Of a stretch of 64,000 bases of DNA, positions 1 to 64,000 are shown in pieces. The stretch is from Streptomyces sp. NL15-2K (GTDB taxonomy: Bacteria; Actinomycetota; Actinomycetes; Streptomycetales; Streptomycetaceae): NCBI RefSeq assembly GCF_030551255.1, contig NZ_CP130630.1:2895501-2959500 (forward strand), in the 5' to 3' direction. Position 1 is the first letter of the stretch. Every line of letters starts with the position of its first letter. The position numbers were made by a program, and so were the translations under genes. Under the pieces are notes generated by a model, which saw only the letters and a program-made list of their open reading frames with translations, did no database searches and had not been told where the DNA came from.

Positions 1-116
1 CGGCCTACTACCCGGAGACCAACGTCCTCGTCCCCCTCGACGCCACCGCCGACACCAGCAACACCCCGGCCAGCAAGTCCGTCGTCGTACGTCTGGAACA
101 ATCGGCGACCGACTGA
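1..116 (+). CDS. C-terminal end of a molybdopterin oxidoreductase (FdhF-like), partial
   Basis: Only the last 38 codons lie in the window; the frame is open from the left edge to a TGA at 114-116. The peptide contains PETNVLVPLD followed by SNTPASKSVVVRLE, which I recognise as the usual end of the FdhF-like molybdopterin oxidoreductases of Streptomyces (the dinucleotide-binding C-terminal domain). The catalytic part is off the window, so the function rests on this tail alone. The stop codon lies inside a perfect palindrome (110-131) that separates it from the thioesterase gene. Confidence 0.6.
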   Translation, partial: AYYPETNVLVPLDATADTSNTPASKSVVVRLEQSATD

Positions 117-131
117 GCGTTTGCTCAGTCG
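110..131. promoter_or_regulatory. 9-bp palindrome across a stop codon (operator or terminator)
   Basis: CGACTGAGC at 110-118 and GCTCAGTCG at 123-131 are perfect inverted repeats around the loop GTTT. The left arm contains the stop codon of the upstream gene and the right arm lies 34 bp before the thioesterase start. The form, TGAGC-GTTT-GCTCA, resembles TetR-family operators. A hairpin terminator without a T-tract is the alternative. Confidence 0.55.
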
Positions 132-164
132 AGCCACCGATCACGACGAACGGAGTCGGGCCCC

Positions 165-647
165 ATGGGCGAGCAGCAGCACGTGACGTTCCCGCAAGAG
201 GTCATCGACGAGTACGCGGCACTCGGCGTGGACCTGCCGGCGCTGTTCTCCGCGGGGCACCTCGGGACGCGGATGGGCGTACAGATAGTGCAGGCGTCGG
301 CAGAGCGGGTCGTCGGCACGATGCCGGTCGAGGGGAACACACAGCCGTACGGGCTGCTGCACGGGGGCGCGTCCGCTGTGCTGGCCGAGACGCTCGGGTC
401 GGTGGGATCGATGCTGCATGCCGGCAGCTCCAAGATCGCGGTGGGCGTCGATCTGAACTGCACGCACCATCGGGGGGTGCGGTCGGGGCTGGTGACCGGG
501 GTGGCCACGCCGTTGCACCTGGGGCGGTCGACGGCGACGTACGAGGTCGTGATCAGTGATGAGGAGGGGCGGCGGGTGTGCAGCGCACGACTGACCTGCC
601 TGTTGCGGGATGTGCGGCCGGGGGACGGGCAACACATCACCGGCTGA
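165..647 (+). CDS. PaaI-family hotdog-fold acyl-CoA thioesterase
   Basis: 160 residues, the usual size for a single hotdog domain. The motif LLHGGASAVLAETLGS (about residues 65-80) is the HGG-x(n)-E signature of PaaI/YbgC-like thioesterases, in which the acidic residue activates water to hydrolyse an acyl-CoA thioester. It is likely a cytosolic homotetramer; no signal peptide is visible. The ATG at 165 follows the palindrome at 110-131, so it may be controlled by a TetR-type regulator encoded elsewhere. The natural substrate (phenylacetyl-CoA, hydroxybenzoyl-CoA or another aryl/acyl-CoA) cannot be told from sequence. Confidence 0.85.
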   Translation: MGEQQHVTFPQEVIDEYAALGVDLPALFSAGHLGTRMGVQIVQASAERVVGTMPVEGNTQPYGLLHGGASAVLAETLGSVGSMLHAGSSKIAVGVDLNCTHHRGVRSGLVTGVATPLHLGRSTATYEVVISDEEGRRVCSARLTCLLRDVRPGDGQHITG

Positions 648-660
648 CAGTGCGGGACGC

Positions 661-776
661 CTGGGCGCCTTGGGGGTGGGTCGCGCAACCCGGCGCTGAC
701 GGGGTGCCGCCTGCGCCCACCTGTGCCGCCCATGGGGGTCCCAGAGGCTCTTGAGCACTGGGGGGAGGCACGACTG
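661..776 (-). repeat. Dispersed Streptomyces-type repeat, copy 1
   Basis: Read on the minus strand this begins CAGTCGTGCC, contains a CCTCCCCCCAG...GGGACCCCCATG palindrome, and continues into AGGCGGCACCCCGTCA and GCGCGACCCACCCCC. The first and last blocks recur at 47520-47602 inside a coding region, and the CCTCCCCCAG palindromic part recurs at 41763-41796 inside gltB. It fills most of the gap after the thioesterase gene and may fold as a terminator. Confidence 0.75.
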
Positions 777-817
777 TCCGCGAGTTGGCAGCATACTCTC
801 CTCATGAGGCCGCCCCC

Positions 818-1648
818 ATGACCGGCACCGGCCCCGTCGAACCCGTCAACTCGTCCGAGACGGACGACAGTTACGACATCATCGGCGTCGACGCCCCGCG
901 CCTCGCCGACCGCCTCACCGCCTGGTTCACCGGACGCCTCGCAAACCAGTGGACCGGCCCGCCACCCCGCGCCCGCAAAGCCGCCCTCACAGCCGGCGTC
1001 GTAGCCACAGCGGTCTGCGTCCTGCTGCTCGCGCCGACCGGCACATCCGACCGCGCCGACCCGCCCCCGCGCCCCACCCCCTGGCCCGCCAACGTCACCG
1101 CCTGGCGCTACCTGGGACCCACCGAACCCCTCACCGCCCCCACGACAGACACGAAAAGCGGGCATTTCCGATTCGCCGTCACCATCACCGGCGGCCCGCC
1201 CGTCACCCTCACAGTCACCGGCACGGCCTTCCCCGGACTCGACGCCCACGCCACACCCGAACCGGATTTCACCGTGAACGCCGGGACAACGCGCCGCATC
1301 ACAGTGGAGATATCCGTATCCGACTGTACGGACCTGCCCCTGAACGCCGACCTCCCCTTCCTCGACGTAACGCTCCGTAACACGCGTGCAATACAACGCC
1401 ACAGTTTCACCTTCGGCGGCGCATTCTCCCAGGACTTTTCCGAACTTCTCCACGGCGCCTGCGAGCCCACCACCGCGCGACCGGCCCCACGGCCAAGCGG
1501 AAGTGCGAGTTCTCAGAATGCGGACCGAGGGGAAAATCCGCCAAACCGGCCGAGAGCCCCCTCCGCCGATGCCCGTCCTCCATCACGTCATAACAAGAAA
1601 GTCACAAGGGAGCGCCCGACGATGCCCCTGCGCACAAACCGGGCTTAG
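818..1648 (+). CDS. Hypothetical single-pass membrane or secreted protein
   Basis: 276 residues from the ATG at 818; the frame is open further upstream to a TTG at 785, but 818 is the more natural start. Residues about 55-72 form one hydrophobic helix (ALTAGVVATAVCVLLLAP) after an arginine-rich stretch, so the N-terminus should be cytosolic and the rest outside. The external part has alternating valine/threonine segments around TVTGTAFPGLD and two cysteines, which look like a beta-sandwich, then a proline-, serine- and arginine-rich tail. I do not recognise the family. It lies 94 bp before the transporter operon and is probably a separate unit. Confidence 0.65.
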   Translation: MTGTGPVEPVNSSETDDSYDIIGVDAPRLADRLTAWFTGRLANQWTGPPPRARKAALTAGVVATAVCVLLLAPTGTSDRADPPPRPTPWPANVTAWRYLGPTEPLTAPTTDTKSGHFRFAVTITGGPPVTLTVTGTAFPGLDAHATPEPDFTVNAGTTRRITVEISVSDCTDLPLNADLPFLDVTLRNTRAIQRHSFTFGGAFSQDFSELLHGACEPTTARPAPRPSGSASSQNADRGENPPNRPRAPSADARPPSRHNKKVTRERPTMPLRTNRA

Positions 1649-1742
1649 AGTCACGGCCAGTCACCGCTCCATCGGGAGTTCGGTACCAGCGCGGCACCCG
1701 CCGCCCCCACAGGGATGGCAGTGACTGCGGAAAGGACTGATT

Positions 1743-2981
1743 GTGCGACGTTCCATGGTGATACTTACCTCCGTCCTCGCGACTGGAGCTCTGACGCTCA
1801 CCGCTTGCGGCTCCCGTGACGACAGCGGCGACAGTGGCGACAACGGAGACAGCACCACCCTGACGATCGGCGTGGACGCCCCGCTCTCCGGCGAGAACTC
1901 CACCACCGGCCTCGGCATCCAGTACGGCGCCCAGATCGCCGTCGACGACGCCAACAAGAACAAGCTCGTCCCCGGCGTGACGTTCAAGCTCAAGGCCCTG
2001 GACGACAAGGCCCAGCCCGCCACCGGCCAGTCGAACGCCACCAGCATCACCGGCGACAAGACCGCCGTCGGCGCCGTCGGCCCCCTCAACTCCGGCGTCG
2101 CCCAGACCATGCAGCAGGTCTTCGCCTCGGCCAACATGGTCCAGATCTCCCCCGCGAACACCGCCCCCGAGCTGACCCAGGGCAAGAACTGGCAGACCGA
2201 CAAGAAGCGGCCGTTCAAGACCTACTTCCGCACCGCCACCACCGACGAACTGCAGGGCAGCTTCGCCGCCCAGTACGCCTTCAACAAGCTCAAGAAGAAG
2301 AAGGCCTTCGTCGTCGACGACAAGCAGACCTACGGCGCCGGCCTCGCGAAGATCTTCAACGAGCAGTTCAAGAAGCTCGGCGGCCAGGTCGTCCAGACCG
2401 ACCACGTCAACACCGGCACCAAGGACTTCGGCTCCCTCGTCACCAAGATCAAGAACTCCGGCGCCGACCTGCTCTACTACGGCGGCCAGTACGACGAGTC
2501 CTCGCTGATCACCAAGCAGCTCAAGGACGCCGGCGTCAAGATCCCGCTGTTCGGCGGCGACGGCATGTTCGCCTCCACCTACATCGAAGCCGCCGGCGCC
2601 TCCTCCGAAGGCGACCTCGTCACCGCGATCGGCGTCCCCGCGGACACCCTGCCCGCCGCCAAGACGTTCATCGAGACCTACAAGGCCAAGGGCTACAAGG
2701 GCGACTACGGCGCCTACGGCGCCTACGCCTACGACGCCACCACCGCCATCATCAAGGCCGTGAAGGCCGCCGCGGACGCCAACGGCGGCAAGGTGCCCAC
2801 CGACATCAACGCCCTGCGCTCCACGGTCGTCGACGAGGTCCAGAAGTCCGACTTCGAAGGCCTCACCGGCAAGGTCTCCTTCGACCAGTACGGCGACACC
2901 ACGAACAAGCAGCTCACGGTTTACCAGGTCGAAAAGGGCGCCTGGAAGGCTGTCGAGACCGGCACCGCCGACCTCGGCTGA
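1743..2981 (+). CDS. livK: Branched-chain amino-acid ABC transporter substrate-binding lipoprotein
   Basis: 412 residues, type I periplasmic-binding fold. The N-terminus has a short signal peptide ending in the lipobox LTAC, with Cys22 the predicted lipidation site; a Ser/Asp/Gly-rich spacer follows. It would be anchored outside the membrane and deliver leucine, isoleucine, valine or similar ligands to LivHM. The GTG at 1743 is preceded by GGAAAGGA at 6-7 bp. A 12-bp hairpin at 3006-3042 follows the gene, a common arrangement that gives more binding protein than permease. It is the first gene of livKHMGF. Ligand specificity is inferred from the operon, not read from the protein. Confidence 0.93.
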   Translation: MRRSMVILTSVLATGALTLTACGSRDDSGDSGDNGDSTTLTIGVDAPLSGENSTTGLGIQYGAQIAVDDANKNKLVPGVTFKLKALDDKAQPATGQSNATSITGDKTAVGAVGPLNSGVAQTMQQVFASANMVQISPANTAPELTQGKNWQTDKKRPFKTYFRTATTDELQGSFAAQYAFNKLKKKKAFVVDDKQTYGAGLAKIFNEQFKKLGGQVVQTDHVNTGTKDFGSLVTKIKNSGADLLYYGGQYDESSLITKQLKDAGVKIPLFGGDGMFASTYIEAAGASSEGDLVTAIGVPADTLPAAKTFIETYKAKGYKGDYGAYGAYAYDATTAIIKAVKAAADANGGKVPTDINALRSTVVDEVQKSDFEGLTGKVSFDQYGDTTNKQLTVYQVEKGAWKAVETGTADLG

Positions 2982-3005
2982 CCCAGGCCCCGTCACACTT
3001 CACCA

Positions 3006-3042
3006 CGGGCCGCGCGGAAGGGGACCCCGACCGCGCGGCCCG
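3006..3042 (+). terminator. Hairpin between livK and livH (partial terminator/attenuator)
   Basis: CGGGCCGCGCGG (3006-3017) pairs perfectly with CCGCGCGGCCCG (3031-3042) around a 13-nt loop. There is no T-run. Its place between the binding-protein gene and the permease genes suggests it stabilises livK mRNA or reduces read-through. Confidence 0.7.
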
Positions 3043-3051
3043 TTCCCACAT

Positions 3052-3115
3052 CCAGACCCCTGCACACGATCAGTGCGCACCACCAGACCCTGCACGCGAC
3101 CAGTGCACACGACCA
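3052..3115 (+). repeat. Two imperfect 31-33 bp direct repeats upstream of livH
   Basis: CCAGACCCCTGCACACGATC at 3052 is repeated as CCAGACCCTGCACGCGACC at 3083, each followed by CAGTGC and a CACCA or GACCA end. The pair fills most of the gap between the hairpin and the livH ribosome-binding site. The role is unknown. Confidence 0.7.
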
Positions 3116-3137
3116 CCAGCGACATGGAGGCCACGCG

Positions 3138-4067
3138 GTGAACACCCTGCCGCAGCAGCTGGCCAACGGGCTGCTCCTCGGCTCGATGTACGGGCTGATC
3201 GCCATCGGCTACACGATGGTGTACGGCATCGTCCAGCTCATCAACTTCGCGCACGGCGAGATCTTCATGACCGGGGCCTTCGGCGCCCTCACGGTCTACT
3301 TCTACATCCTCCCCGACGGCACCGCGATGGCCATCGCCGTCCCCCTGATGCTGATAGGCGGCGGCATCGTCGCCATCCTCATCGCCGTCGGAGCGGAACG
3401 GTTCGCCTACCGCCCCCTGCGCGGAGCACCACGACTGGCACCGCTCATCACCGCGATCGGCCTCTCCCTGGCCCTCCAGGAAGTCGTCCGCAACTTCTAC
3501 CCCGGCGCCGACCGCGCCCGCGCCTTCCCCGGCCTCGACAACACCCACGACATCGGCTCCATCACCATCAAGGACGCCGACATCTTCCTCGTCGTCGCCG
3601 CCATCGTGTGCATGTCCGCCCTCGCCTTCTTCGTCCGCAAGAGCCGCACCGGCCGCGCCATGCAGGCCACCGCCCAGGACCCGGACACCGCCCAGCTCAT
3701 GGGCATCGACACCAACCGCATCATCGTCATCGCCTTCGCCATCGGCGGCTTCTTCGCCGCCGTAGCAGCAGTGGCGTACGGCCTGAAGTACGGCAACGTC
3801 GACTACCGCATGGGCTTCCTCATGGGCCTCAAGGCCTTCACCGCCGCCGTCCTCGGCGGCATCGGCAACATCTACGGCGCCATGCTCGGCGGCCTCGTCC
3901 TCGGCGTCGCCGAAACCCTCGCCTCCGCCTACATCGACGGCGTCCCCGGCATGCAGCAGCTCGGCGGCCAAGCCTGGGCCGACGTCTGGGCCTTCGCCCT
4001 CCTCATCCTCGTCCTCCTCCTCAGACCACAAGGCCTGCTCGGCGAACGCGTCGCGGACAGGGCGTGA
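3138..4067 (+). CDS. livH: Branched-chain amino-acid ABC transporter permease LivH
   Basis: 309 residues, typical for LivH. It is a polytopic inner-membrane protein of about eight helices with the family segment VQLINFAHGEIFMTG near the N-terminus, and a cytoplasmic loop before GLKAFTAAVLGGIGN that should contact the ATPases. The GTG start at 3138 comes after GGAGG at 3126-3130. The stop overlaps the livM GTG in a GTGA arrangement, so the two permeases are translationally coupled. Confidence 0.93.
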   Translation: MNTLPQQLANGLLLGSMYGLIAIGYTMVYGIVQLINFAHGEIFMTGAFGALTVYFYILPDGTAMAIAVPLMLIGGGIVAILIAVGAERFAYRPLRGAPRLAPLITAIGLSLALQEVVRNFYPGADRARAFPGLDNTHDIGSITIKDADIFLVVAAIVCMSALAFFVRKSRTGRAMQATAQDPDTAQLMGIDTNRIIVIAFAIGGFFAAVAAVAYGLKYGNVDYRMGFLMGLKAFTAAVLGGIGNIYGAMLGGLVLGVAETLASAYIDGVPGMQQLGGQAWADVWAFALLILVLLLRPQGLLGERVADRA

Positions 4068-5863
4068 TCACGATGACCGACATCACCAAAACCACTCCCG
4101 CCACCCGCGGCCTCATCAACCTCCCGGAAGCCGCCGCCCGCGGCCTCCTCCTCGCCGGCGGCATCGCCACCGCGGCCTCCGCCTTCCTCGCCTGGACCTG
4201 GACCTCCGAATTCCCCGGCGACCTCACCATCAACGGCTACCCCGGCGGCCTGCAATGGCTCACCTTCACCGCCGGCCTCCTCACCACCCTCTTCGCCCTC
4301 TCCCTCTACGGCGTCCGAGGCCTCGGCTGGCTCCTGCCCGCCCGCAACAACGCCCCCCTCACCCTCGCGGCCCTGGGCGGCTTCGGCACCACCTGGTTCA
4401 CCGTCATCGCCATCGCCACCAACCTCGGCGGCGTCGTCAACCTCGAACCCGGCGGCTGGATAGCAGCCATCGCCTCCCTCCTGCCCGTCCTCGGCGCCTT
4501 CGCCCTCCCCCAGGAAGGCATCGGCGAGAACAGCACCAAGGAAAGCCTCAAGGCGTACATCACCAAGCCCGACGCGATCCCCGCACCCCAGCCCCTCAGC
4601 CCCTGGCTGGAACGCGCCGTCATCACCCTCGTCACCATCGTCGGCCTCGCCGTCTTCACCTACGGCATCGACACCGAGTACGGCGAACTCTTCATCGGCT
4701 ACCTCATCGTCGTCGTCTTCTTCGCCTGGGCCCTGCACACCGCCGGCCTCATCGACCGCTTCTCCCGGCTCGTCGCCCACAACCGCAGCTTCACGCTCGC
4801 CATGGGCTTCGCCGCGGCCATCGCCTTCCCCTTCACCCAGACCGACGACCACTACGCCAACATCGGCGTCAACATCCTCATCTTCGGAACCGTCGCCCTC
4901 GGCCTCAACATCGTCGTCGGCCTCGCCGGACTCCTCGACCTCGGATACGTCGCCTTCCTCGGCGTCGGCGCCTACACCGCCGCCCTCGTCTCCGGCTCCG
5001 AGTTCTCCACCTTCTCCGGCGTCCAGTTCCCCTTCTGGGCCTCCGCCCTCACCGGCGCCGCCGCCAGCCTCGTCTTCGGCGTCCTCATCGGCGCCCCCAC
5101 CCTGCGCCTGCGCGGCGACTACCTCGCCATCGTCACCCTCGGCTTCGGAGAAATCTTCCGCATCGCCGTCAACAACATGGACGGCGAATCCGGGCCCGAC
5201 ATCACCAACGGCCCCAACGGCATCCCCTCCATCCCCGACCTCAACTTCTTCGGATTCAACTTCGGCGAAGCACACGACATCGGCGGCTTCACCCTCGGCC
5301 GCTTCGCCAACTACTACCTGCTGATGGTCCTCGTCATGGCCATCGTCGTCCTCGTCTACACCCGCGCCGCCGACTCCCGCATCGGCCGCTCCTGGATCGC
5401 CATCCGCGAAGACGAAACCGCCGCCACCGCCATGGGCATCAACGGCTTCCGCGTCAAACTCGTCGCCTTCGCCCTCGGCGCCTCCCTCGCCGGCCTCGCC
5501 GGCACCGTCAGCGCCCACGTCACCTACAGCGTCGTCCCCACGCCCTACCAGTTCGCCGGATCCACCCCGCCGAACTCGGCCTTCCTCCTCGCCGCGGTCG
5601 TCCTCGGCGGCATGGGCACCGTGGCAGGCCCCATCCTCGGCGCGGCACTGCTCTACCTGCTGCCCGAGAAACTGGTGTTCCTCCAGGACAAGTCGCTGCT
5701 CGCCTTCGGCGTCGCGCTCATCCTGCTGATGCGCTTCCGCCCCGAAGGCATCATCGCCAACCGCCGCAACCAGCTCGAATTCCACGAGACCGGCCAACTC
5801 GACGTACCACAACAAACGACGCTGACCGACGAACCGGCAACCGTCACCAAGGCGGGGGCGTGA
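4064..5863 (+). CDS. livM: Branched-chain amino-acid ABC transporter permease LivM, long form
   Basis: 599 residues from the GTG at 4064, which overlaps the livH stop (GTGA) and has GGACAGGG just upstream; an ATG at 4073 is the alternative start (596 residues). The C-terminal part from about residue 250 is an ordinary LivM permease with LNIVVGLAGLLDLGYVAFLG and the ATPase-contact loop RLRGDYLAIVTLGFGEIFR. The first 240 or so residues form an additional membrane region with several hydrophobic helices, making the protein about twice the size of E. coli LivM. It pairs with LivH to form the pore. The extra region has no function I can name. Confidence 0.9.
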   Translation: MITMTDITKTTPATRGLINLPEAAARGLLLAGGIATAASAFLAWTWTSEFPGDLTINGYPGGLQWLTFTAGLLTTLFALSLYGVRGLGWLLPARNNAPLTLAALGGFGTTWFTVIAIATNLGGVVNLEPGGWIAAIASLLPVLGAFALPQEGIGENSTKESLKAYITKPDAIPAPQPLSPWLERAVITLVTIVGLAVFTYGIDTEYGELFIGYLIVVVFFAWALHTAGLIDRFSRLVAHNRSFTLAMGFAAAIAFPFTQTDDHYANIGVNILIFGTVALGLNIVVGLAGLLDLGYVAFLGVGAYTAALVSGSEFSTFSGVQFPFWASALTGAAASLVFGVLIGAPTLRLRGDYLAIVTLGFGEIFRIAVNNMDGESGPDITNGPNGIPSIPDLNFFGFNFGEAHDIGGFTLGRFANYYLLMVLVMAIVVLVYTRAADSRIGRSWIAIREDETAATAMGINGFRVKLVAFALGASLAGLAGTVSAHVTYSVVPTPYQFAGSTPPNSAFLLAAVVLGGMGTVAGPILGAALLYLLPEKLVFLQDKSLLAFGVALILLMRFRPEGIIANRRNQLEFHETGQLDVPQQTTLTDEPATVTKAGA

Positions 5864-6716
5864 ACAAGATGACCACACCAGTACTCGAAGCACGCGGCGT
5901 CACCATGCGCTTCGGCGGCCTCACCGCCGTACGCTCGGTCGACTTCACCGTCAACTCCGGAGAAATCGTCGGCCTGATCGGCCCCAACGGCGCCGGCAAG
6001 ACGACGTTCTTCAACTGCCTCACAGGCCTGTACATACCGACCGAGGGGACCGTCTCGTACAAGGGCACGGTCCTCCCGCCCAAGCCCCACCTCGTCACCC
6101 AGGCCGGCATCGCCCGCACCTTCCAGAACATCCGCCTGTTCGCCAACATGACGGTCCTGGAAAACGTCCTCGTCGGCCGCCACACGCGGACGAAGGAAGG
6201 CCTGTGGTCCGCACTGCTTCGCGGCCCCGGCTTCAAGAAGGCGGAAAAGGCCAGCGAGGAACGAGCCATGGAACTCCTGGAGTTCATCGGCCTCGCCCAC
6301 AAGCGCGACCACCTGGCCCGCAACCTCCCCTACGGCGAACAGCGCAAGCTGGAGATCGCGCGGGCAATGGCGTCCGAGCCGGGCCTGCTCCTGCTGGACG
6401 AGCCGACGGCCGGCATGAACCCCCAGGAGACGCGGGCCACGGAGGAACTCGTCTTCGCCATCCGCGACCAGGGCATCGCCGTCCTCGTCATCGAGCACGA
6501 CATGCGCTTCATCTTCAACCTGTGCGACCGCGTCGCCGTCCTCGTCCAAGGCGAAAAACTCGTCGAAGGCACCTCCGAAGTCGTCCAGGCCGACGAACGC
6601 GTCATCGCCGCCTACCTGGGCGAACCCTTCGAAGGCGACCCCGGCGAGGCGGAAGCCGCCGAGGTCGAGGCCGCCGAAGCAGCACAGAGCACCACCAGCA
6701 CCAAGGGAGAAGGCCA

Positions 6717-6720
<4 letters not shown>
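5860..6720 (+). CDS. livG: Branched-chain amino-acid ABC transporter ATP-binding protein LivG
   Basis: 286 residues from the GTG at 5860 (GTGA overlap with the livM stop); an ATG at 5869 is also possible. Walker A is GPNGAGKTT, the signature is the LivG-type variant YGEQRKLEIARAM, Walker B is LLLLDEPTAGMNP, and the switch histidine is in VIEHDM. An Ala/Glu-rich tail of about 25 residues closes the protein. It powers LivHM together with LivF. Confidence 0.93.
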
Positions 6721-7433
<713 letters not shown>

Positions 7434-7460
7434 GATTTTTTTTCTTCGCTTCGTACGACG

Positions 7461-7499
7461 ACGAGGCCCGCGCCCCTGATTCAGGGACGCGGGCCTCGT
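7461..7499. terminator. Convergent terminator between livF and pdtaR
   Basis: ACGAGGCCCGCG (7461-7472) pairs with CGCGGGCCTCGT (7488-7499). The hairpin sits between two genes that converge on it and can serve both. No T-run follows it on either strand; the T8 at 7436-7443 precedes it on the plus strand. Confidence 0.8.
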
Positions 7500-7519
7500 T
7501 CGTACTCGGGTCCGGCGTG

Positions 7520-8176
7520 TCAGCCCTTGTTGGACTTCTTCTCCTCGGCGTCCTGAATGACCGCCTCGGCGACCTGCTGCATCGACATCCGACGGTCCAT
7601 CGACGTCTTCTGGATCCAACGGAACGCGGCCGGCTCGGTGAGCCCGTACGCCGTCTGGAGGATGGACTTCGCCCGGTCGACCAGCTTGCGGGTCTCCAGG
7701 CGCTGGGTGAGGTCGGCGACCTCGTTCTCCAGCTCCTTCAGCTCCGTGAAACGTGAGACGGCCATCTCGATCGCCGGAACGACGTCACTCTTGCTGAACG
7801 GCTTCACGAGATACGCCATCGCACCCGCGTCCCTCGCCCGCTCGACGAGGTCGCGCTGCGAGAAGGCGGTGAGCATGAGGACGGGCGCGATGCGGTCCTC
7901 GGCGATCTTCTCGGCCGCCGAGATGCCGTCCAGCTTCGGCATCTTCACGTCGAGGATGACCAGGTCCGGCCGGTGCTCGCGGGCGAGCTCGACGGCCTGC
8001 TCGCCGTCACCGGCCTCGCCTACGACGGTGTAGCCCTCTTCCTCCAGCATCTCTTTGAGATCGAGCCGGATCAGGGCCTCGTCCTCGGCGATGACGACAC
8101 GGGTCGTCAGCGGAGGCACGTGCGACTTGTCGTCGTCGGGCGCGTCTACGGGCTGGGGCGACTCGGGGGCGGTCAC
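7520..8176 (-). CDS. pdtaR: ANTAR-domain response regulator (PdtaR type)
   Basis: 218 residues from a GTG at 8176. The receiver domain (about 27-140) has the acidic pair EDE, phospho-acceptor Asp76 in LVILDVKMP and the lysine in YLVKPFS. The C-terminal ANTAR domain (about 150-205) contains LVDRAKSILQTAYGLTEPAA and an amphipathic repeat typical of RNA-binding anti-terminators. On phosphorylation such proteins dimerise and bind paired hexaloop hairpins in nascent mRNA to prevent termination. The partner kinase is not in the window. It is monocistronic, and its upstream region is shared with the divergent tRNA promoter. Confidence 0.93.
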   Translation of the reverse strand: MTAPESPQPVDAPDDDKSHVPPLTTRVVIAEDEALIRLDLKEMLEEEGYTVVGEAGDGEQAVELAREHRPDLVILDVKMPKLDGISAAEKIAEDRIAPVLMLTAFSQRDLVERARDAGAMAYLVKPFSKSDVVPAIEMAVSRFTELKELENEVADLTQRLETRKLVDRAKSILQTAYGLTEPAAFRWIQKTSMDRRMSMQQVAEAVIQDAEEKKSNKG

Positions 8177-8207
8177 GGGGGCTCCTCGTTCAGGGGCAGG
8201 GGTACTG

Positions 8208-8238
8208 CTGACAAGAGCCTACCTAGCTGCGGTAAGGT
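8208..8238 (+). promoter_or_regulatory. Candidate promoter of the tRNA gene
   Basis: CTGACA at 8208-8213 and TAAGGT at 8233-8238 match the -35 and -10 of a vegetative sigma factor, with a 19-bp spacer that is slightly long. The start of transcription would fall about 35 bp before the tRNA, which is normal for a leader removed by RNase P. Confidence 0.55.
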
Positions 8239-8279
8239 GGGGGCACGGCGGGTGACCGCCAGCCTTTGTTTTACAGGAA

Positions 8280-8352
8280 GCCCCGGTAGTCCAGCGGAAG
8301 AGACACGGTGCTCAAACCACCGACAGCGTGGGTTCGAATCCCACCCGGGGCA
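8280..8352 (+). tRNA. tRNA with anticodon CAA (Leu), class I shape
   Basis: A complete 73-nt cloverleaf: acceptor GCCCCGG/CCGGGGC (7 bp), D stem of 3-4 bp with the GG of the D loop, anticodon stem CGGTG/CACCG around CTCAAAC (anticodon CAA, UUG codons), variable loop ACAGC, T stem GTGGG/CCCAC around TTCGAAT, and discriminator A. CCA is not encoded. Leucine tRNAs of bacteria normally have a long class II variable arm; this one has five nucleotides. The fold is unbroken, so it is not simply a decayed copy. By anticodon it is tRNA-Leu, but charging by LeuRS is not assured. It lies just upstream of a LAGLIDADG gene and has its own terminator. Confidence 0.85.
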
Positions 8353-8382
8353 CTTTTCCTTCGATTCGAAGGTCGAGCTAAG

Positions 8383-8419
8383 AAGCGGATGTCCACGTTC
8401 TCGTGAACATCCGCTTTTT
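8383..8419 (+). terminator. Intrinsic terminator of the tRNA gene
   Basis: AAGCGGATGTCCACG (8383-8397) pairs with CGTGAACATCCGCTT (8402-8416) with a single mismatch, followed by TTTTT. This is a classical T-tract terminator, rare in such a G+C-rich genome. A smaller hairpin CCTTCG-ATT-CGAAGG lies just before it (8357-8371). Confidence 0.85.
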
Positions 8420-8457
8420 GCTGCGTGTCGTCGCGCTCTTCCACAGAGGGTGCACGC

Positions 8458-9237
8458 ATGTACCAGCACAGCCCTTCGATTCGCGCCCAGGCCGTCGCAC
8501 TCATGCGCCAGGGCACCCCCAACCGCGTCGTCGCGGAGCGCCTGAACATCCCGCGTGGGACCGTCGGCTGGTGGCGCAGCGAGGACCGGAGACTCCGTGG
8601 CGAGACGTACGAGCAGCCGACGGACTGCCCTCGATGTACGGGGCGCGCGTTCGACGTAGCCGCGTATGCCTACTTGCTCGGCCTCTACCTGGGCGATGGC
8701 CACATCATTTCGAAGACCAAGCAGCACCACCTGTCCATCTTCTGCAACGCAACCCAGACCGGCCTGATCGCCGCTGCCGAAGATGCCATGCGCAAGGTGA
8801 TGCCGCTCCCCAGCGTCAAGCAGCGCTACAAGCCGGGGTGCGTCGAGGTGAAGTCGTACACGAAGCACTGGACCTGCATGTTCCCCCAGCACGGACCCGG
8901 CAAGAAACACGAGCGCACCATCGCCCTCGAACCCTGGCAGCAAGCCATCGTCGACGCGTACCCCTGGGAATTCATCCGCGGCCTTATCCACTCCGACGGC
9001 TGCCGCATCACCAACTGGACGACGCGCATCGTCGGCGGTGAGCGCAAGCGCTACGAATACCCCCGGTACTTCTTCACCAACACATCGACCGACATCATCC
9101 GCCTCTTCACCGATGCCCTCGATCGCGTCGGCGTGGAGTGGAAACCGCTGCACCAGAGCCGCGCCGCCGTCACCATCTCCATCGCCCGCAAAGCCTCCGT
9201 AGCCCTAATGGACACCCACGTAGGCCCCAAACACTGA
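8458..9237 (+). CDS. Free-standing HTH plus LAGLIDADG endonuclease-like protein
   Basis: 259 residues from the ATG at 8458 with AGAGGG 6 bp upstream. Residues about 8-40 form a helix-turn-helix (RAQAVALMRQGT...VAERLNIPRGTVGWW), followed by a CPRC knuckle at 57-60. Two LAGLIDADG-type helices follow: YLLGLYLGDG at 72-81 with Asp80 and FIRGLIHSDG at 172-181 with Asp180. Two such motifs in one chain imply a monomeric double-strand endonuclease, with these aspartates binding metal. The gene is not inside an intron or intein; it begins 39 bp after the tRNA terminator. Codon use is less G/C-extreme than in neighbouring genes, in keeping with mobility. It may instead be a domesticated DNA-binding regulator that kept the fold. 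Confidence 0.8.
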   Translation: MYQHSPSIRAQAVALMRQGTPNRVVAERLNIPRGTVGWWRSEDRRLRGETYEQPTDCPRCTGRAFDVAAYAYLLGLYLGDGHIISKTKQHHLSIFCNATQTGLIAAAEDAMRKVMPLPSVKQRYKPGCVEVKSYTKHWTCMFPQHGPGKKHERTIALEPWQQAIVDAYPWEFIRGLIHSDGCRITNWTTRIVGGERKRYEYPRYFFTNTSTDIIRLFTDALDRVGVEWKPLHQSRAAVTISIARKASVALMDTHVGPKH

Positions 9238-9245
9238 CACTGAAA

Positions 9246-9272
9246 AGGGGCCCCTCCTCACAAGGGGCCCCT
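9246..9272. terminator. Convergent terminator between the LAGLIDADG gene and pyk
   Basis: Two copies of the self-complementary 10-mer AGGGGCCCCT (9246-9255 and 9263-9272) form a hairpin with a 7-nt loop between two genes that converge here. Confidence 0.75.
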
Positions 9273-9278
9273 CCCCCA

Positions 9279-10715
9279 CTACTTGGGACTGTCATCCTCG
9301 GCAATGTGGTGCACGTGGACCAGATTGGTCGTGCCGGCCATGCCAGGAGGCGAGCCGGCCGTGATGACCACCGTGTCGCCCTTCTGGCAGCGGCCGTACT
9401 TCAACAACAACTCGTCCACCTGGTCGACCATCGCATCCGTCGACTCCACGCTCGGCCCCAGGAACGTCTCCACGCCCCACGTGAGGTTGAGTTGCGAACG
9501 CGTCGCCGGTTCAGGAGTGAACGCCAACAGCGGGATCGGCGAGCGGTACCGGGACAGGCGGCGGGCCGTGTCGCCGGACTGGGTGAAGGCGACCAGGAAC
9601 TTCGCGCCCAGGAAGTCGCCCATCTCCGCCGCCGCCCGGGCGACCGCGCCGCCCTGTGTGCGGGGCTTGTTGTGTTCGGTCAGGGGCGGCAGGCCCTTCG
9701 CGAGGATGTCTTCCTCGGCCGCCTCGACGATCTTCGCCATCGTCGCGACCGTCTCGATGGGGTACTTGCCGACGCTCGTCTCGCCGGACAGCATCACCGC
9801 GTCCGTGCCGTCGATGACCGCGTTCGCCACATCGGAAGCCTCCGCCCTGGTCGGGCGCGAGTTGTCGATCATGGAGTCGAGCATCTGCGTCGCGACGATG
9901 ACCGGCTTGGCGTTGCGCTTGGCGAGTTTGATCGCGCGCTTCTGGACGATCGGGACCTGCTCCAGGGGCATTTCCACGCCCAGGTCCCCGCGCGCGACCA
10001 TGATGCCGTCGAAGGCGGCGACGATGTCGTCGATCGCGTCGACGGCCTGGGGCTTTTCCACCTTGGCGATGACGGGGAGGCGGCGGCCTTCCTCGTCCAT
10101 GATGCGGTGGACGTCCTGGATGTCCTTGCCGCTGCGGACGAAGGACAGCGCGATGACGTCGAAGCCCATGCGCAGGGCCCAGCGGAGGTCGGCCTCGTCC
10201 TTGTCCGAGAGGGCGGGGACGGAGACCGCGACGCCGGGCAGGTTCAGTCCCTTGTGGTCGGAGACCATGCCTCCTTCGACCACGGTGGTGTGGACGCGGG
10301 GGCCGTCGACGGCGGTGACTTCGAGGCAGACTTTGCCGTCGTCGACGAGGATGCGTTCGCCGGGCGTGACGTCGGTGGCGAGGCCGTCGTAGGTCGTGCC
10401 GCAGGTCTGGCGGTCGCCTTCGGCGCCTTCCTCCACCGTGATGGTGAAGCTGTCGCCGCGTTCAAGGAGTACGGGGCCTTCGGTGAAGTGGCCGAGGCGG
10501 ATCTTCGGGCCTTGAAGGTCGGCGAGGATTCCGACGCTGCGGCCGGTTTCGTCGGAGGCCTTGCGTACGTGCTGGTAGCGCACCTCGTGCTCGGCGTAGC
10601 TGCCGTGGCTGAGGTTGAATCGGGCTACGTCCATTCCGGCGTCGACCAGTGCCTTGATCTGGTCGTATGAGTCGGTGGCGGGCCCCAGGGTGCAGACGAT
10701 CTTTGCTCGGCGCAT
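9279..10715 (-). CDS. pyk: Pyruvate kinase
   Basis: 478 residues from the ATG at 10715, full length for the family. It converts phosphoenolpyruvate and ADP to pyruvate and ATP. Visible family features are the N-terminal RRAKIVCTLGPA, the substrate loop MDVARFNLSHGS, the signature VIAKVEKPQAV with the catalytic lysine, and MVARGDLGVE for metal and substrate binding; the C-terminal part is the allosteric domain. It is monocistronic, with a 156-bp upstream gap that contains an imperfect inverted repeat (CAACTCTTG...CAAGTGTTG) that could be a regulatory site. Confidence 0.96.
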   Translation of the reverse strand: MRRAKIVCTLGPATDSYDQIKALVDAGMDVARFNLSHGSYAEHEVRYQHVRKASDETGRSVGILADLQGPKIRLGHFTEGPVLLERGDSFTITVEEGAEGDRQTCGTTYDGLATDVTPGERILVDDGKVCLEVTAVDGPRVHTTVVEGGMVSDHKGLNLPGVAVSVPALSDKDEADLRWALRMGFDVIALSFVRSGKDIQDVHRIMDEEGRRLPVIAKVEKPQAVDAIDDIVAAFDGIMVARGDLGVEMPLEQVPIVQKRAIKLAKRNAKPVIVATQMLDSMIDNSRPTRAEASDVANAVIDGTDAVMLSGETSVGKYPIETVATMAKIVEAAEEDILAKGLPPLTEHNKPRTQGGAVARAAAEMGDFLGAKFLVAFTQSGDTARRLSRYRSPIPLLAFTPEPATRSQLNLTWGVETFLGPSVESTDAMVDQVDELLLKYGRCQKGDTVVITAGSPPGMAGTTNLVHVHHIAEDDSPK

Positions 10716-10871
10716 GTTTCGAGCCTAGGGCTTACCGGTGAGTAGAGAATTGGTGGGGCATGACTACTCAACAACTCTTGGGTGAAGCTCTATTGACAAG
10801 TGTTGAATTGTGCGGCGGGGTGCTCCGATGAGCATTCTGGCCAGCTTTCCGGGCGCTTTTGAGGCCTGGTC

Positions 10872-11594
10872 TCACAGCTGTGGCGGTGCCATGGTGAAGC
10901 GGGCGTTGACCTGGGCGTAGACGCGTTGGCGTTGGGGTTCGAGGTCGAGGGGTGCGGCGGTGGTGTCTTCGGCGGCGCCGTAGGCGGCGGAGCGCATGCG
11001 GCTGCCGGGGTTGGCGGGGTAGGCCGGGGGCTGGGTGTTCTCCGCGCCGATGTCGGCGAGTTCCACGAGGGCTGCCAGTGAGGTGCCGAGTGCTTCGGCG
11101 TATTCGCGGGCGCGTTGGACGGCTTCACGGACGGCTTGTTGGCGTGCTTGGCGGTGGGCCGGGGAGTTGGGGCGCAGGGCCCACCAGGGGCCGGTGACTT
11201 GGGTGAGGTCGAGGTCGGCGAGGCGGGTGGTGAGTTCGCCGAGTGCGGTGAAGTCGGTGAGTTCGGCGGTGATGTGGACGCGGCCGTGGTAGGCGTGGAT
11301 GCGCTCGCCGCGGCCTTCTTTGAGTTGGGGGGTGATGGAGAAGGAGCCGGTTTCCACCTTCTCCACCGCCTCGCCGTATGTCTTGATGAGGTCGAGTGCG
11401 AGGGTGTTGCGGCGGGTGAGGTCGTCGAGGGCGGCGCGGCGGTCTTTGCCGCGGGCGGTGACGGTGATGCCGAGGCGGGCGATTTCGGGGTCGACTTCGA
11501 GGCGTGCTTCGCCGCGGACGGCGATGCGGGGGGCGTCGGGGGTGCCGTAGGGGACGGCGGGTTCCTGGGCGGGTGTGGGCTGTGGGGTGGTCAT
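10872..11594 (-). CDS. SIMPL (DUF541) domain protein
   Basis: 240 residues from the ATG at 11594; the frame is open for 16 more codons upstream but this start gives the usual N-terminus. The domain begins at RIAVRGEARLEVDPEIARLGITV, and AREYAEALG precedes the C-terminal beta strands, as in the SIMPL/DUF541 family. No signal peptide is seen, unlike many Gram-negative members. Members are implicated in stress and signalling, but the biochemical role is unsettled. Confidence 0.8.
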   Translation of the reverse strand: MTTPQPTPAQEPAVPYGTPDAPRIAVRGEARLEVDPEIARLGITVTARGKDRRAALDDLTRRNTLALDLIKTYGEAVEKVETGSFSITPQLKEGRGERIHAYHGRVHITAELTDFTALGELTTRLADLDLTQVTGPWWALRPNSPAHRQARQQAVREAVQRAREYAEALGTSLAALVELADIGAENTQPPAYPANPGSRMRSAAYGAAEDTTAAPLDLEPQRQRVYAQVNARFTMAPPQL

Positions 11595-11732
11595 ACGCCC
11601 CACTCTGTCAGTTCGTACCTGCTTGGAGCCTGTGTCGGTCATCAGATCGATCCATGTGGGGTCTATTGCGGTTCGGCATGCACGGGTCAGAATCTACGCG
11701 CGTTGTTGACCATTGCCCGAGGAGACCGAGAC

Positions 11733-13547
11733 ATGCCGTTGAACCGCCGGAAGTTCCTGAAGAAGTCCGCCGTGACGGGGGCGGGGGTGGCGCTGGCCGG
11801 TGCGGCGGCGGCTCCGGCCGCGGAGGCTGCAGAGGCCGGGGAGGCGAGGAAGGGGTCGATGCCGGTGAAGCGGTACGCGTTCACCGTGATGGGCACGACC
11901 GATCTGCATGGCAATGTCTTCAACTGGGACTACTTCACGGACAACGAGTTCGACGACAAGGCGCACAACGATGTGGGTCTGGCGAAGATCTCGACTCTGG
12001 TGAATCAGGTGCGGGCGGAGAAGGGGCTTCGCAACACGTTGTTGATCGACGCGGGCGACACGATTCAGGGCACGCAGCTGTCGTACTACTACGCGAAGGT
12101 GGATCCGATCACCGCTGAAGGTGGTCCGGTGCATCCGATGGCGCAGGCGATGAATGCCATCGACTATGACGCCGCCGCGCTGGGCAACCACGAGTTCAAT
12201 TACGGCATTCCGGTGCTGCGGAAGTTCCAGGAGCAGTGTCGTTTTCCGTTGCTCGGTGCCAACGCCCTGGATGCGAAGACTCTGCGGCCGGCTTTCCCGC
12301 CGTACAGCATGCATTGTCTGCGTACGCCGTTCGGCCGGGATGTGAAGGTGGCGGTTCTCGGTCTCACCAATCCGGGTATCGCGATCTGGGACAAGGCGAA
12401 TGTGCAGGGGAAGATGACGTTTCCGGGTCTGGAGGAGCAGGCGGCGAAGTGGGTGCCGAAGCTGCGGTCGATGGGCGCGGATGTGGTGATCGTTTCGGCG
12501 CACAGTGGTTCGTCGGGTACGTCGTCGTACGGTGATCAGTTGCCGTACATCGAGAACGCGGCCGGGCTGGTCGCGGAACAGGTGCCGGGCATCGACGCGA
12601 TCCTCGTCGGCCACGCTCACACGGAGATCCCGGAGTATTTCGTCACCAACAAGGAGACCGGCAAGCAGGTCGTGCTGTCGGAGCCGCTCAAGTGGGGTCA
12701 GCGGTTGACATTGTTCGACTTCGAGCTGGTGTGGGGCAAGGGGCGTTGGACGGTCGAGAAGGTGGGTGCGCGGGTCCTGAACTCCAATGCGGTGGAGGAG
12801 GATCCGAGGATCGTGAAGTTGCTGGGTGACGAGCACGAGAAGGTCGTGGCGTACGTCAATCAGGTCATCGGCACGAATGCCGTCGAGATGACGTCGGTGG
12901 AGGCACCGTACAAGGATGTGGCGATCATCGATCTGATCAACCATATTCAGGCGGATACGGTGAAGCAGGCGCTGGCGTCCACGGAGTACGCGGCGCTGCC
13001 GGTGTTGTCGCAGGCGGCGGCGTTCTCGCGGAGTGCGGTCATTCCGGCGGGCGAGGTCACGATCCGGGATGTGGCGGGTCTTTATGTCTTCGAGAACACG
13101 CTCGAGGCGCGTCTGATGACGGGTGCGCAGATGAAGGCGCATCTGGAGTATTCGGCGAACTATTTCGTGCAGACGGCTGCGGATGCCGAGGTCGATCCGG
13201 CGAAGCTGACGAACGCGAACGGTACGCCGGATTACAACTACGACGTGGTGAGCGGTCTGACGTACGAGATCGACATTGCGAAGCCGGCCGGGTCGCGAGT
13301 GGCGAATGTGCGGTTCGAGGGGGCGCCGCTGGCGGATGACGCGAAGTTCGTGTTCGCGGTCAACAACTACCGGGCCAACGGCGGCGGTAACTTCCCGCAT
13401 GTGGCCGCGGCCCAGATGTTGTGGTCGAACTCGGACGAGATCCGTAACACCATGATCGCCTGGGTGAAGGCGAAGGGTGCGATCGATCCGGCCGAGTTCG
13501 CGTCGGTGGACTGGAAGCTCACGCGGAACGGTACGCCGGTGTTCTGA
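11733..13547 (+). CDS. Tat-exported bifunctional metallophosphatase/5'-nucleotidase
   Basis: 604 residues. The N-terminus has a Tat signal (NRRKFLKK, residues 4-11, then an alanine-rich core ending near AAEA). The metallophosphatase domain shows TTDLHGN, LLIDAGDTIQG, LGNHEFNYG and LVGHAHTE, which supply the dinuclear metal ligands; the C-terminal 5'-nucleotidase domain (from about residue 390) contains the aromatic substrate site near NYRANGGGNF. It should hydrolyse extracellular nucleotides, 2',3'-cyclic nucleotides or similar phosphoesters to scavenge phosphate and nucleosides. The ATG at 11733 follows GAGGAGA at 11719-11725. It is monocistronic. Confidence 0.92.
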   Translation: MPLNRRKFLKKSAVTGAGVALAGAAAAPAAEAAEAGEARKGSMPVKRYAFTVMGTTDLHGNVFNWDYFTDNEFDDKAHNDVGLAKISTLVNQVRAEKGLRNTLLIDAGDTIQGTQLSYYYAKVDPITAEGGPVHPMAQAMNAIDYDAAALGNHEFNYGIPVLRKFQEQCRFPLLGANALDAKTLRPAFPPYSMHCLRTPFGRDVKVAVLGLTNPGIAIWDKANVQGKMTFPGLEEQAAKWVPKLRSMGADVVIVSAHSGSSGTSSYGDQLPYIENAAGLVAEQVPGIDAILVGHAHTEIPEYFVTNKETGKQVVLSEPLKWGQRLTLFDFELVWGKGRWTVEKVGARVLNSNAVEEDPRIVKLLGDEHEKVVAYVNQVIGTNAVEMTSVEAPYKDVAIIDLINHIQADTVKQALASTEYAALPVLSQAAAFSRSAVIPAGEVTIRDVAGLYVFENTLEARLMTGAQMKAHLEYSANYFVQTAADAEVDPAKLTNANGTPDYNYDVVSGLTYEIDIAKPAGSRVANVRFEGAPLADDAKFVFAVNNYRANGGGNFPHVAAAQMLWSNSDEIRNTMIAWVKAKGAIDPAEFASVDWKLTRNGTPVF

Positions 13548-13583
13548 ACGGCCGGGGCTTTTCCAAGGTCCCCCACGGTTCCG

Positions 13584-14981
13584 TCACCACGACGCCGGCG
13601 TTCTCTTGAGCGCCGACGTCGTGGGTTGTTCGAGGCCGAAGGTGGTGAAGGCGGTTCGGGTGGGCAGCGGATAGGGCTCCTTCTTGGTGACGGAGTTGAG
13701 GATGGTGGCGCTGCGCCAGGCGGCGAGGCCGAGGTCGGGGGTGCCGATGCCGTGGGTGTGGCGTTCGGCGTTCTGGACGTAGACGGCGCCGGTCACGGAG
13801 GGGTCGAGGACGAGGCGGCGGCGTTCGTCGACGCGGGGGCGTTCGCGGCTGTCGCGGCGGAGGTAGGGGTCGAGGCCGGCGAGGATGCGGTCGAGGGGGC
13901 GTTCGCGGTAGCCGGTGGCGAGGATTACGGCGTCGGTGGCGAGGCGGGAGCGGGTGTTCTGCTGAGTGTGTTCGAGGTGGAGTTCGATTTTGGTGGTGGC
14001 GATGCGGCCTGCTGTGCGGACGCGGACGCCGGGGGTGAGGACGGTGTCGGGCCAGCCGCCGTGCAGGGTGCGGCGGTAGAGCTCGTCGTGGATGGCGGCG
14101 ATGGTGGCTGCGTCGATGCCTTTGTGCAGCTGCCATTGGGAGGGGACGAGGCGGTCGCGGACGTTTTCGTCGAGGGCGTGGAAGTAGCGGGTGTAGTCGG
14201 GGGTGAAGTGTTCCAGGCCGAGTTTGGAGTACTCCATGGGGGCGAAGGCCTCGGTGCGGCCGAGCCAGTGGAGTTTCTCGTGGCCGGTGGGGCGGTTGCG
14301 GAGGAGGTCGAGGAAGATCTCGGCGCCGGACTGTCCTGAGCCGATGACGGTGATGTGGCCGGCGGCGAGGAGGGTGTCGCGGTGGTCGAGGTAGTCGGCG
14401 GCGTGGATGACGGGGGCGGCCGGGGCTTCGACGAGGGGTTTGAGGGGGTCGGGGATGTGGGGTTCGGTGCCGATGCCGAGGGCGACGTTCTTCGTGTAGG
14501 TGCGGCCGAGGGCTTCGGCTTCTCCGTCTTTGCCGAGTTGGGTGAAGTCGACTTCGAAGAGGTCGTGTTCGGGGTTCCAGCGGACGGCGTCGATCTGGTG
14601 GGCGAAGTGGAGTCCGGGGAGGTTTTCGCAGACCCAGCGGCAGTAGGCGTCGTATTCGGCGCGTTGGATGTGGAAGCGCTCGGCGAAGTAGAAGGGGAAG
14701 AGGCGGTCGCGGGCTTTGAGGTAGTTGAGGAAGGTCCAGGGGCTGGCGGGGTCGGCGAGGGTGACGAGGTCGGCGAGGAAGGGGACTTGGACGGTGGTGC
14801 CTTCGATGAGCTGGCCGGGGTGCCAGGCGAAGGTGGGGCGTTGTTCGTAGAAGGCGGTGTCGAGTTCGGCGAGGGGGTGGGCGAGGGCGGCAAGGGAGAG
14901 GTTGCAGGGGCCGATGCCGATGCCGATCAGGTCGCGGGGTGCGTCGGGCTCGTGGCGGGGTGGCTGGGGGGTGGTGCTCAT
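13584..14981 (-). CDS. Lysine/ornithine/diamine N-hydroxylase (siderophore type)
   Basis: 465 residues. The ATG at 14981 overlaps the stop of the decarboxylase gene (ATGA). Family features are the FAD site GIGIGPCNLSLAALA, the NADPH site TVIGSGQSGAE and the late ATGYRERP motif, as in IucD, PvdA and DesB. Such enzymes use FAD, NADPH and O2 to hydroxylate a terminal amine for hydroxamate siderophores. Coupling to a decarboxylase suggests the substrate is the decarboxylated diamine (cadaverine or putrescine), as in desferrioxamine synthesis. No acyltransferase or NIS synthetase lies beside it. Confidence 0.88.
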   Translation of the reverse strand: MSTTPQPPRHEPDAPRDLIGIGIGPCNLSLAALAHPLAELDTAFYEQRPTFAWHPGQLIEGTTVQVPFLADLVTLADPASPWTFLNYLKARDRLFPFYFAERFHIQRAEYDAYCRWVCENLPGLHFAHQIDAVRWNPEHDLFEVDFTQLGKDGEAEALGRTYTKNVALGIGTEPHIPDPLKPLVEAPAAPVIHAADYLDHRDTLLAAGHITVIGSGQSGAEIFLDLLRNRPTGHEKLHWLGRTEAFAPMEYSKLGLEHFTPDYTRYFHALDENVRDRLVPSQWQLHKGIDAATIAAIHDELYRRTLHGGWPDTVLTPGVRVRTAGRIATTKIELHLEHTQQNTRSRLATDAVILATGYRERPLDRILAGLDPYLRRDSRERPRVDERRRLVLDPSVTGAVYVQNAERHTHGIGTPDLGLAAWRSATILNSVTKKEPYPLPTRTAFTTFGLEQPTTSALKRTPASW

Positions 14982-16336
14982 CGGGGGGTGTTTCCTTCCA
15001 CGAGTTTGAGGAGGGCGGCCAGGTCGTCGGGGCGGGTGTGGGGGTTGAGGAGGGTGGCTTTGAGCCAGAGCCGGCCGTCGAGTCGGGTGCGGCCGAGGAC
15101 GGCGCGGCCGTCGGTGAGGAGTTTTCGGCGTACGGCGGTGACGGTGTCGTCGGTGGCGTCCGCGGGCCGGAACAGGACTGTGCTGAGGGTGGGCCGGTCG
15201 TGGAGTTCGAAGCCGGGGTGGTCGTGGATGAGGGTGGCGAGTGTGTGTGCGTGGTCGCAGACCTGGTCGACGAGGGTGCCGAGGCCGGTGCGGCCGAGGG
15301 TTTTGAGGGTGGCGGCGATTTTGAGGATGTCGGGGCGGCGGGTGGTGCGCAGGGAGCGGCCGAGCAGGTCGGGCAGGCCGGCTTGGGTGTCGTCGTCGGC
15401 GTTGAGGTAGTCGGCGCGGTGGTGGAGGGCGGTGAGGTCGTGGGGGTTTTTGATGGTGAGGATTCCTGCGGCGATCGGCTGCCAGCCGAGTTTGTGCAGG
15501 TCGAGGGTGACGGTGTCGGCGGCTTCGAGGCCGGTGAGCTGTGCGCGGCGGTGGTGGCTGAAGAGGAGGCCTCCGCCGTAGGCGGCGTCGATGTGGAGGC
15601 GGGTGCCGTGGGTTCGGCACAGGGTGGCGATGTCGGGGAGGGGGTCGATGAGTCCGGCGTCGGTGGTGCCGGCGGTGGCGGCGACGAGGAGGGGGCGGGG
15701 CAGGGTGGTGAGCGCGTCGTCGAGGGCGGCGGGGTCGAGGGTGCCGGCGGGGGCGGGGATGAGTACGGGGTCGGGGAGTCCGAGGAGCCAGGCGGCGCGG
15801 GGAAGTGAGTGGTGGGCGTTGGTGCCGCAGAGGAGTCGGAGTCCGGGGCCGTGGGTTTCGCGGGCGAGGAGGAGGGCGAGGTGGTTGGCTTCGGTGCCGC
15901 CGGTGGTGACGAGGGCTTCGGGTGCGCCGGTTTCGCGGGCGAGTGCGCGTGTGACGAGGGTTTCCAGTGTGGAGGCGGCCGGGGCTTGGTCCCAGGAGTC
16001 GAGGGACGGGTTGAGGGTGGAGGCGGCGAGGTCGGCGGCGGTGGCGACGGCGAGGGGTGGGCAGTGCAGGTGGGCGGCGCACAGGGGGTCGGCGGGGTCG
16101 GCGGAGCCCGCGGCGAGTGCGTGGACGAGGGTGCGCAGGGCGTGGGGGTCGCCGTGGTCGGGGAGTACGTCGCCGATGGCGTCGCGCATGCGTTGGGCGA
16201 CGGTGCCGGGGCCGCCGGGGGGCAGCGGTCCGCCGCGGGTGCGGGTGCCGTCGGTCAGCGCGTCGAGCACGGTGTCGAGCAACGGCCGCAGTGCGTGGGG
16301 GCCTTCGGGGCTCGAGGCCAGGGGCGGCGTGCTCAT
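14978..16336 (-). CDS. PLP-dependent group II amino-acid decarboxylase (DesA/Ddc-like)
   Basis: 452 residues from the ATG at 16336. The PLP fold is shown by TTGGTEANHLALLLAR, LHIDAAYGGG (the aspartate that pairs with the pyridine nitrogen) and the Schiff-base lysine in TLDLHKLGWQP. It belongs with L-lysine and L-2,4-diaminobutyrate decarboxylases and aromatic amino-acid decarboxylases. As the first gene of a two-gene unit with an N-hydroxylase, it most likely makes the diamine used for a hydroxamate. I found no TTAGGTTAGGCTCACCTAA-like iron box in the 162 bp upstream, so iron control is not evident. Confidence 0.88.
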   Translation of the reverse strand: MSTPPLASSPEGPHALRPLLDTVLDALTDGTRTRGGPLPPGGPGTVAQRMRDAIGDVLPDHGDPHALRTLVHALAAGSADPADPLCAAHLHCPPLAVATAADLAASTLNPSLDSWDQAPAASTLETLVTRALARETGAPEALVTTGGTEANHLALLLARETHGPGLRLLCGTNAHHSLPRAAWLLGLPDPVLIPAPAGTLDPAALDDALTTLPRPLLVAATAGTTDAGLIDPLPDIATLCRTHGTRLHIDAAYGGGLLFSHHRRAQLTGLEAADTVTLDLHKLGWQPIAAGILTIKNPHDLTALHHRADYLNADDDTQAGLPDLLGRSLRTTRRPDILKIAATLKTLGRTGLGTLVDQVCDHAHTLATLIHDHPGFELHDRPTLSTVLFRPADATDDTVTAVRRKLLTDGRAVLGRTRLDGRLWLKATLLNPHTRPDDLAALLKLVEGNTPR

Positions 16337-16440
16337 GGACTCCTCCGGGTGTGGGGGGAGTGCCAGCTTGTACGCGGTTGCGTGGTCGCGCCCGAAAAGC
16401 CCGGGGATGAGAACCCGAAAGTGGGTAATCGGGTGCGGGG

Positions 16441-16500
16441 AGGCAGGTCGGGGCGCGGCCGGGACCTGCGGGTCCCAGCCGTGCCCCGAGTTGCCTGCCT
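16441..16500 (-). terminator. Large hairpin terminator after pepN
   Basis: A nearly continuous stem: AGGCAGG/CCTGCCT, TCGGGGCGCGGC/GCCGTGCCCCGA (one mismatch) and an inner GGGACC/GGTCCC with a 4-nt loop. The outer arm overlaps the pepN stop codon. There is no T-run, as usual for Streptomyces terminators. Confidence 0.85.
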
Positions 16501-19009
16501 AGGCCTGTCGTACCCGCAGTGCCCGTGCGAGGTCGTCCAGTTGGTCGGCGAGTTTGCGGCGCAGGGCCGGGATCGGGTCGGCTTCCTGAAGGCACTGTTC
16601 GCCGAGGCGGAGTGTCTCCGGGTCGACGGCGTATCCGGGGAAGGCCCAGCGGCCGGCGGCCTCGGCGATGGCGGGGCCGCGGCGGGCGGCGACGGCGACC
16701 GCGTCGTCGTAGTAGCGCGGTACGTAGTCCTGTACGAGGTCGGCCTGTTCGGGCTGCCAGAAGCCCTGGGCGGTTGCGGTGAAGAGGTAGTTGGACAGGT
16801 CGGTGAGGTTGTCGGTGGCGAACATCGCCTGCCATGCCTTGGCCTTGGTGTCCGGGTCGGGCAGGGCGGCTCGGCAGCGGGCGGCGCCTTCCTGGCCGGT
16901 GGCGCTGGGGTCGCGGTCGAGTTCGGCGGCGATGGCGGCCTCGTCGGTGGCGCCGAGGACGGCGAGGCGGCCGAGGAGGCGCCAGCGCAGTTCGGGGTCG
17001 AGTTCGGGGCCGCCGGGGACGGTGCCGTCGGCGAGCCAGGCGGCGATGGTGTCGGGGTGGGCGGCGACGTCGATGAAGTGGCGTACGGCGATCAGGCGCA
17101 GGCCGGGGTGGTCGCCGTCCTCGGTGCGGCGGATGAGGTCGCGGCACAGGGAGGTGAGGGTGGCCAGGGCGGCGGGGCGGGCCTCGGGGGTGAGGTAGCG
17201 GTTGGCGATCTGGGTGGAGGCGAAGGCGAGGACGCCTTGGACGACGGCGAGGTCCCTCTCGTGCGGGAGGTGGGTGCGGGCGGCGTCCAGGTAGGCGGAG
17301 GGCGGGAGTTGGCCGTCGCGTACGGCGTCCCTGAGGGTGTTCCAGACGACTGCGCGGGTGAGGGGGTCGGGCAGGCCGGAGAGGGCGGTGGTGACGGTTG
17401 CGAAGGATTCGGGGTCGAAGCGGATCTTGGCGTAGGTGAGGTCGCCGTCGTTGAGCAGGAGCAGTGCGGGGCGTTTGCCGATGGGGTGGGGGGTGGTCTG
17501 CGGGATGTCGAGGTCGAGGCGTTCGCGCAGGATGAGGTGGCGGCCTTCGTCGGCGATGTCCTGGTCGTAGAGGCCGACGGCGATGCGGTGGGGGCGGCTG
17601 CCGGTGCGGTCGACGGTGAGGGTGCAGGTGCCGCCGTCGGGTGTGATGCGGGGGGTGAGGGTGTCGACGCCGGTGGTGCGCAGCCAGGCGTCGGCCCAGG
17701 CGTGGACGTCGCGGTCGGTGTGGGCGGCGAGGGAGTCGACGAAGTCGGCGAGGGTGGCGTTTGCGAACTTGTGGTGGGTGAAATGGGTGTTGATGCCGGC
17801 CAGGAAGTCCTTTTCGCCGAGCCAGGTGACGAGTTGGCGGAGGGCGGAGGCGCCCTTGGCGTAGGAGATGCCGTCGATGTTGGTGAGGGCGGAGGCGGTG
17901 TCCTCGACGGTTTCGGGGGCGACGGGGTGGGTGGAGGGGCGCTGGTCTGCGTCGTATCCCCAGGGTTTGCGGGCGATGCCGAAGTCGGTCCAGGTGTCGG
18001 TGAAGCGGGTGGCTTCGGTGAGGGTCTGGTAGCCCATGTACTCGGCGAACGATTCGTTCAGCCAGAGGTCGTCCCACCATTGGAGGGTGACGAGGTCGCC
18101 GAACCACATGTGGGCCATCTCGTGGGCGATGACCATGGCGCGGGTCTGGCGTTCGGTGTCGGTGACGGCGGAGCGGTAGACGAACTCGTCGCGGAAGGTG
18201 ACCAGTCCGGGGTTTTCCATGGCGCCGTAGTTGAACTCGGGGACGAATGCCTGGTCGTAGGAGTCGAAGGGGTAGGGCTCTTCGAATTTCTCGTGGTAGC
18301 GGTCGTAGCACCGCTTGGTGATCTCGAAGAGTTCGTCGGTGTCGGCATCGAGGTGGGGGGCGAGGGAGCGGCGGCAGTGGAGGCCGAAGGGCAGGCCGCG
18401 GTGTTCCGTGCGTACGGAGTGCCAGGGGCCGGCGGTGACGGCGACGAGGTAGGTGGAGATGCGTGGGGTGGGGGCGGCTTTCCAGAGGCCGTCGCCGGTG
18501 TGTTCGGTGATGCTGTTGGCGAGGACGGTCCAGCCTTCGGGGGCTTTGACGGTGAGGTCGAAGACGGCTTTGAGGTCGGGTTGGTCGAAGGCGGGGAAGA
18601 CGCGTTTGCAGTCGTCCATGGCGAGTTGGGTGTAGAGGTAGGTCTCGCCGTCGGTGGGGTCGGTGAAGCGGTGCATGCCCTCGCCGGTGCGGGAGTAGCG
18701 CATCGCGGCGTCCACGCGCAGTTCGTGCTCGCCGGGGGTGAGGTTCTTCAGCGGCAGCCTGTTCTCGTCCAGGGTTTCCGGGTCGAGGGGCTGTCCGTCG
18801 AGGGTGACGGAGCGCAGTTCGGCGGGCTTGACCTCGACGAAGGTGTCCGTGGCGTCCTGGTCCGCGCGGACGGTGAACCTGATGACGGTGCGGGAGTCGA
18901 AGGTCTCGTCTCCGCGGGTCAGATCGAGGTCGATCGTGTAGCGGTGGACGTCGAGGAGCTTGGCACGGGTCTGCGCTTCGTCGCGCGTCAGTACGGACAT
19001 GCAGGACAT
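16499..19009 (-). CDS. pepN: Aminopeptidase N (M1 family)
   Basis: 836 residues from the ATG at 19009; a second ATG at 19000 is equally plausible. It is a zinc exopeptidase that removes N-terminal residues from peptides in the cytosol. The substrate motif GAMEN is near residue 261 and the zinc motif HEMAHMWFGD near 295, with the third ligand in LNESFAEYMG. The C-terminal half is the ERAP1-like helical domain. Size and layout match Streptomyces lividans PepN as I recall it. It is monocistronic and closes with the hairpin at 16441-16500. Confidence 0.95.
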   Translation of the reverse strand: MSCMSVLTRDEAQTRAKLLDVHRYTIDLDLTRGDETFDSRTVIRFTVRADQDATDTFVEVKPAELRSVTLDGQPLDPETLDENRLPLKNLTPGEHELRVDAAMRYSRTGEGMHRFTDPTDGETYLYTQLAMDDCKRVFPAFDQPDLKAVFDLTVKAPEGWTVLANSITEHTGDGLWKAAPTPRISTYLVAVTAGPWHSVRTEHRGLPFGLHCRRSLAPHLDADTDELFEITKRCYDRYHEKFEEPYPFDSYDQAFVPEFNYGAMENPGLVTFRDEFVYRSAVTDTERQTRAMVIAHEMAHMWFGDLVTLQWWDDLWLNESFAEYMGYQTLTEATRFTDTWTDFGIARKPWGYDADQRPSTHPVAPETVEDTASALTNIDGISYAKGASALRQLVTWLGEKDFLAGINTHFTHHKFANATLADFVDSLAAHTDRDVHAWADAWLRTTGVDTLTPRITPDGGTCTLTVDRTGSRPHRIAVGLYDQDIADEGRHLILRERLDLDIPQTTPHPIGKRPALLLLNDGDLTYAKIRFDPESFATVTTALSGLPDPLTRAVVWNTLRDAVRDGQLPPSAYLDAARTHLPHERDLAVVQGVLAFASTQIANRYLTPEARPAALATLTSLCRDLIRRTEDGDHPGLRLIAVRHFIDVAAHPDTIAAWLADGTVPGGPELDPELRWRLLGRLAVLGATDEAAIAAELDRDPSATGQEGAARCRAALPDPDTKAKAWQAMFATDNLTDLSNYLFTATAQGFWQPEQADLVQDYVPRYYDDAVAVAARRGPAIAEAAGRWAFPGYAVDPETLRLGEQCLQEADPIPALRRKLADQLDDLARALRVRQA

Positions 19010-19056
19010 GCTGCCTGATGGTGCTGACCTGGCACAGAGGCGGATCGGTACGTGCC

Positions 19057-19608
19057 CTATGTCCGGTCCTGCTCCAGCTCTTCGGTGTGCGCCTCTTGGG
19101 CTCGCTGGGGCGGAACCCGGGCGTCCGGGTGGGGCAGGGCGAGGCGTGGGGAGGGTTCCGCGGGTTCGGTGTGGTCCTTGACCAGGGCGCGTAGTTCGCG
19201 CACTTCCTGTTCGAGGGCGAGGTGGCGTTGGTGGGCGTCGAACAGGTAGCGGACTTTGGTGCGCAGGGACCAGGGGTCGATGGGCTTCATGACGAGGTCG
19301 GCGACGCCGAGGCCGAAGGCGGTGGCGGTCAGGTCGTGGTCGAGGCCGAAGCCGGTGAGCAGGATGACGGGGATGTGCTGGGTCTGTTCGACACGGCGCA
19401 TGTAGCGCACCACGTCGAGGCCGGTGACGCCGGGCATGCGTACGTCGAGCAGCAGGAGGCCGACCTTGCCGCGCAGGACCTCTTTGAGGGCCTCGTCGCC
19501 GCTGGTGGCGCGGCCCAGCAGGTAGCCCAGCGGGGCCAGGGCGCTCTCCAGGGCGTACAGAGTGTCCTTGTGGTCGTCGACGATGAGGATCCTGGCATCC
19601 GACGGCAT
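19057..19608 (-). CDS. Stand-alone receiver-domain response regulator
   Basis: 183 residues. The receiver domain (5-125) has the acidic pair VDDH, phospho-acceptor Asp55 in LLLLDVRMPG, the threonine in ILLTGFG and the lysine in VMKPIDPW. After it come a predicted coiled coil (ALEQEVRELRALVKDH) and a charged, proline-rich tail with no recognisable output domain. Such proteins often pair with hybrid kinases or act by protein contact. No kinase gene is adjacent. Confidence 0.85.
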   Translation of the reverse strand: MPSDARILIVDDHKDTLYALESALAPLGYLLGRATSGDEALKEVLRGKVGLLLLDVRMPGVTGLDVVRYMRRVEQTQHIPVILLTGFGLDHDLTATAFGLGVADLVMKPIDPWSLRTKVRYLFDAHQRHLALEQEVRELRALVKDHTEPAEPSPRLALPHPDARVPPQRAQEAHTEELEQDRT

Positions 19609-19748
19609 GGCCCGACGTCCCTCCCTCGTGGGCGATCCAGCTTATGCCCGAATAGCTGACGGGGCGTGCTCGTCAGCTGACAAGGAGTGCACAGCGCAGC
19701 ATGCCGCTTGCAGGCGTCGGTGTCACGTGCGCGGGCTGTCGGAGGAGG

Positions 19749-20099
19749 TCAATTCGCCAGGTTTGTGGATCCGTTGACGGTGTCGTCGGCGATGCGTTCG
19801 TGGTGCCGGATCACTTCGCCGATGATGAAGTTCAGGAACTTCTCAGCGAAGGCCGGGTCCAGTTTGGCGTTCTCGGCGAGGGCGCGCAGTCGGGTGATCT
19901 GCCGGGCCTCGCGGGCCGGGTCGGCGGGCGGGAGCTGGTGCCGGGCCTTGAGGTGGCCGACCTGCTGGGTGCATTTGAAGCGCTCGGCGAGCATGTGGAC
20001 GACGGCCGCGTCGATGTTGTCGATGCTGTCGCGCAGCCGGGCGAGCTCATCGCGGACGGCCGGGTCGACGTCACTGCTACCGGTGTTGCTGGTGGTCAT
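19749..20099 (-). CDS. Chorismate mutase (AroQ class)
   Basis: 116 residues, all helical. It converts chorismate to prephenate, the branch to phenylalanine and tyrosine. Family residues include RDSIDNIDAAVVHMLAERF at the N-terminal long helix and the arginine and lysine of QVGHLKAR that bind the two carboxylates. It has no fused dehydratase or DAHP synthase domain and is a single gene. The ATG at 20099 is the natural start. Confidence 0.9.
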   Translation of the reverse strand: MTTSNTGSSDVDPAVRDELARLRDSIDNIDAAVVHMLAERFKCTQQVGHLKARHQLPPADPAREARQITRLRALAENAKLDPAFAEKFLNFIIGEVIRHHERIADDTVNGSTNLAN

Positions 20100-20862
20100 G
20101 GGTGCCTACCCTACGGGGCCACCTCCGCGTGCCGTTCGACGCGGGGCGGGTCGTCGGGGTCGGGGGTCTGGTTGCTTCGGCCGCCGAGGATGGTGGGGCG
20201 CTGCTGGGCGCGGAGGCGGACCGGGGGCCAGGTCGGCGTGGCCTGTGTCGGAAGCGGCGCCTGCCGGGCGACGCCTGGCACGCTCCCCCACGCTCGAACC
20301 GGTGGTGGGTGAACAGGCGGGAGAGAAGAGACGGGCCAGGTCGTCGTCCCGACCCGGCGTGCCGCGACCGCGGTGGGCGATTCGGTCGCGGCCGCGGTTC
20401 CGGTTCTGTCGGGCGGCCGCGGCGGAGGCCGAGGAGGTGGTACTGGGGCTGCGGACGGCGGTGCGGTTTCGGCGGGGGTCATGCCGTGCCAGGCGTGCCG
20501 TGCCAGGCGGCGAGGTCGACGGCCGGCAGGGGCAAGCAGGCGGGGCGGGCGAGGGCTTCGACGGAGGGCCGCTACCGGCCCGTCGGCCCGCAGCGGAGGA
20601 AGCGGTCCTGGGGCTGCGGACGGCGGTGCGGTCCGGCGGCGGCCATGCCGTGTCAGGCGTACCGTGCCAGGCGGCGAGGTCGACGGCCGGCAGGGGCAGG
20701 CAGGCGGGGCGGGCGAGGGCTACGACGTGGGCCTACCGGTCCGTCGGCCCGCAGCGGACGCTGTAGGTTCCCGGGCCGGTGCTGCGGGCGAGGCGCAGTG
20801 AGGTGTGGGGGCTGGAGTTCGAGGGGGCGTCGACGGGGCTCGCCTCGGGCTCCGGGGCCTGC
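20100..20862. other. 763-bp stretch without a convincing gene
   Basis: The stretch between chorismate mutase and the GNAT gene is very G+C-rich and is dominated by the 165-bp tandem repeat at 20433-20760. On the minus strand a 123-codon proline-rich frame (20111-20482) has moderately coding-like third positions toward its end, but no family match and an unconvincing start. Each repeat copy encodes, on the minus strand, a similar peptide (ALARPAC followed by LPLPAVDLAAWHGTP), but in different frames relative to the downstream reading frame. I see a possible decayed gene and nothing firmer. Confidence 0.5.
20433..20760. repeat. 165-bp tandem duplication, two copies
   Basis: Copies at about 20433-20597 and 20598-20760 share long blocks, including CTGGGGCTGCGGACGGCG (20443 and 20608), GGCGAGGTCGACGGCCGGCA and CGTCGGCCCGCAGCGGA. 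The offset is 165 bp throughout. Mismatches are scattered, so the duplication is not recent. Confidence 0.85.
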
Positions 20863-21309
20863 TCAGGCGCCGATGGCCTTGTGGAACTGCACGTCCTCGT
20901 GTCCGCCGGGGATTCCTCCGGCGCGGCCGGTCTCGCGGAAGCCGAGCTTGCGGTAGAACTCCGGGGCCTGGAAGGTGTACGTGGAGACGATCATGTCGGT
21001 GCAGCCGCGCCGTACGGCCTCCGCCTCGGCGGCCCGCATCAGCCGGCTCCCCCAGCCCGCGTGCCGCTGGTCCTCGCGTACCCACAGCATGTCGACGGCG
21101 CAGCACCCGCCCCAGATCCACGCCGTGAGCCCGCCGAGCAGCTCGCCGTCGGTGTCCTCGACGCGGACGGTGAAGTCCTCGGGTGTGCCGGCGCCGGTCG
21201 CGCGGGCGTTGAAGGCGGTGAGTTCGTCGTCGAGTCGCTGTTCGAGGGCCTCGTCCGGGCCGCTCACCCGCACGGCGGCGGCCCGGTCGCGGTGCTGTTC
21301 GTCGGTCAC
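20863..21309 (-). CDS. GNAT-family N-acetyltransferase
   Basis: 148 residues from the GTG at 21309; longer frames upstream lack GNAT similarity. The acetyl-CoA pyrophosphate loop is DQRHAGWGSRLM (the Q/R-x-x-G-x-G motif), preceded by the beta strand AVDMLWV and followed by FYRKLGFRETGR, the typical end of the fold. The substrate is unknown. It is divergent from the metallopeptidase gene, with 107 bp between the starts. Confidence 0.85.
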   Translation of the reverse strand: MTDEQHRDRAAAVRVSGPDEALEQRLDDELTAFNARATGAGTPEDFTVRVEDTDGELLGGLTAWIWGGCCAVDMLWVREDQRHAGWGSRLMRAAEAEAVRRGCTDMIVSTYTFQAPEFYRKLGFRETGRAGGIPGGHEDVQFHKAIGA

Positions 21310-21416
21310 GGTCCGGAGTATGGCAGCGACCGCGGTCCGCACCGGACCGACCAGGGAAGATCCGGCCGTATCCCCGTAGAGTGGAGACGGGTTCACGGCG
21401 TCTTGGGGGTACGGGC

Positions 21417-22298
21417 GTGGCGAACGACGGACCGGTCGAGCACGGCTACCCACACCTGGAGACGGTGCGGGCCGCGATCACGGCGTTGTACAAACGGTTG
21501 TCGTACGACACCGTCCAGACGTTCGCGACGAGTGTGGCCCCCGTCGACGTGGCGTTCTGTGACACGGATGATCTGTATCTGGGGGCGCAGCGGGTGGCCC
21601 GTGAGCTGGTGCGGCACTACCGGCTGCCGGATGCCCGGCTGGTCGTCAGCTTCCGTGAGATGACGCATGCGGCGAATGTCGAACTCGCCGCCGGGCCGGA
21701 GTACTTCGTCGAGCTGAACGACCGATTCCGCACCCATCGACGGGACATCGGCGCGGCCCTCGCCCACGAGGTGATGCACGTCTATCTGCACCGCCTCGAC
21801 CTGTCCTTCCCGGGCACCCGGGACAACGAGATCCTCACCGACACGGCGACGACGTACCTGGGCGCGGGCTGGCTGCTGCTGGACGCGTACCGGGAGGATG
21901 CCGCGTCGTCCCAGAAGCTGGGCTATCTCACGCCGGAGGAGTTCGGGTACGTCCTCGCCAAGCGTGCCCTGGTCTTCGGTGAGGATCCCTCGGTGTGGTT
22001 CACCAGCCCGCAGGCCTACACGGCGTACGTCAAGGGCATGGCACGGGCCCGGCAGGACGAGCAGCAGCCTCCGCTGACCGCGGCCGGGTGGGCGGGGCGG
22101 CGGCGCTATGCCCGCGACCGGCGGCACGCGCCCGGGCCTCAGCCCGGCGTCCCCTATACCTTCAGCCCCGACGGCGGCGGCCGGCTCCGCGTGTCTTTTC
22201 CCTGCCCGACCTGTCATCAGCGGATCAGGGTGCCGGTGCGGGGGCGGATGCGGGCGCGGTGTGCGTTGTGCCGGACGGTGTTGGAGTGTGACACGTAG
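21417..22298 (+). CDS. Putative zinc metallopeptidase with C-terminal zinc ribbon
   Basis: 293 residues from the GTG at 21417, with GGGGG 9 bp upstream. The motif ALAHEVMHVYLHR has the HExxH zinc site, and NEILTDTATTYLGAG downstream offers the third ligand and a conserved Asp as in gluzincin-like enzymes. The last 45 residues carry CPTCH and CALC pairs that should bind a structural zinc. There is no signal peptide, so it acts in the cytosol. I do not recognise a named family; a DUF-type peptidase or a zinc-dependent chaperone-like protein are the alternatives. Its final codons lie inside a 13-bp tandem repeat. Confidence 0.7.
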   Translation: MANDGPVEHGYPHLETVRAAITALYKRLSYDTVQTFATSVAPVDVAFCDTDDLYLGAQRVARELVRHYRLPDARLVVSFREMTHAANVELAAGPEYFVELNDRFRTHRRDIGAALAHEVMHVYLHRLDLSFPGTRDNEILTDTATTYLGAGWLLLDAYREDAASSQKLGYLTPEEFGYVLAKRALVFGEDPSVWFTSPQAYTAYVKGMARARQDEQQPPLTAAGWAGRRRYARDRRHAPGPQPGVPYTFSPDGGGRLRVSFPCPTCHQRIRVPVRGRMRARCALCRTVLECDT

Positions 22299-22352
22299 TT
22301 GTGACACGCAGTTGTGACCTGTGAATGTGACACGTGGTTGTGACACGTAGTT
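22288..22352 (+). repeat. Five 13-bp tandem repeats at a gene end
   Basis: Five consecutive 13-bp units with consensus GTGACACGTAGTT: units 1 and 5 are identical, units 2 and 4 differ by one base, and the middle unit is the most diverged. The first unit supplies the last codons and the TAG stop of the metallopeptidase gene; the last ends 6 bp before the stop of the convergent dehydrogenase gene. Confidence 0.9.
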
Positions 22353-22358
22353 CCTGCT

Positions 22359-23264
22359 CTACGCCCCGTACACCGCCCCCGGCACCTCCGCCTCCCCCAA
22401 CAGCTTCAGCACCGCCTCCCCCGCCTCCCCCGGCCCCCACCGCGCCCCCTTGTCGACCGTGGGTCCCGGGCGCCAGCCCTCCATGACCGTGATGCGGCCG
22501 CCCTCCGCCTCGAAGATCCGCCCGGTGACGCCGGCGCTCGCCGGGGAGCCGAGCCAGACGACGAGCGGGGAGACGTTCTCCGGGGCCATGGTGTCGAAGC
22601 CGGTGACGGGTGCGGCCATGGTGTCGGCGAAGGCGTGTTCCGTCATCCGGGTGCGGGCCGCGGGTGCGATCGCGTTGACCTGGACGCCGTATCGGGCCAG
22701 TTCGGCCGCCGCCACCAGCGTCAGCCCGACGATGCCGGCCTTCGCCGCGCTGTAGTTGCCCTGTCCCACCGAGCCGAGCAGCCCCGCTCCGCTGCTGGTG
22801 TTGACGATGCGGGCCCCGGGCGTGCGCCCCGCCTTGGTCTCGGCGCGCCAGTGTGCGGCGGCGTGTTTGAGGGGCAGGAAGTGTCCCTTGAGGTGGACGC
22901 GCAGTACGGCGTCCCAGTCGTCCTCGTCGAGGTTGACCAGCATTCGGTCGCGCAGGAAGCCGGCGTTGTTGACGAGGGTGTCGAGGCGGCCGTAGGTCTC
23001 CAGGGCGGTCCGGATCAAGGATGCGGCCCCTTCGCTCGTGGCGATGTCGCCGCCGTGCGCGACCGCTTGTCCGCCCGCCGCGCGGATGGTGTCCACCACC
23101 TGTCCGGCGGGGCTGTCGGCGCCCGGTGTGCCGTCGAGGCCGACGCCGAGGTCGTTGACGACGAGCCGGGCGCCCTCGGCGGCGAACGCGAGGGCGTGGG
23201 CGCGGCCGAGGCCGCGTCCCGCGCCGGTGACGACGACGACCCGGCCGTCGCAGATTCCGCTCAT
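22359..23264 (-). CDS. SDR-family dehydrogenase of the HIP steroid cluster (Rv3548c-like)
   Basis: 301 residues. Rossmann motif TGAGRGLG near the N-terminus, NNAG in the middle and the catalytic YSAAK. It is longer than simple SDRs because of a C-terminal extension resembling the dehydrogenase unit of multifunctional beta-oxidation enzymes. The position, last of two SDR genes divergent from an echA20-type gene, matches Rv3548c in the M. tuberculosis KstR2 regulon. It begins 1 bp after the upstream SDR stop, with GGAGGAG placed in that gene's end. The exact hydroxyacyl-CoA substrate is not known to me. Confidence 0.82.
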   Translation of the reverse strand: MSGICDGRVVVVTGAGRGLGRAHALAFAAEGARLVVNDLGVGLDGTPGADSPAGQVVDTIRAAGGQAVAHGGDIATSEGAASLIRTALETYGRLDTLVNNAGFLRDRMLVNLDEDDWDAVLRVHLKGHFLPLKHAAAHWRAETKAGRTPGARIVNTSSGAGLLGSVGQGNYSAAKAGIVGLTLVAAAELARYGVQVNAIAPAARTRMTEHAFADTMAAPVTGFDTMAPENVSPLVVWLGSPASAGVTGRIFEAEGGRITVMEGWRPGPTVDKGARWGPGEAGEAVLKLLGEAEVPGAVYGA

Positions 23265-23265
23265 C

Positions 23266-24018
23266 TCACTCCTCCATGTTGGGGTCGGCGTCGGCGGTTG
23301 CCGCGTCCAGGAACGCGGGCCGTTCTCCGCCGCCGTGTACGAGCAGGCTCGCCCCGCTGATGTAGGCGGCGGCCTCGGAGGCGAGGAAGACCGCGGCGGC
23401 GCCGATGTCGGCGGGTTCGGCGAGGCGGCCGAGCGGGACGGTGCGGGAGACGGCGTCGATGCCGTCCTCGTCGCCGTAGTGGAGGTGGGACAGTTCGGTG
23501 CGGACCATGCCGACGACGAGGGTGTTGACGCGGACCTCCGGTGCCCATTCCACGGCCATCGAGCGGGCGAGGTTCTCCAAGCCCGCCTTGGCCGCCCCGT
23601 AGGCGGCCGTCCCGGGTGACGGGCGGCTGCCGCTCACGCTGCCGATCATCACGACGGCGCCCCGGGTCCGCTTCAGGTGCTCGTACGCGGCGAGGGAGAC
23701 CGTCAGTGGTGCGAGGAGGTTGAGCTGGACGACCCGGGCGTGTCGCTCGGCGTCGGCGTCGGCCAGCAGCCGGTAGGGGGCGCCGCCCGCGTTGTTGACG
23801 AGGACGTCGACCTGGGGAAGAGCGTCGAAGAAGCGCCGGACCGCGCCTGCGTCCCGTACGTCCAACGGCATGAACTCGGTCTTGTCCACCGGCACCTCCG
23901 GGGCCCGGCGCGCGCAGATCACGACCTGGGCGCCCGCGCGCGCGAGGGAGCGCGCGATCCCGGCTCCGACCCCGCGGGTGCCGCCGGTGACGACGGCGAC
24001 CTTCCCGTCCAGCTCCAT
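23266..24018 (-). CDS. SDR-family dehydrogenase of the HIP steroid cluster (Rv3549c-like)
   Basis: 250 residues, classical SDR length. It has TGGTRGVGAG for NAD(P) binding, NNAGG, the catalytic serine in MIGSVSG and the YGAAK pair. It is the first gene of a two-gene minus-strand unit starting 55 bp from the divergent hydratase gene, and the palindromic operator at 24024-24063 lies in that gap. By position it corresponds to Rv3549c. Confidence 0.83.
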   Translation of the reverse strand: MELDGKVAVVTGGTRGVGAGIARSLARAGAQVVICARRAPEVPVDKTEFMPLDVRDAGAVRRFFDALPQVDVLVNNAGGAPYRLLADADAERHARVVQLNLLAPLTVSLAAYEHLKRTRGAVVMIGSVSGSRPSPGTAAYGAAKAGLENLARSMAVEWAPEVRVNTLVVGMVRTELSHLHYGDEDGIDAVSRTVPLGRLAEPADIGAAAVFLASEAAAYISGASLLVHGGGERPAFLDAATADADPNMEE

Positions 24019-24023
24019 TCGCT

Positions 24024-24063
24024 GCTACCTTCCACCTAACAAACGTTTGGTGGAAAGGTAGCT
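24024..24063. promoter_or_regulatory. KstR2-type operator in the divergent SDR/echA20 promoter
   Basis: An extended palindrome with arms GCTACCTT-CCACC and GGTGG-AAAGGTAGC around a core AACAAACGTTTGGT (24038-24051). The core agrees with the mycobacterial KstR2 motif A-n-CAAG-n-n-CTTG-n-T at the outer positions (A-n-CAA...TTG-n-T). A second, related site lies at 30374-30396. Both sit in the two divergent promoters of the cluster. Confidence 0.75.
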
Positions 24064-24072
24064 GATGCGCCC

Positions 24073-24864
24073 ATGGGTGTCTCCACCTCGTCCCAGGAAA
24101 ACTCGTCCCCGGAAGAGGGGGTTTCCGTCTCGTCCCCGGCTCCCGGGGTGTGCGCCGTCACCGTCGACTTCCCTCCGGTGAACGCGCTGCCGGTGGACGG
24201 CTGGTTCGCGCTGGCCGACGCCGTGCGCGCGGCCGGCCGGGACGCCGGGGTGCGGTGTGTGGTGCTGGCCGCCGAGGGGCGGGGGTTCAACGCGGGCGTG
24301 GACATCAAGGAGATCCAGGCGCGGGGGCAGGGGGCGCTGGTCGGCGCCAACCGCGGCTGCTTCGAGGCCTTCGCGGCGGTGTACGACTGCGAGGTGCCGG
24401 TGGTGGCGGCGGTGCAGGGCTTCTGCCTGGGCGGCGGCATCGGTCTGGTGGGGAACGCGGACGTGGTCGTGGCGAGCGAGGACGCCACCTTCGGGCTGCC
24501 CGAGCTGGACCGGGGAGCGCTGGGCGCCGCCACGCATCTGGCCCGGCTGGTCCCGCAGCACCTGATGCGGGCGCTGTACTACACCTCCCGCACGGTGAGC
24601 GCGGCCGAGCTGCATGGACACGGGTCGGTGTGGCGGGTGGTGCCGCGCGCCGGGCTGCGTGCGGCCGCGCTGGAGCTGGCCGGCGAGATCGCCGCCAAGG
24701 ACGGGGAGTTGGTCCGCCTGGCCAAGGCCGCCATCAACGGCATCGACCCGGTGGACGTGCGCCGCAGCTACCGCTTCGAGCAGGGCTTCACCTTCGAGGC
24801 CGGCCTCAGCGGCGTGGCCGACCGGGTCCGCGAAAGCTTCGGAAGGGAGCGTGCGGGTGACTGA
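24073..24864 (+). CDS. Enoyl-CoA hydratase/isomerase-family ring hydrolase (EchA20-like)
   Basis: 263 residues, crotonase fold. The oxyanion-hole motifs are RGFNAGVDIKE and CLGGGIGLVGNADVVVA. In M. tuberculosis the enzyme in this position, EchA20, opens ring D of a HIP-derived CoA thioester hydrolytically rather than hydrating a double bond. It is the first gene of the plus-strand run echA20-ipdA-ipdB-ipdC, directly under the KstR2-type operator. The ipdA start lies inside its last codons. Confidence 0.83.
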   Translation: MGVSTSSQENSSPEEGVSVSSPAPGVCAVTVDFPPVNALPVDGWFALADAVRAAGRDAGVRCVVLAAEGRGFNAGVDIKEIQARGQGALVGANRGCFEAFAAVYDCEVPVVAAVQGFCLGGGIGLVGNADVVVASEDATFGLPELDRGALGAATHLARLVPQHLMRALYYTSRTVSAAELHGHGSVWRVVPRAGLRAAALELAGEIAAKDGELVRLAKAAINGIDPVDVRRSYRFEQGFTFEAGLSGVADRVRESFGRERAGD

Positions 24865-25693
24865 CAAGACGATGACCGCCGACGAGGCCGTCTCCTGGCT
24901 GCACAGCGGCATGACCCTCGGCATCGGCGGCTGGGGCTCCCGCCGCAAGCCGATGGCCCTGGTCAGAGCGCTGCTCCGGGCGGAGATCACCGACCTGACC
25001 GTCGTGTCGTACGGCGGCCCGGACGTCGGCATGCTCGCCGCTGCCGGACGCATACGGCGGCTGGTCACGCCCTTCGTCACCCTCGATTCGATCCCGCTCG
25101 AACCGCACTACCGCGCGGCGCGCGAGCGGGGGGCCTTCGAGCTGATGGAGATCGACGAGGCGATGTTCATGTGGGGCCTGCACGCGGCCGCGAACCGGCT
25201 GCCCTTCCTGCCCGTGCGGGCCGGGACCGGTTCGGATGTGATGCGGGTCAACCCGGGCCTGCGGACGGTGACTTCGCCGTACGACGACGGGGAGACGCTC
25301 GTGGCCATGCCGGCGCTGCGCCTGGACGCGGCGCTGGTGCATGTGAACCGCGCGGACCGGCGGGGCAACGGCCAGTATCTGGGCCCGGACCCGTACTTCG
25401 ACGACCTGTTCTGCGAGGCGGCTCAGACCGCGTACGTCTCCTGCGAGCGGATCGTGGACACGGCGGAGCTGACGAAGGAGGCCGCGCCGCAGACCCTGCT
25501 GATCAAGCGCCACACGGTCACGGGTGTCGTCGAGGCGCCGAACGGCGCGCACTTCACGTCCTGCGCGCCGGAGTACGGCCGGGACGAGGCGTTCCAGAAG
25601 CGGTACGCGACCACGCCCTGGGCTCAGTTCGCGGCGCGGTTCCTGGGCGGGGACGAACAGGCGTACCAGTCGGCGATCAGGGAGGCGCCATGA
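24857..25693 (+). CDS. ipdA: CoA-transferase-like alpha subunit IpdA
   Basis: 278 residues from the GTG at 24857, preceded by GGGAG; it overlaps the echA20 end by 8 bp. The N-terminal GIGGWGSRRKPMALVRALLR is typical of class I CoA-transferase alpha subunits of the IpdA branch. IpdAB of Mycobacterium and Rhodococcus does not transfer CoA but hydrolyses ring C of a HIP-derived CoA thioester (COCHEA-CoA). It is coupled to ipdB by an ATGA overlap. The call depends strongly on the ordered context. Confidence 0.86.
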   Translation: MTDKTMTADEAVSWLHSGMTLGIGGWGSRRKPMALVRALLRAEITDLTVVSYGGPDVGMLAAAGRIRRLVTPFVTLDSIPLEPHYRAARERGAFELMEIDEAMFMWGLHAAANRLPFLPVRAGTGSDVMRVNPGLRTVTSPYDDGETLVAMPALRLDAALVHVNRADRRGNGQYLGPDPYFDDLFCEAAQTAYVSCERIVDTAELTKEAAPQTLLIKRHTVTGVVEAPNGAHFTSCAPEYGRDEAFQKRYATTPWAQFAARFLGGDEQAYQSAIREAP

Positions 25694-26409
25694 AGGGGGT
25701 CACCCGCGCCGAGTACTGCGTGATCGCCTGCGCCGAGGCCTGGCGTGACGCCGGGGAGATCCTGGCGAGCCCCATGGGCCTGATCCCGTCCATCGGCGCC
25801 CGCCTGGCCCGGCACACCTTCGCGCCGGACCTGCTGCTGACCGACGGCGAGGCGATGCTGGTGGGCGTCGACGGCACGGTCGAGGGCTGGCTGCCCTACC
25901 GGCAGCACCTCACCCTGGTCACCGGCGGCCGACGGCACGTGATGATGGGCGCGAGCCAGATCGACCGGTACGGCAACCAGAACATCTCCTGCATCGGCGA
26001 CTGGGCGCGGCCGAAGCGGCAGCTGCTCGGAGTGCGCGGGGCACCGGTCAACACGCTGAACCATCCGACCAGTTACTGGATCCCCAGGCACTCCCGGCGG
26101 GTCTTCGTCGAGCAGGTCGACATGGTGTGCGGAGTGGGGTACGACCGTGCTGCCGGCGCGCGTCATCACCGCATCCCGCGCGTCGTCTCCGACCTCGGCG
26201 TCTTCGACTTCGCCACCCCGGACCGCGCGATGCGGCTGGCCTCCCTCCATCCCGGGGTGACCGTCGAGAAGGTCAGGGAGGCGACGGGATTCACGCTCGA
26301 AGTTCCGGACGAGGTGCCGTACACCCGCGAACCGACAGCCGAGGAGCAGCGCCTGATCCGCGAGGTGATCGATCCGGAGAACGCCCGCGCGCGTGAGGTG
26401 GCGGAGTGA
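25690..26409 (+). CDS. ipdB: CoA-transferase-like beta subunit IpdB
   Basis: 239 residues. The ATG at 25690 overlaps the ipdA stop. Features are the N-terminal RAEYCVIACAEAWRDAGEILAS, LVTGGRRHVMMGASQIDRYGN and a C-terminal KVREATGFTLEVPDE as in CoA-transferase beta subunits. It forms the heteromer with IpdA that opens steroid ring C. A run of 14-bp tandem repeats separates it from the next gene. Confidence 0.86.
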   Translation: MKGVTRAEYCVIACAEAWRDAGEILASPMGLIPSIGARLARHTFAPDLLLTDGEAMLVGVDGTVEGWLPYRQHLTLVTGGRRHVMMGASQIDRYGNQNISCIGDWARPKRQLLGVRGAPVNTLNHPTSYWIPRHSRRVFVEQVDMVCGVGYDRAAGARHHRIPRVVSDLGVFDFATPDRAMRLASLHPGVTVEKVREATGFTLEVPDEVPYTREPTAEEQRLIREVIDPENARAREVAE

Positions 26410-26470
26410 TGGAGGCGGGATGGTGGCGGACTGATGGAGGCGGACTGATGGAGGCGAACTGATGGAGACC
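26408..26470 (+). repeat. 14-bp tandem repeats carrying serial SD-ATG units before ipdC
   Basis: Units GATGGAGGCGGACT-like begin at 26408, 26419, 26433, 26447 and 26461; the first is shortened to 11 bp and the last is partial. Each unit has a GGAGG-like sequence and an ATG; because 14 is not a multiple of three the ATGs change frame, and the inner ones stop after four codons. The final ATG (26462) starts ipdC. Confidence 0.85.
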
Positions 26471-27511
26471 GCGCTCACCCGGCTGGTCGGCGTCCGCCAC
26501 CCGATCGTGCAGACCGGGATGGGCTGGGTGGCGGGCCCGCGCCTGGTCTCGGCGGCGGCGAACGCGGGCGCGCTGGGCATCCTGGCCTCCGCCACGATGC
26601 CTCTGGACCGGCTGCGCGAGGCGATACGCGAGGTCGCCTCCCGTACCGACGCGCCGTTCGGCGTGAATCTGCGGGCGGACGCGGCGGATGCCGGGGACCG
26701 GGTGCGGATCATGATCGAGGAGGGGGTACGGGTCGCGTCCTTCGCCCTCGCGCCCTCCCCCGAGCTGATCACCGAGCTCAAGGAGGCGGGTGTCGTCGTC
26801 ATCCCCTCCGTCGGCGCCCGGCGGCATGCCGAGAAGGTCGCGGCGTGGGGCGCGGACGCGGTGATCGTGCAGGGCGGCGAGGGCGGCGGGCACACCGGCG
26901 AGGTCGCGACGACCGTGCTGCTGCCGCAGGTGGTGGACGCGGTGCGGATACCGGTCGTGGCGGCGGGCGGCTTCTTCGACGGGCGGGGCCTGGTCGCGGC
27001 GCTGGCCTACGGGGCGGCGGGCGTCGCCATGGGCACGCGGTTCCTGCTCACCTCGGACTCGACGGTGCCGGACGCGGTGAAGGAGCGGTATCTGGCGGCG
27101 ACGGTGAAGGACGTGACGGTGACGCGGGCGGTCGACGGGCTGCCGCACCGGATGCTGCGTACGGACCTGGTGGCCTCGTTGGAGAGCTCCAGCCGGGCGC
27201 GAGCCCTGGTGCACGCCGTCCGCAGGGCGGCCGGCTTCCGGAAGCTGTCCGGGCTGACCTGGCGGCAGCTGGTCCGCGATGGGCTCACGCTGCGGCACGG
27301 CAAGGACCTGACCTGGAGCCAGATACTGCTCGCCGCCAACACGCCGATGCTGCTGAAGTCGGCAATGGTGGACGGCCGTACGGATCTCGGCGTCATGGCC
27401 TCCGGGCAGGTTGCCGGGGTGATCGACGACCTGCCGTCGTGCGCGGAGCTGGTGGAGCGGATCATGAAGGAGGCGGACGACGTACGAGCGCGGCTCACAG
27501 CCTCTCGATGA
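26462..27511 (+). CDS. ipdC: FMN-dependent nitronate-monooxygenase-family enzyme IpdC
   Basis: 349 residues. A TIM-barrel flavoprotein of the 2-nitropropane dioxygenase family: IVQTGMGWVAGPRLVSAAANAG at the N-terminus, VQGGEGGGHTGE for substrate and FMN binding, and VVAAGGFFDGRG then AMGTRFLLT for FMN phosphate. In the HIP pathway IpdC is needed before ring opening and probably acts as a CoA-thioester reductase or dehydrogenase rather than on nitronates. The last six codons and the stop lie within a 53-bp duplicate of the convergent thiolase gene end, so its C-terminus was set by that duplication. Confidence 0.85.
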   Translation: METALTRLVGVRHPIVQTGMGWVAGPRLVSAAANAGALGILASATMPLDRLREAIREVASRTDAPFGVNLRADAADAGDRVRIMIEEGVRVASFALAPSPELITELKEAGVVVIPSVGARRHAEKVAAWGADAVIVQGGEGGGHTGEVATTVLLPQVVDAVRIPVVAAGGFFDGRGLVAALAYGAAGVAMGTRFLLTSDSTVPDAVKERYLAATVKDVTVTRAVDGLPHRMLRTDLVASLESSSRARALVHAVRRAAGFRKLSGLTWRQLVRDGLTLRHGKDLTWSQILLAANTPMLLKSAMVDGRTDLGVMASGQVAGVIDDLPSCAELVERIMKEADDVRARLTASR

Positions 27512-27547
27512 TCGTCACGTTCGCCTGCCCGCCGCCCTCGCACATGG
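27495..27547. repeat. 53-bp duplicate of the thiolase 3' end
   Basis: 27495-27547 is identical to 27662-27714 (both begin TCACAGCCTCTCGATGATCG and end CTCGCACATGG), offset 167 bp. The second copy is the real end of the thiolase gene on the minus strand; the first reaches into the 3' end of ipdC and supplies its stop codon. Confidence 0.93.
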
Positions 27548-27579
27548 GCACCATCCCCAACGGCCCCCTCGCACCGCTC

Positions 27580-27614
27580 GGCCCCTGAGGGGCCTCACAG
27601 GCTTCGGGAGCCTG
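27580..27614. terminator. Convergent double hairpin between ipdC and the thiolase gene
   Basis: GGCCCC-TGA-GGGGCC (27580-27594) is followed by CAGGCT-n5-AGCCTG (27598-27614), between the two copies of the 53-bp duplication and between convergent genes. Confidence 0.65.
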
Positions 27615-27661
27615 CGCCGGACTCCGTCCGCCGAAGTGGGGTGCTCGCGCCGTCGTCGCTG

Positions 27662-28819
27662 TCACAGCCTCTCGATGATCGTCACGTTCGCCTGCCCGCC
27701 GCCCTCGCACATGGTCTGGAGTCCGAACCGGCCGCCGGTGCGCTCCAGTTCGTGCAGCAGGGTCGTCATCAGCTTCACACCCGTCGCGCCCAGCGGATGC
27801 CCGAGCGCGATCGCGCCCCCGTTGACGTTGACCTTCTCCGGATCCGCTCCCGTCTCCTTCAGCCAGGCCAGCACGACCGGCGCGAAGGCCTCGTTGATCT
27901 CGACGAGGTCGATGTCGTCGATCGACAGGCCGGTCTTCTTCAGGGCGTGCGCGGTGGCCGGTATCGGCGCGGTCAGCATGCGGATGGGGTCCTCGCCGCG
28001 CACCGACAGATGGTGCACACGCGCGCGGGGCCGCAGCCCGTGGTCGCGCACCGCCCGCTCCGAGGCCAGCAGCATGGCCGCCGCGCCGTCGGAGACCTGC
28101 GAGGAGCAGGCGGCCGTGATCGTGCCGCCGTCGATGACCGGCTTCAGCCCGGCCATCTTCTCCAGGGAGGTGTCCCGGCGCGGCCCTTCGTCGACAGCCA
28201 CCTGCCCATGAGCCACGGTCTCCCGCTCGAAGCGCCCCTCGTCGATCGCCCGCAGTGCCCGCCGGTGCGACCGCAGCGCGAACTCCTCCTGGTCCTGCCG
28301 GCTGATACCCCACTTCGCGGCGATCATCTCTGCGCCGGCGAACTGGTTCACCGCCCGGTCCCCGTAGCGCGCCCGCCAGCCCTCGCTGCCCGCGAAGGGC
28401 CCCTCCGTGAAGCCCAGCGGCTCGGCGGCCTGCCGGGTCGCGAAGGCGATCGGGATCTGCGACATGTTCTGCACGCCCCCGGCGACCACCATGTCCTGCG
28501 TCCCGGACAACACGCCCTGCGCCGCGAAGTGCACGGCCTGCTGGGAGGAGCCGCACTGCCGGTCCACCGTCACGCCCGGCACCTCCTCGGGCAGTCCGGC
28601 CGCCAGCCAGCAGGTCCGCGCGATGTCCCCGGCCTGTGGCCCCACGGTGTCCAGACAGCCGAAGACGACGTCCTCCACGGCGGCCGGATCGACGCCGGCC
28701 CGCGCGACCAGCTCCTTGAGCACATGCGCGCCCAGGTCGGCCGGATGGACCCCGCTGAGTCCTCCCCCGCGCCGCCCGACGGGCGTACGGACCGCTTCGA
28801 CGATGTAGGCCTCGGCCAT
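27662..28819 (-). CDS. fadA6: Acetyl-CoA acyltransferase (thiolase), FadA6-like
   Basis: 385 residues from the ATG at 28819. The nucleophilic cysteine is in DRQCGSSQQAVHF, the histidine in NGGAIALGHPLGATG and the second cysteine in MCEGGGQANVTII. It cleaves beta-ketoacyl-CoA; in the KstR2 regulon FadA6 acts late, after ring C is opened. Between it and the regulator gene are four 16-bp tandem repeats. It is probably transcribed with the SDR and regulator genes from the promoter at about 30370. Confidence 0.87.
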   Translation of the reverse strand: MAEAYIVEAVRTPVGRRGGGLSGVHPADLGAHVLKELVARAGVDPAAVEDVVFGCLDTVGPQAGDIARTCWLAAGLPEEVPGVTVDRQCGSSQQAVHFAAQGVLSGTQDMVVAGGVQNMSQIPIAFATRQAAEPLGFTEGPFAGSEGWRARYGDRAVNQFAGAEMIAAKWGISRQDQEEFALRSHRRALRAIDEGRFERETVAHGQVAVDEGPRRDTSLEKMAGLKPVIDGGTITAACSSQVSDGAAAMLLASERAVRDHGLRPRARVHHLSVRGEDPIRMLTAPIPATAHALKKTGLSIDDIDLVEINEAFAPVVLAWLKETGADPEKVNVNGGAIALGHPLGATGVKLMTTLLHELERTGGRFGLQTMCEGGGQANVTIIERL

Positions 28820-28834
28820 GGCAACTCCCTCACA

Positions 28835-28898
28835 CAAAGGGGCCCGTGAACAAAGGGGCCCGTGAACAAAGGGGCCCGTGAACAAAGGGGCCCGTAAA
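28835..28898 (-). repeat. Four 16-bp tandem repeats between fadA6 and kstR2
   Basis: Unit CAAAGGGGCCCGTGAA repeated four times without a gap (28835, 28851, 28867, 28883); only the last differs, ending GTAAA. Each unit contains the palindrome GGGCCC. The array fills nearly the whole gap from the regulator stop to the thiolase start. Confidence 0.95.
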
Positions 28899-28902
28899 AG
28901 GG

Positions 28903-29514
28903 CTATTCGCGTACGGCGATCCCGTCCAGCACCATCGACAGGTACTGCCGGGCGATCTCCTCCGGGCTGTGCTGTCCGCCGGGCCGGTACCAGGACGCGG
29001 CGACCCACACGGTGTCGCGTACGAACCGGTAGGTGAGCCGGACGTCGAGGTCGGCCCGGAACACCTCGGCGGCGACTCCGCGCTCCAGCGTGGACAGCCA
29101 TGCCTTCTCGAACTTGCGCTGCGACTCGGCGAGGAACGCGAACCGCTCCTGCGCGACCAGCTGCTTGCTCTCCTTCTGGTAGATCGCGACGGCGGCGCGG
29201 TGCCGGTCGATCTCCCGGAACGACTCGGTGACCAGGGCTTCGAGGGTCTCGCGCGGGCCCAGCTCGGCGCCCAGGACGGCGTCGTAGCCGCCCCAGAGCT
29301 CGTCGAGGAAGGTCCGCAGGATCTCCTCCAGCATCGACTCCTTGGAGTCGAAGTGGTAGTAGAGGCTGCCCGCGAGCATGCCCGCGTGGTCCGCGATCTT
29401 GCGCACGGTGGTGGCGTTGTAGCCCTGTTCGGCGAAGACCTCGGCGGCGGTGGAGAGGAGTTCGCGACGGCGGGCGGGCGCGGCGGTCACCTGGGAGTTC
29501 TTCTTGATCGGCAC
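28903..29514 (-). CDS. kstR2: TetR-family repressor, KstR2-like
   Basis: 203 residues from the GTG at 29514; the longer frame upstream runs through tandem repeats and is unlikely to be translated. The HTH (about 15-60) is AAEVFAEQGYNATTVRKIADHAG then GSLYYHFDSKESMLEEIL. The ligand domain ends RFVRDTVWVAASWYRPGG and QYLSMVLDGIA, close to the mycobacterial KstR2 end as I recall it. KstR2 is relieved by HIP-CoA. The two related palindromes at 24024-24063 and 30374-30396 are the expected operators. Confidence 0.85.
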   Translation of the reverse strand: MPIKKNSQVTAAPARRRELLSTAAEVFAEQGYNATTVRKIADHAGMLAGSLYYHFDSKESMLEEILRTFLDELWGGYDAVLGAELGPRETLEALVTESFREIDRHRAAVAIYQKESKQLVAQERFAFLAESQRKFEKAWLSTLERGVAAEVFRADLDVRLTYRFVRDTVWVAASWYRPGGQHSPEEIARQYLSMVLDGIAVRE

Positions 29515-29532
29515 GGTTCCATTGTCGTCCTG

Positions 29533-29590
29533 GTTGCTTCTAGGGGTGCTGGGCTGCTTGTAGGGGTGCTGGCTGCTTCTAGGGATGCTG
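29533..29590 (-). repeat. Three 19-20 bp tandem repeats before kstR2
   Basis: Units GTTGCTTCTAGGGGTGCTGG (29533), GCTGCTTGTAGGGGTGCTG (29553) and GCTGCTTCTAGGGATGCTG (29572). The array begins 19 bp from the kstR2 start and ends within the last codons of the SDR gene; one unit supplies that gene's TAG stop. Confidence 0.88.
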
Positions 29591-30364
29591 GCTGCTGACG
29601 GAGACGATCTCACCCGTCATGTACGAGGAGTAGGACGAGGCCAGGAACACGATCACGTTGGCCACCTCCCACGGCTCGGCGTACCGCCCGAAGGCCTCGC
29701 GTTCGGTGAGTTCCTGAAGCAGTCCGGGGCTCGTCACCTTCACCAGGTGCGGATGCATGGCGAGGCTGGGCGACACCGCGTTGACCCGCACGCCGTACTC
29801 GGCCGCCTCCACGGCCGCGCACCGGGTCAGCGCCATGACGCCGGCCTTGGCGGCGGCGTAGTGCGCCTGCCCGGCCTGGGCGCGCCAGCCGACGACGGAG
29901 GCGTTGTTGACGATCACGCCGCCGCCGGTCTCCTTCATGCGACGCAGTGCGGCCCGCGTGCACCGGAAGGTGCCGTTCAGCGTCACATCGAGCACCCGCG
30001 ACCACTGTTCGTCGGTCATGTCGACGAGGGCCGAGGTGCCGCCGAGACCGGCGTTGTTGACGACGACGTCCAGCCGCCCGTGCTCGCGTACGGCCGTGTC
30101 GAACAGCGCCCGCACCTGTGTCTCGTCGGTGACATCGCAGGGCAGTGCCGACACCGCGCCCGGGAAGTCCCGGCCCAGCTCGGCCTCGTACTCCTTGAGC
30201 CGCCGCGTGTGCGCGTCGCTGATCAGCACGCGTGCGCCCTCCTCGAGGAAGCGGCGGGCACTCGCCCCGCCGATCCCGGCACCCGCGGCTGCCGTGATGA
30301 CGGCGGTACGTCCTTTGAGCAGTCCGTGCCCGGGTGTGTACGCCGGACTCTCGACGCCTGTCAT
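29579..30364 (-). CDS. ipdF: SDR-family 5-hydroxy-steroid-CoA dehydrogenase (IpdF-like)
   Basis: 261 residues from the ATG at 30364. It has TAAAGAGIGGASARRF, NNAGLGG, the catalytic serine in NNASVVGW and YAAAK. Gene order (kstR2 just downstream, acyl-CoA dehydrogenase divergent) matches Rv3559c, called IpdF, which oxidises the 5-hydroxyl group of reduced HIP-CoA. It is first in a minus-strand unit ipdF-kstR2-fadA6. Confidence 0.83.
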   Translation of the reverse strand: MTGVESPAYTPGHGLLKGRTAVITAAAGAGIGGASARRFLEEGARVLISDAHTRRLKEYEAELGRDFPGAVSALPCDVTDETQVRALFDTAVREHGRLDVVVNNAGLGGTSALVDMTDEQWSRVLDVTLNGTFRCTRAALRRMKETGGGVIVNNASVVGWRAQAGQAHYAAAKAGVMALTRCAAVEAAEYGVRVNAVSPSLAMHPHLVKVTSPGLLQELTEREAFGRYAEPWEVANVIVFLASSYSSYMTGEIVSVSSQHP

Positions 30365-30373
30365 AGGGCCACG

Positions 30374-30396
30374 CTAACCTACCAAACACTTGTTAG
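30374..30396. promoter_or_regulatory. KstR2-type operator in the divergent ipdF/ipdE1 promoter
   Basis: Arms CTAAC (30374-30378) and GTTAG (30392-30396) flank the core ACCAAACACTTGTT (30381-30394), which fits A-n-CAA-n-n-n-CTTG-n-T, one position short of the mycobacterial KstR2 consensus. It lies in the 48-bp gap between two divergent genes. Confidence 0.72.
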
Positions 30397-30412
30397 GGAA
30401 GGATGGTCATCG

Positions 30413-31552
30413 ATGGATCTCGCCTTCGCCCCGCAGGACGAGGCCTTCAGGGCCGAGGCCCGCGCCTGGCTGGAGGCCCATGTGCCGGCCGTGCCCCTGC
30501 CCTCCCTGGAGACGGAGGAGGGTTTCGCGGCGCACCGCGCGTGGGAGGCCGAACTGGCCGCGGACCGCTGGTCGGTGGTGAACTGGCCGGCCGCGTACGG
30601 CGGGCGGGACGCGGGGCTGCTCCGCTGGCTGGTCTTCGAGGAGGAGTACTACGCGGCGGGCGCGCCGGGCCGGGTCGGCCAGAACGGCATCAGCCTGCTC
30701 GCGCCGACCCTCTTCGACCACGGCACCGAGGAGCAGCGGGCGCGCGTGCTGCCGCCCATGGCCCGGGGTGAGGTGATCTGGGCGCAGGCGTGGTCGGAAC
30801 CGGAGGCGGGCTCGGACCTGGCGTCGCTGAGGTCGAAGGCCGTCCGCGCACCGGGGGGCTGGCGCTTGAGCGGGCAGAAGACCTGGTCGTCGCGTGCGGC
30901 GTTCGCGGACCGCGCGTTCGGCCTGTTCCGCAGCGAGTCACGGGCCCCGAAACCGCACCAGGGGCTGACCTATCTGATGTTCGACCTGCGTGCCCCAGGT
31001 GTCACGGTCCGCCCGATCGCCCGCCTCGACGGCAAGCCCGCCTTCGCCGAGCTGTTCCTGGACGAGGTGTTCGTGCCGGACGAGGACGTGATCGGGGAGC
31101 CCGGCCAGGGCTGGCGGGTGGCGATGGCCACGGCGGGCAACGAGCGCGGGCTGATGCTCCGCTCCCCCGGCCGCTTCCTGGCGGGCGCCGACCGGCTGTT
31201 CCGGCTCTGGCGGGCCGAGGGCAGCCCGCAGGACACGGAGGACCGCGTGGCCGACGCCCTGATCGGCGCCCGCGCCTACCAGCTGTTCACTTACGCCGCC
31301 GCCTCCCGCTTCCTCGACGGCGCCTTGCTGGGCCCGGAGTCCAGCCTGAACAAGGTCTTCTGGTCGGAGTACGACATCGCGCTGAGCGAGACGGCCCTCG
31401 ATCTCCTGGGCGCTCAGGGCGAGGCGGCGGACACCGACTGGTCGCAGCGGTACGTCTTCGCCCTCGCCGGCCCCATCTACGCGGGCACGAACGAGATCCA
31501 GCGGGACATCATCGCCGAGCGGCTGCTCGGCCTGCCGAAGGGGCGCCGCTGA
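30413..31552 (+). CDS. ipdE1: Acyl-CoA dehydrogenase, FadE30/IpdE1-like
   Basis: 379 residues from the ATG at 30413 with GGAAGGA upstream. It has the flavin and substrate segment EVIWAQAWSEPEAGSDLAS, the C-terminal GAQGEAAD region and YAGTNEIQRDIIAERLLGLP. By position it matches Rv3560c (FadE30). Actinobacterial steroid degraders use pairs of unequal ACAD subunits that form alpha2beta2 enzymes with one FAD site per pair; the next gene, with an ATGA overlap, is the evident partner. Confidence 0.85.
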   Translation: MDLAFAPQDEAFRAEARAWLEAHVPAVPLPSLETEEGFAAHRAWEAELAADRWSVVNWPAAYGGRDAGLLRWLVFEEEYYAAGAPGRVGQNGISLLAPTLFDHGTEEQRARVLPPMARGEVIWAQAWSEPEAGSDLASLRSKAVRAPGGWRLSGQKTWSSRAAFADRAFGLFRSESRAPKPHQGLTYLMFDLRAPGVTVRPIARLDGKPAFAELFLDEVFVPDEDVIGEPGQGWRVAMATAGNERGLMLRSPGRFLAGADRLFRLWRAEGSPQDTEDRVADALIGARAYQLFTYAAASRFLDGALLGPESSLNKVFWSEYDIALSETALDLLGAQGEAADTDWSQRYVFALAGPIYAGTNEIQRDIIAERLLGLPKGRR

Positions 31553-32511
31553 TGCGTTTCCTCCTCGACGCCGAGCAGCGCGCGTTCGCCGACTCGCTGG
31601 ACGCGATGCTGACGGCCGCGGACACGCCGTCGGTGGTACGGGACTGGAGCCGGGGCGAGCAGGCGAGCGGACGCGCGCTGTGGAGCCGTATCGCGGAGGC
31701 GGGCGTGTTCGCGCTGGCGGTACCGGAGGTGTACGAGGGGCTGGGCCGGCGGCCGGTGGAACTGGCGGTCGCCTTCGTGGAGTTGGGGCGGCACGCGGTA
31801 CCGGGACCGCTGGTCGAGACGGTCACGGCGGCCGCGCTGCTCACCGAACCGGGCCCCGCCAAGCGGCTGCTGCCCGCGCTCGCCTCGGGCGAGGCCATGG
31901 CGACAGTGGCGCCCTCGGGGTCGTACGCCCTGGACGGCGACGCGGCGACCACGCGCCTCGCCCTGACCTCCGACGGCCTGCGCCTCGCCCCCGGCCACGG
32001 TCCGGTGCGCCGCTGTCTCGACCCCGCCCGCCGCCTCACCCCCCTCACACCCGGCGGCGAACTCCTCGTCCCCCACCCTCCCGTCGCCCACGCCCTCACC
32101 ACCGCCCGCCTCACCACCGCCGCCCAGGCCCTCGGCGTGGGTCTCGCCCTCCTCGACAGGACCGTGGCGTACGTGAAGCAGCGCTCGCAGTTCGGCGTGC
32201 CCATAGGCTCGTTCCAGGCCGTCAAGCACCGGCTGGCCGACGCGAAGATCGCCCTGGAGTTCGCGCGTCCCCTGGTCTTCGGGGCCGCGCTGAGCATGAG
32301 CCCCGCCGAGGTGGCCGCCGCCAAGGTCGCCGCGTGCGAGGCGGCGTACGCCACCGCCCGTACGGCACTCCAATTGCACGGCGCGATCGGCTACACGGCG
32401 GAGTACGACCTGTCACTGTGGCTGACCAAGGCCCGCGCCCTGCGTTCCGCCTGGGGAAGTCCGCGGGAATGCCGGAACGTCGTCGTCAGTGCCCGTGATC
32501 GCCGCTGGTGA
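31552..32511 (+). CDS. ipdE2: Acyl-CoA dehydrogenase partner subunit, FadE33/IpdE2-like
   Basis: 319 residues, shorter than a full ACAD (about 380), because parts of the middle FAD-binding domain are reduced. It has YVKQRSQFGVPIGSFQAVKHRLAD and ALQLHGAIGYTAEYDLSLWL of the C-terminal domain. Overlap with the upstream gene and the unequal sizes fit a heterotetrameric IpdE1-IpdE2 enzyme. Its 3' end overlaps the convergent cytochrome b gene by 26 bp. Confidence 0.83.
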   Translation: MRFLLDAEQRAFADSLDAMLTAADTPSVVRDWSRGEQASGRALWSRIAEAGVFALAVPEVYEGLGRRPVELAVAFVELGRHAVPGPLVETVTAAALLTEPGPAKRLLPALASGEAMATVAPSGSYALDGDAATTRLALTSDGLRLAPGHGPVRRCLDPARRLTPLTPGGELLVPHPPVAHALTTARLTTAAQALGVGLALLDRTVAYVKQRSQFGVPIGSFQAVKHRLADAKIALEFARPLVFGAALSMSPAEVAAAKVAACEAAYATARTALQLHGAIGYTAEYDLSLWLTKARALRSAWGSPRECRNVVVSARDRRW

Positions 32512-34138
32512 GCTCCCGGTACTCCTCCACCGTCGGCTTCTCGATCCGCGTGTCGGGCCCGAACATGGCCCGGGACAGCCGGGCGCGCAGCCGCTGCGAC
32601 CGCTTGACCCGGCGGCGGACGCCGCCCGCGTCGACGAGCGGCCCGATCTCGTACGGCGGGTTCTGCTCGTGCTGGGTGAGGGTGAACAGCTGTTCCTGCG
32701 CGAGGGGTTCGTGGATCTCGACGTACTCGCCGTTCGGCAGCCGTTTGATGGTGCCCGTCTCCCTGCCGTGCAGCACCTTGGCCCGGTCCCGGCGCTGCAG
32801 GCCCAGACAGATCCGTTTGGTCACGATGAAGGCGAGGACCGGCACCACGAAGACCGACACCCGCACGAACCAGGTGATCGCGTTGATGGACAGGTGCAGA
32901 TGCGTGGCGACGATGTCGTTGCCGCCGCCGATCAGCAGCACGCAGTACAGGCTCAGCCAGGCCACGCCGAGGCCGGTGCGCACGGGCGCGTTGCGCGGCC
33001 GGTCCAGGATGTGGTGCTCGCGTTTGTCGCCGGTGATCCATGCCTCGATGAAGGGATACACGCCGATGGCGAGCATGACCAGCGGGAACAGCGCGAAGGG
33101 GATGAACACGCCCAGCGCCAGCGTGTGGCCCCAGAGGTTGATCTCCCATCCCGGCATCACCCGGATCAGTCCCTCGGAGAAGCCGAGGTACCAGTCGGGC
33201 TGGGCGCCGGTGGTGACAAGGTCGGACCGGTAGGGGCCGAAGGCCCACACGGGGTTGATCTGGGCGATGCCGCCCATCAGCGTCAGGGTGCCGAAGACGA
33301 GGAAGAAGAAGCCGCCCGCCTTGGCCATGTAGACCGGCAGGAAGGGCATCCCGACGACCGACTTCTCGCCCCGGCCGGGCCCCGGGTACTGGGTGTGCTT
33401 GTGGTAGAAGACCAGGATCAGGTGCGCGGCCACCAGGCCCAGCATGATCCCGGGCAGCAGCAGCACATGGATCGGGAAGAGCCGCGAGATGATGTCGTGC
33501 CCCGGGAACTCTCCTCCGAAGAGGAAGAAGGACAGGTACGTCCCCACGATCGGGACGGACAGGATGGCGCCCTGGGCGAAGCGGATGCCGGTGCCGGACA
33601 GCAGGTCGTCGGGCAGGGAGTAGCCGGTCAGGCCGGTGATGATGCCCAGCATCAGCAGGGTCCAGCCGAACAGCCAGTTGACCTCGCGCGGCTTGCGGAA
33701 GGCGCCGGTGAAGAACACCCGCATCATGTGCGTGAGCATGGCGGTGACGAACACCAGGGCGGCCCAGTGGTGGATCTGCCGGATCAGCAGCCCGCCGCGC
33801 ACGTCGAAGCTGATGTCCAGCGTGGACTCGAACGCCCTGGTCATGATCACGCCGTTGAGGGGCTCGTACGAGCCGTGATAGACGACCTCGACGCTGCTCG
33901 GCTCGAAGAACAGGGTGAGATAGACGCCGGTCAGGATCAGGACGACGAAGCTGTAGAGGGCGACCTCGCCCAGCATGAAGGACCAGTGATCCGGGAAGAC
34001 CTTGCGCATGTTGGCCTTGGCCAGCGCGTAGAGGCCGAGCCGTCCGTCGGCCCAGTCGGCGAGCTTCTCGCCCTTCCCGGGAGGTTCCCTGCGGGCGGCA
34101 CGCGCCGTCACGTTCACCGATCGTGCGCCGTCGTCCAT
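32486..34138 (-). CDS. Cytochrome b subunit of a bc1 complex (QcrB paralogue, orphan)
   Basis: 550 residues from the ATG at 34138. It has eight to nine membrane helices with the two haem-ligand pairs in RQIHHWA/LTHMMR and FPIHVLLLPG/LVAAHL, and the quinol-site motif PDWY (in QPDWYLGFSEG), the actinobacterial form of PEWY. Neither a Rieske protein (QcrA) nor a cytochrome c (QcrC) gene is nearby, so this is not the main qcrCAB operon. It could replace QcrB under some condition or serve another redox chain. Confidence 0.88.
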   Translation of the reverse strand: MDDGARSVNVTARAARREPPGKGEKLADWADGRLGLYALAKANMRKVFPDHWSFMLGEVALYSFVVLILTGVYLTLFFEPSSVEVVYHGSYEPLNGVIMTRAFESTLDISFDVRGGLLIRQIHHWAALVFVTAMLTHMMRVFFTGAFRKPREVNWLFGWTLLMLGIITGLTGYSLPDDLLSGTGIRFAQGAILSVPIVGTYLSFFLFGGEFPGHDIISRLFPIHVLLLPGIMLGLVAAHLILVFYHKHTQYPGPGRGEKSVVGMPFLPVYMAKAGGFFFLVFGTLTLMGGIAQINPVWAFGPYRSDLVTTGAQPDWYLGFSEGLIRVMPGWEINLWGHTLALGVFIPFALFPLVMLAIGVYPFIEAWITGDKREHHILDRPRNAPVRTGLGVAWLSLYCVLLIGGGNDIVATHLHLSINAITWFVRVSVFVVPVLAFIVTKRICLGLQRRDRAKVLHGRETGTIKRLPNGEYVEIHEPLAQEQLFTLTQHEQNPPYEIGPLVDAGGVRRRVKRSQRLRARLSRAMFGPDTRIEKPTVEEYRELTSGDHGH

Positions 34139-34209
34139 ACGTCGTCGCCTTCCCCGTCGGATCTCCCTCAGCCTGGCACGGCTCCGCGGTCACGCCAACA
34201 GGGCGGACG

Positions 34210-34503
34210 CTACGGCTGAGCCAATGGGGCGAGCAGACGGCCGAGCGACTGACGCGAGTCCTCCAGGCGGGCGATGCGCTCCTCCATACCGTGCAACTGG
34301 TCGAGGAGCATCGGGGTCAGGCAGGGCTCGACCTCGGTCGCACTGCCGCAGACGCAGTCCAGCACCTCACGGATCACACGCGTCGGCAGACCCGCGTCGA
34401 GGAGAGTGCGGATACGGCGTACGGTCGCGGGCGCGTCGGCGGCGTACACGCGCTGTCCGCCCGGGGTGCGGCCGGCGTCGAGCAGGCCCTGCTCCTCGTG
34501 GTG
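34210..34503 (-). pseudogene. MerR-family regulator lacking its N-terminus
   Basis: The frame reads HEEQGLLDAGRTPGGQRVY, then a dimerisation helix ending LGRLLAPLAQP. A normal MerR protein begins 35-40 residues earlier with the first HTH helices and RYYEEQGLL; here the match stops at HEEQGLL at about 34500, directly against the truncated aldo/keto reductase gene. The remaining internal GTG would give a 79-residue product without a full DNA-binding domain. CVCG and PCL cysteines remain in the C-terminal part, as in some metal or redox MerR proteins. Confidence 0.75.
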
Positions 34504-35339
34504 GGGACCTTCCAGTACGACGGATCGGGTACGGCGCGATGCGGCTCGCGGGCGCCCCGCACGAGCGCTCCGGCATGACCGCTCCCATCTGGACGGCGCC
34601 CACCGACCGCGCCGAGGCGGTGGCGCTGCTGCGCGAGGCGGCCGACCTCGGGGTGAGTCTCTTCGACACCGCCGACGCCTACGCCCTCGGCGCCAACGAG
34701 GAGTTGCTCGCCGAGGCGCTGCACCCCTACCGCGACGGCATCGTGATCGCGACGAAGGCGGGCGTCCTCAGGCCGAGCCCCACCGAGTGGATCACCCACG
34801 GCCACCCCGCCTATCTGCGCCAGCAGGCCGAGCTCAGCCTGCGCCGGCTGCGCACCGACCGCATCGACCTCTTCCAGCTCCACCGCATCGACCCCGACTA
34901 CCCCCTCGCGGACCAGATCGGCGCGCTGAAGCAGCTCCAGGAGGAGGGCAGGATCCGGCACATCGGGCTGTCCGAGGTGACGGTGGAGGAGCTGACGGCG
35001 GCCTCGGAGATCGCCCCGATAGCGAGCGTGCAGAACATGTACAACCTGGCCGCGCGCGGCCACGACCCGGTGATCGACCACACCGCGCAGCGCGGGATCG
35101 CCTTCCTGCCGTTCTTCCCCATCGCGATGGGCGAGCACGCGGCCGACGGCAGCCCCGTCGCGGCCGTCGCCGACGAGCTGGGCGCCACCCGGTCACAGAC
35201 CGCCCTGGCCTGGCTGCTGCACCGCGCCCCGAACGTGATCCCCATCCCGGGCACCTCCTCCCCCGCCCACCTGGCGGAGAACGTCGGCGCTCTCGAACTC
35301 GCCCTGACCGACGAGCAGTTCAAGCGCGTCGCCGGGTGA
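34500..35339 (+). pseudogene. Aldo/keto reductase lacking its start region
   Basis: Similarity begins abruptly at GGDLPVRRIGYGAMRLAG (codon 34500) and runs to the end of a normal AKR: DTADAY with the catalytic tyrosine, ATKAG with the lysine, LFQLHRID with the histidine and VIPIPGTS for NADPH. No start codon in frame precedes GGDLPV before the MerR remnant; ATG 34539 or 34575 would delete the first beta strand. The body is intact and unmutated, so the loss looks recent, and a shortened protein may still be made. Confidence 0.7.
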
Positions 35340-35340
35340 G

Positions 35341-36066
35341 TCAGGAGGGCCGTACGATCCCCTGCGCCCGCGCCGCCGCGAGCCACTTCGGGAACTCGCC
35401 CACCAGTCGGTCGTACAGCTCGGCGTCGGACACCGTCCGCGGATCGGTACCGGCGTGGAAGAACCCGGCGTTGTCCACCGGCCGCCGGTCCGGCACCGCC
35501 AGTTCGTCCAGTTTCCGCAGGAAGTCGAACTGGCGGCTGTCCGGATCCCCGAAGCCGATGAACTGCCAGAACAGGGGGAGCTTCGCGGCCTTGCACAGGT
35601 ACCGTTCGGCGGCGAGTTTGTTGATCGGGCCGCCGTCGGTCTGGAAGACGACGAGGGCGGGGGCCTTGGAACCGCTGTCGAGGTAGTGGTCGATGACGGC
35701 GTCCATCGCGAGGTGGTAGCCGGTCTTGCCCATGTGCCCGAGGCCGGCCACGATCCGTTCGATCCGGCCCCGGTGGTCGGCGAGCGAGATGCCGGTGACC
35801 GCGTCCACCTCCGTCGAGAAGAACACCACCGGCACGGTTCCGTCGTCGTCGAGGTGCGCCGACAGTCCGAGCACCCGGTCGGCGAGCTCCTGCACGCTGC
35901 CGTCCTTGTAGTACGGCCGCATGGACCCGGAGTAGTCGACGACGAGGTAGACCGCGGCCCGCAGGCCGTCCAGCCCGTGTTTCGTGAGGGACACCCCGGC
36001 GCTCTTGTACAGGCTGACCAGCGCGGGCGCGGTCTCCTCCACCTTGCTGAGACTGATCGCGGCCAT
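35341..36066 (-). CDS. vWA-domain protein (TerF/TerY type)
   Basis: 241 residues from the ATG at 36066 with GGTGGGG before it. One von Willebrand A domain: the MIDAS residues are DYSGS (DxSxS), the threonine in GKTGYHLAMDAV and the aspartate in FQTDGGP. This subfamily resembles the C-terminal vWA of tellurium-resistance TerF. It should bind a divalent metal and a protein partner in the cytosol. No other ter genes are near. Confidence 0.85.
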   Translation of the reverse strand: MAAISLSKVEETAPALVSLYKSAGVSLTKHGLDGLRAAVYLVVDYSGSMRPYYKDGSVQELADRVLGLSAHLDDDGTVPVVFFSTEVDAVTGISLADHRGRIERIVAGLGHMGKTGYHLAMDAVIDHYLDSGSKAPALVVFQTDGGPINKLAAERYLCKAAKLPLFWQFIGFGDPDSRQFDFLRKLDELAVPDRRPVDNAGFFHAGTDPRTVSDAELYDRLVGEFPKWLAAARAQGIVRPS

Positions 36067-36093
36067 GGGCCCCACCCTGTCACACACATGCGG

Positions 36094-36166
36094 CGGCGCC
36101 TGCCCGGTCGTCCGGTCGGGGACTGTGGGGCAGGCGCCGTCTGGTGTTCCGTACGCCTTTGTACGG
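36094..36166 (-). terminator. Two hairpins after gltD
   Basis: CGGCGCCTGCCC (36094-36105) pairs perfectly with GGGCAGGCGCCG (36128-36139); a second stem CCGTAC/GTACGG lies at 36149-36166. They end the gltBD transcript before the vWA gene. Confidence 0.82.
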
Positions 36167-36189
36167 GACGTCTGTGTGATCCGGCGGGA

Positions 36190-37645
36190 TCAGACCATCA
36201 GCGAGCGGTCGGTCGGCCGGATCGGGGCGTGCAGTTCGCTGCCACCGGTCAGGAAGCGGTCCACACCGCGGGCGGCCGAGCGGCCCTCGGCGATCGCCCA
36301 CACGATCAGCGACTGGCCACGGCCCGCGTCACCGGCGACGTACACGCCCGGCACGTTGGTCTGGAAGTCGGCGTCGCGGGCGATGTTGCCGCGCTCGTCG
36401 AGGTCCAGGCCGAACTGGTCCACGAGACCGTTGTCGCGGTCGGTACCGGTGAAGCCCATCGCCAGTGTCACCAGCTGGGCGGGGATCTTGCGCTCCGTGC
36501 CCGGCTTCTGGGTCAGCTTGCCCTCGACGAACTCGACCTCGGTGAGGTGCAGCCACTGGACGTTGCCGTCCTCGTCGCCCTCGAAGTGGGTGGTGGAGAC
36601 GGAGTAGATCCGCTCGCCGCCCTCCTCGTGCGCGGAGGTGACCTTGTAGAGCATCGGGAAGGTCGGCCACGGCTGGGCGACCGGGTTCCGGTCGTCGTTC
36701 GGGCGGGGCATGATCTCCAGCTGCGTGACGGAGGCCGCGCCCTGACGGTGGGCGGTGCCCACGCAGTCGGCGCCGGTGTCGCCGCCGCCGATGACCACGA
36801 CGTGCTTGCCCTCGGCCGAGATCGGGGGCGCCACGTAGTCGCCCTCCTGCACCTTGTTGGCCAGGGGCAGGTACTCCATGGCCTGGTAGATGCCCTTGAG
36901 CTCACGGCCGGGGACGGGGAGGTCACGGGCGGTCGTCGCACCGGCGGCGATGACGATCGCGTCGTACCGCTTCTTCAGGTCCGTCGCCTTCAGGTCGCGG
37001 CCGATCTCGATGCCGGTGCGGAAGCGGGTGCCCTCCGCGCGCATCTGCTCGATACGGCGGTTGATGTGCCGCTTCTCCATCTTGAACTCGGGGATGCCGT
37101 ACCGGAGGAGCCCTCCGATGCGGTCCGCGCGCTCGTAGACGGCGACCGTGTGACCGGCCCGGGTCAGCTGCTGGGCGGCGGCCAGGCCCGCCGGGCCGGA
37201 GCCGATGACCGCGACCGTCTTGCCGGACAGGCGCTCCGGGATCTGCGGGGCGACGTCACCGGTCTCCCACGCCTTGTCGATGATCGAGACCTCGACGTTC
37301 TTGATGGTGACCGCCGGCTGGTTGATGCCCAGCACACACGCCGACTCGCACGGGGCCGGGCACAGCCGCCCGGTGAACTCCGGGAAGTTGTTCGTCGCGT
37401 GCAGGCGCTCCGAGGCGGCCGCCCAGTCCTCGCGGTAGGCGTAGTCGTTCCACTCGGGGATCAGGTTCCCCAGCGGACAGCCGTTGTGGCAGAACGGGAT
37501 GCCGCAGTCCATGCACCGGCTGGCCTGCTTGCTGATGATCGGCAGCAGGGAGCCGGGGACGTAGACCTCGTTCCAGTCCTTGACGCGCTCGTCGACGGGG
37601 CGGGTCCTGGCGACCTCGCGGCCGTGGTTGAGAAAGCCCTTGGGA

Positions 37646-37653
<8 letters not shown>
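36190..37653 (-). CDS. gltD: Glutamate synthase (NADPH) small subunit
   Basis: 487 residues. It passes electrons from NADPH through FAD and two 4Fe-4S clusters to the large subunit. The N-terminal cysteines are [17 protein letters not shown] and [12 protein letters not shown]; the FAD site is [15 protein letters not shown] and the NADPH site [11 protein letters not shown]. The ATG at 37653 lies 8 bp inside the gltB end, so the two are coupled. Confidence 0.96.
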
Positions 37654-42295
<4,642 letters not shown>

Positions 42296-42678
42296 CGGCT
42301 CTCCCGTCGTCGTCATGTGGCATATGCAGATTGCCGAGGGACGACGTTGGCCCTCTGCGTGAGTGCAAAATTTCGTGCAGGTTACATGATGGAGCGGTTC
42401 TCGGGAACCGGGATATTCCGTTCCAACATGCGGACGCCGTAGGTGCGCGGCGGGGGTACCGCGCTCGGCGGCGTGAAGTATTGGGGGACCAAAACGGATC
42501 GATCGGTCAGATCGATGCCCGTCGGCCCGACACGGCGGGGAAAGCGTCGTCGCCGACCCCGCGGGTGCGCCGCGGGCCTCATTGCCCACAGCGCTTACGG
42601 CTCATGCCCCGTGGTTAAGCATTCGAAACCAGCGAGTAACGGCTACTTATGCGGCCCAACGCATAACTTGTAGCCGAC
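42296..42678. other. gltB upstream region
   Basis: 383 bp between the gltB start and the end of the VIT1 gene. It contains the GlnR-like site at 42370-42385, a hairpin GGTTC-TCGG-GAACC (42396-42409) and a partly overlapping palindrome GGAAC...GTTCC around GATATTC. Reading frames in the gap have poor codon use. I see no known riboswitch. Confidence 0.6.
42370..42385 (-). promoter_or_regulatory. GlnR-box-like site upstream of gltB
   Basis: On the minus strand GTAAC-CTGCAC-GAAAT matches gTnAc-n6-GaAAc at nine of ten positions. It is 75 bp before the gltB start. GlnR is the global nitrogen regulator of Streptomyces; control of gltB by it is inferred. Confidence 0.5.
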
Positions 42679-43410
42679 CTATCCTACGGCGGTTCCGAAC
42701 AAACTGCCCAGGGCGTACGTCACACCGGCCGCCGCGCCACCGAGAGCGAGCTGCCGCAGCCCGCTGAACCACCAGGTGCGCGCCGTCACCTTGGCCACCA
42801 CGGCACCGCATGCGAAGAGCCCGAGCAGCGCGAGCAGCACGGCGGGCCACAGGGAGGTGGCACCGAGCAGATACGGCAGTACGGGGAGCAGGGCGCCCAG
42901 CGCGAACGATCCGAACGAGGAGACGGCGGCGACCAGCGGCGACGGCAGATCCCCGGGATCGATGCCCAACTCCTCGCGCGCGTGGATCTCCAGCGCCTGC
43001 TCGGGATCACGGGACAGTTGCTTGGCCACTTCCCGGGCCAGCCCCGGCTCGACACCCCGCCCCTCGTACAGCGCGGCGAGCTCGGCCTCCTCGTCCTTGG
43101 GGTGCTTTCTCAGCTCCCGCCGCTCCACATCCAGCTCCGCCTCGACGAGCTCGCGTTGCGAGGCCACGGACGTGTACTCCCCGGCGGCCATGGAGAAGGC
43201 GCCGGCGGCGAGCCCCGCGAACCCGGTCAGCACGATCGTGTGATGACTGACCGATCCCCCCGCGACACCCGTCATCAGGGCGAGGTTGGAGACCAGACCG
43301 TCCATCGCACCGAACACGGCGGGGCGCAGCCAGCCGCCGTTCACATCCCGGTGCGTGTGGTTGTCGCGGTGCGCCTCGTGCAGCGCCGCATCGGTCTCGA
43401 TGATGGCCAT
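42679..43410 (-). CDS. VIT1/CCC1-family iron or manganese transporter
   Basis: 243 residues from the ATG at 43410. The N-terminal His-rich segment is followed by GAMDGLVSNLALMTGVAGG, the first helix of the family, and AAGEYTSVASQREL with its acidic metal site; an acidic cytosolic loop of about 70 residues separates it from three C-terminal helices. It should move Fe2+ or Mn2+ across the cell membrane. It is monocistronic. Confidence 0.88.
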   Translation of the reverse strand: MAIIETDAALHEAHRDNHTHRDVNGGWLRPAVFGAMDGLVSNLALMTGVAGGSVSHHTIVLTGFAGLAAGAFSMAAGEYTSVASQRELVEAELDVERRELRKHPKDEEAELAALYEGRGVEPGLAREVAKQLSRDPEQALEIHAREELGIDPGDLPSPLVAAVSSFGSFALGALLPVLPYLLGATSLWPAVLLALLGLFACGAVVAKVTARTWWFSGLRQLALGGAAAGVTYALGSLFGTAVG

Positions 43411-43669
43411 ACCGGTCCCCCAGAGTGCCTACTTGGACGGGTTCTACTTTTTGACAACACCAACACTACGGCGCCCCATTCCCCTCCGCCAGCAAGGAAA
43501 GGCTGGACTAACCTGCGCTTTTACCCTCGGGTGCTCATCCGAACGAGGTGGTGCACAGATGTCGACCGGGTGATGCTGAGGTCGCCGAGGCTCTGGCGAA
43601 CCGCTCCGGTGGGACACATCCGCAAAGGGCTCCGCGCCTTGTGCGAAGCCCCCGGAGGAGAGGCCGCGT

Positions 43670-44761
43670 ATGGCATCGATCGCCTGCATTCCCTCGGTCC
43701 CGGCGCCCGGGGACACCGCCGAACTCCGCGAGCGGGCCCGCGGCGCCCTGCTCGGCCTGGCCGTCGGGGACGCCCTGGGAGCCCCGGCCGAGAACCTGAA
43801 GCCCTCCGAGATCCGCGCCCGCTGGGGCCGTATCACCGGCTACGTCGCCGACGACCCGTCCGGCACCGACGACACCGAGTACGCGATCTTCTCGGGCCTC
43901 CTGCTGGCCCGGCACGGCTCGGGCCTCACCCCGGCGCACGTGGAGGCGGCCTGGCACGCGTGGATCGCGGACCGCGACGAGGGCCCGTTCCGGGGCGCGG
44001 GCTTCAGCGAACGCGGCACGCTGGAGAACCTGCGCCGGGGCCTGGCGGCCCCCATCTCGGCCCAGCACCGCCACGCGTGGAGCGACGGCCTGGCGATGCG
44101 CGCGGCCCCGTTCGGCGTCTTCGCGGCGGGCCGCCCCGCCGAGGCCGCCCGCCTGGTGGCCATCGACGGCTCGGTGAGCCACGACGGCGAGGGCATCTAC
44201 GGCGGCCAGGCGGTGGCGGCCGGGGTCGCGGCGGCGATGGCGGGAGCGCCGACGATCGCCGTGGTGGCCTCGGCCCTGGCGGTGGTCCCCGACGACTCCT
44301 GGACGGCCCGCTCGCTGCGCCGGGCGGTGGCCGTCGCCCACCGAGGCGAACGCGCCGTCCGCTCCGCCGTCGTCATCGGCGGCTACCCGTGGACCGACCT
44401 GGCCCCCGAGGCGGTCGCCCTCGCCTTCGGCGCCTACGCGGCAGCCGACGGCGACTTCGTCCAGGCCGTCCTGACAGCCGTCAACATGGGCCGCGACGCC
44501 GACACCACGGCGGCGGTGGCGGGCGCCCTGGCGGGCGCGACACAGGGCGCGTCCGCGATCCCGGCCGACTGGGCCGCGGCGATCGGCCCGGCGCGGGGCA
44601 GCTGTCTGCCGTCGATGGCGGGGCACCACGTGCTGGAGGTGGCTGAGTTGCTGACGCCGGGGGAGGGCGGGAGGTGGGGCGCGGGTCGGGATACGTGGCC
44701 GCCACCAGGTCCGCGCGCCTTCAGCCCGGCGGCGGACGACGAGGCAGAGGTGCCGTCGTGA
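43670..44761 (+). CDS. ADP-ribosylglycohydrolase (DraG-like), paralogue 1
   Basis: 363 residues from the ATG at 43670 with a strong GGAGGAGAGG. It has the full DraG/ARH set of metal ligands: LAVGDALG, then GTDDTEYAIF, and GRDADTTAAVAGALAG near the C-terminus. Such enzymes remove ADP-ribose from protein side chains, DNA ends or small N-glycosides using two magnesium ions. It begins a seven-gene run in which nearly every junction overlaps. The 259-bp upstream gap should hold the promoter. Confidence 0.87.
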   Translation: MASIACIPSVPAPGDTAELRERARGALLGLAVGDALGAPAENLKPSEIRARWGRITGYVADDPSGTDDTEYAIFSGLLLARHGSGLTPAHVEAAWHAWIADRDEGPFRGAGFSERGTLENLRRGLAAPISAQHRHAWSDGLAMRAAPFGVFAAGRPAEAARLVAIDGSVSHDGEGIYGGQAVAAGVAAAMAGAPTIAVVASALAVVPDDSWTARSLRRAVAVAHRGERAVRSAVVIGGYPWTDLAPEAVALAFGAYAAADGDFVQAVLTAVNMGRDADTTAAVAGALAGATQGASAIPADWAAAIGPARGSCLPSMAGHHVLEVAELLTPGEGGRWGAGRDTWPPPGPRAFSPAADDEAEVPS

Positions 44762-46053
44762 AGCCGCCCGGCCCGTGGGACGAGGCAACGACCACGGCGG
44801 CCCTGCTCGAACCCGCGGCCGCCGACGGCGGGGACGCCCCACAGGGGCCACCCGTCCCCGACAACGAAAGTAGTACGGGTGGTGCGGGTGGGAACAACAA
44901 GGCCGAAGGCGAAGCCGAGGCCACTCACACCCGCACCCACCCCCACCGCATCGAAGGCCTCCTGCTGGGCCTGGCCGCAGGCGACGCCGCCGGCTGGCCC
45001 GCCGCCCGCCACCGAGCCGCCCGTATGCCCGACTGGACCCGCCGCCTCACCCGCGAACTCGACACCTTCGCGGAACAGAACGCGACGACCACCCTCCCCG
45101 TCCCCATCGCCCTGAACCAACCCCCCGAACCCCTCCGCCTGGGCCCGTCCGACGACGCCGAGTGGGCGGCCTTCGCCGCGGAGGCCCTCCTGCGATCCGG
45201 CGACGACACCGCCCTCGGCGACCTCAGCCGAGAACGCCGTACCCGCGCCGCGATCGACCTGACCTGGAACGCCGTGGCCAGCGAAGTAGCAGCGGCAGCA
45301 GACCGCGCCCCCGAGATCGAATCCGCCGTCCTCCCCCTCCGCGCCCGCATCTCCGTCCGCGCCGGCCTCGGCAACCTCGCCACCGGCCTACGCCCGCCCG
45401 CCACCGGCCACGACAACCCGCACTACTTCGACGACGCCGCCTGCGTCCGGGCCTGCGTCCTGGCCGTGGCCCACCCCGGCGACCCCCGACTCGCCGCCGA
45501 CCTGGCCGAGTTCGACGCCCGCTACACCCAGGACGGCGACGGAGTGCACGGCGCCCGTGCCATGGCGGCGGCAGTGGCGCTCGCCCTCGTCGGCGCCAGG
45601 GCGCAGGCCTGCGTGACAGCCGCCCTCGCCGAACTCCCCGAGGAGACGGAGATCGGCCGCAACACCCGCCACGCACTGAAGCTGGCCCAGGACGCCGACA
45701 GCGCCTTCGCCCTGATCCCCCTGCTCGAACACCAGATCGTCGACCACGTCTACAGCTACGGCATCGCCGCCGCCGAAACGGTCCCGGTCGCCCTGGCCCT
45801 GGCCGTCGCGGCACACGGCCGGATCGCGGAAGCGGTCCCGGCAGCGGCCTGCCTCTCCCGGGTCGCCGACTCCGCACCGGCGCTGGCGGGAGCTCTCACC
45901 GGCGCACTGGGCGGCGGCGCGTCCATCCCCGCCTCCTGGCGCGAGACCTGCCGCACCCTCTCCGGCTGCGTACTCCCCCGGCTCACCGACACGGACCTGG
46001 TGGAACTCGCCGAACTCCTGGAAGCCACGCAACCGGCCCCACCAGGAGGATGA
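44758..46053 (+). CDS. ADP-ribosylglycohydrolase-like, paralogue 2 (degenerate site)
   Basis: 431 residues; the GTG at 44758 overlaps the previous stop. The first 60 or so residues are low-complexity (Gly, Glu, Thr) and unlike the other paralogues. The domain has LAAGDAAG and GPSDDAEW, but the C-terminal metal motif reads SRVADSAPALAG where paralogue 1 has GRDADTTAAVAG: the first aspartate is replaced by valine and the threonine by serine. It may be inactive or a regulatory partner. Confidence 0.78.
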   Translation: MKPPGPWDEATTTAALLEPAAADGGDAPQGPPVPDNESSTGGAGGNNKAEGEAEATHTRTHPHRIEGLLLGLAAGDAAGWPAARHRAARMPDWTRRLTRELDTFAEQNATTTLPVPIALNQPPEPLRLGPSDDAEWAAFAAEALLRSGDDTALGDLSRERRTRAAIDLTWNAVASEVAAAADRAPEIESAVLPLRARISVRAGLGNLATGLRPPATGHDNPHYFDDAACVRACVLAVAHPGDPRLAADLAEFDARYTQDGDGVHGARAMAAAVALALVGARAQACVTAALAELPEETEIGRNTRHALKLAQDADSAFALIPLLEHQIVDHVYSYGIAAAETVPVALALAVAAHGRIAEAVPAAACLSRVADSAPALAGALTGALGGGASIPASWRETCRTLSGCVLPRLTDTDLVELAELLEATQPAPPGG

Positions 46054-46060
46054 TTCGGGC

Positions 46061-47223
46061 ATGACGCCCAAAGGAGCAGAAAGTCAAGAGGCAGGTCTGG
46101 ACGAACGGATCACCGCCGCGCTCGTCGGAGCCGCCGTCGGCGACGCACTCGGCGGCCCCGTCGAGGGCTACTCCCCCGAGCAGATCGCCGAACGCCACGG
46201 CGGCCGCGTCCACGGCATCGTCGGCCCCTGGAACGGCGACGCCTGGCGCACCGCCCGCCCCATCGCGCCGTACCACAAGGGCGACGGCCACGTCACCGAC
46301 GACACCTTGATGACGCACGCGCTGGTACAGGTGTACGCGACCGTCCGCGACCACCTGGACGCCTACGCGATCGCCGACCACCTGGTCCCGGACCTGATGA
46401 CGAACCCGCGCTGGATCCCGGAACTGGAAGCGGAGGCGCTCCCCCTCCACCGAGTCTTCCTGGCGGAGAAATGGCTGGTGGCCCGCCTCCACTACGGCCA
46501 CATCGACCCCCGCGAGGCAGGCGCCGGCAACATCGTCAACTGCGGTGCCGCGATGTACATGGCCCCGGTCGGCCTGGTCAACGCGGCCAACCCGCCGGCC
46601 GCCTACGCCGAGGCCCTCGACATCGCCGGCGCCCACCAGTCGTCGTACGGCCGCGAGGCGGCGGGCGTCTTCGCGGCGGCGGTGGCAGCGGCGAGCACGC
46701 CAGGGGCGACCCCGGACTCGATCGTGTCCACCTGCCTCTCCCTGGCGAAGGACGGCACCCGGGCCGCGATCGAGCAGGTCTGCGAAACGGCCTCCCACCA
46801 CACGGACTTCGAGTCGGCACTGACCCCGCTCAGGGAAGCGGTCACCCCCTACGACACGGTGGGCCCCGACTACCGCTCCCCCTCCCTGGGCGCCCGTCGC
46901 CCCTCCCGCCTGCACGCGATCGAGGAACTCCCCGTCGCCCTGGGCATGTTGCTGGTCTCCGGCGGCGACTACCGCCAAGCCGTCCTCGGCTCCGTCAACT
47001 ACGGCCGCGACTGCGACTCCACCGCCACGATGGCCGGCGCACTGGCAGGCGCCCTGGGCTCACCGCCCCCGGAGGACTGGGCGAAACAAGTGTCGGAGGC
47101 AAGCCGCCTGGACCTGTGGGAACCGGCGACGACCCTCACGGCCGTGACCCGCGAGATCTTCGAACGAGACGCACACCGACGCCGCACGCACGAGGCAGCG
47201 TTCACCCAGCTCGGAGGCCCGAG

Positions 47224-47236
<13 letters not shown>
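46061..47236 (+). CDS. ADP-ribosylglycohydrolase (DraG-like), paralogue 3
   Basis: 391 residues from the ATG at 46061, 7 bp after paralogue 2. Complete site: VGDALGGPVEGYS, HVTDDTLMTHA and GRDCDSTATMAGALAGALG. Together with AGNIVNCGAAMYMAPVG this looks closer to the small-molecule ADP-ribosyl or N-glycoside hydrolases than to DraG itself, though I cannot assign the substrate. It overlaps the next gene by 13 bp. Confidence 0.87.
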
Positions 47237-48729
<1,493 letters not shown>

Positions 48730-49083
48730 CCCACATCGCCGTACTCGGCAGCACGAACATGGACCTGGTCGCCTACGTCGAGAAGGCGCCCCAGCGCGGC
48801 GAAACAGTCACCGGCCGGGCGTTCCGTACGATCCCCGGCGGCAAGGGCGCCAACCAGGCGATCGCCGCCGCCCGCGCGGGCGCCACCGTCTCGATGATCG
48901 GCGCGGTCGGCAACGACCCCTTCGGCGCCCGCCTCCGCTCCACGCTCGAAGACTCGGGCGTGACCACCGACCACCTCCGCACCACCGAGGGCCCCTCCGG
49001 CACGGCGCACATCGTCGTGGACGACGAGGGCGGCAACGCGATCGTCGTGATCCCCGGCGCCAACTGCACAGTCGACCACCTAG

Positions 49084-50784
49084 AAGATCACTGAAAATGT
49101 TGCGGGTTCTGGCCCCGGCCCGGTAGGGCCGGGGTCAGTCTTGTAGGCATGCAGGGGGAATGGGCCGGGGAGATGGTCGGGCCGGATGTGTGGGAGACCT
49201 GCCGGGAGTTGATCCCGGCCGGGAGCGTATTTGCGTTTCTGGCCGAGCACCGGGAGGCACTGTTCCCGCCGTCGATGTTCGCGGACATGTACCCGTCGTC
49301 CAACGGCCGTCCGAGTCTGCCGCCGCAGGTCCTGGCCGCCACCGTGGTGCTGCAGAGCCTGCAGGGGCTGTCGGACTTCGAGACGGTCCAGGAACTGCGG
49401 TGTGATCTGCGGTGGAAAGCGGCCTGTGGGCTGGGCTTGTACGACATGGCGTTCGATCCGTCGCTGCTGACGTACTTCAGGCGCCGGCTGCGCCACTCGG
49501 CCGAGCCGATGCGGATTTTCACCAAGGTCAAGGAGGTCGTGGCCGCGACCGGGGTGCTCAAGGGCAAGCAGCGGCGTGCTGTGGACTCCACCGTCCTCGA
49601 TGACGCGGTGGCCACCCAGGACACCGTCACCCAGATCGTCTCCGCGATCCGCCGGGTGATCCGTGATGTCCCTGGAGCCCAGGAGGCCGCCGCGGAGCAC
49701 TGCCGCGCGCACGACTACACCGACCCGGGCAAACCGAAGATCGCCTGGAACGACGAGCAGGCGCGCGCTGCGCTGGTGGATGCGCTGGTCACCGACGCCC
49801 TCAACCTGCTCGGGCGCCTGCCCGATCGTGAGCTGGGCGAGAAGGCCGCGAACGCGATGGGCCTGCTGGCCCTGGTCGCCGGGCAGGATGTGGAACCGGC
49901 CGAGGACTCCGACGGACGCGATGGCCGCTGGCGCATCGCCCGGCGCACCGCGCCCGACCGGACGGTGTCCACCGTCGATCCCGACGCCCGGCACATCCAC
50001 AAAAACCGCACCCGCCACCAGGACGGATTCAAAGGACACGTCTCCTTCGAGCCGGAGAGCGGGCTGTTCACCGCCGTCGCTGTCACCGGCGGCTATGGTC
50101 CCGGCAACCACGAAGCGGCCGTTGCCCGTGATCTGCTGGACGGGGAGGACGGCGAGTTAACCGTGCTCGGCGACTCCGCCTACGGCACCGGCGAGCTGCG
50201 CGAACAGTTGCAGGCCGCGGGCCACACCCTGGTCATCAAGCCACCGCCGCTGCGGCAGGTGATCCCCGACGGCTTCACCATCGACGACTTCCGCATCGAC
50301 CCAGCCGCCGGCACCGCGACCTGCCCAGCCGGACGAACCGCCAACCTCGGCCAGATCAAAGCCGACGGGGCCCGCACCGCCCAGTTCAAACGCCTCTGCG
50401 TCGGCTGCCCCCTGCGCGAGCGCTGCACCACATCCAAGACCGGACGCACCCTCAACATCCACCCCCAGCATGAACTGCTGACCGCCGCCCGCCGAGACGC
50501 CGCCGACCCGGCCTGGCAGGCCGAATACCGCAGATGGCGGCCCCCGGTCGAACGCGCCATCGCCTGGCTGGTCGCCAAGGGCAACCGACGCGTCCCGCAC
50601 CGCGGCGTCATCGCCAACAACCTCTGGCTGCACCACCGCGCCGCCGCCCTCAACCTCCGCCGACTGATCAACCTCGGACTCACCCGGACCGGCACCACCT
50701 GGCACCTCACCCCGGCCACCACATAGCGAAAAGGGCCGCCCGGCCCACGGCCGGACAGCCCTCAACAAGATTTTCAGTGATCTT
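49084..50784 (+). mobile_element. IS1182-family insertion sequence
   Basis: 1701 bp bounded by inverted repeats AAGATCACTGAAAAT (left) and ATTTTCAGTGATCTT (right), 15 bp perfect, with a further TTG/CAA match. CTAG flanks both sides, either a 4-bp target duplication or a palindromic target. One transposase gene fills it. Sequence and frame are intact, so it may be active. Confidence 0.93.
49149..50726 (+). CDS. IS1182-family transposase
   Basis: 525 residues from the ATG at 49149. It has the N-terminal domain with LPPQVLAATVVLQSLQGLSDFE, then the DDE core: AVDSTVLDDAV (first Asp), LGDSAYG (second Asp) and VERAIAWL (Glu). A C-terminal insert has CPAGRTAN and CVGCPLRERC cysteines typical of the family's zinc-ribbon segment. 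No frameshift is visible. Confidence 0.93.
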   Translation: MQGEWAGEMVGPDVWETCRELIPAGSVFAFLAEHREALFPPSMFADMYPSSNGRPSLPPQVLAATVVLQSLQGLSDFETVQELRCDLRWKAACGLGLYDMAFDPSLLTYFRRRLRHSAEPMRIFTKVKEVVAATGVLKGKQRRAVDSTVLDDAVATQDTVTQIVSAIRRVIRDVPGAQEAAAEHCRAHDYTDPGKPKIAWNDEQARAALVDALVTDALNLLGRLPDRELGEKAANAMGLLALVAGQDVEPAEDSDGRDGRWRIARRTAPDRTVSTVDPDARHIHKNRTRHQDGFKGHVSFEPESGLFTAVAVTGGYGPGNHEAAVARDLLDGEDGELTVLGDSAYGTGELREQLQAAGHTLVIKPPPLRQVIPDGFTIDDFRIDPAAGTATCPAGRTANLGQIKADGARTAQFKRLCVGCPLRERCTTSKTGRTLNIHPQHELLTAARRDAADPAWQAEYRRWRPPVERAIAWLVAKGNRRVPHRGVIANNLWLHHRAAALNLRRLINLGLTRTGTTWHLTPATT

Positions 50785-51320
50785 CTAGCCCCCGGCGACG
50801 AGGGCCTCATCGCCTCCGCCGACGCGCTGCTCCTCCAGCTGGAGATCCCCCTGGCCGCGGTCCTCGTGGGCGCGCGCACGGCCCGCGCCCACGGCGTCCG
50901 TACGATCCTCACGCCCGCCCCCGCCCAGCCCCTGCCTCCCGAACTCCTCGCGGCCACCGACCTGTTGATGCCCAACGAACACGAGGCGGCGACACTGACC
51001 GGCTTCACCGACCCGCACACCGCGGCCACCGCCCTGCTCGACCAGGTCCCGGAGGTGGTCGTCACCCTCGGCGCGGCGGGCAGTCTGTACGCGGCCCGTG
51101 GCGCCGAGCCGTTCACCGTGCCCGCTCCGCAGGTCACCGCCGTGGACTCGACCGGCGCGGGCGACACCTTCGTCGGCGCCCTGGCCGTCGCCCTCGGCGA
51201 GGCCCGCCCGATGCGCGAGGCGCTGGCCTGGGCGGCCGCGGCCGCCGCACTGTCCGTGGAGCGGGCGGGCGCGTCGGCGTCCATGCCGTACCGTTCCGAG
51301 ATCGAAGCGAGGTTCACCGC

Positions 51321-52511
51321 ATGACCGCCGCCCCCCTCACCGGTCTCCGCGTCCTCGACCTCGCCACCCTCTTCGCCGGTCCCCTCGCCGCGACCATGCT
51401 CGGCGATTTCGGCGCGGAGGTCATCAAGGTCGAGCACCCCACGAGACCCGACCCGTCCCGCGGCCACGGCCCGTCGAAGAACGGCGTGGGCCTGTGGTGG
51501 AAGCTCCTGGGCCGCAACAAACGCACGATCACCCTCGACCTGTCCAAGCCCGGCGGCCGCACCACCCTCCTGCGTCTCGCGCGGTCCGCGGACGTCGTCA
51601 TCGAGAACTTCCGCCCCGGCACCCTGGAGAAATGGGACCTCGGCTGGGAGGAGCTGTCGGCCGCCAACCCGCGCCTGGTCCTCACCCGCGTCACCGGCTT
51701 CGGCCAGTTCGGCCCCTACGCCCGCCGCCCCGGCTTCGGCACCCTCGCCGAGGCGATGAGCGGCTTCGCCGCGATCACCGGCGAACCGGACGCGCCCCCG
51801 ACGCTCCCGCCCTTCGGCCTCGCCGACTCGATCGCGGGTCTCGCGACGGCGTACGCGGTGATGACGGCGCTCGCCGCCCGCGAGCGCACCGGCGAGGGCC
51901 AGGTCGTCGACATGGCGATCATCGAGCCGATCCTGACCGTGCTGGGCCCGCAGCCGACCTGGTACGACCAGCTCGGATACATGCAGGAACGCACCGGCAA
52001 CCGGTCCGCCAACAACGCCCCCCGCAACACCTACCGCACGGCCGACGGCACCTGGGTCGCCGTCTCCACCTCCGCACAGTCGATCGCCGAGCGCGTGATG
52101 CGCCTGGTCGGCCGCCCGGAGCTGATCGACGAGCCGTGGTTCGCCACGGGCGCCGACCGGGCCGCCCACGCAGACGTCCTCGACGAGGCGGTCGGCGCCT
52201 GGATCGCCGAGCGCACCCGCACCGAGGTCCTCGCGGCCTTCGAGAAAGCGGAGGCGGCGGTGGCCCCCATCCAGGACGTACGCGACGTGATGGCGGACCC
52301 GCAGTACCAGGCTCTGAACACGGTCACCACGGTCGACGACCCCGAACTGGGCCCCCTGCGCATGCAGAACGTGCTCTTCCGCCTCTCCTCCACCCCCGGC
52401 GCGATCCACTGGGCGGGCCGCCCGCACGGCGCGGACACGGACGAGGTCCTCACCGAACTCGGCCTGGCACAGGCCGACCTAGACCTCCTGCGCAAGGAGG
52501 GCGCCGTATGA
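51321..52511 (+). CDS. CaiB/BaiF (class III) CoA-transferase
   Basis: 396 residues; the ATG overlaps the kinase stop. Family features are LRVLDLATLFAGPLAATMLGDFGAEVIKVE, ENFRPGTLEKWDLG and GQVVDMAIIE, whose aspartate forms the acyl-CoA aspartyl intermediate. It moves CoA from a donor such as succinyl-CoA to a carboxylic acid. Coupling to a CitE-like lyase suggests the acid is a beta-hydroxy acid that is then cleaved. It now lies downstream of the IS, which may alter its expression. Confidence 0.9.
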   Translation: MTAAPLTGLRVLDLATLFAGPLAATMLGDFGAEVIKVEHPTRPDPSRGHGPSKNGVGLWWKLLGRNKRTITLDLSKPGGRTTLLRLARSADVVIENFRPGTLEKWDLGWEELSAANPRLVLTRVTGFGQFGPYARRPGFGTLAEAMSGFAAITGEPDAPPTLPPFGLADSIAGLATAYAVMTALAARERTGEGQVVDMAIIEPILTVLGPQPTWYDQLGYMQERTGNRSANNAPRNTYRTADGTWVAVSTSAQSIAERVMRLVGRPELIDEPWFATGADRAAHADVLDEAVGAWIAERTRTEVLAAFEKAEAAVAPIQDVRDVMADPQYQALNTVTTVDDPELGPLRMQNVLFRLSSTPGAIHWAGRPHGADTDEVLTELGLAQADLDLLRKEGAV

Positions 52512-53338
52512 CAGCGCCCCCGCTCACCTGGCTGTACGCCCCCGGCGACCGCCCGCACGTGGTCGCCAAGGCCCTCGTCGCCGGCGCCGACGTCGTCGTG
52601 ATCGACCTGGAGGACGGGGTAGCCCCCGACCGCAAGGAGTACGCCCGCACGGCCACCGCAGAACTCCTCACCGAACCGCAGCCCGTCCCGGTCCACGTCC
52701 GGGTGAACGCCCTGGGCGGGCCGCCGGCGGCGGCGGACCTGCGGGCGCTGGCCGCGCTCCCGGGCCTCTCAGGCCTGCGCCTGCCCAAGGTGACCTCCCC
52801 CGAGCAGATCATCCACGTCGCCGACCACCTGGCCCGTACCGACGGAGGCGCTCCCCCGCTCTACGCCCTCCTGGAAACGGCCCTCGCCGTAGAGCACGCC
52901 CACGCGATCGCCTCCGCCCACCCCGCCCTGCGCGGCGTTTCCCTCGGGGAGACGGACCTGCGGGCCGACCTGGGCGTACGGGACGACGCGGGCCTCGACT
53001 GGTCCCGCTCCCGCGTGATCGTGGCCGCGAGGGCGGCGGGCCTGGCCCCACCGCCCCAGTCCGTCCACCCCGACATCCGCGACCTGGAGGGCCTGACCGC
53101 GAGCTGCGCCCACGGCCGCACCCTCGGCTTCCTCGGCCGCGCCGCCATTCACCCCCGCCAGCTCCCGGTCATCGAACGGGCCTACCTCCCCACGGAGAAG
53201 GAGCTGGAAGAAGCGGAGAAAATCATCAAGGCGGCAACGACGAACCAGGGCGCCCAGGCCCTCCCGAACGGCACGTTCATCGATGCGGCGGTGGTGGCGA
53301 CGGCCCAACGAACTCTGTCACTGGCCCGCCGAAACTGA
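52508..53338 (+). CDS. HpcH/HpaI aldolase/citrate-lyase-beta (CitE-like) family lyase
   Basis: 276 residues from the ATG at 52508 (overlap with the previous stop). It has LYAPGDRPHVVAKAL, VVIDLEDGVAPDRKE, the metal glutamate in YALLETALAVE and SLGETDLRADLG. These enzymes cleave malyl-CoA, citramalyl-CoA or related beta-hydroxyacyl-CoAs, releasing acetyl-CoA or pyruvate/glyoxylate. It ends the seven-gene operon, with a terminator at 53424-53453. Confidence 0.88.
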   Translation: MTAPPLTWLYAPGDRPHVVAKALVAGADVVVIDLEDGVAPDRKEYARTATAELLTEPQPVPVHVRVNALGGPPAAADLRALAALPGLSGLRLPKVTSPEQIIHVADHLARTDGGAPPLYALLETALAVEHAHAIASAHPALRGVSLGETDLRADLGVRDDAGLDWSRSRVIVAARAAGLAPPPQSVHPDIRDLEGLTASCAHGRTLGFLGRAAIHPRQLPVIERAYLPTEKELEEAEKIIKAATTNQGAQALPNGTFIDAAVVATAQRTLSLARRN

Positions 53339-53423
53339 CCTCTTTCTCCGCCGCAACGGCGAGCACCTTCGCGGCGCCATCCGGCGGTGCCGAACCCGCC
53401 GAAACCCGTCGGCCACACGCAAC

Positions 53424-53453
53424 GAGGGCGCCCGGAAATCTCCGAGCGCCCTC
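53424..53453. terminator. Convergent terminator between citE-like gene and lgt
   Basis: GAGGGCGC (53424-53431) pairs with GCGCCCTC (53446-53453), 14-nt loop, between convergent genes. Confidence 0.72.
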
Positions 53454-53472
53454 ATCTTCGTACGATCGAACC

Positions 53473-54414
53473 TCAGGCCTTCTTCGCGGACTCGGCCCCG
53501 TCTTTCTCGTCGTTTTCCTCGGCCTCCGCGTCGGAGGCCTCGATCTCACCGTCGGCGGTACCGTCACCATCGGCCTCACCGCCGGAGGCAGGACGCTCCG
53601 CGCCGGGCTCCACCACGGTCTCCCGCCCGGGCCGCTTCTTCGCCGACAGCACGAAGTACACCACCGCGAGCACGAACACGATCATCGCGGTCCAGACGTT
53701 CAACCGCAGGCCCAGGATGTGGTGGGCGTCGTCGACGCGCATGTACTCGATCCAGGCGCGGCCCGAGCAGTACGCGGCGACGTACAGCGCGAACGCCCGT
53801 CCGTGGCCCAGCTTGAAGCGGCGGTCCGCCCAGATGACCAGGACGGCGACGCCGATGCACCACAGCGACTCGTACAGGAACGTCGGGTGGTACGTGCCCG
53901 GCACCCGTCCGTCCGTCGACGAGGTGATCTCCAGGGCCCAGGGCAGGTCGGTCGGCTTCCCGTACAGCTCCTGGTTGAACCAGTTGCCCCAGCGGCCGAT
54001 CGCCTGGGCGAGGGCGATACCGGGGGCGAGGGCGTCGGCCCACGCGGGCAGCGGGATGCCCCTGCGCCGGCAGCCGATCCACGCGCCCACCGCGCCGAGG
54101 GCGATCGCGCCCCAGATGCCGAGGCCGCCCTCCCAGATCTTGAAGGCGTCCACCCAGTCACGGCCCTCGCTGAAGTACAGCTCGTAGTCCGTGATCACGT
54201 GGTAGAGCCGACCGCCGACCAGGCCGAACGGCACGGCCCAGACCGCGATGTCGGCCACCGTGCCGGCCCGCCCGCCCCGGGCGATCCAGCGCTTGTTGCC
54301 GAGCCAGACGGCAACGAAGACGCCGATGATGATGCAGAACGCATAGCCGCGCAGCGGAATGGGGCCGAGGTGGATCACCCCGCGCGACGGGCTGGGAATG
54401 TAGGCAAGTTCCAT
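53473..54414 (-). CDS. lgt: Prolipoprotein diacylglyceryl transferase
   Basis: 313 residues from the ATG at 54414. A seven-helix membrane enzyme that transfers diacylglyceryl from phosphatidylglycerol to the lipobox cysteine of prolipoproteins, such as LivK in this window. The signature is GRWGNWFNQELYG; GGRLYHVI and RAWIEYMRVDD are also conserved. A 60-residue acidic cytosolic tail closes the protein, common in actinobacteria. Confidence 0.95.
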   Translation of the reverse strand: MELAYIPSPSRGVIHLGPIPLRGYAFCIIIGVFVAVWLGNKRWIARGGRAGTVADIAVWAVPFGLVGGRLYHVITDYELYFSEGRDWVDAFKIWEGGLGIWGAIALGAVGAWIGCRRRGIPLPAWADALAPGIALAQAIGRWGNWFNQELYGKPTDLPWALEITSSTDGRVPGTYHPTFLYESLWCIGVAVLVIWADRRFKLGHGRAFALYVAAYCSGRAWIEYMRVDDAHHILGLRLNVWTAMIVFVLAVVYFVLSAKKRPGRETVVEPGAERPASGGEADGDGTADGEIEASDAEAEENDEKDGAESAKKA

Positions 54415-54498
54415 GGCAAGGTCGACGCTACCCTGCCGGGCCGGGCCCACGGCGGGCGGCCCGGCTACGGGTCCATAACGGGCGGGTGTGAAAGCGCC

Positions 54499-55275
54499 TT
54501 ACCCCTTGGCCGCCTGCTGCACCATCTCCTTCAGCTTGGCCGGGGTCATCGTCCGGTCCTGGTAGATGTTCTTGTCGCCCAGCAGCACGGTCGGTGTGCC
54601 CGAGAAGCCGCCCTTGTTGAAGGCCTCGTGGGACTTGGCGACCCAGCTGTTGTGCGTGCCGTCCTCGACGCACTTGCGGAAGGCGGGGGTGTCCAGGCCG
54701 TCGACCTTGCCGGCCAGCTCGATCAGCTTGTCGTTCTTGGCGTAGGCGTCGTCGACTTCCTGGGGCTGGTTGTCGAAGAGCACGTCGTGGTACGCGGGGT
54801 ACTTGCCGGCGTCCTGGGCGCAGGCCGCCGCGTTGGCCGCGTTGCGGGAGCCGGTGCCGCCCATGTTGCCGTCGATGAGCGTGACCAAGTGGTACTCCAC
54901 CTTCAGCTGTCCGGCCTCGGTCAGCTCGTGGATCGTCGGGCGGTACGCCGTCTCGAAGGCCTTGCAGGCCGGGCAGCGGAAGTCCTCCCACACCGTGAGC
55001 GTGGACTTGGCGCTGTCCTTGCCGACCGGGATGGCCAGTGCGTCCTTGCCCTGCGCCCCGGAGGGCGCCACGACCGGGCCCGAGGAGTCGCCGCCGTCGT
55101 CCTTGCCGGCGTTCGCCGCGACGACGCCGATCACCGCCGCGAGACCGAGGACGCAGACCACGCTCGCGCCCACGATCAGCACCCGGCGTCGCTTCTCCGC
55201 GGCCTTCTGCTTCTCACGCTCGACCGCCAGCCGCTCGCGGGCGGTGCGCTTTCCCTCACGGTTCTTGTCGCTCAC
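54499..55275 (-). CDS. Membrane-anchored DsbA-like thiol-disulfide oxidoreductase
   Basis: 258 residues from the GTG at 55275. A charged cytosolic N-terminus (RTARERLAVEREKQKAAEK) precedes one helix (VLIVGASVVCVLGLAAVIGVV). The extracellular thioredoxin-fold domain has the active site FRCPACKAFE, an inserted helical part with one further cysteine pair, and the cis-proline loop SGTPTVLLG. It should form or isomerise disulfides in exported proteins. Confidence 0.88.
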   Translation of the reverse strand: MSDKNREGKRTARERLAVEREKQKAAEKRRRVLIVGASVVCVLGLAAVIGVVAANAGKDDGGDSSGPVVAPSGAQGKDALAIPVGKDSAKSTLTVWEDFRCPACKAFETAYRPTIHELTEAGQLKVEYHLVTLIDGNMGGTGSRNAANAAACAQDAGKYPAYHDVLFDNQPQEVDDAYAKNDKLIELAGKVDGLDTPAFRKCVEDGTHNSWVAKSHEAFNKGGFSGTPTVLLGDKNIYQDRTMTPAKLKEMVQQAAKG

Positions 55276-55363
55276 ACCCCGCAGAACGAACCGGGGAGGC
55301 GCACCGCGCCTCCCCGGCCCCAGGTCCACCCGTACGAGGGACCTGTATGACATACCGCGTTCG

Positions 55364-56182
55364 TCACGCCTGGCGGCGCACTCCCCGCGCGAGCTCACCC
55401 GCGAGCGCGCGGACGGCCTCGACACCGGCCGCGTCGTCCGGCGCGTCCAGCATCCGCTTGACGAAGGCAGAGCCGACGATCACGCCGTCCGCGAAGCCGG
55501 CGACCTCGGCGGCCTGCTCGGCGTTGGAGACGCCGAGCCCGACGCAGACCGGCAGGTCGGTGCCGGTGGCCCGGGTGCGCCGCACCAGGTCCTGGGCCTG
55601 CGTGCCGACCGACTCGCGGGTGCCGGTGACGCCCATCAGCGAGGCGGCGTAGACGAAGCCGCTGCCCGCCGCGGTGATCTTCGCGAGCCGCTCGTCCTTG
55701 CTGCTGGGGGCCACGACGAAGACGGTCGCCAGGCCGTGCTTCTCCGCGTGCTCCCTCCACAGCGCCGACTCCTGGACAGGAAGGTCGGGCAGGATGCAGC
55801 CCGCCCCGCCCGCCTCGGCGAGCTCGGCGGTGAAGCGCTCGACGCCGTAGCGGTCGATCGGGTTCCAGTACGTCATGACGAGCACCGGCTTGCCGGTCGC
55901 CTCGTGGGCCTCCCGGACCGTCCGCATGACGTCCGCGATCTTGACGCCGCCCCGCAGGGCGATGTCGTCGGCGGTCTGGATCACCGGTCCGTCGAGGACG
56001 GGGTCGCTGTGCGGCAGCCCGACCTCGACGATGTCGGCGCCGCCGTCGAAGACGGCCTTGATCGCCTCGATGCCACCGTCCACGGTCGGGAACCCGGCCG
56101 GGAGGTAGGCGATGAGGGCGGAGCGGCCCTCGGCCTTGGCGGCGGCGAGGGTGTCCGTCAACAACTCACTGTTGCCGCTCAC
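55364..56182 (-). CDS. trpA: Tryptophan synthase alpha chain
   Basis: 272 residues; the GTG at 56182 overlaps the trpB stop. It cleaves indole-3-glycerol phosphate. Catalytic residues are the glutamate and aspartate of [15 protein letters not shown]; the phosphate site [10 protein letters not shown] is visible. It closes trpCMBA. Confidence 0.95.
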
Positions 56183-57471
56183 TTGGCGTCCCCCTCGATC
56201 TCGGCGGTGTCAGTGTCGGTGTCGGCCGCGACCTCGGCGTCGGCGTCGGTGTCGTACAGGCCGAAGTAGCGGGCGGCGGTGTCCATGTCCTTGTCGCCGC
56301 GGCCGGACAGGTTGACCAGGACCAGCCCGTCCTTGCCCAGCTCCCGGCCGACCTCCAGGGCGCCGGCCAGCGCGTGGGCGCTCTCGATGGCCGGGATGAT
56401 GCCCTCGGTCTGCGACAGCAGGCGCAGCGCCTGCATGGCCGCGTCGTCGGTGACCGCGCGGTACTCGCCGCGGCCGGTCTCCTTGAGGTAGGAGTGCTCG
56501 GGGCCGATGCCCGGGTAGTCCAGTCCGGCCGAGATCGAGTACGGCTCGGTGATCTGGCCCTCCTCGTCCTGGAGGACGTACGAGCGCGATCCGTGCAGGA
56601 TGCCGGGCTCGCCCGCGGACAGGGTCGCCGCGTGCTCTCCGGTCTCGATGCCGTGGCCCGCGGGCTCACAGCCGATGAGCCGTACGCCCTCGTCGGGGAT
56701 GAAGGCGTGGAAGAGGCCGATGGCGTTGGAGCCGCCGCCGACGCAGGCGACGGCCGCGTCGGGCAGCCGCCCGGCGCGCTCCAGCAGCTGGCGGCGGGCC
56801 TCGACGCCGATGACGCGGTGGAAGTCGCGGACCATGGCGGGGAAGGGGTGCGGCCCGGCCACGGTTCCGAAGAGGTAGTGGGTGTGGTCGACGTTGGCGA
56901 CCCAGTCGCGGAAGGCCTCGTTGATCGCGTCCTTCAGCGTGCGGCTGCCGGACTTCACGGCGATGACCTCGGCGCCGAGCATGCGCATACGGGCCACGTT
57001 CAGGGCCTGGCGCTTGGTGTCGATCTCGCCCATGTAGATGGTGCACTCGAGGCCGAACAGCGCGCAGGCGGTGGCGGTCGCCACGCCGTGCTGACCGGCG
57101 CCGGTCTCGGCGATGACGCGCGTCTTGCCCATGCGCCGGGTGAGCAGGGCCTGGCCGAGCACGTTGTTGATCTTGTGGGAGCCGGTGTGGTTGAGGTCCT
57201 CGCGCTTGAGGAACACCCGGGCGCCACCGGCGTGTTCGGCGAACCGCGGGACCTCGGTGAGGGCGCTGGGCCGGCCGGTGTAGTTGACGAGCAGGTCGTC
57301 GAGCTCGCGGGCGAACTCGGGGTCGTGCTTGGCCTTGTCGTACTCGACGGCGACCTCGTCCACGGCGGCGACGAGCGCCTCCGGGATGAACTTGCCGCCG
57401 AAGGCGCCGAAGTAGCCTTCGGCGCTGGGGACTTGACCCTCCGGGTCGGGGATGAAGAACTCGCTGGGCAT
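56179..57471 (-). CDS. trpB: Tryptophan synthase beta chain
   Basis: 430 residues from the ATG at 57471. It joins indole and serine with PLP; the Schiff-base lysine is in [11 protein letters not shown] and the PLP phosphate site is [10 protein letters not shown]. The length exceeds the usual 400 because of a C-terminal Asp/Ala/Thr repeat tail ([15 protein letters not shown]). Confidence 0.96.
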
Positions 57472-57587
57472 GCGGAAACCTCACGGTGAGTGTGTGTGTG
57501 AATGCACTAGTCGCCGTAGGGGCGGGGCTTTTCAGGCGGCCGCGGGCCGTCCATGGTTGATCGCGCCCACGCGGCGGAGCCGCATGT

Positions 57588-57779
57588 TCAGAACGGCCCC
57601 GCGCCCCTGACGGGGCGCTGCCATCGCATGCCGTTCACCTGGCCGGGTTCGTCACCGATGACGTACCGGACCCGTCGACCGTGCACTCGCCTCGCGGGCG
57701 CGCGACAGCCACGGGGGCGGCAGCCGCGGGCGAGGCGGGCGTACCGATCCGTGGTCGTCATGGTGGTCGTGAGCCTCAT
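57588..57779 (-). CDS. trpM: TrpM, small protein of the trp cluster
   Basis: 63 residues from the ATG at 57779, very arginine-rich (RGCRPRGCRAPARRVHGRR). The size and sequence match the trpM (trpX) gene that lies between trpC and trpB in Streptomyces. Its biochemical function is not known; it has been linked to tryptophan supply and development. A GCGCCCC/GGGGCGC hairpin (57601-57618) lies within its last codons and may affect the trpB transcript. Confidence 0.85.
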   Translation of the reverse strand: MRLTTTMTTTDRYARLARGCRPRGCRAPARRVHGRRVRYVIGDEPGQVNGMRWQRPVRGAGPF

Positions 57780-57801
57780 CGGGTCCAACCTTATCGGGAC
57801 G

Positions 57802-58611
57802 TCAGCCCCGGCCGTGCCGCAATGCGGGATGCGCACCCGCCGCGACCAGGTCGGCGACCGCCGTCTTCGGGTCCTTGCCGGTCACCAGGGACTCGCCGAC
57901 CAGAACCGCGTCGGCGCCGGCATTGGCGTACGCGATGAGGTCGTGCGGGCCGCGGACGCCCGACTCCGCGATCTTGACGATGCTGTCCGGGATCTCCGGC
58001 GCCACCCGCTCGAAGGTCGTGCGGTCGACCTCGAGCGTCTTCAGGTTGCGCGCGTTGACGCCGATCACCTTCGCGCCCGCGTCCACCGCGCGCTCGACCT
58101 CGTCCTCGTCGTGCACCTCGACCAGCGGGGTGAGACCGATGGACTCGGCGCGCTCGATCAGGGACTCCAGGGCCGACTGGTCCAGGGCCGCGACGATGAG
58201 CAGCACCACGTCGGCGCCGTATGCCCGCGCCTCCCACAGCTGGTACGAGGTGACGATGAAGTCCTTGCGCAGCACGGGGATGTCCACGCGTGCGCGGACC
58301 GCCTCCAGGTCGGCCAGCGAGCCGCCGAAGCGGCGCTGTTCGGTGAGGACGGAGATGATGGCCGCGCCGCCCGCCTCGTAGTCCGCGGCGAGGCCCGCCG
58401 GGTCGGCGATCGCGGCCAGCGCGCCCTTGGAGGGGCTGGAGCGCTTGACCTCGCAGATCACCTTGACGCCTTCGCCGCGTAGTGCGGCCAGTCCGTCCTT
58501 GGCCGCGGGAGCCTTCGCCGCGCGCTCCTTGAGCTCGTCGAGGCTGACGCGCGCCTGCCGCTCCGCGAGGTCGGCACGGACTCCGTCGATGATCTCGTCG
58601 AGCACACTCAC
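57802..58611 (-). CDS. trpC: Indole-3-glycerol phosphate synthase
   Basis: 269 residues from the GTG at 58611; the frame is open upstream for 25 codons across a direct repeat, but 269 is the usual length. It is a TIM barrel with [11 protein letters not shown] (catalytic Lys), LRKDFIV, and [13 protein letters not shown]-like phosphate residues follow. It converts CdRP to indole-3-glycerol phosphate. It is not fused to TrpF. Confidence 0.95.
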
Positions 58612-58635
58612 GCGAGCGGCCCCCTTCCAGACGGT

Positions 58636-58677
58636 TGACTGTTCATGCGGTTGAGCTGACTGTTCAAGCGGTTGAGC
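58636..58677 (-). repeat. Two 21-bp direct repeats upstream of trpC
   Basis: TGACTGTTCATGCGGTTGAGC (plus strand 58636-58656) and the next 21 bp differ at a single base (CATG to CAAG). They lie 25-66 bp before the trpC start and could be a tandem operator or a leader element. Confidence 0.85.
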
Positions 58678-58798
58678 TTCCGCCATCCGCCCGCCTTCAT
58701 GAGACGAAACCGATGGTCACTGTGATGGTATCCGGAGGAAGGCGTAGGCCTCGCATCCGGTTGACGCCGGTCCCACTACATGGACGTTCGCCTGTTGA

Positions 58799-59242
58799 TC
58801 AAGGATGTAGCCAGTCGCCGAACGGCAGGTTCCGGACAACCGTGAAGACCAGCAGCAACGTGCCCAGACTCCACAGGTGCACCGGCCCGAGATCTATCCT
58901 CAGCGGCCGTCCGCGCAGCGAGCGGACCGCCCAGACGGTCCACACCACCGCGAAGACGAGGTATCCCGCGACGGCCAGAGCATTGTCTCCGAGCGCTCCT
59001 GTGAAATCTCCGTGCACGAAGGCGTGCGCGCTGCGCAGCCCGCCGCAGCCGGGGCAGTAGATGCCGGTGTAGCGCAGCAGCGGGCAGGCGGGATAGTGAC
59101 CGGCTTCGTTGGGGTCCACGGTGCCCACATAGGCGAAGGCCCCGGCCACGGCCGCGAGCACCCCCGCGGGGACGGCCAGCCGTCCCAGCACGGCGGTGTA
59201 CGAAGTCGCCTTCTGACGGTCGGCCTGGCTGTCGGCGTTCAC
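58799..59242 (-). CDS. DUF2752 membrane protein
   Basis: 147 residues from the GTG at 59242. Three to four hydrophobic helices with the family motif CPLLRYTGIYCPGCGGLRSAHAF, whose cysteines may bind metal or form a disulfide. It is widespread in actinobacteria; function unknown. It lies between trpE-linked genes and trpC on the same strand. Confidence 0.88.
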   Translation of the reverse strand: MNADSQADRQKATSYTAVLGRLAVPAGVLAAVAGAFAYVGTVDPNEAGHYPACPLLRYTGIYCPGCGGLRSAHAFVHGDFTGALGDNALAVAGYLVFAVVWTVWAVRSLRGRPLRIDLGPVHLWSLGTLLLVFTVVRNLPFGDWLHP

Positions 59243-59279
59243 GTTCGCATTGTGCCCTGCGCGGCCCCCGGACGCGCGT

Positions 59280-59303
59280 GAGGGGCGGCTCGGGCCGCCC
59301 CTC
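59280..59303 (-). terminator. Hairpin after the HGxxPAAW gene
   Basis: GAGGGGCGGC (59280-59289) pairs perfectly with GCCGCCCCTC (59294-59303) around TCGG, 14 bp past the stop of the small membrane protein gene. Confidence 0.82.
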
Positions 59304-59317
59304 GAAGACAGTTCAGG

Positions 59318-59572
59318 TCAGCTCTCGACGCTCGCCGGCTCGCGCTTCTCCCCGGTCGTGTGGTGCACCGGGTGGGCGTTCTTCGGCTGGCCCAGGCCCA
59401 TCGCCCGCATGATCCAGCCGACGACACCACCGAGGACCACGATCGCCAGGCCGGCCCAGAAGCCCGCCGGCTGTGCCATCACCATGAAGGCGCCCGAGAC
59501 GCAGAAACCGATGAACGCGATAGTGACACCGGTCCAGGCGGCCGGGGTGTGACCGTGGCTGCTGCCCGCCAT
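59318..59572 (-). CDS. HGxxPAAW-motif small membrane protein
   Basis: 84 residues from the ATG at 59572. The N-terminal motif HGHTPAAW defines the family; two membrane helices follow, then a short charged tail. It is found next to trp genes across Streptomyces. Function unknown. Confidence 0.88.
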   Translation of the reverse strand: MAGSSHGHTPAAWTGVTIAFIGFCVSGAFMVMAQPAGFWAGLAIVVLGGVVGWIMRAMGLGQPKNAHPVHHTTGEKREPASVES

Positions 59573-59703
59573 GACTTGCTCCTCGTTGCTGTGTACGTGT
59601 CTGAGCCGGACGCTCATGGTCCATTGTCCCGCACGCGCGCGTGCGGGACGGTCCGGGGGTCGGCCCCACGGTTCTGGACCGGGCGGGCCCCGGGCCCTGT
59701 CGT

Positions 59704-60345
59704 CTACGCTCCGGTGGGGTCCTCGCCCCGGTCGAGGGCCTTCCAGAGCTCCTCGGGCCGGTCCGGGTCGACGGCGCGTGCGGTACGGCGTGGGCGGGGG
59801 GCTCCGTCGCGTTCGTAGCGGCCGGACATCGCGGGCCACAGGCGGCCGTAGCGCAGGGCGAGCAGTCCGGCGAGCAGGAGCAGGACGCCGCCGGCGGCCG
59901 CGACGTACGGCCAGGCGGTGTGGGAGAGCGCGTCCACGGTGGCCGAGGTGTCGCCGGAGGCCTTCGCGGCCTTCTCGTCGAGCGCGGAGCTGTCGGAGGC
60001 ACCGAGCAGGGCCGCGGCGATCGTGCCGGCGCCGGAGAGCGCGAGCAGGGCGGCTACCAGGAAACGGCCGGCCCGGCGGACGGCGAAGACGGCGACGAGC
60101 GCGGCGAGGCCCACTATGGCGAGGGCGGCGGGGACGCCGGTGACGTCGCTGCCCGTGGCGGTCAGCGGGAAGGCGCCGCCGGCCACCGTCGCGGTGCCCT
60201 GCGACCATTGCTGCCGGGTGGCCAGCAACGCGACGGCCGCGCCGAGCGCACCGCACAGCAGAGCGACAGCAAGACTGAGGCGGCCGGCCCGGGCGGGTCC
60301 TGCGGCTTCGGAACGGGGGTGAGGTGCGGCAGTCACGTACTCCAC
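59704..60345 (-). CDS. Trp-operon-associated membrane protein (TIGR02234)
   Basis: 213 residues from a GTG at 60345; a second GTG at 60336 is possible. Four hydrophobic helices: residues about 22-44, 70-90, 92-113 and 145-165. The pattern RQQWSQGTA in the first loop and the Arg-rich C-terminus are typical of the family, which sits beside trpE in actinobacteria. Function unknown. Confidence 0.85.
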   Translation of the reverse strand: MEYVTAAPHPRSEAAGPARAGRLSLAVALLCGALGAAVALLATRQQWSQGTATVAGGAFPLTATGSDVTGVPAALAIVGLAALVAVFAVRRAGRFLVAALLALSGAGTIAAALLGASDSSALDEKAAKASGDTSATVDALSHTAWPYVAAAGGVLLLLAGLLALRYGRLWPAMSGRYERDGAPRPRRTARAVDPDRPEELWKALDRGEDPTGA

Positions 60346-60415
60346 TATCGCGTGAACCCCGGGCGAACCGTCACCCGGGGCTCAGTGAGAAGCGCCCCAT
60401 TCTGCGAGAAGCGCC

Positions 60416-61894
60416 CTACTTGCCCAGCCGGTTGGCCGTGTGCACCGCCCGCAGGACCGCCGCCGCCTTGTTGCGGCACTCGGTGTCCTCGGCGACCGGG
60501 TCGGAGTCGGCGACGATGCCGGCGCCCGCCTGGACGTAGGCAGTGCCGTCACGGAGGAGGGCCGTGCGGATGGCGATGGCGGTGTCGGAGTCGCCGGCGA
60601 AGTCGAGATAGCCGACGCAACCGCCGTACAGGCCGCGCCTGGAGGGTTCCAGTTCGTCGATGATCTGCATCGCGCGCGGCTTGGGGGCGCCGGAGAGCGT
60701 GCCCGCCGGGAAGCACGCCGTCAGTACGTCGAAGGCCGAACGGCCCTGGGCGATCCGCCCCGTCACCGTCGAGACGATGTGCATGACGTGCGAGTACCGC
60801 TCGACGGACATGAAGTCGACGACCTCGACGGAGCCGGGCTCGCAGACGCGTCCGAGGTCGTTGCGCCCGAGGTCGACGAGCATCAGGTGCTCCGCGCGCT
60901 CCTTGGGGTCGGCCAGCAGTTCGTCGGCGAGGGCCTGGTCCTCCTGCGGGGTGGCCCCGCGGTGCCGGGTGCCGGCGATGGGGTGGACCATGGCCTGCCC
61001 GTCCTCGACCTTGACCAGGGCCTCTGGGGACGAGCCGACGACGTCGAAGCCGTCGAAGCGGAACAGGTACATGTACGGGGAGGGGTTGGTCGCCCGCAGC
61101 ACCCGGTACACGTCCAACGCGCTTGCCGTGCACGGTGTTTCGAAGCGCTGCGAGGGGACGACCTGGAAGGCCTCGCCCGCCCGGATGCGCTCCTTGATGT
61201 CCTCGACGGCCTCCTGGAAGTCGGGGCCGCCCCAGAGCGCGGTGTAGTCGGGCAGTTCGGAGGGCGGGAGCACGGCGGGCGGCTGGGCGACCGCGCGGGA
61301 GAGGTCGGCCTCCATGGCGTCCAGACGGGCCACGGCATCGGCGTACGACTCGTCGACGCCCGTGTCGAGGTCGTTGTGGTTGATCGCGTTGGCGATCAGC
61401 AGGACCGAGCCCTCCCAGTGGTCCATGACGGCGAGGTCGCTGGTGAGCAGCATGGTCAGCTCGGGCAGCTTCAGGTCGTCCCGCTCGCCGGGGCCGATCT
61501 TCTCCAGGCGGCGCACGATGTCGTAGCCGAGATAGCCGACCATGCCGCCGGTGAAGGGCGGCAGGCCCTCCTGGTGGGGCGTGTGCAGGGTCTCGATGGT
61601 GGCGCGCAGGGCGGCGAGCGGGTCGCCGTCCACGGGGACGCCGACGGGCGGGACGCCGAGCCAGTGCGCCTGGCCGTCGCGCTCGGTGAGCGTGCCGGTG
61701 GAGCGGACGCCGACGAAGGAGTAGCGGGACCACGAGCGGCCGTTCTCCGCGGACTCCAGCAGGAAGGTGCCGGTGCGCTCGGCGGCGAGCTTGCGGTAGA
61801 GCGCGACCGGAGTGTCGCCGTCGGCGAGGAGCTTGCGGGTGACGGGGATGACGCGGCGGTCGGTGGCGAGCTTGCGGAACGTCTCTAGGTCCAT
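60416..61894 (-). CDS. trpE: Anthranilate synthase component I
   Basis: 492 residues from the ATG at 61894. The tryptophan feedback site LLES lies in [19 protein letters not shown]. Catalytic segments are [33 protein letters not shown] and [11 protein letters not shown]. It makes anthranilate from chorismate with ammonia or a TrpG partner, which is not in the window. It is only 11 bp after hisI, so there is no room for a trp attenuator between them. Confidence 0.95.
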
Positions 61895-61905
61895 GGCGGC
61901 TGACC

Positions 61906-62376
61906 TTACTGATCCACGGCCGGTACGCCGGGATCGGCGCCGTCCTTGTCGATGTCGTCCTTGTCGATGCCGTCCTTGTCGCCGCTGCCCATGTCGCTGC
62001 TGCCCATGTCGATGCCGTCCTTGAGCAGCACATCGGCGTCGAAGCAGGTGCGCGCGCCGGTGTGGCAGGCGGCGCCGACCTGGTCGACCTTGACCAGCAC
62101 GGTGTCGGCGTCGCAGTCGAGGGCGACGGACTTGACCCACTGGAAGTGGCCGGAGGTGTCGCCCTTGACCCAGTACTCCCGGCGGCTGCGTGACCAGTAG
62201 GTGCAGCGGCCGGTGGTCAGGGTGCGGTGCAGCGCCTCGTCGTCCATCCAGCCCAGCATCAGCACCTCTCCGGTGTCGTACTGCTGGGCGATGGCGGGCA
62301 GGAGTCCGTCGGCGCTGCGCTTGAGGCGCGCCGCGATCTCCGCGTCGAGGTGACTGGATGGAGGCGTGCTGGTCAT
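61906..62376 (-). CDS. hisI: Phosphoribosyl-AMP cyclohydrolase with repeat tail
   Basis: 156 residues from the ATG at 62376; another ATG at 62385 is possible. Third step of histidine synthesis; the zinc and magnesium residues are in [22 protein letters not shown]. The enzyme normally ends near residue 118 (DADVLL); here 38 more residues follow, made of Lys/Asp/Gly/Ile repeats from a 15-bp array. Confidence 0.93.
61939..62023 (-). repeat. 15-bp repeat array in the hisI 3' end
   Basis: Units of the form GCC-GTC-CTT-GTC-GAT (plus strand) and variants with CCCATGTC follow one another in frame about five times, encoding the IDKD/DMGS tail. Confidence 0.85.
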
Positions 62377-62460
62377 GGTTGCCATTGTGCCGCGCGCCAC
62401 TGACAAGCCAGTTGGAGTGTCCACTGGGCGGACCTGGGGCGCGGTCGTAGGCTGGCTGCC

Positions 62461-63096
62461 ATGTCGACCTTCGCCAAGCGTGAACGACTTCTCCTGGCCG
62501 ACCTCTTGGAGGCCGTGGGCCCGGACGCCCCGACCCTCTGCGAGGGCTGGCGGACCCACGACCTGGCCGCGCACGTGGTGGTGCGCGAGCGCCGCCCCGA
62601 TGCCGCCGGCGGGATACTGATCAAGCAACTCGCGCCACGCCTGGAGAAGGTGATGGACGAGTTCACCGCGAAGCCGTACGCGGAGCTGATCCAGCTGATC
62701 CGGACCGGCCCGCCACGGTTCTCGCCCTTCCAGCTCAAGCAGCTCGACGAGGCGTCGAACACCATCGAGTTCTACGTCCACACCGAGGACGTCCGCCGCG
62801 CCCAGCCCGACTGGACACCGCGCGAACTCGACCCGGTATTCCAGGACGCCCTGTGGTCCCGCCTGGAGCGCACCGCCCGCCTGACGGGCCGCGGCGCTCC
62901 GACGGGCCTGGTGCTGCGCCGCCCGAACGGCCAGACGGCGGTCGCCCACCGCGGCACGCCGGTGGTGACGGCGACCGGCGAACCGTCGGAGCTGCTGCTG
63001 TTCCTGTACGGCCGCCAGAACGAGGCCAAGGTCGAGCTGGACGGCGACAAGGAGGCGATCGACAAGCTGCACGGGTCGAAGCAGCTCGGTATCTGA
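62461..63096 (+). CDS. TIGR03085-family metal-binding protein
   Basis: 211 residues. The family, named for a conserved actinobacterial TIGR model, belongs to the DinB/maleylpyruvate-isomerase-like four-helix fold. Histidines in [12 protein letters not shown] and [14 protein letters not shown] are at the positions of the metal ligands. Function unknown; mycothiol-dependent chemistry is a reasonable guess for the superfamily. It is divergent from hisI. Confidence 0.85.
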
Positions 63097-63114
63097 GCAG
63101 AGGCAGACGGGGCC

Positions 63115-64000
63115 TCAGCGGGGCAGTTCCGCGCGCCGCAGGTCCCGTACCCCCAGGGCGACGACCCCGCCGAGCCCGCAGACCAGGGCGCTGATGACGA
63201 ACACCGGGCCGGTCCCCCAGGCGCCGATGGCCGCGGCGGACAGCGGCATGCTCAGCGGCGCGAAGCCGAGGCTCACCAGACCGGAGACGGCGGTGACGCG
63301 GCCCAGGTAGGCGGGGTCGGCCTGGGTCTGCAGCAGGGCGCCGCACGTGGCGCCGCTGAGCCCGGCGAGCAGCCCGATCAGCAGGGCCACCCCGACGGCC
63401 GCGAGGACGCCCGGGACGAAGGCGAGGCCGCCGATCGCCACCGAGCCCGCGAGGATGGCGTACGCCGCGACCTGCCCGGCGTGCGGCAGGCGCCCGCGCA
63501 CGGTCAGCAGGAGGGAGGCGGCGCCCGCGCCGGTGCCGAACCCGGCGAGCACCCAGCCCATGCCGGAGGCGCCCCAGCCGCGCTCGTCGGCGAGCAGGGT
63601 CAGGCCGACGTTGAGGGGGCCGACGAAGCCGAGGTCGCCGAGGGCGATGGCCGGCATCAGCGGGGCGAGGACGCGGTGCCGGCGTATGTAGCGCAGGCCC
63701 GCCACCAAGTCGCGCCAGGCGGTGTCACCCCGGGCGGCCGCCTTGTCGTCCGGGGGCAGCTCCCGCAGTCGTACGGAGACCAGCAGCGGCACCGACACCG
63801 CGATCAGCAGGCCCGCGAGGCCGAAGGCCGCCGTCGCGCCGCCGACCGCGACCGCGAGACCGCCGAGCGGGGCGCCGACGACGCTCGCGAAGCGGATTCC
63901 GAGGCCCCGCATGCCCTGCACGCGCGCGAGCTGGTCGCGGCTCGTCACGCGCGCGGGGAGGGCACCCACGGCCGGCATGAACACGGCGTCGACGGTGCCG
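63115..64000 (-). CDS. MFS transporter, C-terminal part (continues past the window)
   Basis: The frame is open to the right edge; at least 294 residues with about nine hydrophobic helices are visible. RVTSRDQLARVQGMRG and AGLRYIRRHRVLAPLMPAIALGD resemble MFS drug exporters related to enterobactin-exporter EntS or MacB-type MFS_3. The amino-terminal helices lie outside. The substrate cannot be told. Confidence 0.83.
   Translation of the reverse strand, partial: GTVDAVFMPAVGALPARVTSRDQLARVQGMRGLGIRFASVVGAPLGGLAVAVGGATAAFGLAGLLIAVSVPLLVSVRLRELPPDDKAAARGDTAWRDLVAGLRYIRRHRVLAPLMPAIALGDLGFVGPLNVGLTLLADERGWGASGMGWVLAGFGTGAGAASLLLTVRGRLPHAGQVAAYAILAGSVAIGGLAFVPGVLAAVGVALLIGLLAGLSGATCGALLQTQADPAYLGRVTAVSGLVSLGFAPLSMPLSAAAIGAWGTGPVFVISALVCGLGGVVALGVRDLRRAELPR

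Follow-up and report, generated by a model that had tools for sequence, protein, structure and literature searches.

Why should a Streptomyces genome carry a cluster that resembles the KstR2 regulon for the steroid C and D rings (the HIP regulon), when genes for rings A and B appear to be absent? The cluster lies in a stretch of 64,000 nucleotides from Streptomyces sp. NL15-2K (NZ_CP130630.1, positions 2,895,501–2,959,500), referred to here as the window. Its open reading frames were found at the coordinates listed below, and families were assigned using Pfam/NCBIfam. L045, L047 and L057 are three loci inferred to be mycobacterial, whose stretches end before the first SDR.

22359–23264, minus strand: SDR, Rv3548c type (PRK07791, 490.9 bits, above cut-off)
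23266–24018, minus strand: SDR (SDR2), Rv3549c type (PRK07856, 373.5 bits, above cut-off; 56–58% to the gene at the same position in L045/L047/L057)
24073–24864, plus strand: echA20, ring D hydrolase type (PRK07938, 403 bits, above cut-off; 63–66% to L045/L047/L057)
24857–25693, plus strand: ipdA, start approximate (PDB 6co6_A, E = 1e-98)
25690–26409, plus strand: ipdB (PDB 6co6_B, E = 8.3e-85)
26462–27511, plus strand: ipdC, NMO/FabK-like flavoenzyme (PF03060, 298.5 bits; 69–72% to L045/L047/L057)
27662–28819, minus strand: fadA6 thiolase (PRK07801, 704.9 bits, above cut-off; 65–68% identity)
28903–29514, minus strand: kstR2, TetR repressor, inferred GTG start (PDB 4w97/4w1u, E = 4.5e-56; 2ibd, E = 1.2e-66; 46–50% to L045/L047/L057)
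29579–30364, minus strand: ipdF, SDR (PRK07831, 449.3 bits, above cut-off; 62–63% identity)
30413–31552, plus strand: fadE31 ortholog (ACAD1; identity to FadE31 and tree)
31552–32511, plus strand: fadE32 ortholog (ACAD2; identity to FadE32)

From SDR2 to ipdF, all three of these loci match the cluster in order and orientation over eight genes, at 46–72% identity. The first SDR has its counterpart in a fourth locus (L046), where a gene of 62% identity adjoins SDR2, and Rv3548c and Rv3549c also adjoin in published tables of the KstR2 locus. The first-pass annotation had matched the whole cluster to Rv3548c–Rv3560c of M. tuberculosis. This is correct for nine of the eleven genes (SDR-SDR, echA20, ipdABC, fadA6, kstR2 and ipdF); it fails for the two ACADs, which correspond to Rv3562–Rv3563, so that the mycobacterial match does not run through Rv3560c. 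Alignment shows that IpdA has Glu at the position that carries an Ala substitution in 6coj, and that IpdB, the β subunit, has Gly where the CoA-transferase has Glu (aligned to 6co6_B), the role of this residue being as described in PMC5380842. With a KstR2 ortholog present and ipdABC, ipdF, echA20 and fadA6 in regulon order, the gene order, the conserved IpdAB residues and the operators described below together argue strongly for a predicted KstR2-type HIP (C/D-ring) regulon, as originally proposed. Of the 80 best named Streptomyces loci, 58 keep the eleven-gene order, and the other 22 include several that are cut by contig ends.

The ACADs had been read as an IpdE1–IpdE2 (FadE30/FadE33) pair, which is wrong. 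ACAD1 is 61–62% identical to FadE31 as against 38% to FadE30 (three loci), and ACAD2 is 48–50% identical to FadE32 (three loci) as against 34% to FadE33 (two loci). A tree also groups ACAD1 with FadE31 (100/98 support), while PDB searches with both proteins gave distant matches only. The identities and the tree thus rule out FadE30/FadE33 and identify the pair as FadE31/FadE32 orthologs. It follows that the cluster holds no IpdE1–IpdE2 pair and lacks fadE30, fadE33 and fadD3 alike.

Two KstR2-type operators are predicted within the cluster, both as sequence matches.

24038–24051, no strand: operator A, AACAAACGTTTGGT, in the 54-bp divergent promoter SDR2/echA20
30381–30394, no strand: operator B, ACCAAACACTTGTT, in the divergent promoter ipdF/fadE31

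The window does not contain the published core CAAGnnCTTG in its exact form; both sites match it only with R/Y at two positions. The relaxed palindrome AnCAARnnYTTGnT occurs at only three places in the 12.4 Mb genome, two of which are these divergent promoters. Scored with a matrix, the cluster operators reach 39.1 and 35.4 and the third place 4.5; the training set of the matrix consisted of related sites, and the two high scores are therefore not independent. The flank of operator B resembles the Rv3560c/Rv3561 site, published as tested by gel shift, with 17 of the first 19 bases in common. Among the 80 named loci, site A is complete or one base off in all 69 that are measurable and site B in all 74, the 14 bases of operator B being identical in 73 of these. 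When the intergenic spans are widened, site A matches at 13–14 of 14 positions in 85 of 92 loci; it is found in none of the seven loci measured from other families, which also have no kstR2 match.

Where, then, are the missing side-chain genes? The absence of a fadD3-type ligase from the cluster was confirmed, since all three genome matches to the FadD3 query (E ≤ 1e-90) lie elsewhere, and the suggestion that the activating step is encoded outside it is supported by a FadD3 reciprocal best hit at C1:5098322–5099932. IpdE1 (FadE30) has its reciprocal best hit at C1:5131446–5132594, both hits having been tested against three mycobacterial genomes. These two orthologs are 2.2 Mb from the cluster and no more than 35 kb apart, in a second chromosomal place that we call locus 2 (C1:5.087–5.140 Mb). 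Locus 2 also encodes crotonases and an SDR, along with two AMP ligases, ACADs, a thiolase, an amidohydrolase, a cyclase-family hydrolase, an F420-dependent reductase, a flavin reductase and a transporter. Its FadE33 candidate is 39% identical to FadE33 and 38% to ACAD2, and is not a clear ortholog. The FadD3 ortholog has no KstR2 site, placing it outside the regulon, and the stretches of locus 2 that were scanned contain no KstR2 site scoring above 4.2. A hidden KstR2-controlled fadD3 was also considered, and was ruled out by the genome scan with the operator pattern and by matrix scoring.

The two loci are inherited together. In a sample of 101 Streptomyces genomes, ipdB is present in 76. FadD3 occurs in 73 of these 76, FadE30 in 71 and a third marker, the locus-2 ligase, in 75, as against two of the 25 genomes without ipdB for each marker; the two assemblies concerned are both less than 80% complete. 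One genome (G414) has the cluster and none of the three markers, and FadD3 is missing in two more (G403 and G488). In three genomes (G430, G442 and G480) the ligase match is only 58–59% and could represent a paralogue; leaving these three out, the ligase count is 72 of 76. On a tree of a single gene, GltB, the absences are spread over 15 separate clades (14 parsimony changes), and those of ipdB and locus 2 coincide in 14 of the 15. Likelihood ratios for the dependent model are 73.8 for the ligase, 66.2 for FadD3 and 63.7 for FadE30, compared to 10.0 for an HsaC-like control. FadE30 itself falls into two complementary classes: among the 76 genomes, nine have only a copy of 67–70% identity, 57 only the locus-2 copy, five both and five neither. 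In 60 genomes the locus-2 copy and the ligase share a contig, and in 57 of these they are 6.6–15.1 kb apart. The regulator and operators accompany the C/D-ring half at all closely examined loci except that of G481.

These observations bear on two other accounts. The window cluster might act alone, on a substrate at the HIC level that lacks the propionyl chain, with locus 2 an unrelated set sharing its ecological distribution. All three side-chain enzymes are indeed missing from the cluster, and locus 2 has no KstR2 sites; however, two of the missing enzymes have their reciprocal best hits precisely in locus 2, and the coincident absences and complementary FadE30 copies are against it, so that we consider this account improbable. 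Still less credible, to the point of being almost negligible, is the idea that the cluster is a remnant of a steroid pathway, decaying after the loss of its upper genes. The upper genes are missing and the cluster lacks fadE30, fadE33 and fadD3, but the retained gene order, the near-invariant operator B, the presence of the cluster in about three quarters of the sample and the lack of any stop codon inside ipdB among the 76 matches are not what a relic would show.

The expectation that ring A/B genes are absent was borne out for KshA and HsaC: the whole genome has no match to KshA at E ≤ 1e-50 or to HsaC at E ≤ 1e-40, and thus lacks the pair that marks the 9,10-seco steroid pathway. KshA is found in eight of the 101 genomes and is missing in 68 of the 76 that carry ipdB. 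All eight genomes with KshA and HsaC carry an extra fadE30 of the 67–70% class, within 14 kb of ipdB in seven. Because of these absences, here and in the relatives, we can only infer that steroid-derived HIP is the substrate.

We therefore regard it as likely that the two co-inherited loci make up a widespread stand-alone hydrindane (C/D-ring) pathway, the window holding its KstR2-controlled half. The feed is probably HIP, which would be shed by other steroid degraders, or else the product of an unknown upper route. Streptomyces rubescens forms metabolites from HIP, according to the title of Hashimoto and Hayakawa (1977). By analogy with the mycobacterial and rhodococcal enzymes described in PMC5380842, the FadD3-orthologous CoA ligase of locus 2 would activate HIP or a close analogue, and the IpdE1 (FadE30)-type ACAD would shorten the propionyl side chain together with the locus-2 crotonases, SDR and thiolase. 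HIP-CoA, the presumed ligand, would free the two operators in the window from KstR2; as the ligase does not belong to the KstR2 regulon, the inducer could form before derepression. IpdF and IpdC would then make the enone, EchA20 would hydrolyse ring D and IpdAB subsequently ring C, FadA6 would cleave the IpdAB product, and FadE31–FadE32 would dehydrogenate MOODA-CoA, toward propionyl- and succinyl-CoA.

The enzyme set of locus 2 exceeds what HIP side-chain removal needs, which counts against this explanation. It favors a non-steroid substrate, as do the tight co-inheritance, the rarity of KshA beside ipdB, and the fact that the eight genomes with KshA and HsaC instead place an extra fadE30 near ipdB. 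Locus 2 would then take a streptomycete or plant polycycle to an HIC-CoA-like hydrindane for the window genes to open. FadD3, FadE30 and KstR2 are nevertheless orthologs of HIP enzymes and of the HIP-CoA sensor, and operator B differs little from its mycobacterial counterpart, making this a possible but distinctly less probable reading. On the same tentative footing, most Streptomyces may have a two-locus route from an unrecognised natural polycycle to a HIP/HIC-type hydrindane-CoA, bypassing the KshA and HsaC oxygenases of the 9,10-seco route. If so, steroid degradation would be one use of a general hydrindane module made up of KstR2 and the C/D-ring enzymes.

As for the stand-alone C/D-ring pathway, a survey in which KshA and HsaC were required found 55 of its 57 Streptomyces genomes to be without a steroid pathway (PMC4810484), despite which roughly three quarters of the genomes sampled here carry the C/D-ring half. 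So common a distribution suggests that steroid turnover in soil involves a division of labour, or that the substrate is one not yet named. Searches of the CC-licensed part of the PMC literature yielded no description of a C/D cluster standing alone in Streptomyces. The genes for an exact test are the ligase at 5.098 Mb, FadE30 at 5.131 Mb, and ipdAB in the window.

The closest known system is the KstR2 regulon of M. tuberculosis, M. smegmatis and R. jostii, as described by Kendall (2010, PMC3068626) and Crowe (2017, PMC5380842). SDR-SDR, echA20, ipdABC, fadA6, kstR2, ipdF and fadE31–fadE32 are alike in order and orientation, and KstR2-type operators likewise occupy two divergent promoters. Unlike that regulon, the window cluster lacks fadE30, fadD3 and fadE33, its kstR2 stands behind ipdF, two operators were found and not three, these carry A or T in place of the G or C of the published core, the ligase is not part of the regulon, and no ring A/B genes were found. 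Amycolatopsis mediterranei and Thermomonospora curvata also have C/D clusters apart from their A/B genes (Bergstrand 2016, PMC4810484), but were identified as steroid-pathway genomes; the present genome, lacking both KshA and HsaC, would be missed by such a survey. Saccharopolyspora hirsuta (PMC8708139) similarly has fadD3 outside the cluster, but has fadE30 and fadE33 within it, and A/B-ring genes. Within Streptomyces, one genome (G478) has a steroid cluster that shares this core and also contains fadE30 together with genes resembling FadE33 (39%) and FadD3 (47%); unlike in the genome studied here, KstD, HsaABCD and KshAB are encoded on the same contig.

Open reading frame calls place 11 genes in the window at 22359-32511. 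Family scans and matches to PDB entries identified two SDRs, an EchA20-type crotonase, IpdA, IpdB, an IpdC-type flavoenzyme, a FadA6-type thiolase, KstR2, an IpdF-type SDR and two acyl-CoA dehydrogenases (ACAD1 and ACAD2), with the KstR2-regulon gene table and gene functions taken from PMC5380842. IpdB has glycine at the position aligned with the CoA-transferase glutamate, and IpdA retains glutamate where PDB entry 6coj has alanine, corresponding to the residue pattern given in PMC5380842 for the ring hydrolase IpdAB.

The first-pass annotation had likened the two dehydrogenases to IpdE1-IpdE2, which are identified in PMC8708139 as FadE30 and FadE33. This is ruled out by sequence identities and by the tree placement of ACAD1. 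In three inferred mycobacterial loci, ACAD1 is 61-62% identical to the gene in the FadE31 position as against 38% for the FadE30 position, and ACAD2 is 48-50% identical to the gene in the FadE32 position, as against 34% for FadE33 in the two inferred mycobacterial loci that reach that position. In a tree of 46 rows ACAD1 groups with FadE31 (100/98), separately from the FadE30 group (100/99), with a warning of long branches meeting between these groups. The cluster therefore lacks fadE30 and fadE33 and, together with the absence of fadD3, HIP activation and the first side-chain dehydrogenation steps are missing from it. Three short, perfect or near-perfect tandem repeats and a further gene were also observed:

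26400-26467, 14 bp x 5.1, ipdB/ipdC junction
28834-28895, 16 bp x 3.9, fadA6-kstR2 gap
29530-29596, 19 bp x 3.5, between kstR2 and ipdF
32486-34138, opposite strand, QcrB-like cytochrome b gene (named from sequence), overlapping the end of fadE32; relatives occur in 36 of 80 named loci

The suggestion that the activating step is encoded elsewhere is supported: a FadD3 reciprocal best hit lies on the same contig (C1), in a second chromosomal locus (locus 2, 5.087-5.140 Mb) that also holds one for FadE30.

C1:5098322-5099932, best of three FadD3 matches in the genome (E<=1e-90; 54%, 523 bits); searched back, its top mycobacterial protein is the KstR2-locus fadD3 in each of three mycobacterial genomes
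C1:5131449-5132522, single FadE30 match (E<=1e-90; 60%), reciprocal best hit
between or beside these, an SDR, a second AMP ligase, crotonases, a thiolase and two ACADs resembling a FadE30/FadE33-type pair
further, an amidohydrolase, a cyclase-family protein, an F420-dependent reductase, a flavin reductase and an MFS transporter

This gene content is largely kept in three other Streptomyces genomes. The FadD3 ortholog lies 28-72 kb (median 41.5 kb) from the second ligase in the 43 listed genomes with both on one contig, a list that omits G430, where a 58% ligase match, possibly a paralogue, lies 2.8 kb away. A candidate regulator of locus 2 is a TetR protein whose C-terminus matches PF19352 (L087:1035-1682); it is 89-94% identical across three other Streptomyces. 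A second catabolic region of the window's own genome (C1:11.695-11.775 Mb; L093-L096) carries two more FadD3-like ligases (48% and 53%), FadE30-like and FadE33-like ACADs and a FadA6-like thiolase (54%).

Across one set of 101 Streptomyces genomes, including the window's own, ipdB occurs in 76, in 75 at >=72% identity and in G481 at 61%; the G481 locus (L106) is differently arranged, and its ipdB was possibly acquired separately. FadD3 (best match 51-57%) was found in 73 of the 76 genomes with ipdB as against 2 of the 25 without, FadE30 (E<=1e-90) in 71 against 2, and the second ligase (E<=1e-120) in 75 against 2; without the 58-59% matches of G430, G442 and G480, the ligase count falls to 72 of 76. 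The two exceptions, with markers and no ipdB, are G396 (79% complete) and G471 (78% complete). In a tree of 100 genomes built on GltB, for which G471 gave no match, the ipdB absences form 15 all-negative clades; all three locus-2 markers are absent from 14, the fifteenth being G396. Likelihood ratios for dependent over independent change, obtained from a single gene tree with a home-made fit, were 73.8 for the ligase, 66.2 for FadD3 and 63.7 for FadE30, compared with 10.0 (p 0.04) for an HsaC-like control.

There are two classes of FadE30. One, at 67-70%, occurs in 14 genomes, within 14 kb of ipdB in 13 and at 53 kb in G417. The other (47-62%) is also present in 5 of these 14 as against 57 of the remaining 62 ipdB genomes (Fisher p=2e-5, kinship ignored). 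Its position identifies it as the locus-2 gene: of the 60 genomes that carry this class and the second ligase on one contig, 57 have them 6.6-15.1 kb apart and the other three 27-37 kb apart, and in four more genomes the two are on different contigs. KshA and HsaC (>=49%), enzymes of rings A/B, occur in the same 8 of 101 genomes, all among the 14 with the 67-70% fadE30. In nine further genomes, 8 of which carry ipdB, KshA is absent and the best HsaC-like match is weaker (39-44%). In G478 (L076, L077) a single contig carries KstD, HsaABCD, KshAB and the C/D cluster, as well as fadE30 and FadE33-like and FadD3-like genes.

In this reading, Streptomyces often carry the C/D-ring half of steroid catabolism with no A/B half. 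Bergstrand 2016 (PMC4810484) required KshA and HsaC, and listed 55 of 57 Streptomyces genomes as lacking the pathway. The simplest account of the gene content is that the pathway would use HIP released by other degraders; a 1977 paper (Hashimoto and Hayakawa) reports in its title that Streptomyces rubescens metabolises HIP. Given how large locus 2 is, the substrate may also be a different one.

The published KstR2 motif, AnCAAGnnCTTGnT, is described in PMC3068626 as gel-shift tested at three M. tuberculosis sites. Relaxed to AnCAARnnYTTGnT after inspection of the two divergent intergenic regions of the cluster, it occurs at 3 places in the genome; the reversed pattern occurs at 13. Two of the three fall in these divergent promoters: SDR2/echA20 (site A, beside the second SDR) and ipdF/fadE31 (site B). 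Among the 80 best named Streptomyces loci, site A could be measured in 69, with a full match in 62 and a match at 13/14 positions in 7; for site B, measurable in 74, the corresponding numbers are 73 and 1. Both sites are present in the inferred mycobacterial loci L045, L047 and L057, and site A in L046; site A was not found (10-11 of 14 positions) in any of the 7 other-family loci measured, which have no kstR2 hit in the locus comparison. The entry enzymes of the C/D-ring half would be encoded at a separate, co-inherited locus, predicted to lie outside KstR2 control. The first 19 bases of the site B flank agree in 17 (our count) with the Rv3560c/Rv3561 site; in mycobacteria that site is flanked by fadE30 and fadD3, whereas here both are gone from beside site B.
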